NCBI RefSeq assembly: GCF_003781945.1
Contig: NZ_RJJW01000010.1
Span: 62,001 to 126,000 of the forward strand
Direction: 5' to 3'
Length of the DNA stretch: 64,000 bases
DNA from: Halorubrum sp. CSM-61
GTDB taxonomy: Archaea; Halobacteriota; Halobacteria; Halobacteriales; Haloferacaceae
Below, piece after piece: positions 1-64,000 of the stretch; within the stretch, counting starts at the first letter, position 1, and every line of letters starts with the position of its first letter. The position numbers and the translations under genes were made by a program. Below the pieces are notes generated by a model. The model was not told the DNA's origin and ran no database searches. It worked only from the letters and a program-made list of their open reading frames with translations.

Positions 1-871
1 GCGTCGAGAGGTCCACGTCGTTCCCCTCCGCGATGTATTCGCGGAGGCCGAGCCACACCGTCGGCACGCCCGCGGAGATCGTCACGCCCTCCTCCTCGAT
101 CAGCGCGGCGAGGTCGGCCGGCTCCGGCGACGGTCCCGGATAGACGTGTTTCGCGCCCGCGGCGGTCGCGGTGAAGGGCATCCCCCACGCGTTGACGTGG
201 AACATGGGGACGACGGGCATGACCACGTCGGAGTCCTCCATCGGGATCCCCTGCGGCGTCTGGGAGGCCATCGTGTGGCTCCACAGCATCGACTGCGTGT
301 ACTCGACGCCCTTCGGCTTCCCCGTGGTGCCGGAGGTGTAACAGAGCCCGGCGGGCTGGTCGCTATCGAGGTCGGGCCAGTCGTACTCGGTCGACCGGTC
401 CGCGACGAACTCCTCGTAGGGCGTCGCGTCGAGCGCGTCGATCTCGTCGGATCCCATCACGACGAAGTCGACGCCGTCGAACTCCTCCGCTCCCTCCGCG
501 GCGCCGGCGAGCTTCGGCGCCAGCGACGGGTCGACGAAGAGTATCTCGTCGTCGGCGTCGTCGACGATGTACCGGATGTGCTCGTCGGGCAGCAGGGGGT
601 TGATCGTGTGGAGCTGCGCGCCGGCGCTCGGGACGCCGAAGTACGTCTCGAAGTGGCGGGTGTGATTCCAGCAGAACGTCGCGATCCGGTCGCCGCGCTC
701 GATCCCGTGCGCGTCCAAGGCGTTCGCGAGTCGAGCCGTGCGATCGGCGTACTCGGAATAGGTGTGTCGCGTGCGTCCCTCGTGGGTCCGGGAGACGATC
801 TCGGTGTCCGGGTACAGTCGTTCGGCGCGCCACAGGAACGGTCGCAGCGTCTGGGAGTGTCCTCCGGGCAT
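1..871 (-). CDS. AMP-forming acyl-CoA synthetase, C-terminus beyond window
   Basis: Adenylate-forming enzyme that activates a carboxylic acid, probably a fatty acid, to acyl-AMP and then acyl-CoA. About 290 N-terminal residues are present. Reading from the ATG at 871 the protein begins MPGGHSQTLRPFLWRAERLY. The family AMP-binding signature YTSGTTGKPKGV lies near residue 180 and is followed by a conserved histidine region (VPMFHVNAWG), both diagnostic of the superfamily. Full-length relatives are about 530-560 aa, so nearly half is missing because the reading frame runs off the left edge. The substrate cannot be told from this part. An imperfect palindrome upstream (903-919) may be an operator shared with the regulator gene at 7132-7470. 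Confidence 0.9.
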   Translation of the reverse strand, partial: MPGGHSQTLRPFLWRAERLYPDTEIVSRTHEGRTRHTYSEYADRTARLANALDAHGIERGDRIATFCWNHTRHFETYFGVPSAGAQLHTINPLLPDEHIRYIVDDADDEILFVDPSLAPKLAGAAEGAEEFDGVDFVVMGSDEIDALDATPYEEFVADRSTEYDWPDLDSDQPAGLCYTSGTTGKPKGVEYTQSMLWSHTMASQTPQGIPMEDSDVVMPVVPMFHVNAWGMPFTATAAGAKHVYPGPSPEPADLAALIEEEGVTISAGVPTVWLGLREYIAEGNDVDLST

Positions 872-902
872 ACCTCACACACCACGGAGTCGAGAACTAT
901 GA

Positions 903-919
903 ACGTTATCATGGTTGAT
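903..919. promoter_or_regulatory. Candidate operator upstream of the acyl-CoA synthetase
   Basis: The 17-mer ACGTTATCATGGTTGAT lies 32 nt before the start codon of the minus-strand acyl-CoA synthetase. It matches 15 of 17 positions of a motif at 7473-7489 just before the start of a winged-helix regulator. It sits inside a wider inverted repeat TATCA-N10-TGATA read on the minus strand. The shared motif suggests common control, which is inference from two sites only. Confidence 0.35.
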
Positions 920-990
920 CGTGATAGTTAGTGGTGAGAGCGTTTGACGACGAAGTCGCTCGGTGATGCGTGATTAACTCCGAGGCAATG

Positions 991-1382
991 AACACCGCCA
1001 AAGCCCCAGCCGCTCGCTTATAAGTGGTTGCTTACGGCGGATCGGCGGTGAACATCGCCAAAGCCCCAGCCGCTCGCTTATAAGTGGTTGCTTACGGCGG
1101 ATCGGCGGTGAACATCGCCAAAGCCCCAGCCGCGAGGCGGGCAGACGCTCGCTGCGCTCCTCACTCGTTCGCTCCGCTCACTCGTTGCGGTGCTTGCGTC
1201 GCCTCTGCCCGCCTCGCGGCTGCCCCTTTGAGTCCCCCCGACCGCACCGCACAGCACCTCACGCCTCCCCAGCCTCGTCAGTCGCCTCCGCTTCGCTCCG
1301 GCGACTGACTCCCTCGCACGCGCTGACTCGCGGTCGCCGGTGGCGACCGCTCGCAGGCGCGCGCCGACAGCACGTCGGAAAT
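991..1382 (+). repeat. Dispersed multi-hairpin element, copy A, with two extra 60-bp promoter modules
   Basis: Fills the gap between the acyl-CoA synthetase and metX. Two identical-length 60-bp modules (991-1050 and 1051-1110), each with a TTATAAG box and the CAAAGCCCCAGCCG box, precede the body. Stem 1 pairs 1128-1145 with 1204-1221 (18 bp, perfect). Stem 2 has 10-bp arms flanking GCTTCGC, in about 1288-1320. Stem 3 is GCGGTCGCC, loop GGT, GGCGACCGC. Conserved linkers are GGCTGCCCCTTTGAGTCCC and CCTCCCCAGCCTCGTC. No terminal inverted repeat is visible, so this copy appears truncated at both ends. It contains no credible protein-coding gene. Confidence 0.8.
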
Positions 1383-1399
1383 AGCTGAAAAGCCGTCAG

Positions 1400-2698
1400 C
1401 TACCCTCTGAAGAGGCTCGCGTGCACCGGTGCGTGGTCGGGTTCGGGACGCGGGGACTCGTCGCCCTTCCCGCCGCCGTCGGAGACGGCGCGACCGGCGG
1501 TGCCCTCGGCGAGGAAGTCGCGGAGCGGCGGCCCGACGTGCTCGGGCTCGACGAGGAACGCGTCGTGGCCGTGGTCGGAGTCGATCACGTGGTGCGCGAC
1601 CGGGGCGTCGCCGGCGCGGAACGCGTCGGCGAGCGACGACAACTGCTCGACGGTGAAGTGCCAGTCGGCGGTGAAGCTCAACAGGAGCGCCTCGCCCTCG
1701 AAGGCGGCCAGCGCGTCGGCGTCGGTGCCGTGGCCCGCGGAGAGGTCGTACTCGTCCATCGCGCGCGTGAGGTAGAGGTAGCTGTTCGCGTCGAACCGGT
1801 CGCTGAACCCCTCCGCCTGGTAGTCGAGGTACGACTCCACCTCCCGGTACGGGAAGAACGCCGCCGTCGGCTCCGGCGGGAGCCCCAGGTCTCCCTCCTC
1901 GCGGGTCAGCGAGTCGCGGCCCGCGGAGCGACGCCCGAACTTGCGCTCCATCGACGCCTTCGAGAGGTACATGATGTGGCCGATCTGACGGGCCAAGGCG
2001 AGCCCCTCGTCCGGCGAGGGGCGGCCCTCGCCGTAGTAGTTCCCTCCGTTCCAGTTCGGGTCCGCGCGGATCGCCCGCCGGGCGACCGCGTCGAGCGCGA
2101 GGCACTGGGCGTCGAGGCGACCGGCGGTCGCGATGGCGACCACGCGGTCGACGTCGTCCGGGTAGCGCTTCGCCCACTCCAAGGCGTTCATCCCGCCGAC
2201 GCTCCCGCCGACGACGGCGCGGAGCCGACCCACGCCGAGGTGGTCCAGCAGGCGGCGCTGCGCGCGCGCCCAGTCCTCGACCTGCACCGGCGGGAAGGCG
2301 GTTCCCCACCGGTCGTGGTCGGGCTCCTCGGGGAGATCGAGGTCGGCGGGGCGCTCGCTCGCCGGTCCCGTGGTGCCGTAACAGGAGCCGGGGACGTTCG
2401 CGCAGACGACGTAGTACTCGGTGGTGTCGATCGCCTTCCCCGGGCCGACGATGTCGTCCCACCACGCGCGGGCCTGTCCGGCCTGCCCGGCCCCGCGGGT
2501 CCCCTCGTCGCGCTCCGGCGCGGGCGACCGGGCGACGTTCTGGCTGCCGGTGAGCGCGTGGCACACCAACACGACGTTGTCGCCGTCGAACTCGCCGTGG
2601 GTCTCGTAGGCGACCTCCAGGTCCGGGACCGACTGGCCGCACTCGAAGACGAACTCCCCGAGCGAGGCGACGCCGTGATCGGTCGGCGTCGCGCTCAT
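1400..2698 (-). CDS. metX: Homoserine O-acetyltransferase
   Basis: Transfers an acetyl group from acetyl-CoA to homoserine, giving the substrate of the downstream-acting sulfhydrylase MetY in methionine synthesis. The protein is 432 aa with an alpha/beta-hydrolase fold: [11 protein letters not shown] near residue 45, nucleophile elbow [12 protein letters not shown] near residue 165, acid region SFTADWHF and catalytic histidine in DSDHGHDAF. The Gly-Thr-Thr-Gly segment (CYGTTGP) is typical of MetX. The ATG at 2698 overlaps the metY stop by 4 nt, so the two genes are translationally coupled, with metY first. A longer upstream reading through the metY region is only an alternative frame and is not a fusion. 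Confidence 0.95.
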
Positions 2699-3993
2699 GG
2701 GGATCGCTCCTCGGCGGCGCGCGCGCCGGCCGCGAGCCCCCGATCGAGGTCGGATATCACGTCGTCCGCGTCCTCGATCCCGACGGAGAGCCGGAGCATC
2801 TCCGGGTAGACGCCGGCGAGGCGCTGCTGCGTCTCGTCCATCTGCGCGTGCGTGGTCGAGGCCGGGTGGATGACGAGCGTCTTCGCGTCGCCGATGTTCG
2901 CGAGGAAGCTCGTCAGGTCGACCGCCTCGCAGAACGTCTTGGCGGCCTCGAAGCCGCCGTCGACGCCGAAGGTGACCATCCCGCCGTAGTCGTCGAGGTA
3001 CTCGGCCGCGTTGTCGTGGCTCTGGTGGTCCTCGAAACCGGGGTAGGCGACCCAGTCGACTCGGTCGTCGTCGCGGAGGAACTCGGCGACGGCCCGGGCG
3101 TTCTCGCAGTGGCGCTCCATCCGGAGCGGGAGCGTGTTGAGCCCCTGGATCGTCTGCCACGCGTCGAAGGGCGACTGCTGGCCGCCGGTCGGTCGGACCC
3201 CGCGCTGGCGGGCGACGTTGGCGAAGGCGGCGTCGCCGAACTGCTCGACGAAGTCGATCGGGAACGCCGGCGACTGGCCGTCGAGCTCGTCGTAGTCGGC
3301 GTCGGGGTGGTCCCACGGGAACTGCCCGCCGTCGACGACGACGCCGCCGACGGTGGTACCGTTGCCCGTGATCCACTTCGTCGTCGACTCCCAGACGACG
3401 TCGGCGCCGTGCTCGAACGGCCGGCAGAGGTAGGGGGTGGCGAAGGTGTTGTCGACCACGAGCGGGACCGCGTGCTCGTGGGCGATCTCGGCGAGCCGCT
3501 CGAAGTCGGGCGTGACGAGCGAGGGGTTCGCGACCGTCTCGACGTGGACGAACGCGGTGTCCTCGTCGATCACGTCCGCGTACGCCTCGTAGTCGAGGGT
3601 GTCGACGAGCCGCGCCTCGACCCCGCGGCGGCTCGCGATGCTCGTGAGGTACGCGGCCGTCCCGCCGTACATCTCGGAGCTGGCGACGACGTTGTCGCCC
3701 GCGCTCGCGAGGACGGTGGCGATCGCGTCGAGCGCGGCCATCCCCGAGCCGGTCGCGACCGCGTCGGAGCCGCCCGATAGGTCGGCGATGCGGTCCTCGA
3801 GGACGCTCACGGTCGGGTTGGAGAGCCGGGAGTAGACGTGGCCCTCCGCCCGGAGCGCGTACATCTCCGCCGCCGCGTCCGCGTCGTCGAAGACGAAGGA
3901 GGTCGTCTGGTGGATCGGGGTCGCGCGCGACCCGGTCGCCGGGTCGGCCTCGGCGCCGGCGTGGAGACTCCGGGTGTTGAACCCACGTGTCAT
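2695..3993 (-). CDS. metY: O-acetylhomoserine sulfhydrylase / aminocarboxypropyltransferase
   Basis: PLP enzyme that replaces the acetyl group of O-acetylhomoserine with sulfide to make homocysteine. The 432-aa protein begins [20 protein letters not shown], the usual start of the Cys/Met-metabolism PLP family. The PLP lysine is in [10 protein letters not shown] near residue 206, and YSRLSNPT and [10 protein letters not shown] are further family signatures. A TTATAG box about 30 nt before the ATG on the minus strand predicts a leaderless transcript. It is the first gene of a two-gene unit with metX. Confidence 0.95.
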
Positions 3994-4149
3994 GTGTGTA
4001 GTGCATATATCTACAAACGTCTATAACCGTCAGTTACGGCAAGTGATGCCTCGGCCTGCGTCGAAGCGGCGGGAGCGACCGGATGCTGTCGTCTCCGACC
4101 GAGCGCCCGAAGCGTGAGTTTATCCCCGATCGCGAGCCTACCGTCGGTA

Positions 4150-5571
4150 ATGGCAGTCGCCGATCCCCCCGTACCGGAGCTCGCCGCACGCGCGAACGCC
4201 TGCGCCGATCGGCTCCGCGCCGCGGACCGCGTGCTGCTCGCGTCCCACATCGACGCCGACGGGCTCACGAGCGGCGCGATCGCGTCGACGGCGCTCGAAC
4301 GGGCCGGGATCGACCACGAGGTCGTCTTCGAGAAGCAGCTCGACGCCGAGTCGATCGCCGGCATCGCCGCCCGCGAGTTCGACGTGGTGTGTTTCACCGA
4401 CTTCGGCTCCGGCCAGCTCGACGTGATCGGCGAGCACGAGGACCGGGGCGACTTCGTCCCCGTGATCGCCGACCACCACCAGCCGGCCGACCGGGACACG
4501 GAGTTCCACCTCAACCCCCTCCTGGAGGGGATAAACGGCGCGAGCGAGCTGTCGGGCGCGGGCGCCAGCTACGTGCTCGCTCGCGCGCTGGAGGGTCCGG
4601 ACGCCGACAACCGCGACCTCGCCGCGCTGGCGGTCGTCGGCGCCGTCGGTGACATGCAGGACTCCGACGGCGGGCTCGTCGGCGCCAACGAGGCGGTCGT
4701 CGTCGACGGCGTCGACGCCGGCGTCATCGAGACGCAGACGGACCTGGACCTGTACGGCAGGCAGACGCGGCCGCTCCCGAAGCTGCTGGAGTACGCCTCC
4801 GACGTGAAGATCCCGGGCGTCTCGAACGACGAGGCGGGCGCGATCTCCTTCCTCACCGACCTCGACGTCGACGTGAAACGCGACGGGGAGTGGCGGCGCT
4901 GGGTCGACCTCGACGGCGAGGAGCGACAAATTCTCGCGTCCGCGCTGATGCGTCGCGCCGTCGCCTCCGGCGTCCCCGCCGACCGGATCGAAGCGCTCGT
5001 CGGCACCTCCTACACCCTCGTCGACGAGGAGCCGGGCACCGAGCTACGGGACGTGAGCGAGTTCTCCACCCTCCTCAACGCCACCGCCCGGTACGAGCGG
5101 GCCGACGTGGGGCTCGCGGTGTGTCTCGGCGACCGCGGCGACGCCCTCGCCGAGGCGCGTCGGCTCCTCCGGAACCACCGGAAGAACCTCTCGGAAGGGT
5201 TACAGTGGGTGAAAAACGAAGGCGTGACTCGCGAGGAGAACCTCCAGTGGTTCGACGCCGGCTCGCGGATCCGCGAGACGATCGTCGGCATCGTCGCCGG
5301 GATGGCGATCGGCTCGCCGGCACTCGACCGCTCGAAGCCCGTGATCGCGTTCGCGGAGGAGAGCGCGGAGGAGCTGAAGGTGTCCTCGCGGGGGTCACAC
5401 GCGCTGGTTCGGCGGGGGCTCGACCTCTCGGCGGTGATGCGGGAGGCGAGTCAGGCGGTCGGCGGCGACGGCGGCGGGCACGACGTGGCCGCGGGCGCGA
5501 CCATCCCGACGGACGAGCGCGACGCGTTCGTCGCCGAGGCGGACCGGCTGGTCGGCGAACAGCTCTCGTAG
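4150..5571 (+). CDS. DHH-family phosphoesterase, RecJ-like single-strand exonuclease
   Basis: Predicted Mn-dependent single-strand nuclease of the archaeal RecJ/GAN type, whose relatives bind the GINS replisome complex. Of 473 aa, the N-terminal DHH domain shows HIDADGLTSG (motif I), TDFGSG (motif II), ADHHQP (motif III) and GAVGDMQD (motif IV), so the metal ligands are complete. The C-terminal DHHA1 domain ends in GGDGGGHDVAAG. I chose the ATG at 4150, not a GTG at 4114, because a GTTTATCC box about 30 nt upstream suits a leaderless start there. It stands alone, divergent from metY. Other DHH enzymes (NrnA, oligoribonuclease type) are possible, but length and motif order fit RecJ-like proteins best. 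Confidence 0.88.
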   Translation: MAVADPPVPELAARANACADRLRAADRVLLASHIDADGLTSGAIASTALERAGIDHEVVFEKQLDAESIAGIAAREFDVVCFTDFGSGQLDVIGEHEDRGDFVPVIADHHQPADRDTEFHLNPLLEGINGASELSGAGASYVLARALEGPDADNRDLAALAVVGAVGDMQDSDGGLVGANEAVVVDGVDAGVIETQTDLDLYGRQTRPLPKLLEYASDVKIPGVSNDEAGAISFLTDLDVDVKRDGEWRRWVDLDGEERQILASALMRRAVASGVPADRIEALVGTSYTLVDEEPGTELRDVSEFSTLLNATARYERADVGLAVCLGDRGDALAEARRLLRNHRKNLSEGLQWVKNEGVTREENLQWFDAGSRIRETIVGIVAGMAIGSPALDRSKPVIAFAEESAEELKVSSRGSHALVRRGLDLSAVMREASQAVGGDGGGHDVAAGATIPTDERDAFVAEADRLVGEQLS

Positions 5572-5612
5572 CGAAACGGGACAGCGGAAGTCGGAACGTC
5601 GGTTGGGCGTCG

Positions 5613-6176
5613 TCAGGCCTCGCCGAGGTCGCGGAACATCGCGCGGTAGTCGTCGGACGACAGCGATTCGCCGAGCTCGTCGATGTCGGCGTCGAGCGTT
5701 TCGAGCCGATCGACCAGCTCTGCGTACGCCTCGTTCCCCTCGCGCTGGGCGGCCGGCTTCTGAGCGTCGAGCACCGCGCGCTTGCTCGCCAGCGCCGCGG
5801 CCTCCTGGATCAGGTCGTCGTACTCGCTGCGGGTCAACAGCGTGTCGATCGCCGCCAGCAGCTTCGAGCGGCTGACGGGCTTGGTGAGGTACAGGTCGAA
5901 CCCCATGTCGATGATGTCGAAGTCGGGCTCGACCGCGGTGACCATCGCGACGCGGCAGTCGTACCCCGCCTCGCGGATGTGATCGAGCACGTCGTCACCG
6001 CTCCCGTCGGGGAGGCGCCGATCGAGCAACACCACGTCGACCGCGCCGTCGACTCGGTCGATCGCTTCGGCGGCGGTCTCGGCGAGGTCCACGTCGTATC
6101 GCTCCTCGAGGAAGCCGGCGTACAGCGCGGCGATGTCGGGCTCGTCTTCGACGACGAGGACCGATGGCTCGCTCAC
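5613..6176 (-). CDS. Response regulator with REC and HalX domains
   Basis: Two-component receiver of 187 aa. The REC domain (about residues 4-117) has the acidic pair VVEDEPD, the phosphoacceptor aspartate in VVLLDRRLPDGSG (about residue 53), and the conserved lysine in LYLTKPVS. The C-terminal 65 residues form a helical HalX domain typical of haloarchaeal regulators and lack a recognisable DNA-binding domain, so output is probably through protein contact. It is divergent from the RAD55-like ATPase gene at 6321, with 144 bp between the starts, and its kinase partner is not in the window. Confidence 0.92.
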   Translation of the reverse strand: MSEPSVLVVEDEPDIAALYAGFLEERYDVDLAETAAEAIDRVDGAVDVVLLDRRLPDGSGDDVLDHIREAGYDCRVAMVTAVEPDFDIIDMGFDLYLTKPVSRSKLLAAIDTLLTRSEYDDLIQEAAALASKRAVLDAQKPAAQREGNEAYAELVDRLETLDADIDELGESLSSDDYRAMFRDLGEA

Positions 6177-6320
6177 CGCCGATCACCGCCGGGGGCGACG
6201 GGGGACGCTTCACCGGGCATACAGGAAGGGGCGGCGTGTCGAGGAATAAACCTGTCGGCGTCCGTGCGGCCGGTCCGTCGGATCGTCTTTTATATACTCC
6301 CGTCGCCAAGAAAGGGACGA

Positions 6321-7049
6321 ATGTCAGAACTCGTCTCCACGGGGGTCGAGGGGCTCGACTCGATCCTCTCCGGCGGAATCACGGAGCGATCGACGGTCCT
6401 CGTCTCCGGAAACCCCGGTACCGGCAAGAGTATCTTCGGAATTCAGTACCTTCATCACGGCGTCACCGAACACGACGAGCGCGGCGTGTACGTCTCCTTC
6501 GAGGAGGACGAGGCGGACATCCGCGGCGCCGCGAAGTCGATCGGACTGGAGGGGTTCGACGACGCCGTCGACAGCGGCGACATCGTCATCCTCGACAAAC
6601 GCGAGATGCTGCGCGAGACCGACTTCTCGACGGCGGTCGACAAGCTCCTCGACACGATCGAGGACGGTGACTTCGATCGACTGGTGCTCGACTCGCTGTC
6701 GATGTTCCAGCTCTTCTTCGACGCCGAACAGGAGAAGCGGACGTACCTGCTGAAGTTTTCGGACATTCTCAAGGCGAACGGACTCACCTCCCTGCTCATC
6801 AACGAGCAGGGCGCGGTGTTTCCGGACACCGAGGTCGGACTGGAGAACTTCCTCACCGACGGCAACATCTACTTCATCCAGACGCCGACCGACTCCGGCG
6901 TCAACCGGTACGTCTGGGTCGCGAAGATGCGGAAACAGGACATCGATACCGACATCTTCCCGATGGAGATCGGCGAGGGCGGGATCACCGTCCACGAGCG
7001 GGCCGGCGGGTTCTCGATGATGGGACGGTCCGAGGAACCCTCGTTCTGA
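6321..7049 (+). CDS. RAD55/KaiC-like RecA-superfamily ATPase
   Basis: Single-domain RecA-fold ATPase of 242 aa. Walker A is SGNPGTGKSIFG near residues 32-43, and Walker B is DRLVLDSLSMF near residue 115. Such proteins often act as signalling ATPases in archaea, but the substrate and partner here are unknown. The ATG at 6321 was chosen because a TTTATATA box lies 33 nt upstream; a long in-frame reading from 4890 is only open frame opposite coding DNA. It faces the HalX response regulator across a shared promoter region, and the archaellum cluster follows about 1.3 kb later. Confidence 0.88.
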   Translation: MSELVSTGVEGLDSILSGGITERSTVLVSGNPGTGKSIFGIQYLHHGVTEHDERGVYVSFEEDEADIRGAAKSIGLEGFDDAVDSGDIVILDKREMLRETDFSTAVDKLLDTIEDGDFDRLVLDSLSMFQLFFDAEQEKRTYLLKFSDILKANGLTSLLINEQGAVFPDTEVGLENFLTDGNIYFIQTPTDSGVNRYVWVAKMRKQDIDTDIFPMEIGEGGITVHERAGGFSMMGRSEEPSF

Positions 7050-7131
7050 CGCCCGGGGAAGAGACGAACGAGAAGGCGAAGGGGAGACGAACGCGGTGTG
7101 TCGGGGACGATCGCGGAGCGGGGACGAACCC

Positions 7132-7470
7132 TTACTGTCCGGACGAGAGGTCGCGCCACACGTCGTCGAGACGGTTCTTCACCGCGGAGCGCTCCTCAAC
7201 CTCGACGGTGAGCCCGTCGCGGAAGTCGACCTCGACGCCGTCGACCTTCCGGCGGTACACCTTCACGCGGCGGTGCTCGTCCGAGAGCGGGCGGTCGTGA
7301 AGCTCCAAGAGGTCGGCCTCTTCCAGCTCGTTGATCCGGCGGTAACACGTCGCGATCGGCACGTCAAGCTCGTCGCTGAGATCCTGTGCGGACTTCGCGT
7401 CACCGGTCGCGGTCAGGATATCCGTGTTATACTTGTTGCCGAGCACCGTGATCAGATCGTCCCCCACCAT
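7132..7470 (-). CDS. Winged-helix transcriptional regulator, ArsR-like
   Basis: DNA-binding regulator of 112 aa. A helix-turn-helix runs from DILTATGDAKSAQDLSDELD through VPIATCYRRINELEEADLLE (residues about 17-58), followed by a beta wing. No metal-binding cysteine cluster is seen: there is one Cys, in TCYRR. A TTTTAAGC box about 30 nt upstream on the minus strand predicts a leaderless transcript. The motif at 7473-7489 lies between that box and the ATG, where a bound protein would block transcription, so autoregulation is plausible. It is divergent from the small membrane protein gene at 7656, a pairing common in haloarchaea. Confidence 0.85.
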   Translation of the reverse strand: MVGDDLITVLGNKYNTDILTATGDAKSAQDLSDELDVPIATCYRRINELEEADLLELHDRPLSDEHRRVKVYRRKVDGVEVDFRDGLTVEVEERSAVKNRLDDVWRDLSSGQ

Positions 7471-7472
7471 TC

Positions 7473-7489
7473 ACGTTATCGTTGTTGAT
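7473..7489. promoter_or_regulatory. Candidate autoregulatory operator of the winged-helix regulator
   Basis: The 17-mer ACGTTATCGTTGTTGAT begins 3 nt upstream of the regulator start codon and lies downstream of its TATA-like box. It differs at two positions from the sequence at 903-919. Its position between TATA box and start codon would suit a repressor site. Confidence 0.35.
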
Positions 7490-7655
7490 TTTTTGAGCTT
7501 AAAAGGGTACCGGTGATCGACCTCGGTCGAGAATCCGGTCCGGTAGGGCGGCGCACGGCGGTGCCGGGCGTTCGGGGGGAGCAGCTATTCGCGGATGTTA
7601 TCGCCGGTGATAGCCGCCACCGTAGGTTTATATCCCGACTCCGGCCACGGTGGGT

Positions 7656-7994
7656 ATGGAGCTCATCGAGGGGCTGTATCTCGTGACGACCACCGTGCTG
7701 GCGGGCGCGAGCGCGACGCTGCTCGCGTTCGCGGTCTCGGCGTACCGATCCTCGGGCCGAACCGCGATGGCGTACCTCGCGGTCGGGTTCGGACTCGTCG
7801 TCCTCGCCGCCGTGGCGACGCCCGTCGCCGCCTTCCAGACATCGTTCGCGAACCCGCAGGCGCTACTACTCGTCAACACCGGGCTGCTGGCGGCGTCGAT
7901 GGCGCTGGTCGCCGGGAGCCTCGCCGTCTACGAGCCCGGCACGCGGGAGTTCGTGATCCCCGACTCGGAGCTGACGCGAATTCAGGAGCGCTGA
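7656..7994 (+). CDS. Small integral membrane protein, DUF7521-like
   Basis: A 112-aa protein with three predicted membrane helices at about residues 5-26, 34-58 and 70-91, and a short polar C-terminus (VIPDSELTRIQER). No catalytic motif is recognised. A TTTATAT box about 27 nt before the ATG supports a leaderless start at 7656, so an in-frame GTG at 7650 is rejected. It is divergent from a winged-helix regulator gene, and haloarchaeal membrane proteins of this size (DUF7521) usually have such a neighbour. The function is unknown; a partnership with the regulator is inferred only from context. Confidence 0.75.
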   Translation: MELIEGLYLVTTTVLAGASATLLAFAVSAYRSSGRTAMAYLAVGFGLVVLAAVATPVAAFQTSFANPQALLLVNTGLLAASMALVAGSLAVYEPGTREFVIPDSELTRIQER

Positions 7995-8331
7995 GGCGAC
8001 GCGGATCGACCACAGACGGGGCAAACGAAGCGGGCAGCGCCGGGGCCAAGCAGCTTCGAGAAGGCCGCCGATCGCACGCGAGAGACTTGCAGACGTGTGC
8101 GGATCGCGACCGATCTGCCCCGATCATCCGGAACTCTCACAGATCCAGAGCCGATAACTATATCGCGATATCGTTGATATATTCAGAAACTATCGGGCAG
8201 AAACAAGTCCCATAATCGCAATACTGCAGCGTTTTATCAGGTCGAATAATCGGCACGGAGTCTTTAATAGTGAAATCACTCTCCCTAGCGATAACGCCCG
8301 CCGGGCAGGCCGGGGGCCGACGCAACACACA
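7995..8331 (+). promoter_or_regulatory. Upstream region of the archaellin genes
   Basis: A 337-bp gap that is more AT-rich than its surroundings. Two TATA-like boxes are visible: GTTTTATC (8231-8238) and CTTTAATAG (8262-8270). The second lies about 65 nt before the archaellin start, implying a leader of about 35-40 nt. A perfect 12-bp palindrome ATATCGCGATAT (8160-8171) is a possible regulator site. No gene is seen in the gap. Confidence 0.5.
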
Positions 8332-8916
8332 ATGTTCGAAACACTACTGGACGAGGAAGAGCGCGGTCAAGTGGGGATCGGGACCCTCATCGTGTTCATC
8401 GCGATGGTGCTGGTGGCGGCGATCGCCGCCGGCGTCCTGATCAACACGGCCGGGTTCCTTCAGACGCAGGCGGAAGCAACGGGCGAAGAAAGTACAAGTC
8501 AGGTGAGCGACCGGCTGCAGGTGGTGAGTCAGTCAGGGAACGTGACTGGTGAAGACCCTCGAGAAGTTGATCAATTAAATATCACAGTGGCACAGTCTCC
8601 TGGTGCTAGTAATATCGACTTATCCGAGACGAGCGTTGAACTCATCGGGACTGGCGGACAGGAAACGTTCCAGCTTGGCGAGGAGGCCACGATCGACATC
8701 TACACTGGAGAAAGTGGTGATGTCGTGCTGACCGATACCAGCGACCGTGCCGATATTGGAGTCGATCTAACTAGCGGCGTAGCTGCGGGTTACGGTACAC
8801 TCGAAGGCGGCGACCGCCTGTCGGTGACCTTCACGACGCCGTCGGGTGCAACCACGAGCGCAGAGCTTCGTGTCCCGACGACATTGACTAGCGAACAGAC
8901 CTCGGTGAGGCTGTAA
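8332..8916 (+). CDS. Archaellin 1 (archaellum filament subunit)
   Basis: Major structural subunit of the archaellum, 194 aa as precursor. A class III signal peptide ends in EEERG, followed by the mature start [20 protein letters not shown], a hydrophobic helix that packs the filament core. The prepilin peptidase (ArlK/PibD) should cut after the glycine. Sequons NVT and NIT are possible N-glycosylation sites. The next gene, 2 nt downstream, is a paralogue nearly identical over the first 50-60 residues and divergent in the surface-exposed part. The two are likely co-transcribed, giving a two-archaellin filament. Confidence 0.95.
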
Positions 8917-8918
8917 CA

Positions 8919-9626
8919 ATGTTCGAATTCATCAACAACAGTGAGGAGCGCGGTCAAGTGGGAATCGGGACCCTCATCGTATTCATCGCGATGGTGCTGG
9001 TCGCAGCGATCGCCGCCGGCGTCCTGATCAACACGACCGGCTTCCTCCAGTCACAGGCGGAGGCGACCGGTCAGGAGAGTACCGAGCTCGTGTCGGAGCG
9101 GATCGACGTGACGAGCGAAGTCGGTATCGTCGGCAACAACAGCACGGGAGAACTCGAATCAATCAAAATTACGGTGTCCGGTGCTGCTGGTGCCGATCAG
9201 ATTGACCTCTCAGAATCAACTATCCAGGCGGTTGGGCCGAACGGGCAGGCAAATCTCGTCTTCACAGACACGAATGCTACCGGTGGCGACACTATCAACA
9301 ACGCGAGCCAGCTCAACGCGAGCGAGTTCGCTGTACAGAATTCAAGCGGCGGCTTCGTCAACAGCGGTGACGCCGTGCTCAACGACGACACAGACTATAC
9401 GATCGTCGTGAACCCCGGTGCACAGCCGTTCGGGAGTCTGGCAGAGGGCGGGGTCACTGACGGGAGCGGGAACTACACCTACGCCCACCTAAATGCGACA
9501 GAGGACGCGTTCGGCGAGGGACAGAGTTCGTCAGTCGAGATCGTTTCGCCATCGTCGGCGACAACCTCGGTCGAACTGAACGCGCCCGACCTCTTTACAG
9601 AGAACGGCGAAGCGGTCCGGCTCTAA
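8919..9626 (+). CDS. Archaellin 2 (archaellum filament subunit)
   Basis: Second filament subunit of 235 aa. It has the same ERG/QVGIG processing site and core helix as archaellin 1, but a longer variable domain. It is richer in sequons: NNST, NAT, NAS (twice), NSS, NYT and NAT, consistent with heavier N-glycosylation. The ATG follows the stop of archaellin 1 by 2 nt. The N-terminal conservation and C-terminal divergence suggest an old tandem duplication kept similar in the core by selection or gene conversion. Confidence 0.95.
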
Positions 9627-9711
9627 CGAGCCTCGAACAGCCCCCTAACCACTGTCCCGGCGGATCCCGCCGCCCGGAACACCTATTTTCTCGCGCCACC
9701 ACGGCTACGCC

Positions 9712-10425
9712 ATGAGTGACCACGACGCACCGGCGGCCGACCCCGACGCGCCGCCGGCCGACCCCGACGAACTCGACTTCACCGACGACGAGAACGTCGT
9801 CGAGATCGGGGAGAGCCGGTACGTCGTCGGGACGAACGGCCGTCCCAACGTCCGCCGGTCGCAGCCGGACCCCCGTCCCGACGACGAGACGGGCTTTACC
9901 TCCGCCGACCCGGCGAACCCGGAGGAGCGACGACCGCCGGATCCGGGCGGCGACCCGGGAGGTGCGGAAGCCGGAGACGGAGCCGGCGCCAACGCGCCCC
10001 GCGGTGCAGGTGGTCAAGCGCAGGGCGGAAACGCCGCCACCCACCCGCAAGGCGCCGGCGCTGCTCCGGAGGTCGACCGCCAGTCGGTGAGCCGGTGGCT
10101 GGCGAACTCCTTCGACGGCGACGGGTTCACCTACGGGATCGACGCGACGCTCCACGTCGACGGCGAGACCACTCGCCAGCGGATGGTGTCGAACGACGTG
10201 ACGGCGACGTTCGACTCGCTCGTGTCGTGGTTCGCGTCCAACGCGGGGCCGAGCTCGCCGACGCCGGAGGCGCTCGGCCTGCTGCTCGTCGCGAGCGAGA
10301 CGACCGTCGACGTCCCGCCGGTGGCGATCAAGCGCTTCGCCGCGAGCCAGGGGCTCACGGCGAGCGACAGCATCGGCGATCTGGTGCGTGCGGCGGAGGA
10401 GGCCGACGGCTTCCGGATCGAATAG
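9712..10425 (+). CDS. Acidic haloarchaeal protein, DUF7500-like, downstream of archaellins
   Basis: A 237-aa soluble protein of unknown function. The N-terminal 120 residues are low-complexity, rich in Asp, Pro and Gly, beginning with a DPDAPPADPDE repeat. The conserved part is about residues 125-237, with RQSVSRWLANSFDGDGFTYG and a helical C-terminus ending ADGFRIE. No signal peptide or membrane helix. A CTATTTTC box about 28 nt upstream suggests its own leaderless transcript. Similar proteins often accompany archaellin genes in haloarchaea, so a motility role is possible but unproven. Confidence 0.7.
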   Translation: MSDHDAPAADPDAPPADPDELDFTDDENVVEIGESRYVVGTNGRPNVRRSQPDPRPDDETGFTSADPANPEERRPPDPGGDPGGAEAGDGAGANAPRGAGGQAQGGNAATHPQGAGAAPEVDRQSVSRWLANSFDGDGFTYGIDATLHVDGETTRQRMVSNDVTATFDSLVSWFASNAGPSSPTPEALGLLLVASETTVDVPPVAIKRFAASQGLTASDSIGDLVRAAEEADGFRIE

Positions 10426-10463
10426 CGGGGGGTTCAAACGACGATTCGCGGAATACGGCCGCT

Positions 10464-10916
10464 TGATCGATAGCGGGAGTAGGTATTGCAGATCGGTGAC
10501 GGCGATGAGGTAGTTAAATGGTCGTGAGCGATGGTGACGATCGCTTATAAGTGAAGGCGGCTGTGCGGTGGCGCGCGCCTCCGAGCGCCCGTAGGGCGTG
10601 AGGAGCGCCGCGCGAGGGAGTCGCTGGCGGCGACAGCCGCCAGCGACGAGGCTGGGGAGGTGTGAGGCTGTGCGGTTGCGGTGCGGGACTCAAAGGGGCA
10701 GCCGTGAGGGCGCAGTAGGCGACGGAAGCACCGCAAGGAGCGAGTGAAACGAACGACTGAGGAGCGCACCGAGCGTACTGCGCCCTCACGGCTGGGGCTT
10801 TGGAAGTGTTCACCGCAGAGCCGTCGATCACGTATAAATAGCCGACGGCAACCCCACTCGTTCACTTATAAATGACCACCTCCACGACGTGCTATACCCA
10901 CTCCCGCCGTCAGTCG
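10464..10916 (-). repeat. Dispersed multi-hairpin element, copy B, about 453 bp
   Basis: Minus-oriented copy filling the gap before the zinc-ribbon gene. One end carries the exact terminal repeat TGATCGATAGCGGGAGT (10464-10480); the other (10900-10916) matches it in inverted orientation at about 12-13 of 17 bases. In sense orientation it has two TATA-like boxes (TTATAAGTGA and TATTTATACG), the conserved box ending CAAAGCCCCAGCCG, stem 1 with 18-bp arms (AGCCGTGAGGGCGCAGTA and its complement), stem 2 with 12-bp arms and loop TGTC, and a short stem 3. The stem 1 sequence differs from copy A at several positions, with matching changes in both arms. Confidence 0.85.
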
Positions 10917-10959
10917 TGGCTGTGTCTGCGACTACCACGGGGCAGAGCCGAGACGGCAG

Positions 10960-11421
10960 TTATAAGAATACGAGCAGCACGACGCCGAGCAGCGCGAACA
11001 CCGCGTACAGCCCGGCCATGACCTCCCGTTTCAGCGGGCTCCCGAGCGGCTCCGCGGTCAGACGCCGGATCGGCGGTAAGATCGCGATCCCGCCGAGAAT
11101 CAGGGGGAAAGCACCAATCTGCGGGACCAGCGTCAGCGCGACGACGATCGTCCCGTAGCCGAGCACGTAACAGCCCCGGCGCCAGAGCTGCTCGCGGTCG
11201 GTGAGCTCCTCGGTCGGGACGAATCCGGACCCGCCGCCGTTTCCACCGGTGTTCCCGCCGCTCGCACCCCCGGACTCGGCGGTCAGCTGCTGAGCCTGCC
11301 GCTGCACGTACTCGTCGAGCTCCTCGGCGGCCGCGTCCGTCTGGGGCGCGCCGCACTCGACGCAGTAGCGAGCCTCGTCGTCGAGCGACGAGTCGCACCG
11401 GGGGCAGGTCTTCATCCTCAT
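10960..11421 (-). CDS. Zinc-ribbon membrane protein
   Basis: A 153-aa protein with an N-terminal zinc ribbon (CPRCDSSLDDEARYCVECG, residues about 5-24), a Gly/Asn-rich linker (residues about 50-65) and two or three hydrophobic segments at about 82-118 and 134-152. The ribbon probably sits in the cytoplasm. No enzyme motif is seen and the function is unknown. A GTTAAGT box about 25 nt upstream favours the ATG at 11421; the ATG two codons later is equally possible. Confidence 0.8.
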   Translation of the reverse strand: MRMKTCPRCDSSLDDEARYCVECGAPQTDAAAEELDEYVQRQAQQLTAESGGASGGNTGGNGGGSGFVPTEELTDREQLWRRGCYVLGYGTIVVALTLVPQIGAFPLILGGIAILPPIRRLTAEPLGSPLKREVMAGLYAVFALLGVVLLVFL

Positions 11422-11642
11422 CGGAAGGGCACCACGGGCGGACTTAACTCTTCGGAGCTTTGCCGGCGGTCCGATCCCGGTTCAGTCTGCCGATTCGCTC
11501 CCGATTCATCCGTATCGGGGCGATCCGGTTCTCTGACGCGATAATCGGGTGGGTACGCTTTAGTCGCTGAGATCCCGAGTACGTACCAACCGACGGCGGG
11601 CCGGCGGAGCGACGCGGCCCGTCACGACGGAACGAACACACG

Positions 11643-13964
11643 ATGACCTCCAGACCTTCACCGGACGACGCGGAGACAGACACAGAGGCGACGCTCCGCG
11701 CTCGGCTCTCGGATATCCCCGCTCGGCTCTCGGATATCCCCGCTCGGCTTTCGAACCTCCGCGTCGTGTTCGTCGCGCTCGCGGTGTTCCTCTCAGTCCT
11801 CGGCGCGGCGGCCACGGGGCCCGCCGCGGCGACCCTCGCGGGAGGGGACGCGGCGACAGTCGGTGAAACCCCGGCGACGGCCGACGGCGACGAGGTCACC
11901 CCGGCGATCGCGACCGACGACGAGGCGGGCCCGGGCGGCGCCGCCAGACGGGAGATCAGCGGATCGTTCAGCCGACCGATGTACACCGGGACCGCGGGAG
12001 ACCCGGTGGAGATCAGACACGTCATCAGTTCGTCCGGGAACGACAGCGCGTACCTGCTGATCGGGGGCAACCGTCTCACCGACTCCGGCGGAACGGTCGG
12101 GTTCGTCGACGTCGTCAAGACATCCGACCGGTCGACAACGATCAACACCCGGCTCATCGGGACGAACCAAAGCAGTGTCAAGAGCTGTAGCGCCGCCGAC
12201 GTCGACTGCGACCTCCAGTTCGAAAACGAGGACGGCGAGGTGATCGCGGAGAACCTCTCGGAGCTCTCCGAGACCGGCTCGACCGGCGCCGGCGGGCTCG
12301 CTCGCCCGCTCGTCCCGCAGCGGTACCGGCTCGCGATCACGAACGGGACGTTCGTCGTCCGGGACTCCGGCGCCGTGGATCCGGTCAAAGTGGCCGACGA
12401 GTCCGACCTCGTGTTGCGGAAGCCGACGTTCGACGACAGCGTCGAGGTGTTCACGACCGCGGACAGCGAGGTGACTACCGACGGCGAGGGCGGGACAGAG
12501 TCGCTCGGCGCGCTCAGGGAGAGCGGACTCGACCGCGCGGCGGTGACCAAGGGCGACCGCGTCGTCCTCGGCTTCGAGTCGACCGGGATCTGGGGGGCCC
12601 TCTCGTACTTCGCCAAGAACCGGTCTGACGGGTCGATCGAAGCCGGGACTCAGACCGATCACCGGGCTCTCGGCGACCTCCTCGAAGCCGAGGAAGGCGT
12701 CTCGCTACGGGTCCGGGAGACGAACCCCCGGCAAAACGAGCGCCCGGCAGAGCTCGACCTCGCGAACGCCGACCCGGACGACGTCACGCTCTATCTCGCG
12801 GAGGGCGAGACGCTCGAACGGGGCGACAGCGATCAAGCGCCCAGCCGGTTCCACCTCGCGATAGACACGAGCGACGGGGGCCCGTTCACCGACGATCCCG
12901 AGCCGGGCGACGAGTTCTCGGTCGAGTTCGCCCTGGAGGGAACCGAAGGCGAGCAGTACGAGTTCCGCGACGGGCAAGGGCCACCCGAGGCGTTCGAACC
13001 GAAGTCGGCCGCGGACGACCAGTACCCGTACCACGAGAGCGCCGACGGCCGGGTGAGCGCCGAGGCGTCGTTCGCTATCGTCGAGCGCTACCTCCGGTAC
13101 GACCACGCCACCGCCGACGGCGACATCCTCGTCGAGGCCGAAAACGGGACCATCACCGGGAGGACCTCCATCCTTCCCGTGACGGACCTGTCGGCGACGA
13201 TCGTCAGGGACGACGACGGCGAACCGACGCGGACCGAGTCGGAGCTGACGATCGAGGACGAGAACTTCTCCGTCGACAGCGGGCTCACCAACGTGACGCC
13301 CGGGACGGAGGCGAGCTATCGGCTCTATCAGGGGCAGTCGCTACAGGACAGTCGAACGATCGTCGTCGTCGACGACGCCGAGGACCCCGCCCGCCTGCGG
13401 CTGGGGGACGAAACGACGACGAACCTGACGGTGACCCGGGGCGAGTCGCTGTCGAACCTCTCCGCGACGGTGCGGAACGTCGGGCAGCTGGAGAACCGGG
13501 AGCGGCTGTCGCTCGACGTCGGCGACGGAGCGATCGTCGACGAGCGCCACGTCACGGTCGAGCCGAGGGGCTCGGAAGCGGAGACGTTCGGCGAGCTCGA
13601 CGCCGAGTTGGAGCCGGGCGAGTACCCGTACGTGCTCTCGATCGACGGCCACAGCGTGGAGGGAACGCTGCTCGTGGAAGCGGACCCGTCGGTGACGCGC
13701 GTCGACGACCCCGGCGCCGACGAGGAGGGATCGGCGGCGGCCGACGGGGAGGACGGAGCGGACGAGAACGGCTCGGACGACGGGGACGCGACCGACCGCG
13801 AGTCGAACGAGACGTCGTCGGAGGGCGGTGGCGACGAGACGCCGGGCGACGAGGCGCCGAGCGACGCGCCGGCGGCGTTCCTCCCCTTCGGCATCGGGAC
13901 GCGGGAGACGTTCGGCGGGACGGTCCTCGTGGGCGCGACGTACCTCCTCGGACACTGGGTCTGA
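11643..13964 (+). CDS. Large secreted surface protein, BGTF-type
   Basis: A 773-aa acidic surface protein. A charged N-terminal stretch contains the repeat RLSDIPA twice (a 21-bp DNA unit repeated from 11700), followed by a hydrophobic signal segment at residues about 41-62 (VVFVALAVFLSVLGAAATGP). The body shows blocks resembling the DUF7827/BGTF surface domain (SGSFSRPMYTGTAGD near residue 105), several N-X-S/T sequons and only one close cysteine pair. A Ser/Asp/Glu/Gly-rich stalk at about 690-740 precedes a weak C-terminal hydrophobic stretch ending TYLLGHWV, not a clear PGF-CTERM signal. It lies between the archaellin and chemotaxis genes, but no motility function can be assigned. Confidence 0.78.
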   Translation: MTSRPSPDDAETDTEATLRARLSDIPARLSDIPARLSNLRVVFVALAVFLSVLGAAATGPAAATLAGGDAATVGETPATADGDEVTPAIATDDEAGPGGAARREISGSFSRPMYTGTAGDPVEIRHVISSSGNDSAYLLIGGNRLTDSGGTVGFVDVVKTSDRSTTINTRLIGTNQSSVKSCSAADVDCDLQFENEDGEVIAENLSELSETGSTGAGGLARPLVPQRYRLAITNGTFVVRDSGAVDPVKVADESDLVLRKPTFDDSVEVFTTADSEVTTDGEGGTESLGALRESGLDRAAVTKGDRVVLGFESTGIWGALSYFAKNRSDGSIEAGTQTDHRALGDLLEAEEGVSLRVRETNPRQNERPAELDLANADPDDVTLYLAEGETLERGDSDQAPSRFHLAIDTSDGGPFTDDPEPGDEFSVEFALEGTEGEQYEFRDGQGPPEAFEPKSAADDQYPYHESADGRVSAEASFAIVERYLRYDHATADGDILVEAENGTITGRTSILPVTDLSATIVRDDDGEPTRTESELTIEDENFSVDSGLTNVTPGTEASYRLYQGQSLQDSRTIVVVDDAEDPARLRLGDETTTNLTVTRGESLSNLSATVRNVGQLENRERLSLDVGDGAIVDERHVTVEPRGSEAETFGELDAELEPGEYPYVLSIDGHSVEGTLLVEADPSVTRVDDPGADEEGSAAADGEDGADENGSDDGDATDRESNETSSEGGGDETPGDEAPSDAPAAFLPFGIGTRETFGGTVLVGATYLLGHWV

Positions 13965-14089
13965 GCGGGCTCGAACGCTGGATCTGGCTTGGATCGGGCC
14001 CCCGACGACCCGTTCCGCCGCATCGGTTCTCAGCGCTGAGAACCGCGGGGGAGTCGTTAAGTGAACGCTGTCCCGCCTTCCAGATAACT

Positions 14090-14446
14090 ATGGCAACGCG
14101 CGTGCTTATCGCGGACGACTCGGAGTTTATGCGGAACCTGCTCCGGGAGATCCTCGAAGGGGAGTTCGAGATCGTCGGCGAGGCCGAAAACGGCGTAGAG
14201 GCGGTCAACATGTACGAGGAACACGGGCCCGACCTCGTGATGATGGACATCGTGATGCCGATCCGGGACGGCATCGAGGCGACGACGGAGATCCTCGAAG
14301 CGAACCCGGAGGCGACGGTGATCATGTGCACCAGCGTCGGACAGGAGGAGAAGATGAAGGCGGCCATCAAGGCCGGCGCAGAGGGGTACATCACGAAGCC
14401 GTTCCAGAAGCCGAACGTGCTCGACGCCATCGGATCGGCGGTATAA
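14090..14446 (+). CDS. cheY: Chemotaxis response regulator CheY
   Basis: Single REC domain of 118 aa that carries the phosphoryl signal from CheA to the archaellum switch. It shows the acidic pair IADDSE (residues 7-12), the phosphoacceptor aspartate in VMMDIVMP (about residue 54), the conserved Thr/Ser in MCTSVG and lysine in ITKPFQ. The stop codon shares one base with the ATG of cheC (TAATG), so the genes are coupled. A GTTAAGTG box about 30 nt upstream suggests a leaderless start for a cheY-cheC-cheD transcript. Confidence 0.97.
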   Translation: MATRVLIADDSEFMRNLLREILEGEFEIVGEAENGVEAVNMYEEHGPDLVMMDIVMPIRDGIEATTEILEANPEATVIMCTSVGQEEKMKAAIKAGAEGYITKPFQKPNVLDAIGSAV

Positions 14447-15645
14447 TGCGCGTCGACGTCCGGGCGCTCGGCGCCTGCAACCGGTTGGCGGAGCGGGGGG
14501 CCGAACAGGCCGCCGGCGCGCTCACCGACCTGACGGGCACGGATCTGTCCGTAGAGGTCACGGGCGCCAGCGTCGCCAGCGGCGAGGACCTCGCCGAGGC
14601 GTTCGCCGGCCGGGAGTCGATCGGCGTGAGCGTCGGGCTTCGCGGCGGACTGGAGGGCGAGGCGGTCCTCGCGTTCGACGCGGGCAACGTCGATGCGCTC
14701 CTCTCGCTTCTCCCGGGCGGGGCGTCGATGGGACGCAGCGCGGTGAGCGAGGTCGGGAACATCGCGCTCGGCGGCTTCCTCGACGGGTGGGCGAACTACC
14801 TCGGGACGGCGATCGACATGACGCCGCCCCGGTACTTCGAGGCCGACGGCGCCGCCGTCCTCCCCGACGGGGCGCTCGCCGGCGACGGCGTGTTCCTCTT
14901 CGAGAGCCGGCTTGACGCGACGACGACGGACCTGGACTTCTCGATCTACATGCTCCCCGACTCCGGGAAGTTCCGCGACCTCGTCGTGGGTAAGACCGCG
15001 CCGGCCGCCGCGCCGGGCGCGGAGGGCGGGGCGGGGAACGACGGCGCCGGCAGCACCGCGGTCCCCTACGAGTCGCTGTCGACGTTCGCGTCGCTGGCGA
15101 AGCGCGGCTCCGCGAACGCCGCCGACAACATCGCGATGATGACGGGCCTCGACACGACCGTCGACGTGAGCCGGCTGCGGTTCGTCCCGCTGGCCGACGT
15201 GCCCGCGGAGGTCGGCGTCGAGCCGCACGCCGGGACCGTCTTCGAGCTGCAGGGCGAGCCGAGCGGCTACCTCGCGATCCTCTTCGAGGAGGAGTCCGCC
15301 GCGAAGGTCGCGGCCTCGATGCTCCCCAGCGAGCCGGACGAGCCGCTGGGGGGGATGGCCGAGAACGCGCTCTGCGAGCTCGGCAACGTGATGACGAGCG
15401 GGTTCATCGACGGCTGGGCGAACGTGCTCGGCACGTCGATCACCCACTCGCCTCCCGAGTTCGTCCACGACATCGGCTCGGCGGCGATCAGCCCGCTGGT
15501 CGCCAAGCTGAGCCGGCGGCAGGACTACGGGTTCGTGATCGACGCCGCGATCCAGACGGAGGGCGTCCAGACGCGGTGCGACGTGTACGCGCTCCCGGAC
15601 GAGCGCGAACTGGCGCGGGCGCTCGACAGGCTCTCGGAGTCGTGA
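14446..15645 (+). CDS. cheC: CheY-P phosphatase family protein CheC, two-domain
   Basis: A 399-aa protein with two CheC repeats. Each carries the phosphatase signature with Glu and Asn (SEVGNIALGGFLDGWANYLG near residue 100 and CELGNVMTSGFIDGWANVLG near residue 308). This implies removal of phosphate from CheY and binding to CheD and to archaeal switch adaptors. The start at 14446 overlaps the cheY stop; a longer frame from 14326 lies inside cheY and is rejected. It overlaps the GTG start of cheD by 4 nt. Confidence 0.93.
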   Translation: MRVDVRALGACNRLAERGAEQAAGALTDLTGTDLSVEVTGASVASGEDLAEAFAGRESIGVSVGLRGGLEGEAVLAFDAGNVDALLSLLPGGASMGRSAVSEVGNIALGGFLDGWANYLGTAIDMTPPRYFEADGAAVLPDGALAGDGVFLFESRLDATTTDLDFSIYMLPDSGKFRDLVVGKTAPAAAPGAEGGAGNDGAGSTAVPYESLSTFASLAKRGSANAADNIAMMTGLDTTVDVSRLRFVPLADVPAEVGVEPHAGTVFELQGEPSGYLAILFEEESAAKVAASMLPSEPDEPLGGMAENALCELGNVMTSGFIDGWANVLGTSITHSPPEFVHDIGSAAISPLVAKLSRRQDYGFVIDAAIQTEGVQTRCDVYALPDERELARALDRLSES

Positions 15646-16169
15646 GCCACCACCCGTCGTCTCGCGAGCGAGCGCCCCGCGACGGGTCCGACACTCCCGA
15701 CGGCGGCCGGATCAAGGTCGGCGTCAGCGATCTGGCGGTCGCGACCGGTGATGAGACGGTGACGACGAGCGGCCTCGGGTCGTGCGTCGCCGTGGCGCTC
15801 GTCGATCGGTCGACCGGCGTCCGGGGACTGTTACACGCGATGTTACCGAACGGCACCGGGACCGACACCGGCATCGAGCGGCCGGGAAAGTACGTCGACA
15901 CCGGTATCGAGACGCTGATCGCGGAGCTGGAGGCCGCGGGCGCGTCCGCCGACCGCCTCGAAGCGCGCGTCGCCGGCGGCGCGGAGATGCTCGATCTCAC
16001 GGACGCGGTCGGACCGCGGAACGTCGCGCGCGCCGAGCAGTGCCTGGACGCAGCCGGGATCCCGGTGGTCGAGCGCGCCGTCGGCGACGGCGTCGGCCGG
16101 ACCGTCCGGTTCATGGCTGACGGCCGACTGGTCGTCCGGGCGGCCGACGGGTTCGAGCGGACGCTTTGA
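15642..16169 (+). CDS. cheD: Chemoreceptor glutamine deamidase CheD
   Basis: A 175-aa protein that deamidates receptor glutamines and binds CheC. The family core is clear: TSGLGSCVAVAL (about residue 45-56, with the catalytic Cys), LLHAMLPN with the active-site His, and ARVAGGAEML. The GTG at 15642 is chosen because it overlaps the cheC stop as GTGA and leaves a normal-length protein; an in-frame ATG at 15576 would lie inside cheC. It is the last gene of the cheY-cheC-cheD run, before arlCE. Confidence 0.92.
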   Translation: MSHHPSSRERAPRDGSDTPDGGRIKVGVSDLAVATGDETVTTSGLGSCVAVALVDRSTGVRGLLHAMLPNGTGTDTGIERPGKYVDTGIETLIAELEAAGASADRLEARVAGGAEMLDLTDAVGPRNVARAEQCLDAAGIPVVERAVGDGVGRTVRFMADGRLVVRAADGFERTL

Positions 16170-16284
16170 GCCCCCCTCGTTCGGGAGGGGCCGCGGCGCC
16201 GCCCGATTCCACCGAAGGAATGCCTTCTCACAGCTGATATTTTGAGGGGTGAATTGAAGTGTGCTCTGGGGGTGGTACACGGTA

Positions 16285-18144
16285 ATGGGCCTCGAACTAC
16301 CGGTGTGGGGAGCTCCAACGGCCGCATGGATAGTCGCCACGCTGGGGCTCGTCGGTGCGAGCGTCCTCGACAGATTCCTCGATGATGACGGCTCCGACGA
16401 CGACGATTCCGGAGGCATGGGCGGCGGCGACGATCCCTTCGGCGGTGGCGGGATGGGCGGCGGCGGCGGAATGGGCGGCGGCGGGATGGGCGGCGGCGAC
16501 GACTTCGACGACTTCGACGGGATGGACGAGTGGGACGACGAGTTCGACGGCGGCGGCGGTGGCGGTGGCGGCGGCGGTGCCAACACCGACGAGCTGGAAA
16601 ACCGGCTCGACGACCTGGAGAACGAGGTCGCCTCGCTCTCGTCGACCGTCTCGACCGTGCGCTCGGAGAACGAGGAGATCTCGGCCGCCGTCGACGACAT
16701 CGAGGAGGACGTGCGGAACCTACTCGACATCTACGAGATGGTCACCCGCGGCATCAACCCGTTCGTCGACGACTCCAGCGGCTTCGACGGGGTCGACGGC
16801 GGCGGTGAGGGCTCGTTCGGCCTCTTCGACGACGACGAGGGAGCCGACGCGGGCGACGATGACCTCGACGAAGACGTCGCGAACGCGGACGCCGACGGGT
16901 TCTTCGACGACGACCTGCTCGACGACGACCTCGAAGACGAGGACGACGAGTTCGGCGAGCTGGACGAGGAACCGGGCGACGAGCACACGGACGACGGCGA
17001 CCCCGCCGACGCCGCGTCCGAGACCGCGACGGCGGACGACGGAGACGACATGAACGACGATGGAAAGAGCTTCAGCGAGCTGAAAGAGGAGTACGACGCC
17101 GGGGAGGCCGACTGGGCCGACGAGGACGGCGCCGAAACGGACGCGGGCGCGGAGGAAGACCCGTTCGACGACGGGGGCGACTCCTTCGAGGAGGACCTCG
17201 GCGACGAGGCGGATCCCTTCGACGACGAGCCCGACGACGGCGTCGACTTCGACGACGGGATGGACTCCTTCGAGGAGGACCCCGACGACGGCCCGGCGGC
17301 GAACGGGCACACGCCGGAGTCCGACCGCTCGCGCGGCCGGCAGCCCGGCGGCGACCCCGCCGAGGCGAACGGCGGGGGCTTCGAGTACGTCCAGCAGGAC
17401 GACCTCTCGGGGACCCGCGGCAAGCCGTACCTCACGGAGCTGCCCGGCGACTACGTCGGGGACCTCCTCGTGATGGAGTGGCTGGAGTTCCTCGTCTCCG
17501 AGAGCGACGTCACCGACGCGGTGCGCGCGATCAACTACTACGAGCGCATCGAGTGGGTCGGCCCCGACGCGGCCGCGCGGCTCCGGGACTTCCTCTCCGG
17601 GTTCGGCACGATCGACCGCAACCTCGTCGACCGACCGGGGACCGATCGGCTGGTCCGCGAACACCACACCCGTAGCCTCCGGTACGTGACCCAGCTCAAC
17701 GGGACGAGCGGGCACCTCCTGCTGCTCGACCGCTGGGACGACCTCGCCGGCGGCTCGCTGGTCGGCGGCGGCCCGCCGCGGGGCGGGTCGGGCCGCGGGG
17801 GACGCGGCGGACACGGACGACGCGAGGGCGGACGCGACCGGCGCGCATCCGACCGCGCCGACGATCGACGGGACGGTCACCGCGAGGAGCGCGCCCCGCC
17901 CGAGGACCGCGGCGGCGACGACCGCGACCGGCGCGCGAGCGAGAACGGTCACGGCGACGCGGAACGTCACGGAAGCGACGCGGGACGGCGAGACGGACAG
18001 ACGGACCGCCGGGACGGGCAGGCGGACCGCCGCGGCTCCGAGGGTCGCGAGCGCAACGGCGGCTCGCCGCGACCGATGAACGACCCGAACCCGCGTTCCG
18101 ACCGCGCCGACCCGGCCGACGGAGGGTGGGGCGATGGGCGTTAG
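16285..18144 (+). CDS. arlCE: Fused archaellum switch protein ArlC-ArlE (FlaCE)
   Basis: Connects the archaellum motor to chemotaxis signalling. With the ATG at 16285 it is 619 aa; a GTG at 16261 would add eight residues, but a GATATTTT box near 16238 puts the transcript start between the two. Order: one membrane helix at about 8-28; a Gly/Asp-rich segment; a coiled coil at about 103-150 ending in the ArlC motif IYEMVTRGINPFV; an acidic linker of over 200 residues; the ArlE domain (PYLTELPGDYVGDLLVMEWL, about 385-480); and a charged tail of about 120 residues with RRDGQ repeats. The tail is unusually long for the family and enriched in Arg, Asp and Gly. Confidence 0.92.
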   Translation: MGLELPVWGAPTAAWIVATLGLVGASVLDRFLDDDGSDDDDSGGMGGGDDPFGGGGMGGGGGMGGGGMGGGDDFDDFDGMDEWDDEFDGGGGGGGGGGANTDELENRLDDLENEVASLSSTVSTVRSENEEISAAVDDIEEDVRNLLDIYEMVTRGINPFVDDSSGFDGVDGGGEGSFGLFDDDEGADAGDDDLDEDVANADADGFFDDDLLDDDLEDEDDEFGELDEEPGDEHTDDGDPADAASETATADDGDDMNDDGKSFSELKEEYDAGEADWADEDGAETDAGAEEDPFDDGGDSFEEDLGDEADPFDDEPDDGVDFDDGMDSFEEDPDDGPAANGHTPESDRSRGRQPGGDPAEANGGGFEYVQQDDLSGTRGKPYLTELPGDYVGDLLVMEWLEFLVSESDVTDAVRAINYYERIEWVGPDAAARLRDFLSGFGTIDRNLVDRPGTDRLVREHHTRSLRYVTQLNGTSGHLLLLDRWDDLAGGSLVGGGPPRGGSGRGGRGGHGRREGGRDRRASDRADDRRDGHREERAPPEDRGGDDRDRRASENGHGDAERHGSDAGRRDGQTDRRDGQADRRGSEGRERNGGSPRPMNDPNPRSDRADPADGGWGDGR

Positions 18145-18598
18145 CGTCTCCGCGTCGACGGCGATCATCGTCGCGGGGCTGTTCTTCGCGTTCACGACGT
18201 TCTACCCCGTCGCGGCCAACGGCTTCGACCGCGTCAGCGACGCGCAACACGGGATCAACGAGCGCGCGCTCGAACGGCAGAACACGGCGTTCACGGTGTC
18301 GAACGCGACGTTCGACAGCGGGACCGGCAATCTCACCGTCAACGCCACCAACGAGGGCTCCCTCGGTCTCGTCGCCGGCGACGCGACGCTGCTCGTCGAC
18401 AACGAGTACGTCGACGTGGGCGGAGCCGACGCGACCACGACCGTCGACGGCGACGGCGACACCGAACTCTGGCTCGAGGGCGAGACGCTGACCGTCGAGG
18501 TCGCGCAGGCCGACACTGACACGACTATCGAGGACGGCACCCGCGTCGTCCTCGTCGTCGAGTCCGGCGTCCGCGACGCCGCGGAGGTGACCGCGTAG
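18134..18598 (+). CDS. arlF: Archaellum protein ArlF (FlaF), S-layer anchoring stator part
   Basis: A 154-aa protein with an N-terminal pilin-like hydrophobic helix (residues about 6-27, STAIIVAGLFFAFTTFYPVA) and a beta-sandwich domain. In other archaea ArlF binds ArlG and the S-layer and holds the motor in the envelope. Sequons NAT, NLT and NAT suggest the domain is outside the cell. The start overlaps the arlCE end by 11 nt. Confidence 0.9.
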   Translation: MGVSVSASTAIIVAGLFFAFTTFYPVAANGFDRVSDAQHGINERALERQNTAFTVSNATFDSGTGNLTVNATNEGSLGLVAGDATLLVDNEYVDVGGADATTTVDGDGDTELWLEGETLTVEVAQADTDTTIEDGTRVVLVVESGVRDAAEVTA

Positions 18599-19096
18599 AT
18601 GGCCAGCGTCCCCGTCTCCCACCTCATCCTGTTCATCGCGAGCCTCGTGATCGCGGCCGGCGTGGTCGGCACGATCACCACGGGGGTGGACCGCGTGAGC
18701 GCGGCGGTCGACGACGCCGGGCTGGACGCGACCGAGACGCTCCGGACCGACGTGACGGTCATCTCCGACGCGAACGCGGGGGTGTACAACGTCAGCGGCC
18801 AGCAGAACGTGACCCTCTTGATAAAGAACACCGGGACCCATCGGCTCGCGCCCGACGGCTCGGGGCTCGACGTCGTCTTCGACGGCCAGTACGTCCCGCC
18901 GAGCGCGGTCGACGGCGAACTCGTCTCCGCCGACGCGGGCGCGGCGTGGAGCCGGGGCGACGTGTTGCGGCTCACGATCAACGTGAACGATCTCGACGAC
19001 ACCACGAACGGCCTCGCCGACGGCGACCATCGGGTGTTCATCACCGCCAACGGCGACGAGGAGCTGTTCCAGTTCCGCGTTGAGGGAGGGAACTGA
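18599..19096 (+). CDS. arlG: Archaellum protein ArlG (FlaG), stator filament partner of ArlF
   Basis: A 165-aa protein with an N-terminal hydrophobic helix (LILFIASLVIAAGVVGTITT, residues about 8-29) and an extracellular beta-rich domain with sequons NVS and NVT. ArlG forms a complex with ArlF that contacts the S-layer. The ATG directly follows the arlF stop codon, and a GGAGGTGA Shine-Dalgarno sequence lies at 18583-18590, so it is translated within the operon. Confidence 0.9.
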   Translation: MASVPVSHLILFIASLVIAAGVVGTITTGVDRVSAAVDDAGLDATETLRTDVTVISDANAGVYNVSGQQNVTLLIKNTGTHRLAPDGSGLDVVFDGQYVPPSAVDGELVSADAGAAWSRGDVLRLTINVNDLDDTTNGLADGDHRVFITANGDEELFQFRVEGGN

Positions 19097-19097
19097 G

Positions 19098-19847
19098 ATG
19101 CCCCGCGACAACCTCCTCTCCTTGGGGCTCGGCGAACGCGACCGGCTGAACAAGGAGCTCGGCGGGGGCATTCCCCGCGGCAGTATCGTCCTCATGGAGG
19201 GCGACTACGGAGCCGGCAAAAGCGCCATCTCCCAGCGGTTCGCCTACGGGCTCGTCGAGGAGGGCGCGTCGGTGACGATGATGTCGACGGAGCTCACCGT
19301 CCGCGGGTTCATCGACCAGATGCACTCGCTGGAGTACGACATGGTAAAGCCGCTCTTACAGGAGGAGCTGCTCTTCCTCCACGCCGACTTCGACTCCGGC
19401 GGGGCGTTCTCCGACGACGACGGCGAGCGCAAGGAGCTGCTCAAGCGCCTGATGAAGGCGGAAGCGATGTGGAACTCCGACGTCGTCTTCCTCGACACGT
19501 TCGACGCCATCTTCCGGAACGACCCGACCTTCGAGGCGCTGGTCCGGAAGAACGAGGAGCGACAGGCGGCCCTGGAGATCATCTCCTTCTTCCGGGAGAT
19601 CATCTCGCAGGGGAAGGTGGTGGTGCTCACCGTCGACCCCTCCGCGGTCGACGACGACGCGATCGGCCCGTTCCGGTCGATCGCCGACGTGTTCCTCGAA
19701 CTGGAGATGATCGAGGTCGGCAACGACATCCGCCGCCAGATCAACGTGAAACGCTTCGCGGGGATGGGCGAACAGGTCGGCGACACGATCGGCTTTTCGG
19801 TCCGATCGGGGACCGGAATCGTCATCGAGAGCCGGAGCGTCGCCTGA
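19098..19847 (+). CDS. arlH: Archaellum motor ATP-binding protein ArlH (FlaH)
   Basis: A 249-aa RecA-fold protein that binds ATP and regulates the ArlI motor at the base of the archaellum. Walker A is MEGDYGAGKSA (about residues 33-43); the Walker B region is DVVFLDTFDAIF. The ATG at 19098 is preferred over an upstream TTG inside arlG. GGGAGGGAA just before it serves as a Shine-Dalgarno sequence. It overlaps nothing downstream: 97 nt separate it from arlI and hold a 29-codon open frame. Confidence 0.93.
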   Translation: MPRDNLLSLGLGERDRLNKELGGGIPRGSIVLMEGDYGAGKSAISQRFAYGLVEEGASVTMMSTELTVRGFIDQMHSLEYDMVKPLLQEELLFLHADFDSGGAFSDDDGERKELLKRLMKAEAMWNSDVVFLDTFDAIFRNDPTFEALVRKNEERQAALEIISFFREIISQGKVVVLTVDPSAVDDDAIGPFRSIADVFLELEMIEVGNDIRRQINVKRFAGMGEQVGDTIGFSVRSGTGIVIESRSVA

Positions 19848-19851
19848 ACCC

Positions 19852-19941
19852 ATGACCGAGCCGACGCACAGCCGTCCCGGCGACCGGGACGCGATAGACC
19901 CGACCCGGGGCGCGACCGCCCCGACAGGAGACACGGAGTAG
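19852..19941 (+). CDS. Possible 29-residue small protein, or relic 5' extension of arlI
   Basis: ATG at 19852 opens a short frame (MTEPTHSRPGDRDAIDPTRG followed by nine residues) ending with TAG at 19939. It is in the same frame as arlI, separated only by one codon (ACA). The first three residues MTE match the first three of ArlI. Either it is a small coupled leader ORF between arlH and arlI, or an N-terminal extension of ArlI cut off by the stop codon. No family is recognised. Confidence 0.3.
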   Translation: MTEPTHSRPGDRDAIDPTRGATAPTGDTE

Positions 19942-19944
19942 ACA

Positions 19945-21618
19945 ATGACCGAACACGGCACGGCGAAACCGTCGGAGGAGCTCCGGAAGGCAGCCATGCG
20001 GCGGCCGCACCTCCGCGAGCACCTGCGGGAGTTCAAACAGATAACCGGGGAGTTCCCGCAGTTCATCGAGGAGCCGAAAGACGAGTACGAGTCGAACCGC
20101 CCGAACGTCATCTATCCCGTCGGCGGGCCGATCTACAGCCACATCTACGGCGACCTCGGGCAGGACACCAAGTACTACGCCATCGAGCCGGAGGTCTCCG
20201 GCCCGCAGGCGGAAGTCCTCACCGAGGTGAAAAATCGCCTCCTCCGGGTGAGCGGCCAGCACAGCGCCCCCGACACCGAGGCGGGGTACGACGACCTCAT
20301 CGAGGAGCTGTTAGAGGAGGTCACCCACGTCGACGAGCAGAATCAGGGGTTCCGCGGCAGCCTCTCGAAGGTGCTCAACATGGGGAAGCTGTCGGTCACC
20401 GAGGAGACCTACGAGAACATCCGCTACCGGCTCAACCGCGACATCGTCGGGCTCGGCCCGCTCGAGCCAGTGATGCGCGACCCGGCCAACGAGGACATCC
20501 ACGTCATCGGTCCCAAGGAGTGCCACGTCGATCACGGCACCTTCGGCATGCTGGAGACGACCGTCGACTTCGGCACGCCCCAGGAGTTCGACAACTGGCT
20601 GCGCAACATGGGCGAGCGGATCGGCGACCCCCTCTCCGACTCCGACCCCATCGTCGACTCCACGCTGCCCGACGGGTCGCGTATCAACATCATCTACTCC
20701 GACGACGTGTCGCTGAAGGGCTCCTCGCTCACGATCCGGCAGGGCGAGGAGGTGCCGCTGTCGATCAACCAGATCACCAACTGGGGAACGCTCTCGCCGC
20801 AGCTGGCGGCGTACCTCTGGCTCTGCTTGGAGAACGAGCAGACGGTGTTCGTGGTCGGGGAGACGGCGTCCGGGAAGACGACGACGCTGAACGCCATCCT
20901 CTCGTACATCCCGGACGACTCGAAGATCTACACCGCGGAGGACACCGCCGAGGTCATCCCCCCGCACAGCACCTGGCAGCAGCTGTTGACCCGCGAGGGC
21001 GGCGGCGAGGGCTCCTCGGACGTGGACATGTTCGACCTGGTCGCCGCCGCGCTGCGGTCGCGCCCCGACTACATCATCGTGGGCGAGGTGCGCGGCGCCG
21101 AGGGGCGCATGGCGTTCCAGGCGGCCCAGACGGGCCACCCGGTCATGCTGACGTTCCACGCCTCGGACATCGTCTCGATGATCCAGCGGTTCACCTCCGA
21201 GCCGATCAACGTCCCGGAGACGTTCATGGACAACGCCGACGTGGCGCTGTTCCAGAACCGGGTGAAGCAGGGCGACCAAGTCCTGCGCCGGGTGACGAGC
21301 GTCCAGGAGATCGAGGGGTACTCCAAGGAGATGGAGGGGGTCGTCACCCGCGAGGTGTTCAGCTGGGACCCCGTCGAAGACGAGATCGTCTTCCAGGGGA
21401 TGAACAACTCCTACGTGCTCGAAGAGCAGATCGCGACGCTGCTGGGATACGCCGACACCCGCGACATCTACGACGACCTCGACTTCCGTGCGGAGCTGAT
21501 AGAGCGGATGATCCAGGAGGACATCCTCGGCTACCACGAGGTGAACGAGGCGATCAACTCCTTCCAGCGCGACGGCGTCGAGGGGCTCCCCTTCGACATG
21601 CATCGGAACGTCAGATAG
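19945..21618 (+). CDS. arlI: Archaellum motor ATPase ArlI (FlaI)
   Basis: Hexameric type II/IV secretion ATPase that powers archaellin export and archaellum rotation, 557 aa. Walker A is VGETASGKTTTLNAIL near residues 303-318, the Walker B region is PDYIIVGEVRGAEG near residue 373, and the conserved histidine box is QTGHPVMLTFHAS. The N-terminal 200 residues form the usual arlI-specific domain. It is followed after one base by arlJ. Cytoplasmic, docking on the ArlJ platform with ArlH. Confidence 0.96.
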   Translation: MTEHGTAKPSEELRKAAMRRPHLREHLREFKQITGEFPQFIEEPKDEYESNRPNVIYPVGGPIYSHIYGDLGQDTKYYAIEPEVSGPQAEVLTEVKNRLLRVSGQHSAPDTEAGYDDLIEELLEEVTHVDEQNQGFRGSLSKVLNMGKLSVTEETYENIRYRLNRDIVGLGPLEPVMRDPANEDIHVIGPKECHVDHGTFGMLETTVDFGTPQEFDNWLRNMGERIGDPLSDSDPIVDSTLPDGSRINIIYSDDVSLKGSSLTIRQGEEVPLSINQITNWGTLSPQLAAYLWLCLENEQTVFVVGETASGKTTTLNAILSYIPDDSKIYTAEDTAEVIPPHSTWQQLLTREGGGEGSSDVDMFDLVAAALRSRPDYIIVGEVRGAEGRMAFQAAQTGHPVMLTFHASDIVSMIQRFTSEPINVPETFMDNADVALFQNRVKQGDQVLRRVTSVQEIEGYSKEMEGVVTREVFSWDPVEDEIVFQGMNNSYVLEEQIATLLGYADTRDIYDDLDFRAELIERMIQEDILGYHEVNEAINSFQRDGVEGLPFDMHRNVR

Positions 21619-21619
21619 C

Positions 21620-23356
21620 ATGGCGGTGAAGGAGGTCGGCGACGGACTCGCGACGGCCGCGGAGCTGACCTCCGACGTCTTGGAGTCGTACGAGAAGCTC
21701 GACATCTCGAAGCGGAAGTACGTCGGGCTCGTGTTGCTCCCGGCGGTCCTCGTCTTCCTCGCGAGCGTCGTCGGCCTGTTCGTCCTCCCGCTCCCCTTCG
21801 CGGCGCGAGTGCCCGTCCCGATGTTCGGCGGGCTCGTGTTGGTCGCCGCGGTGATCTACCCGAAGATCTACCTCTCCAGTCTGGAGACCAAGATCGACAA
21901 CCAGCTCCACCTCGTGATGACGCACATGACCGTGCTGTCGACGACGAACATCGACCGCATGGAGGTGTTCCGGACGCTGGCGAAAGAGGAGGAGTACGGC
22001 GTCGCCGCCGAGGAGATCAACCGCGTCGTCCACCTCGTCGACACCTGGAACCAGAGCCTCGACGACGCGTGTCGCCGGCGGGCCGAGGAGGTCCCCTCCG
22101 ACGCGATGGCCGACTTCTTCGACCGCCTCGGCTACACGATGGGCGCGGGCCAGTCGCTAGAGGAGTTCCTCGTCTCCGAGCAGGACGTCATGCTCGCGAA
22201 GTACGAGACGCTGTACGAGTCCTCGCTGTCGAACCTGGAGGTGATGAAGGACCTGTACATGTCGATGATCCTCTCGATGACGTTCGCGCTGGTCTTCGCG
22301 ATCGTCCTCCCGATCCTCACCGGGAACGACCCGACCGCGACCGTGGCGGCGGTCATCGTCCTCTTCGTCTTCGTCCAGCTCGGCTTCTACGCGATGATCC
22401 GGGCGACCTCGCCGTACGACCCGATATGGTTCCACCCGGACGAGCGCGCGCCCGGCGACCTGAAGCTGTGGGCGTCGCTCGGGATCGGCGGCGGGCTCTC
22501 CTTCCTCATCATCGGGATCACGGCCGCCGGGATGTTCGGGTACGGGCCGGGGCTCCCGGGGCTACTCTGGTTCCTCGACGACGTGCGGCTCCCGCTGTAC
22601 CTCGCGGTGCCGATCTCGCCGCTCTTCATCACCGGGGTCATCCTCCGGAAAGAGGAACGGCAGATCACGGCCCGCGACGGCGAGTTCCCCTCGTTCGTGC
22701 GCGCGCTCGGCGCGACCGAGAGCGCGAAGCAGTCGACGACGACCGACGTGTTGACCACGCTGCGCGACAAGAACTTCGGCGACCTCTCCCCGGCGATCGA
22801 GCGGCTCTACCGCCGGCTCAACATGCGTATCAGCACCGAGGGCGCGTGGGAGCAGTTCACCTACGACACCCGGTCGTACCTCATCCAGAAGTTCTCCGAG
22901 ATGTACCTCGTCGGCCGGCGGATGGGCGGGGACCCGAAGATGCTCGGCGAGCTGATCTCGAAGAACATGAACGCCGTGAACCAGCTCCGCGAGCAACGGC
23001 GGCAGGCGGCGATGACCTTCATCGGCCTGCTGTACGGGATCACGGCGGCGGCGACGTTCGCCTTCTTCATCGGGTTAGAGATCGTCGCCATCCTGGCGGA
23101 GCTGACGGCCGACTTCGGGCTCGAACAGATGGACATCGGGCAGATCGTCTACCCCGGCGCGTACGACATCCCGCTCATCGAGTACCTGCTGCTCACGGTG
23201 GTGCTTTTCAACGCCGCGCTCTCCTCGCAGATGATCCGGCGGATCGACGGCGGGAACCCCGCGAACGGGTACATCCACTTCGTGCTGCTGACGTGGCTCG
23301 GCGCGGCGACGGCGATCGCGACCCGGACCCTCGTGAACGCGATCCTGTCGATTTAA
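21620..23356 (+). CDS. arlJ: Archaellum platform membrane protein ArlJ (FlaJ)
   Basis: Polytopic inner platform of the archaellum, related to GspF/TadB, 578 aa. Hydrophobic helices occur at about 35-90 (two), 210-260 (two), 290-345 (two or three), 465-490 and 515-575 (two). Cytoplasmic loops contain the T2SSF pattern (VPSDAMADFFDRLGYTMGAG). It is the last gene of the arl operon; copy C of the dispersed repeat starts about 30 bp after its stop. Confidence 0.94.
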   Translation: MAVKEVGDGLATAAELTSDVLESYEKLDISKRKYVGLVLLPAVLVFLASVVGLFVLPLPFAARVPVPMFGGLVLVAAVIYPKIYLSSLETKIDNQLHLVMTHMTVLSTTNIDRMEVFRTLAKEEEYGVAAEEINRVVHLVDTWNQSLDDACRRRAEEVPSDAMADFFDRLGYTMGAGQSLEEFLVSEQDVMLAKYETLYESSLSNLEVMKDLYMSMILSMTFALVFAIVLPILTGNDPTATVAAVIVLFVFVQLGFYAMIRATSPYDPIWFHPDERAPGDLKLWASLGIGGGLSFLIIGITAAGMFGYGPGLPGLLWFLDDVRLPLYLAVPISPLFITGVILRKEERQITARDGEFPSFVRALGATESAKQSTTTDVLTTLRDKNFGDLSPAIERLYRRLNMRISTEGAWEQFTYDTRSYLIQKFSEMYLVGRRMGGDPKMLGELISKNMNAVNQLREQRRQAAMTFIGLLYGITAAATFAFFIGLEIVAILAELTADFGLEQMDIGQIVYPGAYDIPLIEYLLLTVVLFNAALSSQMIRRIDGGNPANGYIHFVLLTWLGAATAIATRTLVNAILSI

Positions 23357-23387
23357 GAGTCGATTCGAGATATCGGGGTTTATAAAT

Positions 23388-23815
23388 CGTTGACAGCGGA
23401 TCAATGGTGAACACCACCAAAGCCCCAGCCGCTCGGCTATAAATCGCTGACAGCGGATCAATGGTGAACACCACCAAAGCCCCAGCCGCTCGGCTATAAA
23501 TCGCTGACAGCGGATCAATGGTGAACACCACCAAAGCCCCAGCCGCGAGGACTCCATACGCTCGCTGCGCGCCTCGGTCGCTCACTCCGTTCGCTCCCTG
23601 CGGTGCTTGGGTCGCCTATGGAGTCCTCGCGGCTGCCCCTTTGAGTCCCACCCCGCCCCGCACAGCGACCGCACCTCACACCTCCCCAGCCTCGTCAGTC
23701 GCCATCGCTTCGCTCGGCGACTGACTCCCTCGCACGGCGCTCCTCGTGGCCGCCGACGGCGGCCACTCGGAGGCGCGCGCCACTGCACTTCCTATTTATA
23801 AGTCCTCTCTCCTCC
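23388..23815 (+). repeat. Dispersed multi-hairpin element, copy C, with two extra 57-bp promoter modules
   Basis: Occupies the gap between arlJ and the convergent epimerase gene. Two 57-bp modules (23388-23444 and 23445-23501), each holding the CAAAGCCCCAGCCG box and a CTATAAAT box, precede the body. Stem 1 has 18-bp perfect arms (AGCCGCGAGGACTCCATA and its complement). Stem 2 has 10-bp arms GTCAGTCGCC and GGCGACTGAC. Stem 3 is GTGGCCGCC, loop GAC, GGCGGCCAC. The terminal repeats are not clearly recognisable. Open reading frames here change frame between copies and are not genes. Confidence 0.82.
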
Positions 23816-23822
23816 CGATCTA

Positions 23823-24758
23823 CTACTCGACCAGCGCCGGCTCGGGAACGTCCTCGTCGGCCGCCTCGCGCCACGATCGGCTCGGCGTCCAGCCGAACAG
23901 CCGCTTCGCCTTTTTAATCGCGTACGCGCCGCGGTCGTCGCCCTCGGCGAGCGCGCTCTCGTCGACCGCGCAGTCGTCGGGGACGCCGTCGTACGCCTCC
24001 CGCAACAGGTCCAGTAGGGGGCGACCGAGCGCGTTGTCGGCGGCGACGCAGTTGACCGCCTCGTGGGTCCCGGACGGGACGGCCGGGTCCGATCCCGTCG
24101 TTCCCGCGAGCGCGGCGGCGACGAGGTCGGCGGCGTCGCGGGCGTCGACGTACGACCAGAAGTTGCCGGCGCCCGCGTCCAGATCGCCGACGTACTCGTC
24201 GCTCCGGCAGGCGTACTCGCCGGGGAACTGGATCCACGAGGGGCGGATCGAGACGGCCGGGACGCCCTCGCGGCGCGCGACAGCGCCCGCGGCCGCCTCG
24301 GCGGTCACCTTCGAGAGCCCGTATGGGTCCTCCGGCCGGAGGGGGTGCTCCTCGGTGACGGGGAGTTCGTCCGGGAACGGCGTCGGGTCCGCGAAGAAGA
24401 AACCGTACGCGCCGTCGCTCGACGCCTGCACGATCCGGGCGTCCGCGCGGCCGGCCGCGTCGAGGACGTTCTTCGCGGCGCCGACGTTCGTCTCGAACAC
24501 CCGGCCGTCGGGGTGGGTGCCGGCGACGGGGATCGCGGCCCAGTGGACGACGGCGTCGGGGTCGACCGCGTGGACGGTGTCGAGCGCCTCGCCGCGGTCG
24601 GCGAGGTCGGCCGCCCGGAACGAGACGTGCGGCGCCGGTTCGAGGTCCGGGCCGGGACGCTCGTAGTCGACGACGACGACCTCGTAGTCGCCCGCGAGTC
24701 GGTCGACGACCCAGCGCCCGGAGGCGCCGCGGCCGCCGGTGACGAGAACGGTCTCCAT
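23823..24758 (-). CDS. NAD-dependent epimerase/dehydratase (extended SDR)
   Basis: A 311-aa extended short-chain dehydrogenase of unknown substrate. The Rossmann glycine motif VTGGRGASGRW is at residues 6-16, the active-site Ser-Asp region is QASSDGAYG, and the catalytic pair is in DPYGLSKVTAE near residue 143-153. Sugar-nucleotide or sugar-acid substrates are typical for this group, but no glycan genes are nearby. It is convergent with the archaellum operon and divergent from htpX. A second, distinct SDR (azf-like) lies at 40476. Confidence 0.85.
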   Translation of the reverse strand: METVLVTGGRGASGRWVVDRLAGDYEVVVVDYERPGPDLEPAPHVSFRAADLADRGEALDTVHAVDPDAVVHWAAIPVAGTHPDGRVFETNVGAAKNVLDAAGRADARIVQASSDGAYGFFFADPTPFPDELPVTEEHPLRPEDPYGLSKVTAEAAAGAVARREGVPAVSIRPSWIQFPGEYACRSDEYVGDLDAGAGNFWSYVDARDAADLVAAALAGTTGSDPAVPSGTHEAVNCVAADNALGRPLLDLLREAYDGVPDDCAVDESALAEGDDRGAYAIKKAKRLFGWTPSRSWREAADEDVPEPALVE

Positions 24759-24873
24759 GCGTGCGGGTCGCCGGCGCGGGGGAAAAGCGCTCCGTCGTCG
24801 GACGATTCCGCCGCCGCGGCGGTGCGTTCGAAACCCCGGCAGGCTTTAATCCGGCGAACGGTAAAACTCGGAC

Positions 24874-25743
24874 ATGGAATGGAAGACCGACTGGGGACTC
24901 CGTGGGCGGATGGCGTTCACGATGTTCCTCCTCTTCGCCCTCTACGTCGTGTTCGTGGGAGCCCTGACGCTGTACTTCCAGGACTTCCTGTTCCCGCTGA
25001 TCATGCTCGGCGGGTTCTCGATCGCCCAGTACTTCTTCAGCGACAAGCTCGCCCTGCGGAGCATGGGCGCGAAGAAAGTGACGGCCGAGGAGTACCCGGA
25101 CCTCCACCGACGGATGGACCGGCTGAGCCAGCAGGCGGACCTCCCGAAGCCGACGGTCGCGGTCGCCGACACGCAGGTGCCGAACGCGTTCGCGACCGGC
25201 CGGAACAGGAAGAACGCGACCGTCGCCGTGACCACCGGACTCCTCCGGTCGCTCGACGAGGACGAGCTCGACGCCGTGCTCGCCCACGAGCTCGCGCACG
25301 TCAAGAACCGCGACGTGATGGTGATGACCATCGCCTCGTTCCTCTCGACTATCGCATTCTTCATCGTCCGGTGGGGATGGCTGTTCAGCGGCGACAACCG
25401 GCAGGGCGCGCCGGTGATCGTCGCGATCCTCGTGTCGATCCTCGTCTGGATCGTCTCGTTCCTGCTGATCCGCGCGCTCTCGCGGTACCGCGAGTACTCC
25501 GCCGACCGCGGCGCGGCCCTGATCACGGGCAAGCCCGGCGCGCTCGCGTCCGCGCTGATGACGATCGACGGCCGGATGGACCGCGTGCCGAAGGAGGACC
25601 TCCGCGAGGAGGCGGAGATGAACGCGTTCTTCATCATCCCGATCAAGTCGGGGTTCGTCGGCAAGCTCGCCTCGACGCACCCCCCGACGGAGAGCCGGAT
25701 CGAGCGCCTCCGGGACTTAGAGCGCGAGATGGAGACCGCCTGA
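24874..25743 (+). CDS. htpX: HtpX-like M48 membrane metalloprotease
   Basis: A 289-aa zinc protease of membrane protein quality control. Two N-terminal helices (about 14-55) are followed by the zinc motif HELAHVKNRD near residue 139 and two further helices (about 153-206). The third zinc ligand is the glutamate in YREYSADRGA. THPPTESRIERL near the end is typical of the family. A CTTTAATCC box about 30 nt before the ATG suggests a leaderless transcript. Confidence 0.92.
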   Translation: MEWKTDWGLRGRMAFTMFLLFALYVVFVGALTLYFQDFLFPLIMLGGFSIAQYFFSDKLALRSMGAKKVTAEEYPDLHRRMDRLSQQADLPKPTVAVADTQVPNAFATGRNRKNATVAVTTGLLRSLDEDELDAVLAHELAHVKNRDVMVMTIASFLSTIAFFIVRWGWLFSGDNRQGAPVIVAILVSILVWIVSFLLIRALSRYREYSADRGAALITGKPGALASALMTIDGRMDRVPKEDLREEAEMNAFFIIPIKSGFVGKLASTHPPTESRIERLRDLEREMETA

Positions 25744-25843
25744 TCGGCCGACCGAGCTCGGAGCGGCGAACGCGGCGCGGCGTCGCGGGACCTCTTTTTC
25801 CGGAGTGCCACGCTTTTAGGCCCCCGATCGCGGATCGGTCCCC

Positions 25844-27169
25844 ATGAGCGCGCTCACCGACCCCGCGAAGCGCCGCTGGCTCGGGTGGGGGTCGCTGGCG
25901 GTCGTCTTCCTGCTCGTCAACGTCCACCGGCTCTCGACGGCGGTGCTGTCCGAGCAGCTCGTCGACGCGTTCGCGATCTCCGCGTCGCAGCTCGGGACGC
26001 TCCACGCCTCCTTCTTCTTTATCTACGCGGTCGTACAGATCCCGACCGGGGTCGTCTCCGACCGGTACGGCGCGCGGTACGTCGGCGCGGCGGGAGCGGT
26101 CGTCCTCAGCGCGGGCGCGGTCGCGTTCACGCTCAGCGGCGGCTACCTCACGGCGTTCCTCTCGCGGGCGGTGATCGGCCTCGGCAGCGGCGTGATCTTC
26201 GTCTCCACGCTCCGCTTCTGTACGAGCTGGTTCCGCGTCGACGAGTTCGCGACGATGACGGGCGTGACCACCGGGATAGCGGGACTCGGCGCGATCCTCG
26301 CGACGGTCCCGCTGGCGGTCGCGATCGACCGGATCGGGTGGCGGCCGACCGTGCGCGCGCTCGCCGTCGTCGGCTTCGCGGCGGCGGTCGCGGTGGTCGC
26401 GTTAGTGCGCCGCTCGCCGAGCGACGCGGGCCTCGATCCGATCGAGAACGTCCCGAAACAGCGCACGGCGAGTCTCCGCGAGACCGGCGCGCACCTCCGG
26501 GCGCTGCTCGGCGACCTCGACCAGTGGCTGCTGTCGGTCGTCTTCTTCTCGGCGATGGGGACGATCCTCACCGTGATCGGGCTCTGGGGCGTGCCGTACC
26601 TCGTCGTCGTGTACGACCTCGACGTGACGGCCGCCTCCTCGTTCACGCTCGTGGGGGCGGTCGGAATGCTGATCGGCGCGCCGGCGGTGGGGCGCGTCTC
26701 GGACCGGCTCGGCCGCCGTCACGGACCGCTGATCGCGGGGCTCGGGTTGTTCACGCTCGTGCTCGCGGTCGTGCCCGCCGTCGGCGATCCGCCGCTCCCC
26801 GCGGTCGCCGGCCTGTTCTTCCTCGTGGGGTTCAGCCTCGGGTTCGTCATGCTCTCGCTCCCGATAATCAAGGAGAAGTACCCGGCCGAGGCGAGCGGCG
26901 TCGCCACGGCGACCGTGAACGGGGCGGGGTTCCTCGGCGGCGCCGTCCTCCCGACCGCGATGGGCGTCGTCCTCGACGGGTACCGCACCGGCGACGTGGT
27001 CTCCGGGACCGTCGTCTACACCGAGACCGGTTACCGCGTCGCGTTCGCGCTCACGACGGCGGCCGTCGCCGCCGCCTTCTGCTGTGCGGTGTGGCTGTCC
27101 CTCAGACGGCGGCGGCGCGTCGGCGCGGGCGGTGCGGGCGAGGCCGGCGGCGGCGAGAGAAAGGGATAG
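25844..27169 (+). CDS. MFS transporter
   Basis: A 441-aa major facilitator with about 12 membrane helices in two halves. The loop 2-3 motif is recognisable in GVVSDRYGARYVGA (about residues 67-80), and its echo in the second half is GRVSDRLGRRHGPL (near 285). The start MSALTDPAKRRWLGWG is followed at once by helix 1. Relatives include organic anion and nitrate/nitrite-type carriers; the substrate cannot be told. It stands 100 bp after htpX on the same strand. Confidence 0.88.
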   Translation: MSALTDPAKRRWLGWGSLAVVFLLVNVHRLSTAVLSEQLVDAFAISASQLGTLHASFFFIYAVVQIPTGVVSDRYGARYVGAAGAVVLSAGAVAFTLSGGYLTAFLSRAVIGLGSGVIFVSTLRFCTSWFRVDEFATMTGVTTGIAGLGAILATVPLAVAIDRIGWRPTVRALAVVGFAAAVAVVALVRRSPSDAGLDPIENVPKQRTASLRETGAHLRALLGDLDQWLLSVVFFSAMGTILTVIGLWGVPYLVVVYDLDVTAASSFTLVGAVGMLIGAPAVGRVSDRLGRRHGPLIAGLGLFTLVLAVVPAVGDPPLPAVAGLFFLVGFSLGFVMLSLPIIKEKYPAEASGVATATVNGAGFLGGAVLPTAMGVVLDGYRTGDVVSGTVVYTETGYRVAFALTTAAVAAAFCCAVWLSLRRRRRVGAGGAGEAGGGERKG

Positions 27170-27207
27170 GTCGGGTCCGCGGTGCCGGTCCTCCGAGCGT
27201 GACGGCG

Positions 27208-27597
27208 TTACCCGTCGATCGTCCCGTTTTCCAGCTCCTCGGCGACCAGTGTCGGGTCCATCAGGGCCGGGTCGATCGCGAGGTCGGCGACGCCGGCGAC
27301 GAACTCCGGCAGCGACCGCTCCGCGTACGTCACCGCGAGGACGTTCGGATTCAGCTCCTTGGCGATCGGGATCCCGGTCGCCTCCTCCACGTCGGTGAGG
27401 ACGAAGTACGCGGCCTCCTCGATCCCGGCCTCGGAGAGCGCGTCGCCGGTGACGAGCCCCTCGATGCGGCGGATCTCGACGCCGAGCGCCGCGAGCTCCT
27501 CGCCCAGCCCGTGCTCGTCCGGGCCGGCGACGACGGCGACGCGGTCGCCGTCGACGCGGCCGCCGTCGGGGCGGACGGGAGTAGTGGTCCCCGCCAT
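27208..27597 (-). CDS. Small haloarchaeal protein coupled to guaAb, DUF7126-like
   Basis: A 129-aa soluble protein of unknown function. After a short variable start it contains a Rossmann-like half domain (DRVAVVAGPDEHGLGEELAA, then VLTDVEEATGIPIAKELNPN) resembling TrkA-N or CheY-like folds. The ATG at 27597 shares one base with the guaAb stop (TGATG), so translation is coupled. Similar small proteins downstream of guaA in haloarchaea are often labelled CTP synthetase by neighbourhood, but it has no such domain. A role linked to nucleotide synthesis is inferred from position only. Confidence 0.72.
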   Translation of the reverse strand: MAGTTTPVRPDGGRVDGDRVAVVAGPDEHGLGEELAALGVEIRRIEGLVTGDALSEAGIEEAAYFVLTDVEEATGIPIAKELNPNVLAVTYAERSLPEFVAGVADLAIDPALMDPTLVAEELENGTIDG

Positions 27598-28514
27598 CAC
27601 TCGTACTCGATCGTCGCGGGCGGTTTGTGGGTGACGTCGTAGACGACGCGCGCCACGTTCTCGTTCTCGCCGGTGATCCGGCTCTGGACCCGCTGGAGGG
27701 TGCTCCAGTCGAGCTCCTGGGCGCGCGCGGTCATCCCGTCGCGGCTCTCGACCGAGCGCACGGCGACGACCCAGCCGTGGACGCGGTTGTCACCCTTGAC
27801 GCCGGTCGCCTTCCCGAGCACGGCGGCGAACGCCTGCCACGGGTCGTACTCCTCTAACTCCTCCTCGACGACGTGGGTCGCCTCGCGGGCGACCGCGGCC
27901 TTCTCGGGGGTGACCTCGCCGACGATCCGGACGGCGAGCCCGGGGCCGGGGAACGGCATCCGCTCGGAGATGATCTCCTCTAACCCGAGCGCGCGGGCGA
28001 CCTCGCGGACCTCGTCCTTGTAGAGGTCGCGGACGGGCTCGACGATCCCCTCGAAGTCGACGACCTCGGGGAGCCCGCCGACGTTGTGGTGCGACTTGAT
28101 GTTCCCCTCGGACTCGATGCGGTCGGGGTAGATCGTCCCCTGGACGAGGTAGTCGGCGTCGACGTCGCGGGCGACGGTCTCGAACTCGTCGATGAACCCC
28201 TCGCCGATGACGTGGCGCTTCTCCTCGGGGTCGGTGACGCCGGCGAGGCGGTCGAAGAACCGGTCTTGCGCCTCGATCACCCGCAGCGATTCCATGAAGG
28301 AGAAGGTGTCCCGGATCTCGTCGGTCTCTCCTTTCCGCATCAGCCCCGTGTCGACGTACACCGGGGTGAGCTGGTCGCCGACCGCCTCGTACGCGAGCGT
28401 CGCAGCGACCGACGAGTCGACGCCGCCCGATAAGGCGATCACGGCGTTCGCGTCGCCGATCGCCTCCCGGATCTCCGCTTTCGCCTCCTCGATGAACTCC
28501 TCCGTCTCGACCAT
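27597..28514 (-). CDS. guaAb: GMP synthase, ATP-pyrophosphatase subunit B
   Basis: Converts XMP to GMP using ammonia supplied by a separate glutaminase subunit, as in other archaea with a split GMP synthase. The 305-aa protein has the PP-loop [15 protein letters not shown] near residue 28 and the C-terminal dimerisation domain ending [11 protein letters not shown], a GuaA hallmark. The glutaminase subunit (guaAa) is not in the window. The start follows the pyrG stop directly, forming a pyrG-guaAb-DUF7126 unit. Confidence 0.95.
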
Positions 28515-30170
28515 CTATAGCCTCACGTCCGCGTTCCGCTCGGTTGTGTCCGTCGATCCCAGCGCCGCCTCGACGAGGGCGACGAACGGCGGGCTGGCGC
28601 GGTCCGGCCGCGACCGGAACTCGGGGTGCGCCTGCGTGCCGAAGAAGAACGGGTGGTCGCGGCGTTCGAGGATCTCCATCCGGTTGTCGGCCCGGCCGGA
28701 GAACGTCAGCCCGTCGGCCTCGAGCTCCTCGATGTACTCGGGGTTCACCTCGTAGCGGTGGCGGTGGCGCTCCGTACAGGAGTCGGCGTCGTACACCCGC
28801 GCCGCCAGCGTGCCGGGCTCGATGTCGGTCTCGTGGGCGCCGAGCCGCATCGTCCCGCCCATGTCCTCGGTCTCGTACTGCTCGGGGAGGAGATCGATGA
28901 CGGGGTGGGGCGTGTCGGGGTCGATCTCGGCTGAGTGGGCGCCCTCCAACCCGAGCACGTTGCGCGCGTGCTCGACGACCGCCATCTGGAAGCCCAAGCA
29001 GAGCCCGAGGAAGGGCACGTCGTTCTCGCGGGCGTACCGGACCGCCTCGAGCTTCCCGTCCGTCCCGCGAGAGCCGAACCCGCCGGGGACGACGACCGCG
29101 TCGGCCGACGCGAGCCGTTCCTCGTGGCGGTCCGTGGTCTCGTCGGCGTCGACCCACAGCACGTTCACCTCGGTCTCCGTCTGGATCCCCGCGTGTTTCA
29201 GCGCCTCGTGGATCGACATGTACGCGTCTTCGAGGGCGTACTTGCCGACCAAGGCCACGTCGATCTCCTCCTCGCGGTCGCGGGTGACGAGCTCGCGCCA
29301 CTCCGTCGAGCGCTCCGCCTTCGGGAGCGCCTCGTCGGCGAGCCCGAGCCGCTCCATCACGTACTCGTCTAACCCCTCGTCTTCGACCATCAGCGGGACG
29401 TGGTAGATGTCCTCGACGTCGGGGTTCGAGAAGACGGCGTCCGTGGGCACGTCGCAGAACAAGGCGATCTTCTCTTTGGTCTCGGGGTCGAGCCGGTCCT
29501 CGGAGCGCCCGACGAGGATGTCCGGCTGGAGCCCGATCGAGCGCAGCTCCTTCACCGAGTGCTGGGTCGGCTTCGTCTTCTGCTCGCCGTTCTTCGAGTA
29601 GGGGACCAGGGTGACGTGGGTAAAGAGGATGTCCTCGTCGTCCTCCTCGTGGGCGAACTGGCGCAGGGCTTCGAGGAAGGGCATCGACTCGATGTCGCCG
29701 ACCGTCCCGCCGATCTCGATCAGACAGACGTCGCTCCCCTCGGCGGCCTCCCGGATGCGCCGCTTGATGTCGTCGGTGACGTGGGGGATGATCTGGACGG
29801 TCTTGCCGAGGTAGTCGCCGGCGCGCTCGCGCTCGATGACGTGCTGGTAGGTCTTTCCCGTGGTGACGTTGTGGTCGAACGTCATGTCGGTGCCGAGGAA
29901 GCGCTCGTAGTTGCCCAAGTCGAGGTCGACCTCGCCGCCGTCCTTTAAGACGTACACCTCGCCGTGCTCGTACGGGTTCATCGTCCCGGCGTCGACGTTG
30001 AGGTAGGGGTCCACCTTCACGGCGGTGACGTCGAAGCCCGCGTTCGCGAGGAGGCGCCCGGTGCTGGCGGCGGTGATGCCCTTGCCCAGCCCGGACATCA
30101 CCCCGCCCGTGACGAACACGAACTTCCGACCCAGCGAGGGGTCGTACCCGGTGTCGGGATCCGTTGGCAT
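28515..30170 (-). CDS. pyrG: CTP synthase
   Basis: Makes CTP from UTP, ATP and glutamine; 551 aa, the usual length. The N-terminal synthase domain starts [20 protein letters not shown] with the P-loop-like nucleotide site, and contains [19 protein letters not shown]. The C-terminal class I glutamine amidotransferase has the nucleophile Cys in [10 protein letters not shown] and the His-Glu pair in [10 protein letters not shown]. It is the first gene of the pyrG-guaAb unit, which couples two amination steps of nucleotide synthesis. Confidence 0.97.
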
Positions 30171-30357
30171 ATCGACCGTCCGTCAGGGGCCGGCAAAACC
30201 GTTTCGGACCCTCCGTTTCGGTCGACGCTCGTGGCGTTTCGGCGACAGGTGGGCGGGGGAGTGGGGAAGCGGCGGGGCGGGGGCGCGACGGAGCGACCGA
30301 AGGGGCGCGACGGGCCGAAAAGCACTCACGGAAGGCGGTCCACGGCCCAGCTACACC

Positions 30358-30789
30358 ATGAACTGGTCCCCGGTCCCTCCCGCGGTCGCGGCCGTCGTCG
30401 CGGCCGCGATCAGCGTCACGCGTCGCGTTCCGACGGTCGTGATGGAGTCGTCGATCGGCGTCCCCGGGCCGCGCGCGCTCAGCCTGTACACGCTCGGGGG
30501 ACGCTTCGCCGCGTTCGTCCTCGTCTACGGGCTACTTCTCGGCGTCGCGTATCGGGCAGGTCGCCACGGCGGCGACGCGGTCGACGCGCGGGCGACGACG
30601 CTGGCAACCGGCGCCATCGGTGGACTCGCGTACCTCGTCGGAACCACCGCGGTGCTACTGTGGGCGGGCCCCAGTCACGAAGCGATTTCGGCCGTCGGCG
30701 CGCTCGGCGCCGCGGTCGCCGTCGGCGTCCAGTTCGCCGTCGTCGCGTTCGCCGGACTCGCGCTGGGTCGATCACTTATAAATGACTGA
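30358..30789 (+). CDS. Small hydrophobic membrane protein
   Basis: A 143-aa protein with about four membrane helices (residues about 6-20, 40-60, 80-102 and 112-137). No family or motif recognised. Its last codons (SLIND) are read from CACTTATAAAT, the first TATA-like box of element copy D, so its C-terminus may have been set by the repeat. Divergent from pyrG. The ATG at 30358 is the only start that keeps the first helix near the N-terminus. Confidence 0.6.
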   Translation: MNWSPVPPAVAAVVAAAISVTRRVPTVVMESSIGVPGPRALSLYTLGGRFAAFVLVYGLLLGVAYRAGRHGGDAVDARATTLATGAIGGLAYLVGTTAVLLWAGPSHEAISAVGALGAAVAVGVQFAVVAFAGLALGRSLIND

Positions 30790-31256
30790 TTCCGGATCGA
30801 CTGTACACTCTGCCAAGGCCCCAATCACCCGGCCGTGCGTGACTGTTTATAAGTCCCCGATCGACGCGAACGCCGCCAAAGCCCCAGTCGCTCGGTAGTA
30901 CGCTAACGTTGCTGCTTATAAACTCCCGATCGACACGAACGCCGCTAAAGCCCCAGTCGCGAGGGCTCGCGTGACTCGCTGTGCTCCTCGACCGCTCACT
31001 TCGTTCGCGGTCTGCGGTGCTTCCGTCGTCAGGCTTCGCCCTCGCGACTGCCCCTTTGAGTCCCACCCGCCCGCACAGCACCGCACCTCACGCCTCCCCA
31101 GCCTCGTCGGCGCGGCGCTTATAAGCGCCGCGCCGAGCTCCCTCGCACGTGCTGTCTCGCGCCCTCTCGGGCGCTCGCAGGCACGCGCCACCGCATCTGT
31201 TGGTGTAGCTCAGCATCTGGACGTGGCTGCTTCCCTCGATCCGGTTTATAAATAGC
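30773..31256 (+). repeat. Dispersed multi-hairpin element, copy D, diverged
   Basis: Three related 5' modules with TATA-like boxes (TTATAAATG, TTTATAAGTC and CTTATAAACT), each followed by a version of CCAAAGCCCCAGTCG; the first is degenerate (CCAAGGCCCCAATCA). Stem 1 is perfect for 12 bp (AGTCGCGAGGGC with GCCCTCGCGACT) and imperfect beyond. Stem 2 is a perfect 28-bp palindrome centred on CTTATAAG at about 31119. Stem 3 is GCGCCC, loop TCTC, GGGCGC. Flank pairs CGTGC and GCACG around stem 3 replace CGCGC and GCGCG of copy A. The terminal repeats are missing. Confidence 0.78.
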
Positions 31257-31343
31257 CGACGCTGGTCGAGTTCGAGTGGAGTTTTGCGAGGGAAGAGCGC
31301 TCCGAGAGCGGTCTTCCGCATTCGCGCGTTGTGGACGCGCTCA

Positions 31344-31427
31344 TGCGAGGGGAGGGATTTGAACCCACGGACCTCTACAGGAGCGGAGCTTGAATCCGCC
31401 GCCGTTTCCGGGCTTGGCTACCCTCGC
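31344..31427 (-). tRNA. tRNA-Leu (CAA)
   Basis: An 84-nt tRNA with a long variable arm (class II). Acceptor GCGAGGG pairs with CCCTCGC, D-stem GCC pairs with GGC, and the anticodon stem GCGGA/TCCGC closes loop TTCAAGC with anticodon CAA. The T-arm has loop TTCAAAT and one U-U mismatch in its stem. Discriminator A; CCA is not encoded. A TATA-like AAATAAAAAG lies about 28 nt upstream. About 55 nt downstream the last 8 nt of the tRNA recur (31285-31292) after a hairpin. Confidence 0.92.
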
Positions 31428-31513
31428 ACGCGATCCGTCGTTCGACGGCGGTACTTTTTATTTCATCGGTTCCGCGCCGACGAGCGTGACCGGAACCTCG
31501 GACCCCGACGTCG

Positions 31514-32407
31514 TCACATCGCGATCATCCCGACGCCGACGACCGCGAGGAGCGCGGCGACGAGCCGAATTCGGAAGTACCGCTCGCCGAGGATCACCCC
31601 CCCGAGGACGACCGCGACGATCGCCTGCGTGTTGATCACCGGAGAGGCGACGCTCGCGGGCAGCGCCGCGAACGCGACCGTCGTCAGGTGTTCGCCGAGC
31701 GCGACGAGGGCGCCGGCCGCGAGGAACTTCGGCGCGTCGGCTCGGGTCACCGCGGGCGGGGTCCGGACCGCGGCGGGGAGCAGAATCAGCCCGGCGCTCG
31801 CGAGCAGCAGGGGTACCCACAGCGTCCCCGGGATCGCGAGCTCCTGGAGCCCGACCCGCTTCCCGAGGTCGGCGACGGCGTAACACGCCGCGCTCACCAG
31901 CGCGAGCTGGGCGGGCCGGGAGCGGACCGCGCTCGCGAGCGGCGCGATCAGGCTTCCGGGCTCGTAGTTGGCGACGTACACCGCGGCGGTGGCGACGACG
32001 ACCCCGGCCACCTGTATCGGCGCGAGCACCTCGCCGAGCAGCAGCACCTCCAGCGGGAGCACGAACATGGGGACGACCTTGTTGATCGGAGTCACGTACG
32101 ACACGTCGCCCTCGTCGATAGCCCGGAGGAAGAGGACGAACGCGGACGCGGTCGCCGCCGCGGTGCCGGCGACGACGGCGACGGCGGCGGGGTCGACGCC
32201 GGCCGCCGCCCGGGCGACGCCGTCGATCCCGCCGGGAGGGAGATCGGTCGTCGCGAATGTCACCGGGAGGAACCACGCGATCGCCGAGGCGTTGATCAGC
32301 ACCGTGAGCCCGGCGGGCGGGTACCCCGAGAACGAGCGCTTGAGCACGAAGATGTAGGTCCCCCAGACGACCGCGGCGCCGATCGCGGAGAGGAGGCCGG
32401 CGTCCAT
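31514..32407 (-). CDS. DMT-superfamily (EamA) transporter
   Basis: A 297-aa membrane protein with about ten helices in two EamA repeats, beginning [20 protein letters not shown]. The repeat signature near the end of each half is visible ([20 protein letters not shown] and [20 protein letters not shown]). Substrate unknown; the family exports amino acids, sugars or metabolites. The ATG at 32407 starts directly at helix 1; longer frames are rejected. It is upstream of tRNA-Leu on the same strand but has a separate promoter. Confidence 0.88.
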
Positions 32408-32489
32408 TGCCCGACCCGACGCCCGGCGGGGGAAAGAACCGTTCGATCCCCGCGAAACGGTTAGGTCGCTGCGGGCGCGACGCGTTCCC

Positions 32490-33068
32490 ATGGACGACCA
32501 CACCCGCGATCCCGGCGTCGCCCCGCCGCTCGGGAACCCGACCGGGTGGCACGCGGCGGGCGAGGGCGCCGCGGACGAGGGCGCTGACGCCGGCGCTGGC
32601 GACGGCGCGGCCGACAGCGACCCGGTGGCCGACGCGCGGATCGCCGGCGGCCACTGGGAGCACGCCACCCTCCGGCGCGCGACCGAGCACGGCGTCCGGC
32701 TGTTCAACGCCGGCGCGTACCACGAATCGCACGACTGCTTCGAAGACGAGTGGTATAACTACGGCAGCGGCACCGCCGAGAGCGCCTTCTGCCACGGGAT
32801 GGTGCAGGTCGCGGCGGGCGCGTACAAGCGGGCCGACTTCGGGAACGACGACGGGATGCGGTCGCTGTTCGAGACCGCGCTGGAGTACCTTCGGGGGCTC
32901 CCCGGCGACTTCTACGGGGTCGATCTCGACGAGGTCCGGGCGACCCTCCGGGCCGCGCTCGACGACCCGACCGCCATCGACGGGTGGCGGATCGCCATCG
33001 ACGGCGCCCGCCCGGAGGCGTACCCGGCCGACTACGAGTACGCGGAGCGGATCGACGAGGCACACTAA
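32490..33068 (+). CDS. DUF309 domain protein
   Basis: A 192-aa protein with a disordered acidic N-terminus (to about residue 55) and an all-helical DUF309 domain. The signature is [19 protein letters not shown] (about 71-89) followed by the [14 protein letters not shown] helix. The family function is unknown; conserved His, Glu and Trp residues could form a metal or ligand site. A second family member is at 41825-42505. Divergent from the DMT transporter. Confidence 0.85.
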
Positions 33069-33154
33069 CGGGTCGACGAGGAGCACTGGAACGAGGACGC
33101 TGCGTCGCGGCCGCGATCCGAACGCCACTTATCGGCGGGACCCCTCTCGGTCGT

Positions 33155-33958
33155 ATGGACGTTCACGATCTGGGCGAGGGCGAGCCGGAGGTCGCGGTCG
33201 TCGGCGCGATCCACGGCGACGAGCCCTGCGGCGCCCGCGCGGTCCGACGGCTCCGCGACGCCGACCTCGACGTCGAGCGCCCGGTCCGGCTGATCCTCGC
33301 CAACGAGGCGGCGCTCGACGCCGGGACCCGCTACCTCGACGACGACCTGAATCGGGTGTTCCCCGGCGATCCGGACGCCGAATCGCACGAGGAACGACTT
33401 GCCGCCGAGCTGCTCGACGCGCTGGAGGGCTGTTCCACGCTCGCGATCCACTCGACGCAGTCGTACGCCGAGCCGTTCGCGGTCGTCGACTCGATGGACG
33501 AGGTCGCCCGCGCGGTCGCCCCGCACCTCCCGGTCGACGCCGTGATCCAGACCGACGCGTTCACCGAGGGGCGGCTCATCGAACACCCGCACACGCTCGA
33601 AGTGGAGGCCGGCCTGCAGGGCTCCGACGCCGCCGCCGACAACGCCTACTGGCTCGCGCGGGCATTCCTGGCGGCGACGGGCACCACCCCCGCGCCCGGC
33701 GCCGACGACGTGGTCGACGCCGGCGGGCGCGAGGACGTGGCGGTGTTCCGGCTCCGCGACCGGATCCCCAAGCCGGACGCCGACGTGTACGAGGTGTTCG
33801 CGCGCAACTTCGAGCGCGTCGAGGCCGGCGAGGCGTTCGCGGCCGCCGACGACGAGCAGCTCCGCGCCGACGATCCGTTCTACCCGGTGTTGCTGTCGCC
33901 GTACGGCTACCGCGACCAGTTCGGCTACGTCGCGGATCGGGTCGGCACGATCGAGTGA
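33155..33958 (+). CDS. Succinylglutamate desuccinylase/aspartoacylase-family zinc hydrolase
   Basis: A 267-aa M14-like amidohydrolase. The zinc motif is GAIHGDEPCGARAV (His and Glu ligands, residues about 18-31), DDDLNRVFPGD is the Asn-Arg substrate region, the third ligand is in LAIHSTQS, and the catalytic Glu is in TLEVEAG. The family removes acyl groups from amino-acid-like substrates; the substrate here is unknown. The ATG at 33155 is used because it gives a normal N-terminus; upstream frame is low-complexity. Confidence 0.85.
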   Translation: MDVHDLGEGEPEVAVVGAIHGDEPCGARAVRRLRDADLDVERPVRLILANEAALDAGTRYLDDDLNRVFPGDPDAESHEERLAAELLDALEGCSTLAIHSTQSYAEPFAVVDSMDEVARAVAPHLPVDAVIQTDAFTEGRLIEHPHTLEVEAGLQGSDAAADNAYWLARAFLAATGTTPAPGADDVVDAGGREDVAVFRLRDRIPKPDADVYEVFARNFERVEAGEAFAAADDEQLRADDPFYPVLLSPYGYRDQFGYVADRVGTIE

Positions 33959-33974
33959 GGGGAGGAGTCGGCGG

Positions 33975-34373
33975 CTACTCGACCAGTTCGATCTCGTCGT
34001 CGCCGTTCGGCACCGCGCAGACGAATGCCCCCGGCTCCTCGCTCTCGTTCCGGTACCAGTGCTCGACGCCAGCCGGGATGAGGAGGGCGTCACCGGGCCC
34101 CACGACGTGCTCCTCCTCGCCGATCCCGACGACGTACTCGCCGGCGAGCACGTACTGCTCGTGTTCGACCGCGTTCGTGTGGCGCGGGACCGCTGCGCCC
34201 GCCGCGAGCTCGAACCGCCGCATCGCGAAGTTCGGGGCGCCGTCCGACGCGTCGAGGAGGACGCCCTTCCGGAGCCCGTCGGCGGCGTCGACCGCCTCGT
34301 AGTCGATCTCGTCGCCGCGCTTCACGACGGGAGCCAGTCCCGCGGTCGGCGCGTCGTCGGTGGTGTCGCTCAT
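33975..34373 (-). CDS. Cupin-domain protein
   Basis: A 132-aa single-domain cupin. Metal-binding motif 1 is PRHTNAVEHEQYVLAGEYVV (residues about 63-82), and motif 2 is PGDALLIPAGVEHWYRN (about 93-109). A beta-barrel metalloprotein, possibly a sugar isomerase-like enzyme or small-molecule sensor; no specific function can be assigned. Convergent with the deacylase gene at 33155. Confidence 0.85.
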   Translation of the reverse strand: MSDTTDDAPTAGLAPVVKRGDEIDYEAVDAADGLRKGVLLDASDGAPNFAMRRFELAAGAAVPRHTNAVEHEQYVLAGEYVVGIGEEEHVVGPGDALLIPAGVEHWYRNESEEPGAFVCAVPNGDDEIELVE

Positions 34374-34499
34374 ACCGGTCGATCGCCGAGCGGCGGCTTA
34401 TAAGCGGCGGGGACTCATCGCCGCGTCGTCGCTCCGCCGCTTCCCCGTCACCCCGACGTCGCCCCGACGTTTAACCACCTACCCACCCAACCCGCGGGT

Positions 34500-35687
34500 A
34501 TGCGTGGAATCAAGGTCGGGACGGTGCTGGGGATCCCGGTCAGGCTCAACTGGACGTTTCTGATCGTACTGCCGCTCTTCGCCTACCTCATCGGTTCGCA
34601 GGTCGGGACGATCGCCGAGGTGATGAACGAGGCGCTCGGCGCCGGGATCGACCCGGCCGCGCTCGCGGGGGGATTCACGCCGTGGGCGCTCGGACTGGCG
34701 GCCGCGCTCGGGCTGTTCGGCGGCGTCCTCCTCCACGAGTTCGGCCACTCGATCGTCGCCATGCGGTACGGCTACGAGATCGAGTCGATCACCCTGTGGC
34801 TGCTCGGCGGGCTCGCCAGCTTCACCGAGTTCCCCGAGGACTGGAAACACGAGTTCTGGATCGCGATCGCGGGACCGGTCGTCAGCGTCGCGGTCGGAAT
34901 CGCCTGTTTCGGCGTGTTCCTGCTCGCACCGGTCGGCTCGAACGCCGTGCTGTTCGTGTTCGGCTACCTCGCGCTGTTGAACGTCGTGCTCGCGGTGTTC
35001 AACATGCTCCCCGCCTTCCCGATGGACGGGGGGCGCGTCCTCCGGGCGCTCCTCGCGCGGAACCAGCCGCACGCGCAGGCGACCCAGCGCGCCGCCGGGA
35101 TCGGAAAGGCGTTCGCGTTTCTGATGGGCATCTTCGGGCTGTTCTCCGGCCAGCTACTGCTGATCGTGTTGGCCTTCTTCATCTACATCGCCGCCTCCGG
35201 CGAGGCCCAGCAGACGACCCTGAAGGCCGCCTTCGAGGACGTCACCGTCGCCGACGTGATGACCCGCCGCGAGGACCTCCACACCGTCACCGAGGACGCC
35301 TCGGTCGCGGAGCTGATGAGCCGGATGTTCGAGGAGCGCCACACCGGCTACCCCGTGCTCCGCCGCGGCGACCTCGTCGGCATGGTGACCTTGGAAGACG
35401 CTCGGTCCGTTCAGGAGGTCGAGCGGGACGCCTACACGGTCGAGGACGTGATGGAGACCGACATCGTCGGCGTGGGTCCCGAGGCCGACGCGATGACCGC
35501 GCTCCAGACGATGCAGGAGAACGACGTCGGGCGGCTCCCGGTCGTCGACCGGAACGAGGAGCTGGTCGGGATCATCTCCCGCACGGACCTGATGACCGCG
35601 TTCAACATCATCCAGACGGGCGGCACCCCGAGCATCATCAGCGGCCGCCAGCAGCAGCAGCCCGAGGGCGGTCCCGGCGTGTTCTGA
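34500..35687 (+). CDS. Site-2 protease-like M50 metalloprotease with two CBS domains
   Basis: A 395-aa intramembrane zinc protease. About six helices fill residues 15-235. The zinc motif HEFGH is at about 79-83 inside a helix, and the third ligand is in NMLPAFPMDGGR near residue 170-180. The C-terminal part has paired CBS domains (about 248-305 and 312-375), which may sense adenine nucleotides and control proteolysis. Archaeal members cut membrane-bound regulators, but no target is evident here. Confidence 0.9.
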   Translation: MRGIKVGTVLGIPVRLNWTFLIVLPLFAYLIGSQVGTIAEVMNEALGAGIDPAALAGGFTPWALGLAAALGLFGGVLLHEFGHSIVAMRYGYEIESITLWLLGGLASFTEFPEDWKHEFWIAIAGPVVSVAVGIACFGVFLLAPVGSNAVLFVFGYLALLNVVLAVFNMLPAFPMDGGRVLRALLARNQPHAQATQRAAGIGKAFAFLMGIFGLFSGQLLLIVLAFFIYIAASGEAQQTTLKAAFEDVTVADVMTRREDLHTVTEDASVAELMSRMFEERHTGYPVLRRGDLVGMVTLEDARSVQEVERDAYTVEDVMETDIVGVGPEADAMTALQTMQENDVGRLPVVDRNEELVGIISRTDLMTAFNIIQTGGTPSIISGRQQQQPEGGPGVF

Positions 35688-35719
35688 GGGCGACGGGGCT
35701 GGTCGCTGAACGCTCCTTT

Positions 35720-36169
35720 TGATCGATAGCGGGAGTACGTCTCGCACGTTAGTTGATCGAGGTTTTATACGTGATCGGGTGACGTTGCTAGCGGCTGTTT
35801 ATAAGCGAACTGCGATGCTACGGTGGAGGCTTCCAAAGCCCCAGCCGTGAGGGCGGCGCACGCTTGCTGCGCTCCTCAGTCGCTCGTTTCACTCGCTCCC
35901 TGTGGTGCTTACGTCGCCTGCGCCGCCCTCACGGCTGCCCCTTTGAGTCCCGCCCCGCACAGCAACGCGCCTCACACCTCCCCAGCCTCGTCGCTGGCGG
36001 CTGTCGCCGCCAGCGACTCCCTCGCGCGTGCTGCTCGGCCGCGAGGCGGCCTCGCAGGCACGCGCCACTGCGTTGTAGCTTTAAAAGCGATCATCGGCGT
36101 CACTCACGGTTGCTTTTAAATATTAAAGCGCGGACGCCGATCTGCAATACTCACTCCCGCTATCGATCA
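35720..36169 (+). repeat. Dispersed multi-hairpin element, copy E, 450 bp with perfect terminal inverted repeats
   Basis: Best-preserved copy. TGATCGATAGCGGGAGT (35720-35736) and its exact inverted partner (36153-36169) bound the element. Inside are TATA-like boxes TTTTATACG and TTTATAAGC, the CAAAGCCCCAGCCG box, stem 1 with 18-bp perfect arms (AGCCGTGAGGGCGGCGCA and its complement), the GGCTGCCCCTTTGAGTCCC linker, stem 2 with 12-bp arms and loop TGTC, and stem 3 GGCCGC, loop GAG, GGCGGCC-type pairing. Conserved 3' part CGATCTGCAATACTCACTCC ends at the terminal repeat. No transposase gene and no clear target-site duplication were seen. Confidence 0.88.
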
Positions 36170-36239
36170 TCCCTCAGTCTGTACCGACGAGGGAGGGCGA
36201 CAACGATCAATTACAGAGAGTTTCAACAGCGCCGATCAC

Positions 36240-37037
36240 TTATAAATACGCGAGCGGGACCATCAGCAGGGCGCCGAGCGCGATCCCGCCGGCGAGCACC
36301 GGCTTCCCGCCGCGAGGGAGGTCCGCCCCCGTTTCGAGCGCCTCGGGGATGAACTCGGAGAGGACGAGGTAGATCATCGCGCCCGCCGCGAAGCCGAAGC
36401 CGTACGGGAGGAACTCGCGGGCGTAGCGGACGAACGCGAACGCGACGACCGCGCCGATCGGCTGCGGCAGGCTGGAGAACACCGCCCACCACACCATCTT
36501 CCACTTCGAGACGCCCATCGCGCGCAGCGGGATGGAGATGGCGGTCCCCTCGGGGACGTTGTGGATCGAGATCGCGAGCGTCATGAACACCGCTAAAAGC
36601 GGCACCGTGAACCCGAGCAGCTGCGTCCCGCCTTCTAACCCGAGGTCCGCGAAGGAGACGCCGACGGCGACCCCCTCCGGGAAGCTGTGGACCGTCAGCA
36701 CGCCGAGGATCAGGACGAGCTTCTTGAAGTCGGCCTCCTCGTACTCTTTCGGGTCGATCTCGGCGTCCATCAACACGTCGTGCGCGAGGACGACGAGGGC
36801 CACGCCGGCGAGCATGCCGATCCCGATCTCGACGGGCGTCCCCTCGGCGAGCCCCTCGTCGACGAGCCCGAACAGCGACGCCGCCACCATGATCCCGGAG
36901 GCGAACCCCCACAGCGCCACGTTACCGCGGTCGCTGATCGACTCGAAGAAGAAGAAGGGGAGCGCGCCGATACCCGTCGCCAGCGCCGTGATCAGCCCCG
37001 CGACGAAGACGAACGCGAACGCGTCGAGCGCGACCAT
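36240..37037 (-). CDS. ZIP-family divalent metal transporter
   Basis: A 265-aa membrane protein with about eight helices that probably moves zinc or another divalent metal into the cytoplasm. The two metal-binding helix motifs are HSFPEGVAVG (about residue 117) and HNVPEGTAIS (about 161), both complete. The ATG at 37037 is chosen because a TTATTAAG box lies about 30 nt upstream; a GTG nine codons earlier is rejected. The stop codon lies within a palindromic TTATAA at 36240. Confidence 0.93.
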   Translation of the reverse strand: MVALDAFAFVFVAGLITALATGIGALPFFFFESISDRGNVALWGFASGIMVAASLFGLVDEGLAEGTPVEIGIGMLAGVALVVLAHDVLMDAEIDPKEYEEADFKKLVLILGVLTVHSFPEGVAVGVSFADLGLEGGTQLLGFTVPLLAVFMTLAISIHNVPEGTAISIPLRAMGVSKWKMVWWAVFSSLPQPIGAVVAFAFVRYAREFLPYGFGFAAGAMIYLVLSEFIPEALETGADLPRGGKPVLAGGIALGALLMVPLAYL

Positions 37038-37137
37038 ACGGTCGGCGGTTCGACCGGTCGCCACTTAATAACCGGAGGGGATCCCCACCGGGCGACACCC
37101 GTAGGGTTTTACCCGCCGACGGCGGGAGTACGGACAT

Positions 37138-39960
37138 ATGGCAACGGGGATCGTCGGGGAGTTCCTCGATCTCAAGGCGGAGACCGACGCGGACGTCCTC
37201 GCGATGCAGTGCGGCGACTTCTACGAGTTCTTCGCGGACGACGCCGAGCTGGTCGCCGACGAGCTGGATCTCACCGTCTCGCAGAAGTCCTCGCACGGCT
37301 CGTCGTACCCGATGGCGGGCGTGCCGCTCTCCGAGCTCACGCCCTACGTGAAGGCGCTCGTCGAGCGCGGCTACCGGGTCGCCGTCGCCGACCAGTACGA
37401 GACGGACGACGGCCACGCCCGCGAGATCGTCCGGGTCGTCACGCCCGGGACCCTGCTGGAGACCGCGGACGACGACGCGCGGTACCTCGCGGCGGTCGTC
37501 CGCGAGGACGACGGAGGCGGGCGATCCGCGGACGCGTCGGCGACCGAAGGCGACGACGCCGGCGGCCCCTACGGGCTCGCGCTCGCCGACGTGACCACCG
37601 GGCGGTTCCTCGTCACCGAGGTCGAGACCGCCGGCGACCTCCGCGCGGAGCTGTACCGGTTCGACCCCGCGGAGGTGCTACCGGGGCCGCGCGTCCGAAA
37701 CGACGATCGACTCCTCGGCGCGGTCCGGGAGGACCTCTCGGGGTCCGTCTCCGTCTTCGACGCGGAGGCGTTCGCGCCGGGGCGCGCGAAACACGCGGTC
37801 CGCGGGCAATTCGGCCGGGAGACCGCCGACAGCGTCGGGATCGACTCCGATCTGGCGCTGCGCGCGGCGGGCGCGGTCCTCGGCTACGTCGAGGAGACCG
37901 GGGCGGGCGTGCTGGCGTCGATCACCCGGCTCACCGCCTACGGCGACGACGACCACGTCGCCGTCGACGCCACGACCCAGCGCAATCTCGAACTGACGGA
38001 GACGATGCGGGGAGACAGCGAGGGGTCGCTGTTCGAGACGGTCGATCACACCGTCACGGCCGCCGGGGGGCGGCTCCTCCGAGAGTGGCTCACGCGCCCG
38101 CGGCGGGACGGCGGGGAGCTGAACCGCCGGCTCGACGCGGTGGAGGCGCTCGCGTCGGCGGCGCTCGCGCGCGACCGCCTGCGCGAGACGCTCGGCGACG
38201 CGTACGACCTCGAGCGCCTCGCCGCGCGGGCGACGAGCGGGAGCGCGGGCGCGCGGGAACTCCTCTCGGTGCGGGACTCGATCGCGTTAGTGCCCGCGAT
38301 CGCCGACGCCGTGTCCGGGACCGCGCTCGCCGACTCCCCGGTCGCCGCGGTGCTGGAGCGGATCGACCGCGAGCGCGCCGCCGCCCTCCACGGGGAGCTC
38401 GCGGACGCGCTCGCGGAGGACCCGCCGAAGACGAAGACGCAGGGCGGGCTGCTCCGGAAGGGGTACGACGACGAGCTCGACGACCTGATCGCGCGCCACG
38501 AGGAGGCGAACGAGTGGCTCGACACGCTCGCGGAGCGGGAAAAGCGGCAGTACGGCCTGAGCCACGTCACCGTCGACCGCAACAAGACCGACGGCTACTA
38601 CATTCAGGTCGGCAAGTCCGCGGCCGACGGGGTTCCCGAGCACTACCGCGAGATCAAGACGCTGAAGAACTCGAAGCGGTTCGTCACCGACGAACTGGAG
38701 GAGCGGGAGCGCGAGGTGCTCCGCTTAGAGGAGGCGCGCGGCGACCTGGAGTACGAGCTGTTCGAGGAGCTCCGCGAGCGGGTCGCCGACGACGCCGAGC
38801 TGTTACAGGACGTGGGCCGGGCGGTCGCCGAGATCGACGCGCTCGCGTCGCTGGCGACCCACGCCGCCGGCAACGACTGGACGCGTCCCCAGCTTTCCGA
38901 CGAGCGCCGGCTCGACGTGGAGGCCGGGCGCCACCCGGTCGTCGAGCGGACGACCGACTTCGTGCCGAACGACCTCCGGCTCGACGGGGAGCGCGGCTTC
39001 CTCATCGTCACCGGCCCGAACATGAGCGGGAAGTCGACGTACATGCGGCAAGCCGCCCTCATTCAGCTGCTCGCGCAGGCGGGCTCGTTCGTCCCCGCGC
39101 GGGCGGCGACGGTCGGGCTCGTCGACGGGATCTACACGCGCGTGGGCGCGCTCGACGAGCTGGCGCAGGGCCGGTCGACGTTCATGGTGGAGATGCAGGA
39201 GCTGTCGAACATCCTCCACTCGGCGACCGCCGACTCCCTCGTCATCCTCGACGAGGTCGGCCGGGGCACCGCCACCTACGACGGCATCTCGATCGCGTGG
39301 GCCGCGACGGAGTACCTGCACAACGAGGTGCGCGCGCGAACCCTCTTCGCCACCCACTACCACGAGCTGACGACGCTGGCCGACCACCTCCCCCGCGTCG
39401 CCAACGTCCACGTCGCCGTCGACGAGCGAGACGGGGAGGTGACGTTCCTCCGGACCGTCCGCGACGGCCCGACGAACCGGTCGTACGGGGTCCACGTCGC
39501 CGACCTCGCGGGCGTGCCGGAGCCGGTGGTCTCCCGCGCCGACACGGTTCTCGACCGGCTCCGAGAGGAGAAGGCGATCGAGGCGAAGGGGGGGTCGCGG
39601 GGCGGGGCCGGCGGAGGCGGCGGGGACGGAGACGCCGCCGACGCCGCCGACGGCAACACGAGGCAGGTCGTCTTCGACCTCTCGTCCGGGTCGTTCGCGG
39701 GGGAGGCGGACGACGGTTCCGGGTCGCGCCGGTCCGCCCCGTCCGACACCGAGAGCGGTCGGAACGGAGCGAGCCCGGAGTCGACGTCGCCGGTCCGCGA
39801 GGAAGTCGCCGATCCGGAGGCGGCCGAGGCAAACGACCTCGACCCCGACACCCGCGCCGTGATCGAGGAGCTGGCCGACGTCGACGTCGCGGAGACCGCG
39901 CCGGTGGAGCTGCTCGCTCGGGTCCAGGAGTGGCAGGAGCGGCTCGGCGAGAACCGTTGA
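37138..39960 (+). CDS. mutS: DNA mismatch repair protein MutS
   Basis: A 940-aa MutS1-type mismatch recognition ATPase. The mismatch-binding Phe-X-Glu is in GDFYEFF (about residues 26-32). The clamp and lever region runs to about residue 560, Walker A is GPNMSGKSTYM at about 625-635, and LVILDEVGRGTATYDG holds the Walker B and signature. After the ATPase, a non-conserved acidic Gly/Ser/Glu linker (about 815-900) precedes a C-terminal helical region. No mutL is adjacent. The GGCGGGAGT upstream of ATG is part of the promoter region; TATA-like GGTTTTAC lies about 30 nt upstream. Confidence 0.95.
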   Translation: MATGIVGEFLDLKAETDADVLAMQCGDFYEFFADDAELVADELDLTVSQKSSHGSSYPMAGVPLSELTPYVKALVERGYRVAVADQYETDDGHAREIVRVVTPGTLLETADDDARYLAAVVREDDGGGRSADASATEGDDAGGPYGLALADVTTGRFLVTEVETAGDLRAELYRFDPAEVLPGPRVRNDDRLLGAVREDLSGSVSVFDAEAFAPGRAKHAVRGQFGRETADSVGIDSDLALRAAGAVLGYVEETGAGVLASITRLTAYGDDDHVAVDATTQRNLELTETMRGDSEGSLFETVDHTVTAAGGRLLREWLTRPRRDGGELNRRLDAVEALASAALARDRLRETLGDAYDLERLAARATSGSAGARELLSVRDSIALVPAIADAVSGTALADSPVAAVLERIDRERAAALHGELADALAEDPPKTKTQGGLLRKGYDDELDDLIARHEEANEWLDTLAEREKRQYGLSHVTVDRNKTDGYYIQVGKSAADGVPEHYREIKTLKNSKRFVTDELEEREREVLRLEEARGDLEYELFEELRERVADDAELLQDVGRAVAEIDALASLATHAAGNDWTRPQLSDERRLDVEAGRHPVVERTTDFVPNDLRLDGERGFLIVTGPNMSGKSTYMRQAALIQLLAQAGSFVPARAATVGLVDGIYTRVGALDELAQGRSTFMVEMQELSNILHSATADSLVILDEVGRGTATYDGISIAWAATEYLHNEVRARTLFATHYHELTTLADHLPRVANVHVAVDERDGEVTFLRTVRDGPTNRSYGVHVADLAGVPEPVVSRADTVLDRLREEKAIEAKGGSRGGAGGGGGDGDAADAADGNTRQVVFDLSSGSFAGEADDGSGSRRSAPSDTESGRNGASPESTSPVREEVADPEAAEANDLDPDTRAVIEELADVDVAETAPVELLARVQEWQERLGENR

Positions 39961-40046
39961 CGATCGGAGCGGCGAGTACCGCTGACGGCCGGCTCGTAGA
40001 TGCGTCTGACGTAAGAACTAATGTCTAACCTCGTCGTGTGGTGTGT

Positions 40047-40397
40047 ATGGGTATTATGAGCAAGATCCTCGGCGGGGGCGGGAACCGCTCCGTCGACGAC
40101 TACGTCGAGCTCGACCTCGACGACTTCGCCGAGGCGCACGCGGACACGGGGATGCAGGTACACATCGCGGAGATCGGCGATCAGGGCGACGTGATCCCGA
40201 TCAAAGACGCCGTCTACGACGGCGACTTCGTCATCGCGGACATCACCCGCCACTCCACGTCGGACCGGACGATCGAGCACATCATCGACGAGCTGCGGCA
40301 GGTCGCCCAGGAGGTCGACGGCGACATCGTCCAGAAGGGCGACGATCAGATCGTCGTCACGCCCACGGGCGTGAGCATCTCTCGCAAGAAGCTGTAG
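40047..40397 (+). CDS. sepF: Cell division protein SepF
   Basis: A 116-aa protein that anchors FtsZ to the membrane in archaea. The N-terminus MGIMSKILGGGG is an amphipathic membrane-targeting segment, followed by an acidic linker and the SepF alpha/beta domain (about 35-112, including GDFVIADITRHSTSDRTIEH). The ATG at 40047 is chosen because it restores this membrane-targeting start; a GTG at 40038 is less likely. No ftsZ in the window. Confidence 0.9.
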   Translation: MGIMSKILGGGGNRSVDDYVELDLDDFAEAHADTGMQVHIAEIGDQGDVIPIKDAVYDGDFVIADITRHSTSDRTIEHIIDELRQVAQEVDGDIVQKGDDQIVVTPTGVSISRKKL

Positions 40398-40475
40398 GGC
40401 GCGGGAGAGCGCCGATCTGTCGGATCGCGGCCGAACCGTGTATTATATGCCCGTCTCGCGCCCACGTACGACCGA

Positions 40476-41339
40476 ATGGACGAGCCGGTCCTGCTGACGG
40501 GCGCCGGCGGACGGGTGGGGCAGGCCATCCTCCGCGGCATCGGCGACGACTACGAGTGGCGACTCCTCGACAGGGAGCCGCTCCCGGCGGCGAAGGTGCC
40601 GAACAGGGTCACCGACGCCGATCAGTACGTCGCCGACATCACCAACGCGGACGCCGTCCGAGAGGCGATGGACGGCGCCGGCGCGGTGATCCACCTCGCC
40701 GGTGATCCGCGGAAGACGGCGCCGTGGGAGTCCGTGCTCCGGAACAACATCGACGGGACGCAGGTCGTGATGCGGGCCGCAGTCGACGCCGGGGTCGAGA
40801 AGTTCGCGTTCGCCTCCTCGAACCACGCCGTCGGCGGGTACGAGACGGAGGAGCGCACGCCGGACCTGTACCGCCCGGAAGACGGCTACCGCCTCGACGG
40901 CACCGAACTCCCCCGCCCCGGGAACCTCTACGGCGTCTCGAAGGCGGCCGGGGAGTCCCTCGGGCGCTTCTACCACGACGAGGTCGGGATGAGCGTCGTC
41001 TGCGTCCGCATCGGGAACCTCACGAAGGACCACCCGCCGCGGGAGTACGAGCGCGGACAGGCGATGTGGCTCTCGCACCGCGACTGCGCGCACCTGTTCG
41101 ACCGGTGTCTGCAGGCCGACTACGGCTACGAGATCGTCTACGGCATCTCGAACAACGACCGACGCTACTACTCGATCGAGCGCGCCCGCGACGTCCTCGG
41201 CTACGACCCCGCCGACAACTCGGGCGACTACACGTTCGAAGGGGAGCCGAAAGAGGAGGCCGGCGACGCTGCCGAAGGGACCGAACCCGACGACCCCAAC
41301 TTCCCGACGGACCCCGACACGCCGACCGACGGCGCGTGA
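40476..41339 (+). CDS. azf: NAD-dependent glucose-6-phosphate dehydrogenase-like SDR
   Basis: A 287-aa extended SDR related to uronate dehydrogenase. In Haloferax volcanii the close relative Azf oxidises glucose 6-phosphate with NAD in the oxidative pentose phosphate pathway. Seen here: glycine motif LLTGAGGRVG (residues 6-15), ASSNHAVGGYE, and the catalytic Tyr-Lys in LYGVSKAAGES (about 151-155). The acidic C-terminal tail (about 35 residues) is extra. The azf assignment rests on recognised similarity, so uronate or other sugar-acid activity remains possible. Confidence 0.8.
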   Translation: MDEPVLLTGAGGRVGQAILRGIGDDYEWRLLDREPLPAAKVPNRVTDADQYVADITNADAVREAMDGAGAVIHLAGDPRKTAPWESVLRNNIDGTQVVMRAAVDAGVEKFAFASSNHAVGGYETEERTPDLYRPEDGYRLDGTELPRPGNLYGVSKAAGESLGRFYHDEVGMSVVCVRIGNLTKDHPPREYERGQAMWLSHRDCAHLFDRCLQADYGYEIVYGISNNDRRYYSIERARDVLGYDPADNSGDYTFEGEPKEEAGDAAEGTEPDDPNFPTDPDTPTDGA

Positions 41340-41366
41340 AACGGCCGGTTGTTGACGGGGGCTCCC

Positions 41367-41813
41367 TGATCGATAGCGGGAGTAAGTGTATCAGAACGAG
41401 TGAGTAGTCATTTATAAGCGATCGAGTGGTGTTGCTGTCGGTTGTTTATAAGTCACCGACGGCGCTGCAGTGAACACCTCCAAAGCCCCAGCCGCTGCGG
41501 GCGCCGCACGCTCGCTGCGCGCCTCACTCGGTCGCGTTGCTCCCTCGTTGCGGTGCTTACGTCGCCTGCGCCGCCCGCAGCGGCTGCCCCTTTGAGTCCC
41601 ACCCGACCGCACAGCCTCACGCCTCCCCAGCCTCGTCGCTGGCGGCTGTCGCCGCCAGCGACTCCCTCGCACCGGCGGTTCGCGGCCCTGCGGGCCGCTC
41701 ACCGGGGCGCGCCACCGCGTTGTTCTTTATAAGCGATCGTCTCCGTCGCTCGCGGCCGTTTGAATACTCACTCGCCACCACCGATCTGCGATACTCACTC
41801 CCGCTATCGATCA
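41367..41813 (+). repeat. Dispersed multi-hairpin element, copy F, 447 bp with perfect terminal inverted repeats
   Basis: The same 17-bp ends as copy E (41367-41383 and 41797-41813, exact). Two TATA-like boxes TTTATAAGC and TTTATAAGT, the CAAAGCCCCAGCCG box, stem 1 of 19 bp with one mismatch (AGCCGCTGCGGGCGCCGCA), stem 2 identical to copies B and E, stem 3 GCGGCCC, loop TGC, GGGCCGC. The outer flanks of stem 3 pair as CGGT with ACCG, where copy C uses CTCC with GGAG. Sits between azf and the DUF309 gene without interrupting either. Confidence 0.88.
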
Positions 41814-41824
41814 CCGCTTTCTAG

Positions 41825-42505
41825 TTAGAATAGATCGTCGACGTCGCGTCGCTTTCGCTCCGCCAGTTCCACGTGGTCAGCGAGCCGCGCGGCCACCTGC
41901 GGACGGGCGTCGGGCGTGCGGAGGAACGCGAACACCAGCTCGGCGAACGTCGTCCGGCCGGTACCGCGCTCCTCGCGCGCGAGCGCCGCCGCGCTCTCGA
42001 AGGTCCCCTCGTCGCCCGGGGCGATCGCGCCGGCCAGCGCCGGCGCCGCGAGCAGCGCGGCCGGCAGGTCGAGGTCGCCGAACCGCGGCGCCGAACCGTC
42101 GATCCGGAGCGTCGGCGGAGCCGCGCGCTCGATCGCCTCCGGATCGGCCGCGAGCCGGCGACACCAGTCGCGGAGCGGTTCGAGGTGGACCCCCCGCGGC
42201 GCCGAGCCGAGATCGTCGAAGTACGCCTGTGCGTTCCCGGCGCAGCCGACCGCTCCGGTCCAGTTTCGGGCGGCGGCGTGGTGGATCGCGGCCGCGGTCG
42301 CGATCAGCCCGTGGAGCAGGCGCTCGTCGGTCCCCTCGTCGAGCGGGAGCCACGCCGACTCCCACGGGTCGTGCGCCGCGAGGACGTGCCCCTCGTTGAA
42401 CAGGGCGGCGCCGGCGCGGAGCGCGTCGGGGACGGAGGGGCCGGCGTCGCCGTCGGCGGCTTCTTCGTCGGCGGGGGCGCCGGCGTCCGAATCGCGATCG
42501 ATCAT
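41825..42505 (-). CDS. DUF309 domain protein (second copy)
   Basis: A 226-aa protein of the same helical family as the gene at 32490, but diverged. Its signature reads LFNEGHVLAAHDPWESAWL (about residues 34-52), keeping the His-Asp-X-X-Glu-X-X-Trp pattern, followed by LLHGLIATAAAIHHAAARNW. The extra C-terminal 90 residues are not recognised. The ATG at 42505 has a GTTTATCC box about 27 nt upstream, implying a leaderless transcript. Function unknown. Confidence 0.82.
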   Translation of the reverse strand: MIDRDSDAGAPADEEAADGDAGPSVPDALRAGAALFNEGHVLAAHDPWESAWLPLDEGTDERLLHGLIATAAAIHHAAARNWTGAVGCAGNAQAYFDDLGSAPRGVHLEPLRDWCRRLAADPEAIERAAPPTLRIDGSAPRFGDLDLPAALLAAPALAGAIAPGDEGTFESAAALAREERGTGRTTFAELVFAFLRTPDARPQVAARLADHVELAERKRRDVDDLF

Positions 42506-42646
42506 GCCCGTCCGTCGGGGACTCTGAGGGATAAACGATGAGGATGCCACCGGAATCGGAAGGCCGGGCGAGAGGGGAGGGCGAGCGTCAGCGAGGGGAA
42601 GAGTGGAGGAGGGCGAGCGTCAGCGGGTGTCAGCGGCTCGGCGCGA

Positions 42647-42934
42647 TCAGCCGTCGGCGGCGCCGACCGCGTCGCCCGGCGTCGGTCGTGCCCGGTCGAT
42701 CACGCGATCGAGCGCGTCCGGGTACCGGCGCTGGAGCGCCGCGCCGGCGACGGCGCCGGCGACGGCGGCCGCGGCGAACGCGACCGCGGTCGGGAACGCG
42801 GCGGCCGCGAGCGTCAGGACCGGCAGCGCGGCGATCGCCGCCGTCGCGCGCCACGAGGGCGCGCGGTCGGCGGGCGCCGGACCGGCGTAGGGGTCGGGGT
42901 GTCTCGTGCGTCTGGAGGGGGAATCTCGTGGCAT
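42647..42934 (-). CDS. Small membrane protein
   Basis: A 95-aa protein with a polar, proline-rich N-terminus (about 1-28), two closely spaced Ala-rich membrane helices (about 29-68) and a charged tail. No family recognised. It follows the 88-aa hypothetical gene on the same strand by 93 nt and may share its transcript. Confidence 0.55.
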   Translation of the reverse strand: MPRDSPSRRTRHPDPYAGPAPADRAPSWRATAAIAALPVLTLAAAAFPTAVAFAAAAVAGAVAGAALQRRYPDALDRVIDRARPTPGDAVGAADG

Positions 42935-43027
42935 CGTGGTGTCGTGGGTGGTGGCGCGAGGCCTCGCGCCGCGGTCGGAGTCGGTGCGTCGGTCGGGGAC
43001 CGCGCGGACCGGATCGCTCGGCGTCCG

Positions 43028-43294
43028 CTACCGGGGACGCGCCTCGTGGACCCCGACGATCTCGGTGAGGTCGGCGACCTCGGCGTCCGGCGCGAGCCGG
43101 AGCGAGGCGTCGGCCTCGACCGTGAGGTCGTTGAGGCGCGGCCGGAGGGCGACCACGTCGAGGGTCTCGACGCGGACGCCGTCTCGGCCGGCGAGCCTGT
43201 CGCGGACCCCGGCGTGGAGGTCGCCCGCGGCGTCGCGGGGGACCGCCAGCCGGAGCGCGACGTCGGTCGCGCGGTGGCAGGGTTGGACTGCCAT
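43028..43294 (-). CDS. Hypothetical 88-aa protein preceded by a tRNA-like leader
   Basis: A small soluble protein, MAVQPCHRATDVALRLAVPR at its start, with alternating beta and helix segments that could form a ferredoxin-like fold (LNDLTVEADASLRLAPDAEV). No family recognised. The ATG lies two bases after the end of the tRNA-like sequence 43297-43355, an unusual arrangement for a start site. Longer in-frame starts would have to run through the tRNA-like sequence. Confidence 0.6.
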   Translation of the reverse strand: MAVQPCHRATDVALRLAVPRDAAGDLHAGVRDRLAGRDGVRVETLDVVALRPRLNDLTVEADASLRLAPDAEVADLTEIVGVHEARPR

Positions 43295-43296
43295 AC

Positions 43297-43355
43297 GGAC
43301 CCGGGAGGGAGTCGATTCCTCATCCCGAGGCTCTGCCGCTTGAGCTACCGGGTCC
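43297..43355 (-). pseudogene. tRNA-like sequence lacking a normal anticodon arm
   Basis: A 59-nt sequence whose ends form an 8-bp acceptor-like stem (GGACCCGG with CCGGGTCC), followed by TA and a perfect D-arm (GCTC, loop AAGCGGCA, GAGC) as in real tRNAs. A T-arm-like GAGG with loop containing TCGA and CCTC follows, but only about 8 nt remain where a 17-nt anticodon arm should be; CCTC-GGGAT-GAGG could form an alternative small hairpin. It looks like a deletion remnant of a tRNA gene, or a tRNA-like leader element of the gene at 43294. Confidence 0.5.
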
Positions 43356-43431
43356 AAGTGTCGGAAAGTGGGACAGGGAGAGAAGGCGGCGCTCGCTCCG
43401 ACGGGCGAAGCCGACCGCCCCCGCGTCGGGG

Positions 43432-43533
43432 TTACGCGGCGACGGCGTCGAAGCGAGCGACGACCGTTCCGCGACCCCGCTTCCCGACGCTCCGAAGGGG
43501 GGCGAGCGTCGGGATGGTGTCGCGAACGGTCAT
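43432..43533 (-). CDS. Possible 33-aa small protein
   Basis: ATG at 43533 opens a 33-codon frame (MTVRDTIPTLAPLRSVGKRG onward, ending ARFDAVAA). It is basic, which is unusual for this genome. No TATA box or family is evident. Between it and the tRNA-like sequence, and from 43534 to 43716, I see no other gene. Confidence 0.25.
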   Translation of the reverse strand: MTVRDTIPTLAPLRSVGKRGRGTVVARFDAVAA

Positions 43534-43716
43534 GGTTGCGGTACCCGGCGGGGAAGTTTCCTCGGGCGTATTCTCATCGACAGGAGGAACCGAGTTAATA
43601 GTTGCTCGTGTGTGGGAATCAATAGCGTGATTGAGACGTGAGAGAATATTCTTGACGGTTATGAACAGACGATTCACGCACGGCTCGCGATGCTCGCCGT
43701 TTGGTGTGTCCGAAAA

Positions 43717-43950
43717 CGTCCTGACGGAGTCCGACGCGAGTGAAACGAGCGTCGGGCACGTCAGGACCGAACGCCGCGGCTGTCGAACGAAGTGAGGCAG
43801 CCGCAAAGTGAGCGTCCTGACGGAGATTTGAACTCGGAAAGACGGTCGGCCTCGCTTCGCTCGGCCGCTGCGACTTTCCTGCTCAAATCTCCGCGGAGTT
43901 TTCGGACGCACGCACGGCTCGCGCTGCTCGCCGGTTGATGCGTCCGAAAA
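43717..43950 (-). repeat. tRNA-Arg-derived hairpin modules downstream of the tRNA
   Basis: Two modules in tRNA orientation. Next to the tRNA 3' end is hairpin X with 12-bp perfect arms (43899-43910 and 43939-43950). Then hairpin Y, whose arms CGGAGATTTGA (43821-43831) and TCAAATCTCCG (43883-43893) copy the T-arm of tRNA-Arg. The module ends in an exact copy of the tRNA 3' end (from 43813). A second, shorter module again ends in the last 13 nt of the tRNA (from 43717), and pairs with an inverted copy near 43760-43769. The 45-bp flank after the tRNA end recurs beyond 43717 in diverged form. Confidence 0.7.
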
Positions 43951-44024
43951 CGTCCTGACGGAGATTTGAACTCCGGTCCCTGGCTCCGCAAGCCAAGAGG
44001 ATAGTCCACTACCCTACCAGGACT
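43951..44024 (-). tRNA. tRNA-Arg (GCG)
   Basis: A 74-nt tRNA including discriminator G. Acceptor GTCCTGG pairs with TCAGGAC (one G-U), D-arm GGGTAGTGGACTATCC, anticodon loop TTGCGGA on stem TTGGC/GCCAG with anticodon GCG, T-stem CGGAG/CTCCG around TTCAAAT. CCA is not encoded. A TATA-like CTTAAGTATT lies about 25 nt upstream. Followed directly by hairpin modules built from its own 3' end. Confidence 0.93.
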
Positions 44025-44156
44025 CAAATGAACGTACCGCGCTAATACTTAAGACGGTTACGGTCCGCGAGACGCGTGGCGAACGGTCGCACACGCCCCG
44101 ATCGCGCCGCGACGGCGGACGTACGCGTTTATGCTCGCTGCGCCCCTCCGACTGGT

Positions 44157-44717
44157 ATGAACAGGCGTTCCCTCCTCGCGGCGGCCGCGGCGGTGTCCGT
44201 AGCGGGCTGCGTCGGTGCCGGCGGATCGCCGGGCGTGGCGGACGCCGGAGCCGACGGCGACACAGATGACACTGAGGAGTCCGAAGATGCCGACGGCGAC
44301 ACCGGCCAAGGAGCGAACGAGGGAGTTCCGGAAACTGCCGTCGACCTCGACCTCCGGTCGACCGACCTCGTCGAGGTCGACGGCGAGCCCGCGGCGAGTG
44401 ACGCGTCGACCGACGGGGAGGCCGTGATCGACTTCGCGCCGGACGAGGTCGCGGTGGCGGGGACGGTCGTCGGGGAGACGGGATGTCACGGGGCCGAGAT
44501 CGCGGACGCGACCGTCGACGACGGGGGCACGTTCCGCGTGGTCGTCGCCGCGGTCGACCGCTCCGCGCCGGACCGGCTGTGCACCCAGTCGCTGACCGCG
44601 GTCGACTACGAGTTGGCGGCGCGGTTCGACGGCGGCGTCCCCGAGACCGTGGCGGTGGTCCACGACGACGCGCGCGGGCGGGAGACGGTGGTGACCGATC
44701 GACCGGACGGCGCGTAG
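44157..44717 (+). CDS. Secreted lipoprotein, unknown function
   Basis: A 186-aa protein with a twin-arginine-like start (MNRRSLLAAAAAVSVAGCVG) and a lipobox whose Cys at residue 18 would carry the lipid anchor. An acidic Asp/Gly linker to about residue 55 precedes a beta-rich domain with two cysteines (TGCHGAEI and RLCTQS) that may form a disulphide. No known family. A GTTTATGC box about 28 nt upstream supports this ATG and a leaderless transcript. Confidence 0.78.
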   Translation: MNRRSLLAAAAAVSVAGCVGAGGSPGVADAGADGDTDDTEESEDADGDTGQGANEGVPETAVDLDLRSTDLVEVDGEPAASDASTDGEAVIDFAPDEVAVAGTVVGETGCHGAEIADATVDDGGTFRVVVAAVDRSAPDRLCTQSLTAVDYELAARFDGGVPETVAVVHDDARGRETVVTDRPDGA

Positions 44718-44930
44718 CGAGGCGAGAGATGGCGGGGCAGGGCGAGACGAGGCGGGACGGGTCCGGATTGCACACCTTTTGTACCGACGGGACCGATGGA
44801 CGGGTATGACGAAGCCCCAACCCGCGACGGCGTCGCTGCGACGCCCGCGGACCGAGCGCCCCGATTCGACCGCGAGACCCCCGCAAGGACAACGCTTATC
44901 CGCGGACTCGACAACCGAGGTGGTACGCGT

Positions 44931-46436
44931 ATGGGAGTGATAGAGGACGTCTACGAGGATCTCGACACCGACGTCGAGTTCGAGGAGTTCGAGGCGGCCG
45001 TCGAGGACAAAGTCGAGCAGATGGGCGGGCTCGCCGACGAGGAGACGGCCGCGATGCTCATCGCCCACGAGCTGCGCGACGAGGAGGCCGACACCATCGC
45101 CGACATCGAGCCGGGGATGAACGACGTGAAGTTCCTCGGCAAGGTGACCTCCATCGGCGACGTCCGCACCTTCGAGCGCGACGACGAGGACGCCGAGGAG
45201 GGCCGCGTCTGCAACGTCGACGTGGCTGACGCCTCCGGCTCCGTGCGGGTCGCGCTGTGGGACGACATGGCCGCCGCGGCCGAGGAACAGCTGGAGGTCG
45301 GGCAGGTGCTCCGCGTCATGGGTCGCCCGAAGGAGGGGTACAGCGGGCTCGAAGTGAGCGCGGACAAGGTCGAGCCCGACGAGGACGCCGAGGTCGACGT
45401 GCAGGTGCTCGACACCTACCGGGTGGAGGACCTCTCGCTCGGCGCCTCAGACGTCGATCTCGTCGGACAGGTGCTCGACACCGACTCGATCCGCACGTTC
45501 GACCGCGACGACGGCTCCGAGGGGCGGGTCGCCAACCTCACCGTCGGCGACGAGACCGGTCGCGTACGCGTGACGCTGTGGGACGGCAAGGCCGACCTCG
45601 CCGAGGAGTTCGAGGCCGGCGAGGTCGTCGAGGTCGGCGACGGCTACGTCCGCGAGCGCGACGGCGACCTGGAGCTCCACGTCGGCGACCGCGGCACCGT
45701 CGAGCGCGTCGACGAGGACGTGGAGTACGTCCCCGAGACGACCGACATCGCCGACCTGGAGATCGGCGAGACCGTCGACGTCGGCGGCGGCGTCATCGAG
45801 ACCGATCCGAAGCGCACGTTCGACCGCGACGACGGCTCCGAGGGGCAGGTCCGGAACGTCCGCATCAAGGACGGCACCGGCGAGATCCGCGTCGCGCTGT
45901 GGGGCGACAAGGCCGACCGCGAGATCGAGCTGGCGGACCGCGTCGTCTTCACCGACGTGGAGATACAGGACGGCTGGCAGGACGACCTCGAGGCCTCCGC
46001 GAACTGGCGCTCGACGGTCACCGTCCTCGACGAAGGGGGCGACTCGGCGGGCGGCACCGCGGGCGGTGCGTCGAGCGGCGGAAACGGGAGCGACGACCGC
46101 GGCGCGGAGAACACCGGGCTCGGCGCGTTCGCCGACGACGGACAGAAGGCGGCCGCCGAGGCCGTCGCGGGCGAGACCGCCGACGACGGGAACGACGGAG
46201 GAAGCGGAGCGGGTGGCGAGAGCGTCGGAGCCGGCGGCGCCGCTGCCGCGACCGCCTCGGCGACGGAGGACGTCGAGTTCACCGGGACGGTCGTCCAGAC
46301 CGGCGACCCCGTCGTCTTGGACGACGGCCAGCGGACGAAGAGCGTGGAGACCGGCGCGAGCCTCCGGCTCGGCGAAGAGGTCACCGTGCGCGGGACGGAG
46401 CGCGACGGGACGATCGACGCCGACGACGTGTTCTAG
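44931..46436 (+). CDS. rpa2: Single-stranded DNA-binding replication protein A, RPA2-like
   Basis: A 501-aa single-stranded DNA-binding protein of replication and repair. Three clear OB-fold repeats are at about residues 60-150, 170-260 and 270-365, each with the pattern DVRTFERDD...GRVCNVDVAD...VRVALWDD. A Gly/Ala/Asp-rich linker (about 370-430) leads to a C-terminal beta-rich segment that could be a fourth, shorter OB fold. No zinc-finger cysteines and no adjacent RPA-associated gene, which fits the stand-alone RPA2 type of haloarchaea. ACGCTTATCC about 35 nt upstream is the likely TATA box. Confidence 0.9.
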   Translation: MGVIEDVYEDLDTDVEFEEFEAAVEDKVEQMGGLADEETAAMLIAHELRDEEADTIADIEPGMNDVKFLGKVTSIGDVRTFERDDEDAEEGRVCNVDVADASGSVRVALWDDMAAAAEEQLEVGQVLRVMGRPKEGYSGLEVSADKVEPDEDAEVDVQVLDTYRVEDLSLGASDVDLVGQVLDTDSIRTFDRDDGSEGRVANLTVGDETGRVRVTLWDGKADLAEEFEAGEVVEVGDGYVRERDGDLELHVGDRGTVERVDEDVEYVPETTDIADLEIGETVDVGGGVIETDPKRTFDRDDGSEGQVRNVRIKDGTGEIRVALWGDKADREIELADRVVFTDVEIQDGWQDDLEASANWRSTVTVLDEGGDSAGGTAGGASSGGNGSDDRGAENTGLGAFADDGQKAAAEAVAGETADDGNDGGSGAGGESVGAGGAAAATASATEDVEFTGTVVQTGDPVVLDDGQRTKSVETGASLRLGEEVTVRGTERDGTIDADDVF

Positions 46437-46593
46437 TCGCCGCGAGCGTCGCTTCGAAGCGGGACGAAACATCGCGTGACGCGATGAGACGCCGAGCGTC
46501 ACAGCGAAGCGTCGAATAGCCGCGACGCCAGCGCTCGAGCGCTGAGACGGCGGTAACGGAAACGTTTTACGGTGCACGGACGCCACTGTGTGT

Positions 46594-47025
46594 ATGAGTG
46601 TCGAGTTGCCGTTCGCGCCGGTCGACGGGATCATCCGGCGGAACGCCGGGGACCTCCGCGTGAGCGCGGACGCCGCCGAGGAGTTGGCTCGCCGGATCCA
46701 AGCGCACGGCGCGGAGCTGGCGATCGACGCGGCCGAACGCGCAACCGAGGACGGGCGGAAGACGCTGATGGCGTCGGACTTCGGCGTCGAGCAGGTGATC
46801 GACCGCGAGGACCTCACCCTGCCCGTCGCCCCTATCGACCGGATCGCTCGGCTCCGGATCGACGACCGATACCGCGTCGGCGTCGACGCGCGGATCGCGT
46901 TGGCCGACATCCTGGAGGACTACGCCGACAACGTCGCGAGCGCAGCCGCGACGCTCGCGCGTCACGCCGACAGACGGACCGTACAGGCCGAGGACATCGA
47001 GACGTACTTCGCGCTGTTCGAGTAG
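46594..47025 (+). CDS. Doublet archaeal histone
   Basis: A 143-aa protein with two fused histone folds, about residues 5-70 (MSVELPFAPVDGIIRRNAGD at the start) and 75-142 (LPVAPIDRIARLRIDDRYRV). Each has the three-helix pattern; the fusion replaces a dimer. It is acidic, as in other haloarchaea, so it probably acts more as a regulator than a general compactor. The ATG at 46594 follows ACGTTTTACGG by about 30 nt. The next gene, a deacetylase, starts on the base after its stop codon. Confidence 0.93.
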   Translation: MSVELPFAPVDGIIRRNAGDLRVSADAAEELARRIQAHGAELAIDAAERATEDGRKTLMASDFGVEQVIDREDLTLPVAPIDRIARLRIDDRYRVGVDARIALADILEDYADNVASAAATLARHADRRTVQAEDIETYFALFE

Positions 47026-48030
47026 ATGCGCTTCGGCTACAGCGAACGGTGTCTCGACCACGACACCGGCGAGCGGCACCCGGAAAACCCCGACCGGCTG
47101 CGCGCGATCCGCCGCGGGCTGGCGAAGCGGCACGGCGTCGAGTACGCGGAGGCGGACCCCGCGACCCGCGAGGAGATCGTCGCGGTCCACGACGCGGAGT
47201 ACGTCGACGAACTGGAGGCGTTCGTCGCCGACGGCGGCGGGAACTGGGACCCCGACACCGTCGCGAGCGAGGGGACGTGGGACGCCGCGCTCACCTCCGC
47301 CGGCCTCTCCCAGTGGGCGGCCAGGTCGGCGCTTGACGGCGACGACGGTCGGGACACCCCCTTCGCGCTCGGACGCCCGCCGGGCCATCACGCGGTGCCC
47401 GACGACGCGATGGGGTTCTGCTTTTTCAACAACGCCGCCGTCGCGGCCCAGACCGTCCTCGACGAGGGCGCCGCCGACCGGGTCGCGATCTTCGACTGGG
47501 ACGTCCACCACGGGAACGGCACCCAAGACGTGTTCTACGAGCGCGGCGACGTGTTCTACGCGTCGATCCACGAGGACGGGCTCTACCCGGACACCGGCGA
47601 GCTCGACGAGACCGGCAGCGACGAGGGCGAGGGGACGACCGTGAACCTCCCGCTCGCGGCCGGTGCGGGCGACGCCGACTACCTCTACGCCATCGACGAG
47701 GCGATCGCGCCGGCGCTCGAGCGGTTCGACCCCGACCTCGTGATCGTCTCGGCCGGGTTCGACGCCCACCGGCACGACCCCATCTCGCGGATGCGCGTCT
47801 CCTCGGAGGGGTACGCGCTGATGACCGACCGAATCCGGGCGGTCAGCGACGAGATAGGGGCCGCGAACGCCTACGTCCTCGAAGGCGGGTACGGCCTCGA
47901 CACGCTGGCCGAGGGCGTCTCGATGGTCCACGAGACGTTCGACGGGCGCACCCCCGTCGGCGACGACGACGATCCCGACGAGAAGACGGAGTCGCTGGTC
48001 GCGGAGCTTCGGGAGCTGCTCGATCTGTAG
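47026..48030 (+). CDS. Histone deacetylase / acetoin-utilisation family zinc deacetylase
   Basis: A 334-aa class I/II HDAC-fold enzyme that removes acetyl groups from protein lysines or small molecules. Active-site elements are complete: RPPGHHAVPDDAMGFCFFNN with the His pair (about residues 115-134), DWDVHHGNGTQDVF with zinc-binding Asp and His (about 160-173), and AGFDAHRHDP with the third ligand. The start directly abuts the histone stop, strong evidence for one transcript, and in Haloferax the homologue HdaI is genetically linked to the histone gene. Confidence 0.9.
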   Translation: MRFGYSERCLDHDTGERHPENPDRLRAIRRGLAKRHGVEYAEADPATREEIVAVHDAEYVDELEAFVADGGGNWDPDTVASEGTWDAALTSAGLSQWAARSALDGDDGRDTPFALGRPPGHHAVPDDAMGFCFFNNAAVAAQTVLDEGAADRVAIFDWDVHHGNGTQDVFYERGDVFYASIHEDGLYPDTGELDETGSDEGEGTTVNLPLAAGAGDADYLYAIDEAIAPALERFDPDLVIVSAGFDAHRHDPISRMRVSSEGYALMTDRIRAVSDEIGAANAYVLEGGYGLDTLAEGVSMVHETFDGRTPVGDDDDPDEKTESLVAELRELLDL

Positions 48031-48132
48031 AACCGGACGCTCGCGATCGGTCGTCTGCGGAACTTTCTCGGACGCTCTCGATACGGAAAGCGCTCGCTCC
48101 GCTCCTCGCTCGCAGTCGGCGGCGACAGAATA

Positions 48133-48420
48133 CGCCCGGAGCGGGATTTGAACCCCAGTCGTTCCGCTCGTTTCACTCGCTCTACTCCCTGATTCAAACC
48201 CTTCAGCGCGGTTCCGACCGGACTCGCGGTTCGCGATGCTCACCGCTCGTGGTTGGTCGGAACGGAACGCCCGGAGCGGGATTTGAACCGAAATCAGACG
48301 TGCTCGCTCCCTATCGGTCGCTGCGCGCGACTGATAGGGTTCAAATCCCTTCTACGGTTTCTGCTGTCTCGGTACTCGCTCGTCGCTACCGCTCCTCGCT
48401 CGTTATTGCGACAGCAGAAA
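48133..48420 (-). repeat. tRNA-Asp-derived hairpin modules downstream of the tRNA pair
   Basis: In tRNA orientation: directly after the tRNA end is hairpin X with 12-bp arms (48357-48368 and 48410-48421). Then hairpin Y with 12-bp perfect arms GGGATTTGAACC (48278-48289) and GGTTCAAATCCC (48338-48349), copied from the tRNA T-arm. The module ends with an exact 22-nt copy of the tRNA-Asp 3' end (48268-48289). A second module repeats the plan: X' with 9-bp arms (48211-48219 and 48255-48263), an imperfect Y', and another 22-nt tRNA end (48133-48154). Module lengths are 153 and 135 bp. Confidence 0.75.
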
Positions 48421-48493
48421 CGCCCGGAGCGGGATTTGAACCCGCGTCACGACCGTGACAGGGTCGTATGATGGGCCACTACACCATCCGGGC
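48421..48493 (-). tRNA. tRNA-Asp (GTC), gene 1
   Basis: A 73-nt tRNA with acceptor GCCCGGA/TCCGGGC, D-arm with GTGTAGTGG, anticodon stem CGACC/GGTCG with loop CTGTCAC (anticodon GTC), T-arm GCGGGTTCAAATCCCGC, discriminator G; no encoded CCA. It is the downstream member of a tandem pair, 29 nt from gene 2, and appears identical to it. Its 3' end is followed by hairpin modules. Confidence 0.95.
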
Positions 48494-48522
48494 AAACAGC
48501 GACAGACCCCGAAGCGTGGGGA

Positions 48523-48595
48523 CGCCCGGAGCGGGATTTGAACCCGCGTCACGACCGTGACAGGGTCGTATGATGGGCCACTACACCATCCGGGC
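48523..48595 (-). tRNA. tRNA-Asp (GTC), gene 2
   Basis: Same sequence as gene 1 as far as can be read by eye. It is the upstream member of the pair, with a TATA-like CCTTATTTGCC about 32 nt before its 5' end, so both copies probably come from one precursor. The duplication is recent or kept identical by conversion. Confidence 0.95.
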
Positions 48596-48935
48596 TTGTC
48601 GCAGTCATTCGTACCCCTGTCTGGCAAATAAGGCTTGTCATCCCCGGCGGCGGTGGTGACCGGTGACAGGGATCGGCGGCGGCGCGGTGGGCGGGTCCCG
48701 ATTCCCGAGAAGACCGACTCGACGCCGCGATTTCGGAGCCACGTAGCCGACACCGGGGACGGCCGCACGGTCCGTCGCGGCGGTAGCCTTTTGTGTGATA
48801 GCCGCGTGGGTGCGAGTATCGTACGCCCTCGACGTCGTTAGCCGCGCGCGGCGGAGCAGTTGACAAGTCTTATGCCGCTGGCCCCTATAGCGATCTGTAG
48901 TATCTCGTGATAGCTTCTCTCAATAACCACCACCC
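48596..48935 (+). promoter_or_regulatory. Divergent promoter region between tRNA-Asp and the RNA polymerase operon
   Basis: A 340-bp gap with no supported gene. It holds the minus-strand tRNA-Asp TATA box near 48627-48636 and a plus-strand TATA-like GTCTTATGCC (about 48865-48874) roughly 65 nt before rpoH, giving a leader of about 35-40 nt. The middle part is GC-rich and shows no other signal. Confidence 0.5.
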
Positions 48936-49163
48936 ATGGTAGACGTAAGCCAACACGAACTCGTCCCGGACCACGTCCTCCTCGACCCCGAAGAGGTCGA
49001 CGAGGTTCTGGCGGAGTACGACGTGACACGGACGAACCTACCGAAGATCAAACGCACTGATCCCGCGCTCCCCGACGAGGCCGAGGTCGGCGACGTGGTG
49101 AAGATCGTTCGAAACTCCCGCACGACCGAGGAGGCGGTCGTGTACCGATTAGTCGTCTCATGA
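48936..49163 (+). CDS. rpoH: RNA polymerase subunit H (Rpo5)
   Basis: A 75-aa subunit equivalent to the C-terminal domain of eukaryotic Rpb5, forming part of the lower jaw. It begins [20 protein letters not shown] and contains [20 protein letters not shown], both typical. It overlaps rpoB2 by 4 nt (ATGA) and heads the operon rpoH-rpoB2-rpoB1-rpoA1-rpoA2-nusA. Confidence 0.96.
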
Positions 49164-50725
49164 ACAGGCAAGACCGACGCGTGGTGTCACGCGAGTATTT
49201 CTCGGACGAACGGCTCGCCGAACACCACTTCAGATCGTTCAACAACTTCCTGGACCGCGGCATGCAGGAGGTCGTCGACGAGAAGGAGACGATCGAGACC
49301 GACATCGGCGACAAGGAGGGCCAAGAGCCCGTCTACGTCGAGCTCGGTGACGTGCGGATGGTCACCCCGCGCGTCCGCGAGGCCGACGGCTCCGAGGAGC
49401 TGCTGTACCCCCAGGAGGCCCGCCTCCGCAACATCACCTACTCGGCGCCCGTGTTCATGGAGATGTCCATCGTGCGCGGCGGCGAAGAGGAGCCCGAGCA
49501 GGTCGTCGACACGACCGAGACCAAGGTCGGCCGGATGCCGATCATGGTCGGCTCGGACAAGTGTAACATGGCGGGCTTCTCCGACGACGAGCTCATCGAC
49601 ATCGGCGAGGACCCCGTCGACCCCGGCGGCTACTTCATCGTCAACGGCTCCGAGCGCGTGCTGATGACCTCAGAGGACCTGGCGCCGAACAAGATCCTCG
49701 CCGAGTACGACTCGAAGTACGGCGACGAGATCCAGGTCGCGAAGACGTTCTCCCAGCGCCGCGGGTACCGCGCGCTGGTGCTGTGTGAACGCAACCGCGA
49801 GGGGCTGCTCGAAGTGTCGTTCCCGTCCGTCTCGGGCTCGATCGACTTCGTGACCCTCGTCCGCGCGCTCGGACTGGAGTCGGACGAGGAGATCGTCCAC
49901 CGCGTCTCGGACGACCCCGAGATCGTGAAGTTCATGCTGGAGAATCTGGAGGAGGCCGACGTGCAGACCACCGAGGAGGCCATCGAGACCCTCGGCGAGC
50001 GCGTCGCCTCCGGCCAGGGGAAGAACTACCAGCTCAAGCGGGCGAACTACGTCATCGACCGCTACCTCCTCCCGCACCTCCACGAGGAGGGCGTCGACGA
50101 GGAGGACGTGCGGATCAACAAGGCGTACTACCTCTGCCGGATGGCCGAGGCGTGCTTCGAGCTCGCCTTGGACCGCCGCGAGGCCGACGACAAGGACCAC
50201 TACGCGAACAAGCGCCTGAAGGTCTCCGGCGACCTGATGCGCGACCTGTTCCGGACCGCGCTGAACAAGCTGGCGCGCGACGTGAAGTACCAGCTCGAAC
50301 GCGCGAACATGCGGAACCGCGATCTCACCGTCAACACGGTCGTCCGCTCCGACGTGCTGACCGAGCGGCTCGAACACCCGATCGCGACGGGGAACTGGGT
50401 GGGCGGCCGCTCCGGCGTCTCCCAGCTCGTCGACCGGACCGACTACATGGGCGTGCTCTCGCACCTCCGGCGCCTGCGCTCGCCGCTGTCGCGCTCGCAG
50501 CCGCACTTCAAGGCGCGGGACCTCCACGCGACCCAGTGGGGTCGCATCTGTCCCTCCGAGACGCCGGAGGGACCGAACTGTGGACTCGTGAAGAACTTCG
50601 CGCAGGCGATGGAGCTCTCACAGACCGTGGACGACGAACAGGGGCTGAAACGAGAACTGGCGTCGATGGGTGTCGAGGGGATCCCCGGCATCGAGGGCGT
50701 CGAACGACAGACGGCGGACGACTAA
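49160..50725 (+). CDS. rpoB2: RNA polymerase subunit B'' (Rpo2N)
   Basis: A 521-aa N-terminal half of the beta-like subunit, split from B' as in other haloarchaea. It carries the protrusion and lobe domains: VMVGSDKC-type segment ([19 protein letters not shown]), [20 protein letters not shown] near residue 155-174, and the fork region ends near [16 protein letters not shown] (about 468-483). The frame closes two bases before rpoB1. Confidence 0.97.
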
Positions 50726-50726
50726 T

Positions 50727-52556
50727 ATGGCTCAGGCAGAACGCGAAGCGAAGGTGTACGTCAACGGGAGCCTCGTCGGGACCCATCCGGACCCCGAGGC
50801 CCTCGCCGAACAGATCCGCGAGGCCCGCCGACGCGGCGACGTCTCGGAGATGGTGAACGTCTCGGTCAAGGACCGGACCCAGGAAGTGATCGTCAACGCG
50901 GACGCGGGGCGCGCCCGCCGCCCGCTGATCGTCGTCGAGAACGGCGAGCCCCTGCTGGGCGACGAGGAGGTCGAGGCCGTCGAACGCGGCGAGGTCGAGT
51001 TCGAGGACCTCGTCGAGCGCGGCTACGTCGAGTTCATCGACGCCGAGGAGGAGGAGGACATCCTCGTCGCCGTCGACGAAGAGGACGTGACCGAGGACCA
51101 CACGCACCTCGAGATCGACCCGCAGCTCGTGTTCGGTATCGGCGCGGGGATGATCCCGTACCCCGAGCACAACGCGAGCCCGCGGATCACCATGGGCGCG
51201 GGGATGATGAAGCAGTCGCTCGGACTCCCCTCCGCCAACTACCGGATCCGGCCGGACACGCGCCAGCACCTGCTGCACTACCCGCAGCTGGCGATGGTGA
51301 AGACGCAGACGTCCGACCAGATCAGCTTCGACAAGCGGCCGGCGGCGCAGAACTTCGTCGTCGCCGTGATGTCCTACGAGGGGTTCAACATCGAGGACGC
51401 GCTGGTGATGAACCAGGGCTCCGTCGACCGCGCGCTCACCCGCTCGCACTTCTTCCGGACCTACGAGGGCGAGGAGCGCCGGTACCCCGGCGGTCAGGAG
51501 GACCGCTTCGAGATCCCCGAACAGGACGTGCGCGGCGCGCGCGGCGAGGACGCGTACACCCACCTCGACGAGGACGGACTCGTCAACCCCGAGACGAAGG
51601 TGGACGAGTCCTCGGTCCTGCTCGGCAAGACCAGCCCGCCGCGCTTCTTGGAGGAGCCCGACGACATGGGCGGGCTCTCCCCGCAGAAGCGCCGGGAGAC
51701 GAGCGTGACGATGCGCTCGGGCGAATCGGGCGTCGTCGACACGGTGACGCTGATGGAGGGCGAGGACGGGTCCAAGCTCTCGAAGGTGAAGGTGCGCGAC
51801 CAGCGCGTCCCCGAACTCGGCGACAAGTTCGCGTCCCGACACGGCCAGAAGGGCGTCGTGGGCCACCTCGCCCCGCAGGAGGACATGCCCTTCACCGAGG
51901 AGGGGGTCGTCCCCGACCTCGTGATGAACCCGCACGCGCTCCCGTCCCGGATGACGGTCGGCCACGTGCTGGAGATGCTCGGCGGGAAGGTCGGCTCGCT
52001 CCGCGGCTCGCGGGTCGACGGCACGCCGTTCCAGGGCGAAGACGAGGAGGAGCTCCGCGGCGGGCTGGAGGACCACGGCTTCAAGTCCTCCGGCAAGGAG
52101 GTCATGTACTCCGGCGTCACCGGCGAGAAGATCGAGGCGGAGATATTCGTCGGGACGATCTTCTACCACAAGCTGTACCACATGGTGTCGAACAAGCTCC
52201 ACGCCCGCTCGCGCGGTCCGGTGCAGGTGCTCACGCGCCAGCCGACCGAGGGGCGCGCCCGCGAGGGCGGCCTGCGCGTCGGGGAGATGGAGCGCGACAC
52301 GATCATCGGCCACGGCGCGTCGATGGTGCTCAACGAGCGGCTGCTGGAGTCCTCGGACGCCGAGACGGTGCACGTCTCCGCGGAGACCGGGCTCGTCGCC
52401 GTCGAGGACCGCGAACAGCGCCGGGTGTACGACCCGGTCACGGGCGACGAGGACGACATCCACGAGCTCGAGGTCAGCTACGCGTTCAAGCTCCTGCTCG
52501 ACGAGATGATCGCCCTCGGCATCCGACCGAAACTCGAACTGGAGGACGCAATTTAA
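50727..52556 (+). CDS. rpoB1: RNA polymerase subunit B' (Rpo2C), zinc-ribbon cysteines replaced
   Basis: A 609-aa C-terminal half of the beta-like subunit with the hybrid-binding and wall domains: [20 protein letters not shown] near residue 205-225 and [15 protein letters not shown] near 365-380, which bind the nucleotide and RNA-DNA hybrid. The C-terminal clamp region normally carries a four-Cys zinc ribbon, but the matching stretch here reads [20 protein letters not shown] then [15 protein letters not shown], with no cysteine at the expected positions. The ATG at 50727 follows the rpoB2 stop by one base; a longer frame from 50670 lies inside rpoB2. Confidence 0.96.
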
Positions 52557-55484
52557 ATGTCAATGCAAACACCGAAAGTGCTCGGCGGCATCGACTTCGG
52601 CCTCATGGACCCGGAGACGTACCGGGACATGTCGGCGACGAAGGTGATCACGGCCGACACGTACGACGACGACGGCTACCCGATCGACATGGGGCTGATG
52701 GACCCGCGGCTCGGCGTCATCGACCCCGGTCTGGAGTGTCGGACCTGCGGGTCCCACTCCGGCTCCTGTAACGGTCACTTCGGCCACATCGAGCTGGCCG
52801 CGCCCGTCATCCACGTGGGCTTCACGAAGCTCATCCGACGGCTGCTTCGGTCGACGTGCCGGGAATGCGGGAAGCTCGCCTTGGACGAGGCGCAGCGCGA
52901 CGAGTTCCGCGACCGCTACGAGCGGGCCCAAGAGCTCGGCGACGACGAGCACGACGTGCTGAAGGCCGCCGTCCGGCAGGCCCGAAAGGCGTCGACGTGC
53001 CCGTTCTGCGGCGAGCCGCAGGCGGACATCAAACACGAGAAGCCGACCACCTACTACGAGGTCCAGGACGTGCTCTCGGGCGACTACTCCGAGCGCATCG
53101 CGGCCGCGATGCAGCCCGACGAGGAGGAGGACGATCCCGGCACCTCCCCGCAGGAGCTCGCGGAGAAGACCGACATCGCCTTGGATCGGGTCAACGAGAT
53201 CATGGCCGGCGAGTTCCGTCCGCGCAAGGAGGACCGCCGCGCCATCGAGAAGGCCCTCGACGTCGACCTCACCGAAGAGGACATGAACAAGCTGATGCCC
53301 TCGGACATCCGCGACTGGTTCGAGGACATCCCGGACGAGGACCTGGAAGTGCTCGGCATCGACTCCGAGCACTCCCGACCGGAGTGGATGATCCTGACGG
53401 TCCTCCCGGTCCCGCCGGTCACCACGCGTCCCTCGATCACGCTGGACAACGGCCAGCGCTCCGAGGACGACCTCACCCACAAGCTGGTCGACATCATCCG
53501 GATCAACCAGCGGTTCATGGAGAACCGCGAGGCGGGCGCCCCGCAGCTGATCATCGAGGACCTCTGGGAGCTGCTCCAGTACCACGTCACCACGTTCGTC
53601 GACAACGAGATCAGCGGGACGCCGCCGGCGCGACACCGCTCCGGCCGCCCCCTCAAGACCCTCAGTCAGCGGCTGAAGGGCAAGGAGGGTCGCTTCCGCG
53701 GCTCGCTGTCCGGGAAGCGCGTCAACTTCTCCGCCCGGACCGTCATCTCGCCCGACCCGACCCTCTCGCTGAACGAGGTCGGCGTCCCGGACCGGGTCGC
53801 CAAGGAGATGACCCAGACGCTCAACGTCACCGAGCGCAACGTCGAGGAGGCGCGGCAGTACGTCCGGAACGGGCCGGAGGCCCACCCCGGCGCCAACTAC
53901 GTCCGCCGCCCCGACGGTCGCCGCCTGAAGGTGACCGAGAAGAACTGCGAGGAGCTCGCCGAGAAGGTCGAGGCCGACTGGGAGGTCAACCGCCACCTCG
54001 TCGACGGCGACATCGTGATCTTCAACCGGCAGCCCTCGCTGCACCGGATGTCCATCATGGCCCACGAGGTCGTGGTGATGCCGTACAAGACGTTCCGGCT
54101 CAACACCGTCGTCTGTCCGCCGTACAACGCCGACTTCGACGGCGACGAGATGAACATGCACGCGCTCCAGAACGAGGAGGCCCGCGCCGAGGCGCGCGTC
54201 CTCATGCGCGTTCAAGAGCAGATCCTCTCGCCGCGGTTCGGCGGGAACATCATCGGCGCCATTCAGGACCACATCTCGGGGACGTACCTGCTCACGCACT
54301 CGAACCCCGAGTTCACGGAGACGCAGGCGCTGGACCTGCTGCGCGCGACCCGCGTCGACGAGCTGCCCGAGGCGGACGGCGTCGACGACGAGGGGCGCGA
54401 GTACTGGACCGGCCGGACGCTGTTCTCGGAGCTGCTCCCCGACGACCTCTCGCTGGACTTCACCTCCTCGACGGGCGACAGCGTGCTCATCGAGGACGGC
54501 CAGCTGGTCGAGGGGACGATAGACGAGGACGCCGTCGGCGCGTTCGGCGGCGAGGTCGTCGACACCCTCACCAAGGAGTACGGCGAAACGCGCTCGCGCG
54601 TGTTCATCAACGAGATCGCGTCGCTGGCGATGCGCGCGATCATGCACTTCGGGTTCTCGATCGGGATCGACGACGAGTCGATCCCGCCGGAGGCCGAAGA
54701 GCAGGTCGACGACGCGATCCAGAGCGCCTACGACCGCGTCCAGGAGCTAATCTCAACGTACGAGGCCGGCGAGCTGGAGTCGCTGCCGGGCCGCGGCGTC
54801 GACGAGACGCTGGAGATGAAGATCATGCAGACGCTCGGGAAGGCCCGCGACTCGGCCGGCGAGATCGCCGACCAGCACTTCGGCGACGACAACCCGGCGG
54901 TCGTGATGGCCCGCTCCGGCGCGCGTGGGTCGATGCTGAACCTCACGCAGATGGCCGGATCCGTCGGCCAGCAGGCGGTCCGCGGCGAGCGGATCAACCG
55001 CGGCTACGAGGACCGGACGCTCTCTCACTACAGGGAGAACGACCTGTCCGCGGAGGCGCACGGCTTCGTGGAGAACTCCTACCGCGGCGGGCTCACCCCC
55101 GAGGAGTTCTTCTTCCACGCGATGGGCGGTCGCGAGGGGCTGGTCGACACGGCGGTCCGGACCTCCAAGTCCGGGTACCTCCAGCGCCGGCTCATCAACG
55201 CGCTCTCCGAGCTGGAGGCGCAGTACGACGGCACGGTCCGAGACACCTCGGGCCGGATCGTCCAGTTCGAGTTCGGCGAGGACGGCACCTCGCCGGTGAA
55301 GGTCTCCTCGGGCGAAGGCGACGGCATCGACGTCGACGACATCGTCGACCGCGTCGTCGACGCCGAGTTCGAGTCCAGCGACGAGAAGGAGCGGTTCCTC
55401 GGCGAGCGCGCGCCGCCGACGAACCTCTCGGAGCACTCCGGTCCGGGCCTCAACAAGGCCTCGGGGGTGGAGTCGGATGACTGA
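52557..55484 (+). CDS. rpoA1: RNA polymerase subunit A' (Rpo1N)
   Basis: A 975-aa N-terminal part of the largest subunit. Two zinc sites are intact: [20 protein letters not shown] (about residues 62-81) and [11 protein letters not shown] with CPFCGEP (about 101-151). The catalytic magnesium loop [12 protein letters not shown] is near residues 523-534, and the bridge helix region is in the last 200 residues. An insertion of acidic residues near 180-200 is a haloarchaeal feature. The ATG follows the rpoB1 stop directly. Confidence 0.98.
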
Positions 55485-56691
55485 GTACGACCACGTCACC
55501 GACGACATCGAGGCGGTCGTGGAGGCCACGGAGCTTCCCGCCCGCCTCAAAGACGAGGTGTACGAAGCGATCGACCGGAAGGCCGAGGAGACCGGCGAGG
55601 TCACCGTCGAGCAGGCCACCGACATCGCGACCGGCGTCGAGAACCGGTACGTCGAGACGCGCGTGGATCCGCTCGACCCGGTCGGAACCGTCTCCGCGCA
55701 GTCGATCGGCGAGCCCGGGACGCAGATGACGATGAACACGTTCCACTACGCCGGCGTCGCGGAGATCGACGTCACGCAGGGGCTCCCCCGGCTCATCGAG
55801 CTGGTGGACGCCCGGAAGACGCCGGACACGCCGATGATGACGGTCCATCTCGAGGGCGAGTACGCCACGGACCGCCAGAAGGCCCACGAGGTCGTCTGGT
55901 CCATCGAGGCGACGCGCATCCTCGCGCTCGGCGACGTGTCGACGAACGTCGCGGACATGCTGGTGCGGATCGACCTGAACGACGACACCCTCCTCGAGCG
56001 GTGGCCGACCCACTCGGACCCCTCGGAGGTCGCCGGGATCATCGCCGAGACGATCGAGGACTCGCTCGGCGTCGACACCCGGCAGTCGGGGACCGTCGTG
56101 GAGTTCGGACCGAACGAGCCGAGCTACCGCGAGCTGCTCCAGCTCGTCGAGCGGCTCCGGGAGATCGTGTTCAAGGGGATCGAGGAGATCGAACGCGTCG
56201 TCATCCGGAAAGAGGAGATCGACGGCGACGAGGAGTTCGTCCTCTACACCGAGGGATCGGCGTTCGGCGACGCCCTCGACATCGAGGGCGTCGACGCCTC
56301 GCGCACGACGTGTAACAACATCCACGAGATCTACCGCAACCTCGGGGTCGAGGCGGCCCGCGAGACGATCATCGACGAGACGAAGAACACGCTCGAAGAG
56401 CAGGGGCTCGACGACGTGAACGTCCGCCACCTCATGCTGGTGGCCGACATCATGACGAACAACGGCGAGATCGAGTCGATCGGTCGCCACGGCATCTCGG
56501 GCTCGAAGGACTCCGTGCTCGCGCGCGCGGCGTTCGAGGTGACGGTCAACCACCTGCTCGACGCCGCGATCCACGGCGAGTACGACGAGCTCGACGGCGT
56601 CATCGAGAACGTCATCGCCGGCAAGCCGATCTCGCTCGGCACCGGCGACGTCGACCTCCGGATGGGGTCGCGCGTCGTGGGCGACGACTAA
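55477..56691 (+). CDS. rpoA2: RNA polymerase subunit A'' (Rpo1C)
   Basis: A 404-aa C-terminal part of the largest subunit, holding the trigger loop region ([20 protein letters not shown], about residues 66-85, then [20 protein letters not shown]) and the C-terminal clamp ([20 protein letters not shown]). It overlaps rpoA1 by 8 nt and ends with TAATG shared with the nusA-like gene. Confidence 0.97.
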
Positions 56692-57110
56692 TGTACGTCG
56701 AGCTCTCCGACGAGGCCCGGCGCTACATCGGTCGCTTCGACGAGCTGACCGGGGTCGCGCCGAAGGACTGCCTCGTGGAGGGCGACCGGCTCGTGTTCCT
56801 CGTGCCGGCCGGCGAGATGGCCGCCGCGATCGGACAGGCCGGCGAGACCGTCGAGGAGGCGGAGCGCCGGCTGGGCAAGTCCGTCGACTTGGTCGAGGAC
56901 GCGGACACAGCGGAGGCGTTCGTCGCGAGCGCGCTCTCGCCCGCGGCGGTCAACGCCGTGACGATATCGGAGCAGAACGACCGCGTGGCGTACGTCGAGG
57001 TGCCGGAGCCGGACCGCGGCGTCGCCATCGGCGCGGAGGGCGTCAACATCGAGACGGCGCGGGCGCTGGCGAAGCGCCACTACGACATCGACGACATCCA
57101 ACTGACCTGA
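56691..57110 (+). CDS. nusA: NusA-like transcription factor with KH domains
   Basis: A 139-aa archaeal NusA, which lacks the polymerase-binding and S1 domains of bacterial NusA. Two KH-like RNA-binding modules are visible: residues about 30-65 with AAAIGQAGETVEEAER, and about 95-139 with GVAIGAEGVNIETARALAK. Its ATG overlaps the rpoA2 stop by one base. The usual haloarchaeal order continues with rpsL, but here a lipoprotein gene intervenes. Confidence 0.93.
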   Translation: MYVELSDEARRYIGRFDELTGVAPKDCLVEGDRLVFLVPAGEMAAAIGQAGETVEEAERRLGKSVDLVEDADTAEAFVASALSPAAVNAVTISEQNDRVAYVEVPEPDRGVAIGAEGVNIETARALAKRHYDIDDIQLT

Positions 57111-57154
57111 GGGCGGAACCCCATCCTTTTGCCGACGCGCTCGTTTCTCGCAGT

Positions 57155-57982
57155 ATGGACCGGAGACGTTTCTTCACCGGGGTCGGAACAGGAGTCGCGG
57201 TCGGAATCGGCGGCTGTCTCGGCGGCGGTGACGACGGCGACGACGGACCGGACCGACCGTTCCCCGACGCCGAGTGGCGAGGCGAGGACGGCCTGAACGT
57301 GGCGACCCTCTCGGAGCGCCACGTCGAGGCGATCGTCGACGCCGGGGGAGCCACGCTGTTCTCGACGGCGGAGACGACCCACGACGGCGACGCGGAGCCG
57401 AGCCCGTGGCTCCCCTCACAGGAGTACGAGTCCGCCTACGACCTCGAGAACGGACGCCAGTACGTGCGACAGGAGCTGACTGAGACCGAGGAGACCGACG
57501 TGTCGGAGCTGTACGTCGCCGACGGCGAGGCGCTGGTCCGCCAGCGGGTCGGCGACGAGACGCAGTACGGCCGCCAGTCGGTCGACCGGTCGGCCGACGA
57601 CTTCGAGTCGGCGATGCGCTCGGAGGTCGTGACGGGGATCCGCGTCGAGGGGGAGACGGCGGGCGGCGAGACGGAGTACGAGGGGCTGAACCTGTGGAAC
57701 CCGACGAGCGACGGCGAGGGCGAGGTGCGCGGCGAACCCACCGCGCGGTTCGCCGCCGACTCCTTCGAGGGCGACCGGAACGTCCCCGAGACGGTCGAGA
57801 CGGCGTCGGCGACGGTACACGTGTACGAGTCCGGCGTGGTGCCGCGGCTCGAACAGTCGTGGGCGGGCGCACACGACGGGCAGGAGGCGACCGTCGACGT
57901 CGACATCGACTACCGCGATCTCGGCGCGACGGTGTCGGAACCGGAGTGGGCGGCGGCGGCGCGCGAGGACACGAACGCCTGA
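57155..57982 (+). CDS. Secreted lipoprotein, DUF7537-like
   Basis: A 275-aa lipoprotein with start MDRRRFFTGVGTGVAVGIGG, an RR motif suited to Tat export, and the lipid-attachment Cys near residue 21 (GGCLGGG), followed by an acidic linker and a beta-rich body. The body recalls haloarchaeal outer-surface DUF7537 proteins with pairs such as GRQYVRQELTE and DVSELYVADGEALVR. Function unknown. It separates nusA from rpsL, has its own upstream CATCCTTTTGCC box, and is followed by a long inverted repeat. Confidence 0.75.
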   Translation: MDRRRFFTGVGTGVAVGIGGCLGGGDDGDDGPDRPFPDAEWRGEDGLNVATLSERHVEAIVDAGGATLFSTAETTHDGDAEPSPWLPSQEYESAYDLENGRQYVRQELTETEETDVSELYVADGEALVRQRVGDETQYGRQSVDRSADDFESAMRSEVVTGIRVEGETAGGETEYEGLNLWNPTSDGEGEVRGEPTARFAADSFEGDRNVPETVETASATVHVYESGVVPRLEQSWAGAHDGQEATVDVDIDYRDLGATVSEPEWAAAAREDTNA

Positions 57983-58026
57983 CTCGCGGACGCGTTTGCG
58001 ATCAGAGACTCGGTTCGTTCCAGACG

Positions 58027-58083
58027 AAACGACGGGCGCTCTCGCCGGCTTATCGGCTCAGCGATAGCGAGCGCCCGTCGTTT
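58027..58083 (+). terminator. Long inverted repeat between the lipoprotein gene and rpsL
   Basis: AAACGACGGGCGCTC (58027-58041) pairs exactly with 58069-58083 around a 27-nt loop, and the right arm ends in TTTT. It may end transcription of the lipoprotein gene before rpsL, or act as a leader structure for the ribosomal genes. Archaeal termination is mainly driven by T runs, so the terminator call is tentative. Confidence 0.45.
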
Positions 58084-58206
58084 TCGATCGTCTCGCTTCG
58101 CAAAACACTCTCAGAACCGACGAGAGGTACCGCTCGGGCGATCTGAGGGCGTTTCTCCGCGCGGAAAGACGACGCTTAAGTAGCTCCGTTCGGAAGTAGA
58201 CGTACG

Positions 58207-58635
58207 ATGGCGAACGGCAAATACGCGGCCCGTAAGCTCAAACAGGACCGGCAGAAGCGCCGCTGGTCCGACTCCGAGTACGCTCGGCGAGAGCGCGGGC
58301 TCAAGAAGAAGTCCGACCCCCTCGAGGGCGCCCCGCAGGCCCGCGGGATCGTGCTGGAGAAGGTCGGGATCGAGGCAAAGCAGCCGAACTCGGCGATCCG
58401 AAAGTGCGTCCGCGTTCAGCTCATCAAGAACGGGAAGCAGGTCACCGCGTTCTGTCCCGGTGACGGCGCCATCTCGTTCATCGACGAGCACGACGAGGTC
58501 ACGATCGCCGGGATCGGCGGGGCGAAGGGTCGCGCGATGGGCGACCTCTCCGGCGTCAACTACAAGGTCGAGAAGGTCAACGGCGTCTCCATGATCGAAC
58601 TGGTTCGCGGAAACGCGGAGAAGCCCGTCAGATGA
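58207..58635 (+). CDS. rpsL: Ribosomal protein uS12
   Basis: A 142-aa decoding-centre protein of the small subunit. It begins [20 protein letters not shown] and has the conserved loops [19 protein letters not shown] (around residue 60) and [13 protein letters not shown]. It overlaps rpsG by 4 nt. A TTAAGTAG box about 30 nt upstream of the ATG indicates its own leaderless promoter, apart from the polymerase operon. Confidence 0.97.
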
Positions 58636-59285
58636 GCGGGGAGGAGACCGAGGCGGAGTCCGCAGAGGACGTCGCCGCCGACGAGCCGGACCCGGACGCG
58701 CCCGCGTCCAGCGAGGCCGCCAACGAGAACGCCAAGCTGTTCGGCGTCTGGGACGTCACCGAGATCGCCTACGAGGACCCCTCGACGAAGCGCTACATGA
58801 CCGTGACCCCCATCGCCCACACGATGGGTCGTCACGCGTCCAAGCAGTTCAAGAAGTCCGAGATCTCCTTAGTCGAGCGGCTGATCAACCGCCTGATGCA
58901 GACCGACGAGAACACGGGCAAGAAACAGCAGGCGACGCGGATCGTCCGCGACGCCTTCGACATCGTCCACGAGCGGACCGAGGAGAACCCGGTCCAGATC
59001 CTCGTGACGGCCGTCGAGAACGCCGCGCCCCGCGAGGAGACCGTCCGCCTGAAGTACGGCGGGATCTCCGTCCCGAAGGCGGTCGACGTCGCGCCCCAGC
59101 GCCGCGTCGATCAGGCGCTTTTGTTCATCTCCGACGGCGTCGCCAACGCGACCTACAAGTCGACGACCTCCGCCGCCGAGGCGCTCGCCAACGAGCTCGT
59201 CACGGCCGCGGACTACGACCCCGAGCGCTCTTACTCCATCTCGCAGAAGGAGGAGCGCGAGCGCGTCGCGGCCGCGGCCCGCTAA
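58632..59285 (+). CDS. rpsG: Ribosomal protein uS7
   Basis: A 217-aa small-subunit head protein. An acidic N-terminal extension of about 35 residues precedes the core ([20 protein letters not shown], then [10 protein letters not shown] and [20 protein letters not shown]). It ends with [18 protein letters not shown]. The elongation factor 2 gene that often follows in haloarchaea is absent; repeat copy G and aconitase come next. Confidence 0.97.
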
Positions 59286-59397
59286 CGCCGGTTCCGACTC
59301 GGACCGACGGGACGCGTTTTCGCGGTTTTCCGTTTCGACCCGACCACGGAGCGGCGGTGCTATTCGGCGTCGAGAGGTGCGGATCGGGCCGAGACGG

Positions 59398-59862
59398 GTA
59401 TCGATACCCGGAGTGAGTGTTGCAGATCGTGGGTTTCGATACGGTATTTAAACGGTGTACGAGAGACGGCGACGATCGTGTATAAAAGAGAGTGCGGTGG
59501 CGTGCGCCGGTGAGCGCCCGTTAGGGCGCGAACCGCCCGCACGAGGCTGGGGAGGTGTGAGGCTGCGGTGCTGTGCGGGCGGGGTGGGACTCAAAGGGGC
59601 AGCCACGAGGCGGCCGCAGGCGATGTAAGCACTGCAGGGAGCGAGCAACGCGAGCGACCGAAGCGCGTGGTTCGAGAGAGCGAAGCTCTCTCGTCATCAC
59701 GAAAGGCGCTCCGCGCCTTTCGAACGACAGCGAGCGTGCGGCCGCCTCGCGGCTGGGGCTTTGGAGGCCTCATCCGTATCAGCGGTTTATAAACAGCCAC
59801 ATCGTCGTACAGCCGAGTTGCTGGGGCTTTGGAGGCCTTCACCGCAACTCCGCCGATCCGCA
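59398..59862 (-). repeat. Dispersed multi-hairpin element, copy G
   Basis: Minus-oriented copy in the 650-bp gap between rpsG and aconitase. The end at 59398-59414 (GTATCGATACCCGGAGT) is a diverged terminal repeat; the opposite end is not recognisable. Two 5' modules with the CAAAGCCCCAGC box and a TTTATAAACC box are present. Stem 1 has 18-bp arms with one non-Watson-Crick position that becomes a G-U pair if the sense strand is transcribed. Stem 2 is missing. Stem 3 is GCGCCC, loop TAAC, GGGCGC. The stem 1 loop carries an extra 60-bp insertion of hairpin-rich sequence. Confidence 0.78.
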
Positions 59863-59936
59863 CAGCCGCCGCTGCAAGAACGAACGCGTCGAAAAATGCG
59901 AGAAAACGAATATCCGAGTCTCGCTGGACAGCGCGC

Positions 59937-61922
59937 TCAGTCGTCGGCCGGCGCCGCGCCGGAGCCGCCGTCGGCGTGCTGCTGTTTGACCCACGAGAGC
60001 TTGCCGCCGGCCGCGAGGATGTCGCGCTCGCGCTCGGAGGCGTCGAGGTCGGCGGTGAACTCCCACTCGCCGTTGACGCTCACGGTGAACTCCTCCTGCC
60101 CGGAGTGGACGCCCGCGGGAACGTCGTCGACGATCTCGAGGTCGTCGCCCTGCTCGATCTTCTCGTACGTCTCCGCGTCGATCGCGAGCGGGACGATACC
60201 GAAGTTAAAGAGGTTCGCCTTGTGGATGCGGGCGAAGCTCTGCGCGAAGACGGCCTCGATGCCGAGGTACATCGGACAGAGGGCCGCGTGCTCGCGCGAG
60301 GAGCCCTGTCCGTAGTTCTCGCCGGCCACGAGGACGCCGCCGTCGGCGTCGAGCGCGCGCTGCGCGAACGTGTCGTCGACGCGCGAAAGCGTGAACTCGG
60401 AGAGCTTCTCGATGTTGGATCGGAACTTCAGGATGTCCGCCGTCGCCGGGATGATGTGGTCGGTGGTGATGTTGTCCTTCATCTTGAGGAGCGCCTCACC
60501 GCCGTCCACGTCGATCCCGTCTTTGAGCGGCACGTCGCCGATGTTCGGGCCCTTGACGAGGCCGTCGTCGATCGCCTCGTCGGGCGAGATGATGTCGGAG
60601 TCGGACCGACCCATCCCGGGGCCGTACTTCGTCCCCATCTCCAGGCCGGGGTCCTCAAGGTCGCCGAGGTCGTCCGCGAGGTCGCGCGGGTCGACGATCT
60701 CGCCGGTGATGGCCGCCGCGGTGGCGACCTCGGGCGAGCAGAGGAAGACGGAGTCGTCCTCGATGCCCGAGCGGCCCTCGAAGTTGCGGTTGAAGGTGCG
60801 CAGCGAGACGGAGTCGGAGGCGGGCACGTGACCGATGCCGATACACGCGCCGCAGGTCGCCTCGGAGAAGTTGACGCCGGCCGCCATCATCTCCGCGGTC
60901 CAGCCCTCGCGGGCCAGCATCTCGGAGGCCTGCTTGGAACCGGGCGCGACGATCATCTCGGTGCTCCGGGCGACCTCGCGGCCCTCCAGCATCTTGGCGC
61001 TGGGGAGGATGTCCTCGTAGGCGCCGTTGGTACAGGAACCGATGATGACCTGCTCGACGTCGGTGCCCTCGTACTCGCTGACGGGAGCGACGTTGTCGGG
61101 CATCGACGGCGCGGCCACGAGCGGCTCGAGCCCGGAGAGGTCGACCTCGATGGTCTCCGCGTACTCCGCGTCGTCGTCGGGCTGGAGGTCGACGAACTCC
61201 TCCTCGCGGTCCTGGCGCGCGAGCCAGTCCTTGGTCTTCTCGTCGGTCGCGAAGATCGAGGAGGTGGCGCCGAGCTCGGTACCGAGGTTCGTGATCGTGG
61301 TCCGCTCGGGGATCGAGAGGTTCTCGGCGCCGGGGCCGGTGTACTCGAAGATCTTGCCCACGCCGCCCTTGACGGTCAGCTCGCCGAGCAGGTGGAGCGC
61401 GATGTCCTTGGCGGTCGCCCACTCGGGGAGCTCGCCTTCGAGGTGAACGTTGACGACTTCCGGCATCTCGACGTAGTAGGGGCCGCCGCCCATCGCGACG
61501 GCGATGTCGAGGCCGCCGGCGCCGATCGCGAGCTGGCCGAGCCCGCCGGGGGTCGGCGTGTGCGAGTCGGAGCCTAAAAGCGTCTTGCCGGGCGCCGCGA
61601 AGTTCTCCTTGTGGACCTGGTGGCAGATCCCGTTGCCGGGCCGGGAGAAGTACGCGCCGTACGTGCCGGCCGCGGAGCGGAGGAAGCGGTGGTCGTCGGT
61701 GTTCTTGAAGTCGAACTGGTACGTCTGGTGGTCGCAGTACTGCGCGGCGAGCTCCGTCTGGACCTCGTCCATCTCCAGCGCCTCGAACTGGAGCCACACC
61801 ATCGTCCCCGTCGTGTCCTGCGTCAGCACCTGGTCGATCTCGATACCGATCTCCTCGCCGGGCGTCAGCTCGCCCTCGACGAGATGGTCATCGAGGATTT
61901 TCTCCGTAATCGTCTGTCCCAT
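59937..61922 (-). CDS. acn: Aconitate hydratase
   Basis: Tricarboxylic acid cycle enzyme that isomerises citrate to isocitrate through a 4Fe-4S cluster. The 661-aa protein begins MGQTITEKILDDHLVEGELT and shows cluster cysteines in IGSCTNGAYEDI and TCGACIGIGHVP, with LGSDSHTPTPGGLGQLAIG as a further signature. The swivel domain with NYGQGSSREHAALCPMYLG is at the C-terminus. A TTTTATATCC box about 28 nt before the ATG indicates a leaderless transcript. It is of the mitochondrial-like short type. Confidence 0.96.
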   Translation of the reverse strand: MGQTITEKILDDHLVEGELTPGEEIGIEIDQVLTQDTTGTMVWLQFEALEMDEVQTELAAQYCDHQTYQFDFKNTDDHRFLRSAAGTYGAYFSRPGNGICHQVHKENFAAPGKTLLGSDSHTPTPGGLGQLAIGAGGLDIAVAMGGGPYYVEMPEVVNVHLEGELPEWATAKDIALHLLGELTVKGGVGKIFEYTGPGAENLSIPERTTITNLGTELGATSSIFATDEKTKDWLARQDREEEFVDLQPDDDAEYAETIEVDLSGLEPLVAAPSMPDNVAPVSEYEGTDVEQVIIGSCTNGAYEDILPSAKMLEGREVARSTEMIVAPGSKQASEMLAREGWTAEMMAAGVNFSEATCGACIGIGHVPASDSVSLRTFNRNFEGRSGIEDDSVFLCSPEVATAAAITGEIVDPRDLADDLGDLEDPGLEMGTKYGPGMGRSDSDIISPDEAIDDGLVKGPNIGDVPLKDGIDVDGGEALLKMKDNITTDHIIPATADILKFRSNIEKLSEFTLSRVDDTFAQRALDADGGVLVAGENYGQGSSREHAALCPMYLGIEAVFAQSFARIHKANLFNFGIVPLAIDAETYEKIEQGDDLEIVDDVPAGVHSGQEEFTVSVNGEWEFTADLDASERERDILAAGGKLSWVKQQHADGGSGAAPADD

Positions 61923-62187
61923 ATCATCCGAAGGTGGCTCTCCCGTGGATATAAAACCCGCGAGTTTTTTGCAAGATCGACCGTGTTAGATCGTCGAAGC
62001 GGCAAAAATTATCCCATTATGGGTGAGATAACACGCCTCGTGTGAGAAATAGACGTAACAAGAGTATAAGGCCGATAAAGGCTTATACCCACCGATATCG
62101 GGCGTCTTAGCGAATGCCACGGTCGGAGCGATCGGCGCCCGGATCGCGGGCGACACCGTTTAGTCTCGCCCGCGGGTTCGGTGGGAC
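61923..62187 (+). promoter_or_regulatory. Divergent promoter region of acn and the dUTPase-like gene
   Basis: A 265-bp AT-rich gap. It holds the acn TATA box (near 61950-61960), a palindrome CCCATTATGGG (about 62012-62022) and TATA-like GGCTTATACC (about 62080-62089). For the plus-strand gene the nearest box is CGTTTAGTC, about 25 nt before its ATG. No gene is seen. Confidence 0.4.
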
Positions 62188-62661
62188 ATGTTCGACTCGG
62201 GAGCGACGGTCGCGGCGGCGCTCGAAGCCGGCGACGCCGACCTCGACGACGATCAGCGACAGCCGAACGGGGTCGACCTCACCGTCGGCGCCGTCTTCGA
62301 GCAGACGGAGCCGGGCGCGATCCGCCGCGACGGGAAGCGGGTCGGCGAGCGCGAGGAGCTGGAGCCGGAAGAGGGCGCGTACCGGCTGGAGGCGGGCACG
62401 TACGTGGTCCGGTACGGCGAGCCGGTTCGGATCCCCGACGAGCGGATCGGGTTCGTCCTCCCGCGATCGACCCTGCTGCGCAATTCCTGTACCCTCGACA
62501 CCGCGGTCTGGGACGCGGGCTACGAGGGCGTCGGCGAGGGGCGTCTCGACGTCGGCCACGCGATCGAGATCGAGCCCGGCGCGCGGATCGCCCAGCTGGT
62601 GCTCGCGGCCGCCGACCACGAGGGGACCTACGAGGGGTCGTATCAGGGCGAGCGGCTCTAG
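62188..62661 (+). CDS. dut: dUTPase / dCTP deaminase family protein
   Basis: A 157-aa trimeric beta-sandwich enzyme that keeps uracil out of DNA. Family motifs are visible: NGVDLTVGAVFEQ (motif 1 region, about residues 27-39), VLPRSTLLRNSCTLDTAVWD (motif 2-3, about 89-108), DAGYEGVGEG and GARIAQLVLA (motif 4). Archaeal members include dUTPases, dCTP deaminases and bifunctional forms, and the exact activity cannot be told. The ATG at 62188 is favoured by a TTTAGTC box about 27 nt upstream. Confidence 0.85.
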   Translation: MFDSGATVAAALEAGDADLDDDQRQPNGVDLTVGAVFEQTEPGAIRRDGKRVGEREELEPEEGAYRLEAGTYVVRYGEPVRIPDERIGFVLPRSTLLRNSCTLDTAVWDAGYEGVGEGRLDVGHAIEIEPGARIAQLVLAAADHEGTYEGSYQGERL

Positions 62662-62722
62662 GCGGGAGCGGTGATCGCAGCGGTTGCGGCGATAGTTGTC
62701 TGCGTCTGTGATTCCGGCGCGG

Positions 62723-63097
62723 TCACTCGCCCGCCCAGTCGCCGCCCACGCGGTCGATCCCCATCATGTCCTCGCCGGCGTGCTCGGTGAACACGACCTT
62801 CGCGTTCGGCTCCGGCACGCCGAGCTCCGCGGCCGCGCGCTCCATCACGGCGAGCGCGAACGCGCGTTTGTACTCGAACGGACGCCCCTCGCGGATCTCG
62901 GCGTCGAGGAACAGCAAGGGGCCGTCGACGGCGCGACCGAGGGCCATCGCCGAGGGATCCAGCTCCGAGATCGTCACCGCGACGTGCCCGGCGGTCGTCT
63001 CCATCTCCTCGACGTACCGGTCGGTGACGAACGCGGCGAACGACTCGCGCTCGGTCGGCGAGAGCGACAGGGTCGTCGAGAACTGTAAGAGCGGCAT
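62723..63097 (-). CDS. Tautomerase-superfamily protein
   Basis: A 124-aa MIF/4-oxalocrotonate tautomerase-like protein. The sequence starts MPLLQFSTTLSL, so proline 2 would be the N-terminal catalytic base after Met removal. Two beta-alpha-beta halves follow, ending with KVVFTEHAGEDMMGIDRVGG. The substrate is unknown. Convergent with the dUTPase-like gene. Confidence 0.8.
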   Translation of the reverse strand: MPLLQFSTTLSLSPTERESFAAFVTDRYVEEMETTAGHVAVTISELDPSAMALGRAVDGPLLFLDAEIREGRPFEYKRAFALAVMERAAAELGVPEPNAKVVFTEHAGEDMMGIDRVGGDWAGE

Positions 63098-63224
63098 AGG
63101 GGGTGAACGACGCCGAGGCTCTTGGACGTGACGGCGAGATGCGTGTACGTCGAGCGGAATCGCGCTCGTCGAGGCGCGTCGACGAGAGAGACCGGTCGCT
63201 CTCGGTGATCAAAGGAACGAACGG

Positions 63225-63331
63225 CACGCCCGTGCCGGGAAAAGGTGGCACGGGCGTGTCGTTCAGTAGGTCCCCGCTGACGCTTCGGCCCTCCAAGCGA
63301 AGCGTCACCTGAAGCAAGCGGTGGAATCCAC
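63225..63331 (+). other. Cluster of three hairpins in the tautomerase-monooxygenase gap
   Basis: Within the 313-bp gap 63098-63410: CACGCCCGTGCC (63225-63236) pairs with 63247-63258; TGACGCTTCG (63278-63287) pairs with 63298-63307, each with a 10-nt loop; and GTGG-AAT-CCAC lies at 63321-63331. No gene is supported there. The arrangement recalls the hairpin-rich 3' ends of IS200/IS605-type elements, but no transposase-related frame is present, so the origin is uncertain. Nothing else is seen in 63098-63224. Confidence 0.35.
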
Positions 63332-63410
63332 TTAAGCGTGCCGGGGCCGGCAGGCTTGTCGCGTTAGACCCCGGTACGGCCTTCACGACGCCGGCCGGAA
63401 ACGCGCTCGC

Positions 63411-64000
63411 TCACCGCTTCGCCGGGTGGTCGTCGCGGAGCCGGGACTGGCCCGTCCCGAGGAGTCGCTCGCGGAGGGTGCCGTCGCCGCGCGGCGCCTC
63501 CCCCGCGTCGTCCGGGTCGGGGACGAGCCCGCGCTCGCGCAGCTCGGGGACCACGAGGTCGACGAAGTCCGTCAGCGAATCTGGGCGGACGACCTCTTTC
63601 ACGTTGAAGCCGTGAACGCCGACCTCCTCGTGCCAGTACGCCAGTTCGTCGGCGATCTGTTCGGGAGTGCCGACGAGCTTCGGGGACGTGGTGCCGAGGC
63701 CACAGAACTCGGCGACCTCGCGGACGGTCCACTCGCGGTCCGGCTGGGCCTTCGTGAACGCGTTCATGGTGCCCTGGATCGCGTCGGTCTCGATGTGTTC
63801 GACCTTCTGGTCGGGGTCGAGCGCCGACAAGTCCATGTCGAGGAACCCGGAGAGGAGCGCGAGCGTCGCCTCGACGTCGACGTGCGCTTTGTACGCCTCG
63901 TGTTTCGCCTCGGCGGCCGCCTCCGTCTCGCCGACGATCGGCACGACGCCGATGAAGAATCGGAGGCTCTCGGGGTCGCGCCCGTGGTCGGCAGCACGCG
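63411..64000 (-). CDS. FMN-dependent monooxygenase (LLM class), N-terminus beyond window
   Basis: C-terminal 195 or so residues of a luciferase-like flavin monooxygenase of the NtaA/SnaA/DszA group. The in-frame sequence from the right edge reads RAADHGRDPESLRFFIGVVP and continues through VGETEAAAEAKHEAYKAHVD and FCGLGTTSPKLVGTPEQIAD to ERGLVPDPDD, all typical of the group. Full-length members are about 440 aa, so more than half lies outside. They oxidise varied organic sulphur or amine compounds with reduced FMN; the substrate is unknown. The GTG at 63944 is an internal valine, not the start. Confidence 0.88.
   Translation of the reverse strand, partial: RAADHGRDPESLRFFIGVVPIVGETEAAAEAKHEAYKAHVDVEATLALLSGFLDMDLSALDPDQKVEHIETDAIQGTMNAFTKAQPDREWTVREVAEFCGLGTTSPKLVGTPEQIADELAYWHEEVGVHGFNVKEVVRPDSLTDFVDLVVPELRERGLVPDPDDAGEAPRGDGTLRERLLGTGQSRLRDDHPAKR

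Follow-up and report, generated by a model that had tools for sequence, protein, structure and literature searches.

Direct and inverted copies of tRNA 3′ ends, joined by GA hairpins, downstream of haloarchaeal tRNA genes

In E. coli K-12, the tyrT/tyrV locus carries 178-bp tandem repeats (RtT RNA, RF00391; rttR, tpr) whose plan is related to that of the arrays described here, as we could confirm in the K-12 sequence. Each unit closes with 19 nt identical to the 3′ end of tRNA-Tyr and also contains an inverted copy of this end, GGGGAAGGAT. To our knowledge the origin of the tyrT repeats has never been explained. Interstitial direct-inverted-direct segments, on the other hand, are known from ODIRA, or tandem inversion duplication, where the junctions lie at short inverted repeats and are explained by sequential template switches (PMC4689423, PMC10766183). 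In quasipalindromes the two arms change together without intermediates, which is expected of template-switch homogenisation (PMC8604942, PMC7202029). Finally, the SMR-A/PATE sequences of the haloarchaeon Haloquadratum walsbyi are ~110 bp, non-coding and hairpin-rich and lie within palindromes; they are reported at IS605/PATE ends without target duplication, and their mobilisation has been called enigmatic (PMC3119063). In the open-access literature searched we found no description of haloarchaeal tRNA-flank repeats or of the hairpin motif, and modules tailored to haloarchaeal tRNAs are undescribed there, the isolated tyrT case being the known precedent.

The array at tRNA-Arg(gcg) and its plan

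The array was found in a 3.7-Mb draft haloarchaeal genome of 24 contigs. The nearest named species by synteny and protein identity is Halorubrum kocurii, with 98% identity for the RPA-like protein adjoining tRNA-Arg. We call the whole 64-kb stretch of DNA that was analysed, G000:C21:62001-126000, the window. Since the tRNA-Arg(gcg) gene is on the minus strand, its 3′ flank extends toward lower coordinates. With T for the tRNA 3′ end and x for the sequence that follows T on the tRNA strand, a first type of unit, XY, reads on this strand [T x] - apex X - [inverted x, m, inverted T-arm] - core Y - [T x]. A second type, B, reads [T] - hairpin - [inverted acceptor] - hairpin - [T]; here the hairpins lie on the strand opposite to those of XY (Table 1). 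Both are direct-inverted-direct triplications with a hairpin at each turn, and an inverted T-arm or acceptor copy is present in 184 of the 206 T-to-T units collected.

Table 1. Coordinates of the tRNA-Arg and tRNA-Asp arrays in the window
Feature	Position	Strand	Basis or remark
tRNA-Arg(gcg), parent of the array	43951..44023	-	ARAGORN; Rfam RF00005; T = 43951-43973
X hairpin	43898..43951	-	stem covariation across 14 species; arms 43898-43910/43939-43951
x, natural trailer	43939-43950		part of X
Inverted x	43899-43910		part of X
m, between inverted x and inverted T-arm	43894..43897	-	degraded inverted-acceptor remnant; intact in tRNA-Gly(ccc)
Inverted copy of T-arm	43883..43893	-	left arm of Y
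Y core, AGGAAAGTCGCAGC..GACCGTCTTTCC	43836..43882	-	GA/GNA apex
Direct copy of tRNA-Arg 3′ end	43813..43835	-	23 nt exact; contains right Y arm (43821-43831), closes unit XY
Unit B, mirror image	43717..43812	+	GA hairpins on + strand
Inverted acceptor copy of unit B	43759-43767		
Direct copy CTCCGTCAGGACG of unit B	43717-43729	-	13 nt exact
Terminal x + X apex	43675..43716	-	without inverted x
Tandem tRNA-Asp(gtc) pair, parent of second array	48420..48595	-	
tRNA-Asp XY unit 1	48267..48421	-	X arms 48357-48368/48410-48421
Inverted T-arm of unit 1	48337-48349	-	
Direct tRNA-end copy of unit 1	48267-48290	-	
tRNA-Asp XY unit 2	48132..48266	-	X arms 48211-48219/48255-48263
Inverted T-arm of unit 2	48190-48201	-	
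Direct copy of unit 2	48132-48155	-	

A previous sequence-only reading of this locus had placed hairpins X and Y and two copies of the tRNA end, starting at 43813 and 43717, and all of these coordinates hold. Hairpin X had been said to abut the tRNA-Arg end with arms of 12 bp; it does abut, the perfect arms being in fact 13 bp long and taking in the last base of the tRNA. The arms of Y indeed stem from the T-arm of tRNA-Arg itself and pair perfectly over 11 bp, and the proposal of the same plan at tRNA-Asp was borne out by two XY units within 48132-48421. One plan thus fits both unit types and the two tRNAs of the window. What had escaped notice is that X itself consists of x, the apex CGGCGAGCAGCGCGAGCCG and inverted x, that the stretch 43717-43812 is a second kind of unit in mirror image, and that the array ends in a copy of x plus the X apex that lacks inverted x. 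This terminal copy parts from X precisely where the apex hairpin has its 3′ foot; comparison of array-end and solo copies led us to abandon its interpretation as a truncated XY unit. Within the Y core, AGTCG..CGTCT is almost invariant and includes a T.T mismatch.

The XY unit folds far better than its shuffled versions (z of -5.1 as DNA and -7.0 as RNA, with no shuffle equally good). A scan of the window for direct-inverted-direct 9-mers gave multi-hit clusters only at tRNA-Arg and tRNA-Asp, with four hits each, while order-3 shuffles gave at most two hits in 59 of 60 cases and three hits in the remaining one. Rfam recognised only tRNAs in the window, a similarity search against plasmids with the tRNA-Arg array as query returned no match, and a pattern search for a T-arm plus T-run found nothing. 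Readings as Box C/D, k-turn or CRISPR sequences were dropped by eye, the matching motif or spaced repeats being absent. Near the array, on the plus strand at 43282-43356, lies a tRNA-like stretch, GACCCGGGAGGGAGTCGATTCC..GAGCTACCGGGTCC, which is called by neither ARAGORN nor Rfam and might be a piece of an intron-bearing or broken tRNA.

Distribution in the genome and across the order

Among the 44 usable tRNAs (ARAGORN) in the stretches of the genome that were read, 16 are followed within 400 nt downstream by their own 3′ end (at least 19 of 22 nt identical). The same criterion applied to the 5′ flanks yields one case, the tandem tRNA-Asp. Counting B-type units and units that split the T-loop (Tyr and Val(cac)) raises the number of tRNAs with modules to about 19, which leaves about 25 tRNAs of this genome where modules are absent. 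They are also absent from the 3′ ends of 5S rRNA and SRP RNA. Unit size is ~95-150 bp. The outer arms differ at every tRNA, following the target, and no terminal sequences are common to all copies. When T-arms were swapped among 14 XY units, the observed pairing left 35 mismatches in the inverted arms compared to a mean of 56.9, and none of 5000 permutations was as low. The direct tRNA copy is longer at tRNA-Tyr (L027) and tRNA-Val(cac) (L022), and its T-loop is interrupted by a double hairpin. Separately, a CRISPR-like array (GCTTCAACCCCACAAGGGTTCGTCTGAAAC) starts ~90 nt downstream of tRNA-Thr(tgt) at locus L036.

The earlier suggestion that self-matched modules reflect a general process is therefore supported, with two corrections. 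A survey of tRNA 3′ flanks of the kind it had called for finds that the modules match the adjacent tRNA, each with its own copy, but roughly half of the tRNA genes have none, so that the modules are common and not universal. Nor is the process strictly tied to tRNA, because the same core occurs with target-fitted arms in another repeat and because there are a few orphan modules.

Copies of tRNA ends that begin at the T-loop recall integration, as tRNA 3′ ends are the classic targets of integrases (PMC8371274), and each copy could in principle be an attR left by integrase-mediated insertion into the T-loop. Two modules, L158 (G000:C16:1769-1850) and L187, are orphans in that their end resembles tRNA-Gly(tcc) but no tRNA gene lies alongside, and they could be the attR of larger, integrated elements; L158 holds a tRNA-Gly 3′ half that ends in a rearranged T-loop. 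For the arrays as a whole we consider this origin very improbable. The units contain no genes, no integrase gene or element lies between a tRNA and its copy, and no integrase was found within 15 kb of the module-bearing tRNAs. Moreover, integration would yield neither an inverted copy nor conserved hairpins.

The flanks of tRNA-Arg, and often those of tRNA-Asp, were gathered by synteny from 80 named genomes. At least one unit is present in 62 of 74 tRNA-Arg flanks and none in the other 12; the combinations include B (25 flanks), XY-B (11), XY (5) and XY-B-XY-B (3). Units of type XY are also found at tRNA-Arg in the Haloferax relatives L110 and L111. Six module-bearing species have a variant tRNA-Arg acceptor (L071, L113, L121, L139, L150 and L151), and in these the copies show no mismatch to their own variant and one to three to the common one. 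Within the order, the Y covariance model matches 31 of the 33 genomes sampled; among the phylum genomes listed it matches none outside the order. Of the 39 match loci examined, 37 adjoin a tRNA. Covariance model R1, which had only 6 pairs from RNAalifold because of arms offset in the alignment, served for searching only. The X and Y cores are conserved across different tRNAs and the whole order. A chance duplication or an assembly artefact might have been suspected in a draft genome, but the same arrays occur in dozens of independently sequenced species and the permutations above gave 0/5000. This explanation is thereby already refuted and retains next to no probability. The observation is real and general and is ordered by one simple law.

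Hairpin apices, arm evolution and a model of fold-back copying

The hairpin apices have the form GA-NN-loop-NN-GA, and GNA makes up 205 of 259 triloops. With a GNA triloop, a short closing stem and flanking GA/GA they agree with the definition of a DNA minihairpin. GNA triloops and tandem GA pairs are known to be exceptionally stable in single-stranded DNA. Of 88 XY units, 74 carry GA hairpins exclusively on the sense strand and 5 have any on the antisense strand; of 96 B units, 67 carry them exclusively on the antisense strand and 3 have any on the sense strand. These counts are not independent, since the units are related by descent. GA hairpins are missing from 26 B-class intervals, some of which are probably the spacer between tandem tRNA-Asp genes. 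That both hairpins of a unit lie on one strand indicates a process acting on one DNA strand.

The arms evolve in an unusual manner. In 14 tRNA-Arg X hairpins, 97.5% of 280 cells are paired, with 45 both-sided changes and only 2 one-sided (G.U), although these come from related sequences and are not independent; slid controls drop to 30-46% pairing. Since G.U intermediates are nearly absent, homogenisation of the arms by template switching fits better than stepwise compensation in an RNA. Such strong stem conservation by covariation, together with the RNA fold z of -7 and the small RNA produced by the E. coli RtT repeats, could otherwise speak for functional RNA trailers, that is structured 3′ extensions of pre-tRNA selected for processing, termination or as small RNAs. 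We regard this as improbable. Besides the missing G.U intermediates, the antisense location of the GA hairpins in unit B speaks against selection having acted on the tRNA transcript, and the 12 orthologous tRNA-Arg loci without a copy also argue against it.

A further objection comes from tRNA-Gly(ccc) (L004), the only case of a full-length inverted centre, in which trailer, acceptor and T-arm follow each other without a gap; elsewhere m lacks the acceptor complement. In folding predictions with a 60-nt flank the complete inversion takes the acceptor stem of tRNA-Gly(ccc) from 0.98 to 0.00, abolishing it, whereas with the altered m the stem is predicted at 0.92 for tRNA-Arg and 0.90 for tRNA-Asp. 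This would point to the decay of m as a result of selection against tRNA misfolding, but only suggestively, because the prediction for tRNA-Arg fails too when the flank is lengthened to 150 nt. Single, sub-threshold matches to miRNA families at Gly(ccc) were dismissed as noise from a long hairpin.

Both array ends and loci without copies have x plus apex X and lack inverted x. Their sequences part from those of internal copies just where the latter run into inverted x, at the 3′ foot of the apex; the continuation shows mostly no mismatches inside arrays and 3-5 at array ends. Loss of a unit by recombination between T copies would leave the same end, so that the change may have run in either direction. 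At the Y junction the T-arm was the only pre-existing palindrome found.

The explanation that we favour, with a probability of about one half (0.52), is hairpin-primed fold-back copying of DNA, which would have created the modules as miniature inverted triplications of the tRNA 3′ end and would keep rebuilding them. The unexpanded state would consist of T, the short trailer x and a minihairpin (GA-NN-GNA-NN-GA) that is very stable in a single strand. Where a nick, a gap or a stalled fork left this strand unpaired, the hairpin could prime synthesis from its 3′ foot that runs back across x and T and yields x*-m-t*. At the Y core, which is another GA hairpin, copying would turn once more, return to T and produce T-x-hp-x*-m-t*-hpY-T-x, and the mirror unit B would arise when this happens on the opposite strand. 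The divergence seen at array ends falls where fold-back synthesis would be expected to begin. Recombination between direct T copies may subsequently remove or multiply whole units, and the model is supported by the variable unit content of tRNA-Arg among named species (none, B, XY-B and XY-B-XY-B). Repeated template switching between arms would keep them complementary, with the local tRNA as well as with one another, and every array would therefore be tailored to its neighbour. In most arrays m would have drifted from the acceptor complement, which if intact should unfold the tRNA. The hairpins must pre-exist, because GA/GA mismatches are not products of copying, and a spreading step is needed, because independent fold-backs would not yield the same X and Y cores. 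The data show the anatomy of the units, their match to the adjacent tRNA, the strand coherence, the both-sided arm changes, the gain and loss of units and the breakpoint at the hairpin foot; we infer fold-back priming, the enzymes involved and a transfer of the Y core between tRNA genes.

The Y core, with its hairpin, is also found inside 8 copies of the Halorubrum repeat R, where the arms AGCAC/GTGCT come from R and a short direct duplication, GCGGT, is seen. Hence the target, though usually a tRNA, can also be something else. Repeat R (GAGGCTGGGGAGG..GGGACTCAAAGGGGCAG..GGCTGGGGCTTTG) is a ~300-450 bp, highly structured, non-coding sequence in which a TATA-like box often precedes GCGGTGGCGCGTGCC. 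In the window it occurs at 1169, 10648, 22367, 23582, 28012, 30996, 32896, 35884, 40308, 59543 and 62725, and also at ~31000-31340 after tRNA-Leu. The genome has 154 exact-pattern copies and 22 other genomes of the genus have 8-131, the repeat being nearly absent elsewhere; no Rfam family matched it in the window search. Double hairpins are also nested in the Y apices of tRNA-Arg and tRNA-Asp (L044, L079, L103, L078 and L085), and by eye these follow the order T-x-apex-x*-t*-hairpin-T on the arm of the hairpin itself. A double hairpin GAGGGACC..GGTCCCTC-TGGCA-GCCGGCGC..GCGCCGGC is seen at hairpin tips (L213, L214 and L216; L044 and L079), its hosts being repeat R and tRNA-Arg modules of other species.

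The conserved cores together with the repeat R and nested-hairpin cases mean that something spreads, be it through transposition or because existing modules serve as templates for copying. The main rival to fold-back copying is a mobile double-hairpin element: two single-strand hairpins, non-autonomous and dependent on a Y1 (IS200/IS605-like) or comparable enzyme acting in trans, would insert in hairpin loops or palindromes including the T-arm and acquire target-matched arms on insertion. Conservation of the cores across tRNAs and genomes, their presence in repeat R with arms from the target and the double hairpins nested in apices of R and tRNA modules are all in its favour, as is the insertion of SMR-A inside palindromes by a mechanism that is not known (PMC3119063). 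We nevertheless think it rather unlikely, given that the length of the direct duplication varies from ~5 to 23 nt and that the segment separating the hairpins copies the target in inverted orientation instead of belonging to an element. A wider formulation, which we put forward tentatively and with some doubt, is that double minihairpins, very stable as single strands, are a new kind of selfish or self-building DNA that spreads by means of inverted target copies, each copy thus being tailored to its target, and finds hot spots at tRNA genes in archaea and bacteria. The targets in this formulation are tRNA ends above all, plus another repeat and other hairpins.

Comparison with known systems

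Taken together the data suggest that tRNA genes are subject to a general process of DNA copying. If this is right, tRNA gene ends are sites of recurrent hairpin-driven inverted triplication across an archaeal order, with E. coli tyrT as a bacterial parallel. The arrays would constitute dense natural records of template switching, made of numerous short and self-labelled events with arms, strand and breakpoints readable from the sequence, and fold-back copying becomes testable in laboratory haloarchaea. It also raises the question of how cells tolerate inverted tRNA-end copies beside the gene.

ODIRA shares with the haloarchaeal units the interstitial direct-inverted-direct arrangement, but its products are of kilobase scale and come from yeast under laboratory selection, whereas the haloarchaeal segments are of ~40 bp, have conserved hairpins at both junctions and are inherited over an order. 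Quasipalindrome template switching gives the same joint change of arms as here; it homogenises existing arms, however, and alone creates no direct copies. In SMR-A a tRNA-tailored inverted copy has not been described (PMC3119063), and fixed terminal sequences common to all copies, as would be expected of SMR-A/PATE elements, are not found in the haloarchaeal modules. The RtT repeats remain the nearest system, both being tandem units downstream of a tRNA that carry a copy of its 3′ end, and the structured tyrT core splits the T-loop like the haloarchaeal Tyr and Val(cac) units. The RtT covariance model (RF00391), with which the four E. coli units score 133-138 bits, does not match the haloarchaeal loci L040, L023 and L004 at E <= 0.1. 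In E. coli the repeats were seen at one tRNA locus in K-12, have no sequence similarity to the haloarchaeal modules and no inverted trailer was found; GA/GNA twin hairpins on one strand were not noted. The haloarchaeal modules, by contrast, occur at about half of the tRNAs, each tailored to its own gene, and in two strand orientations.
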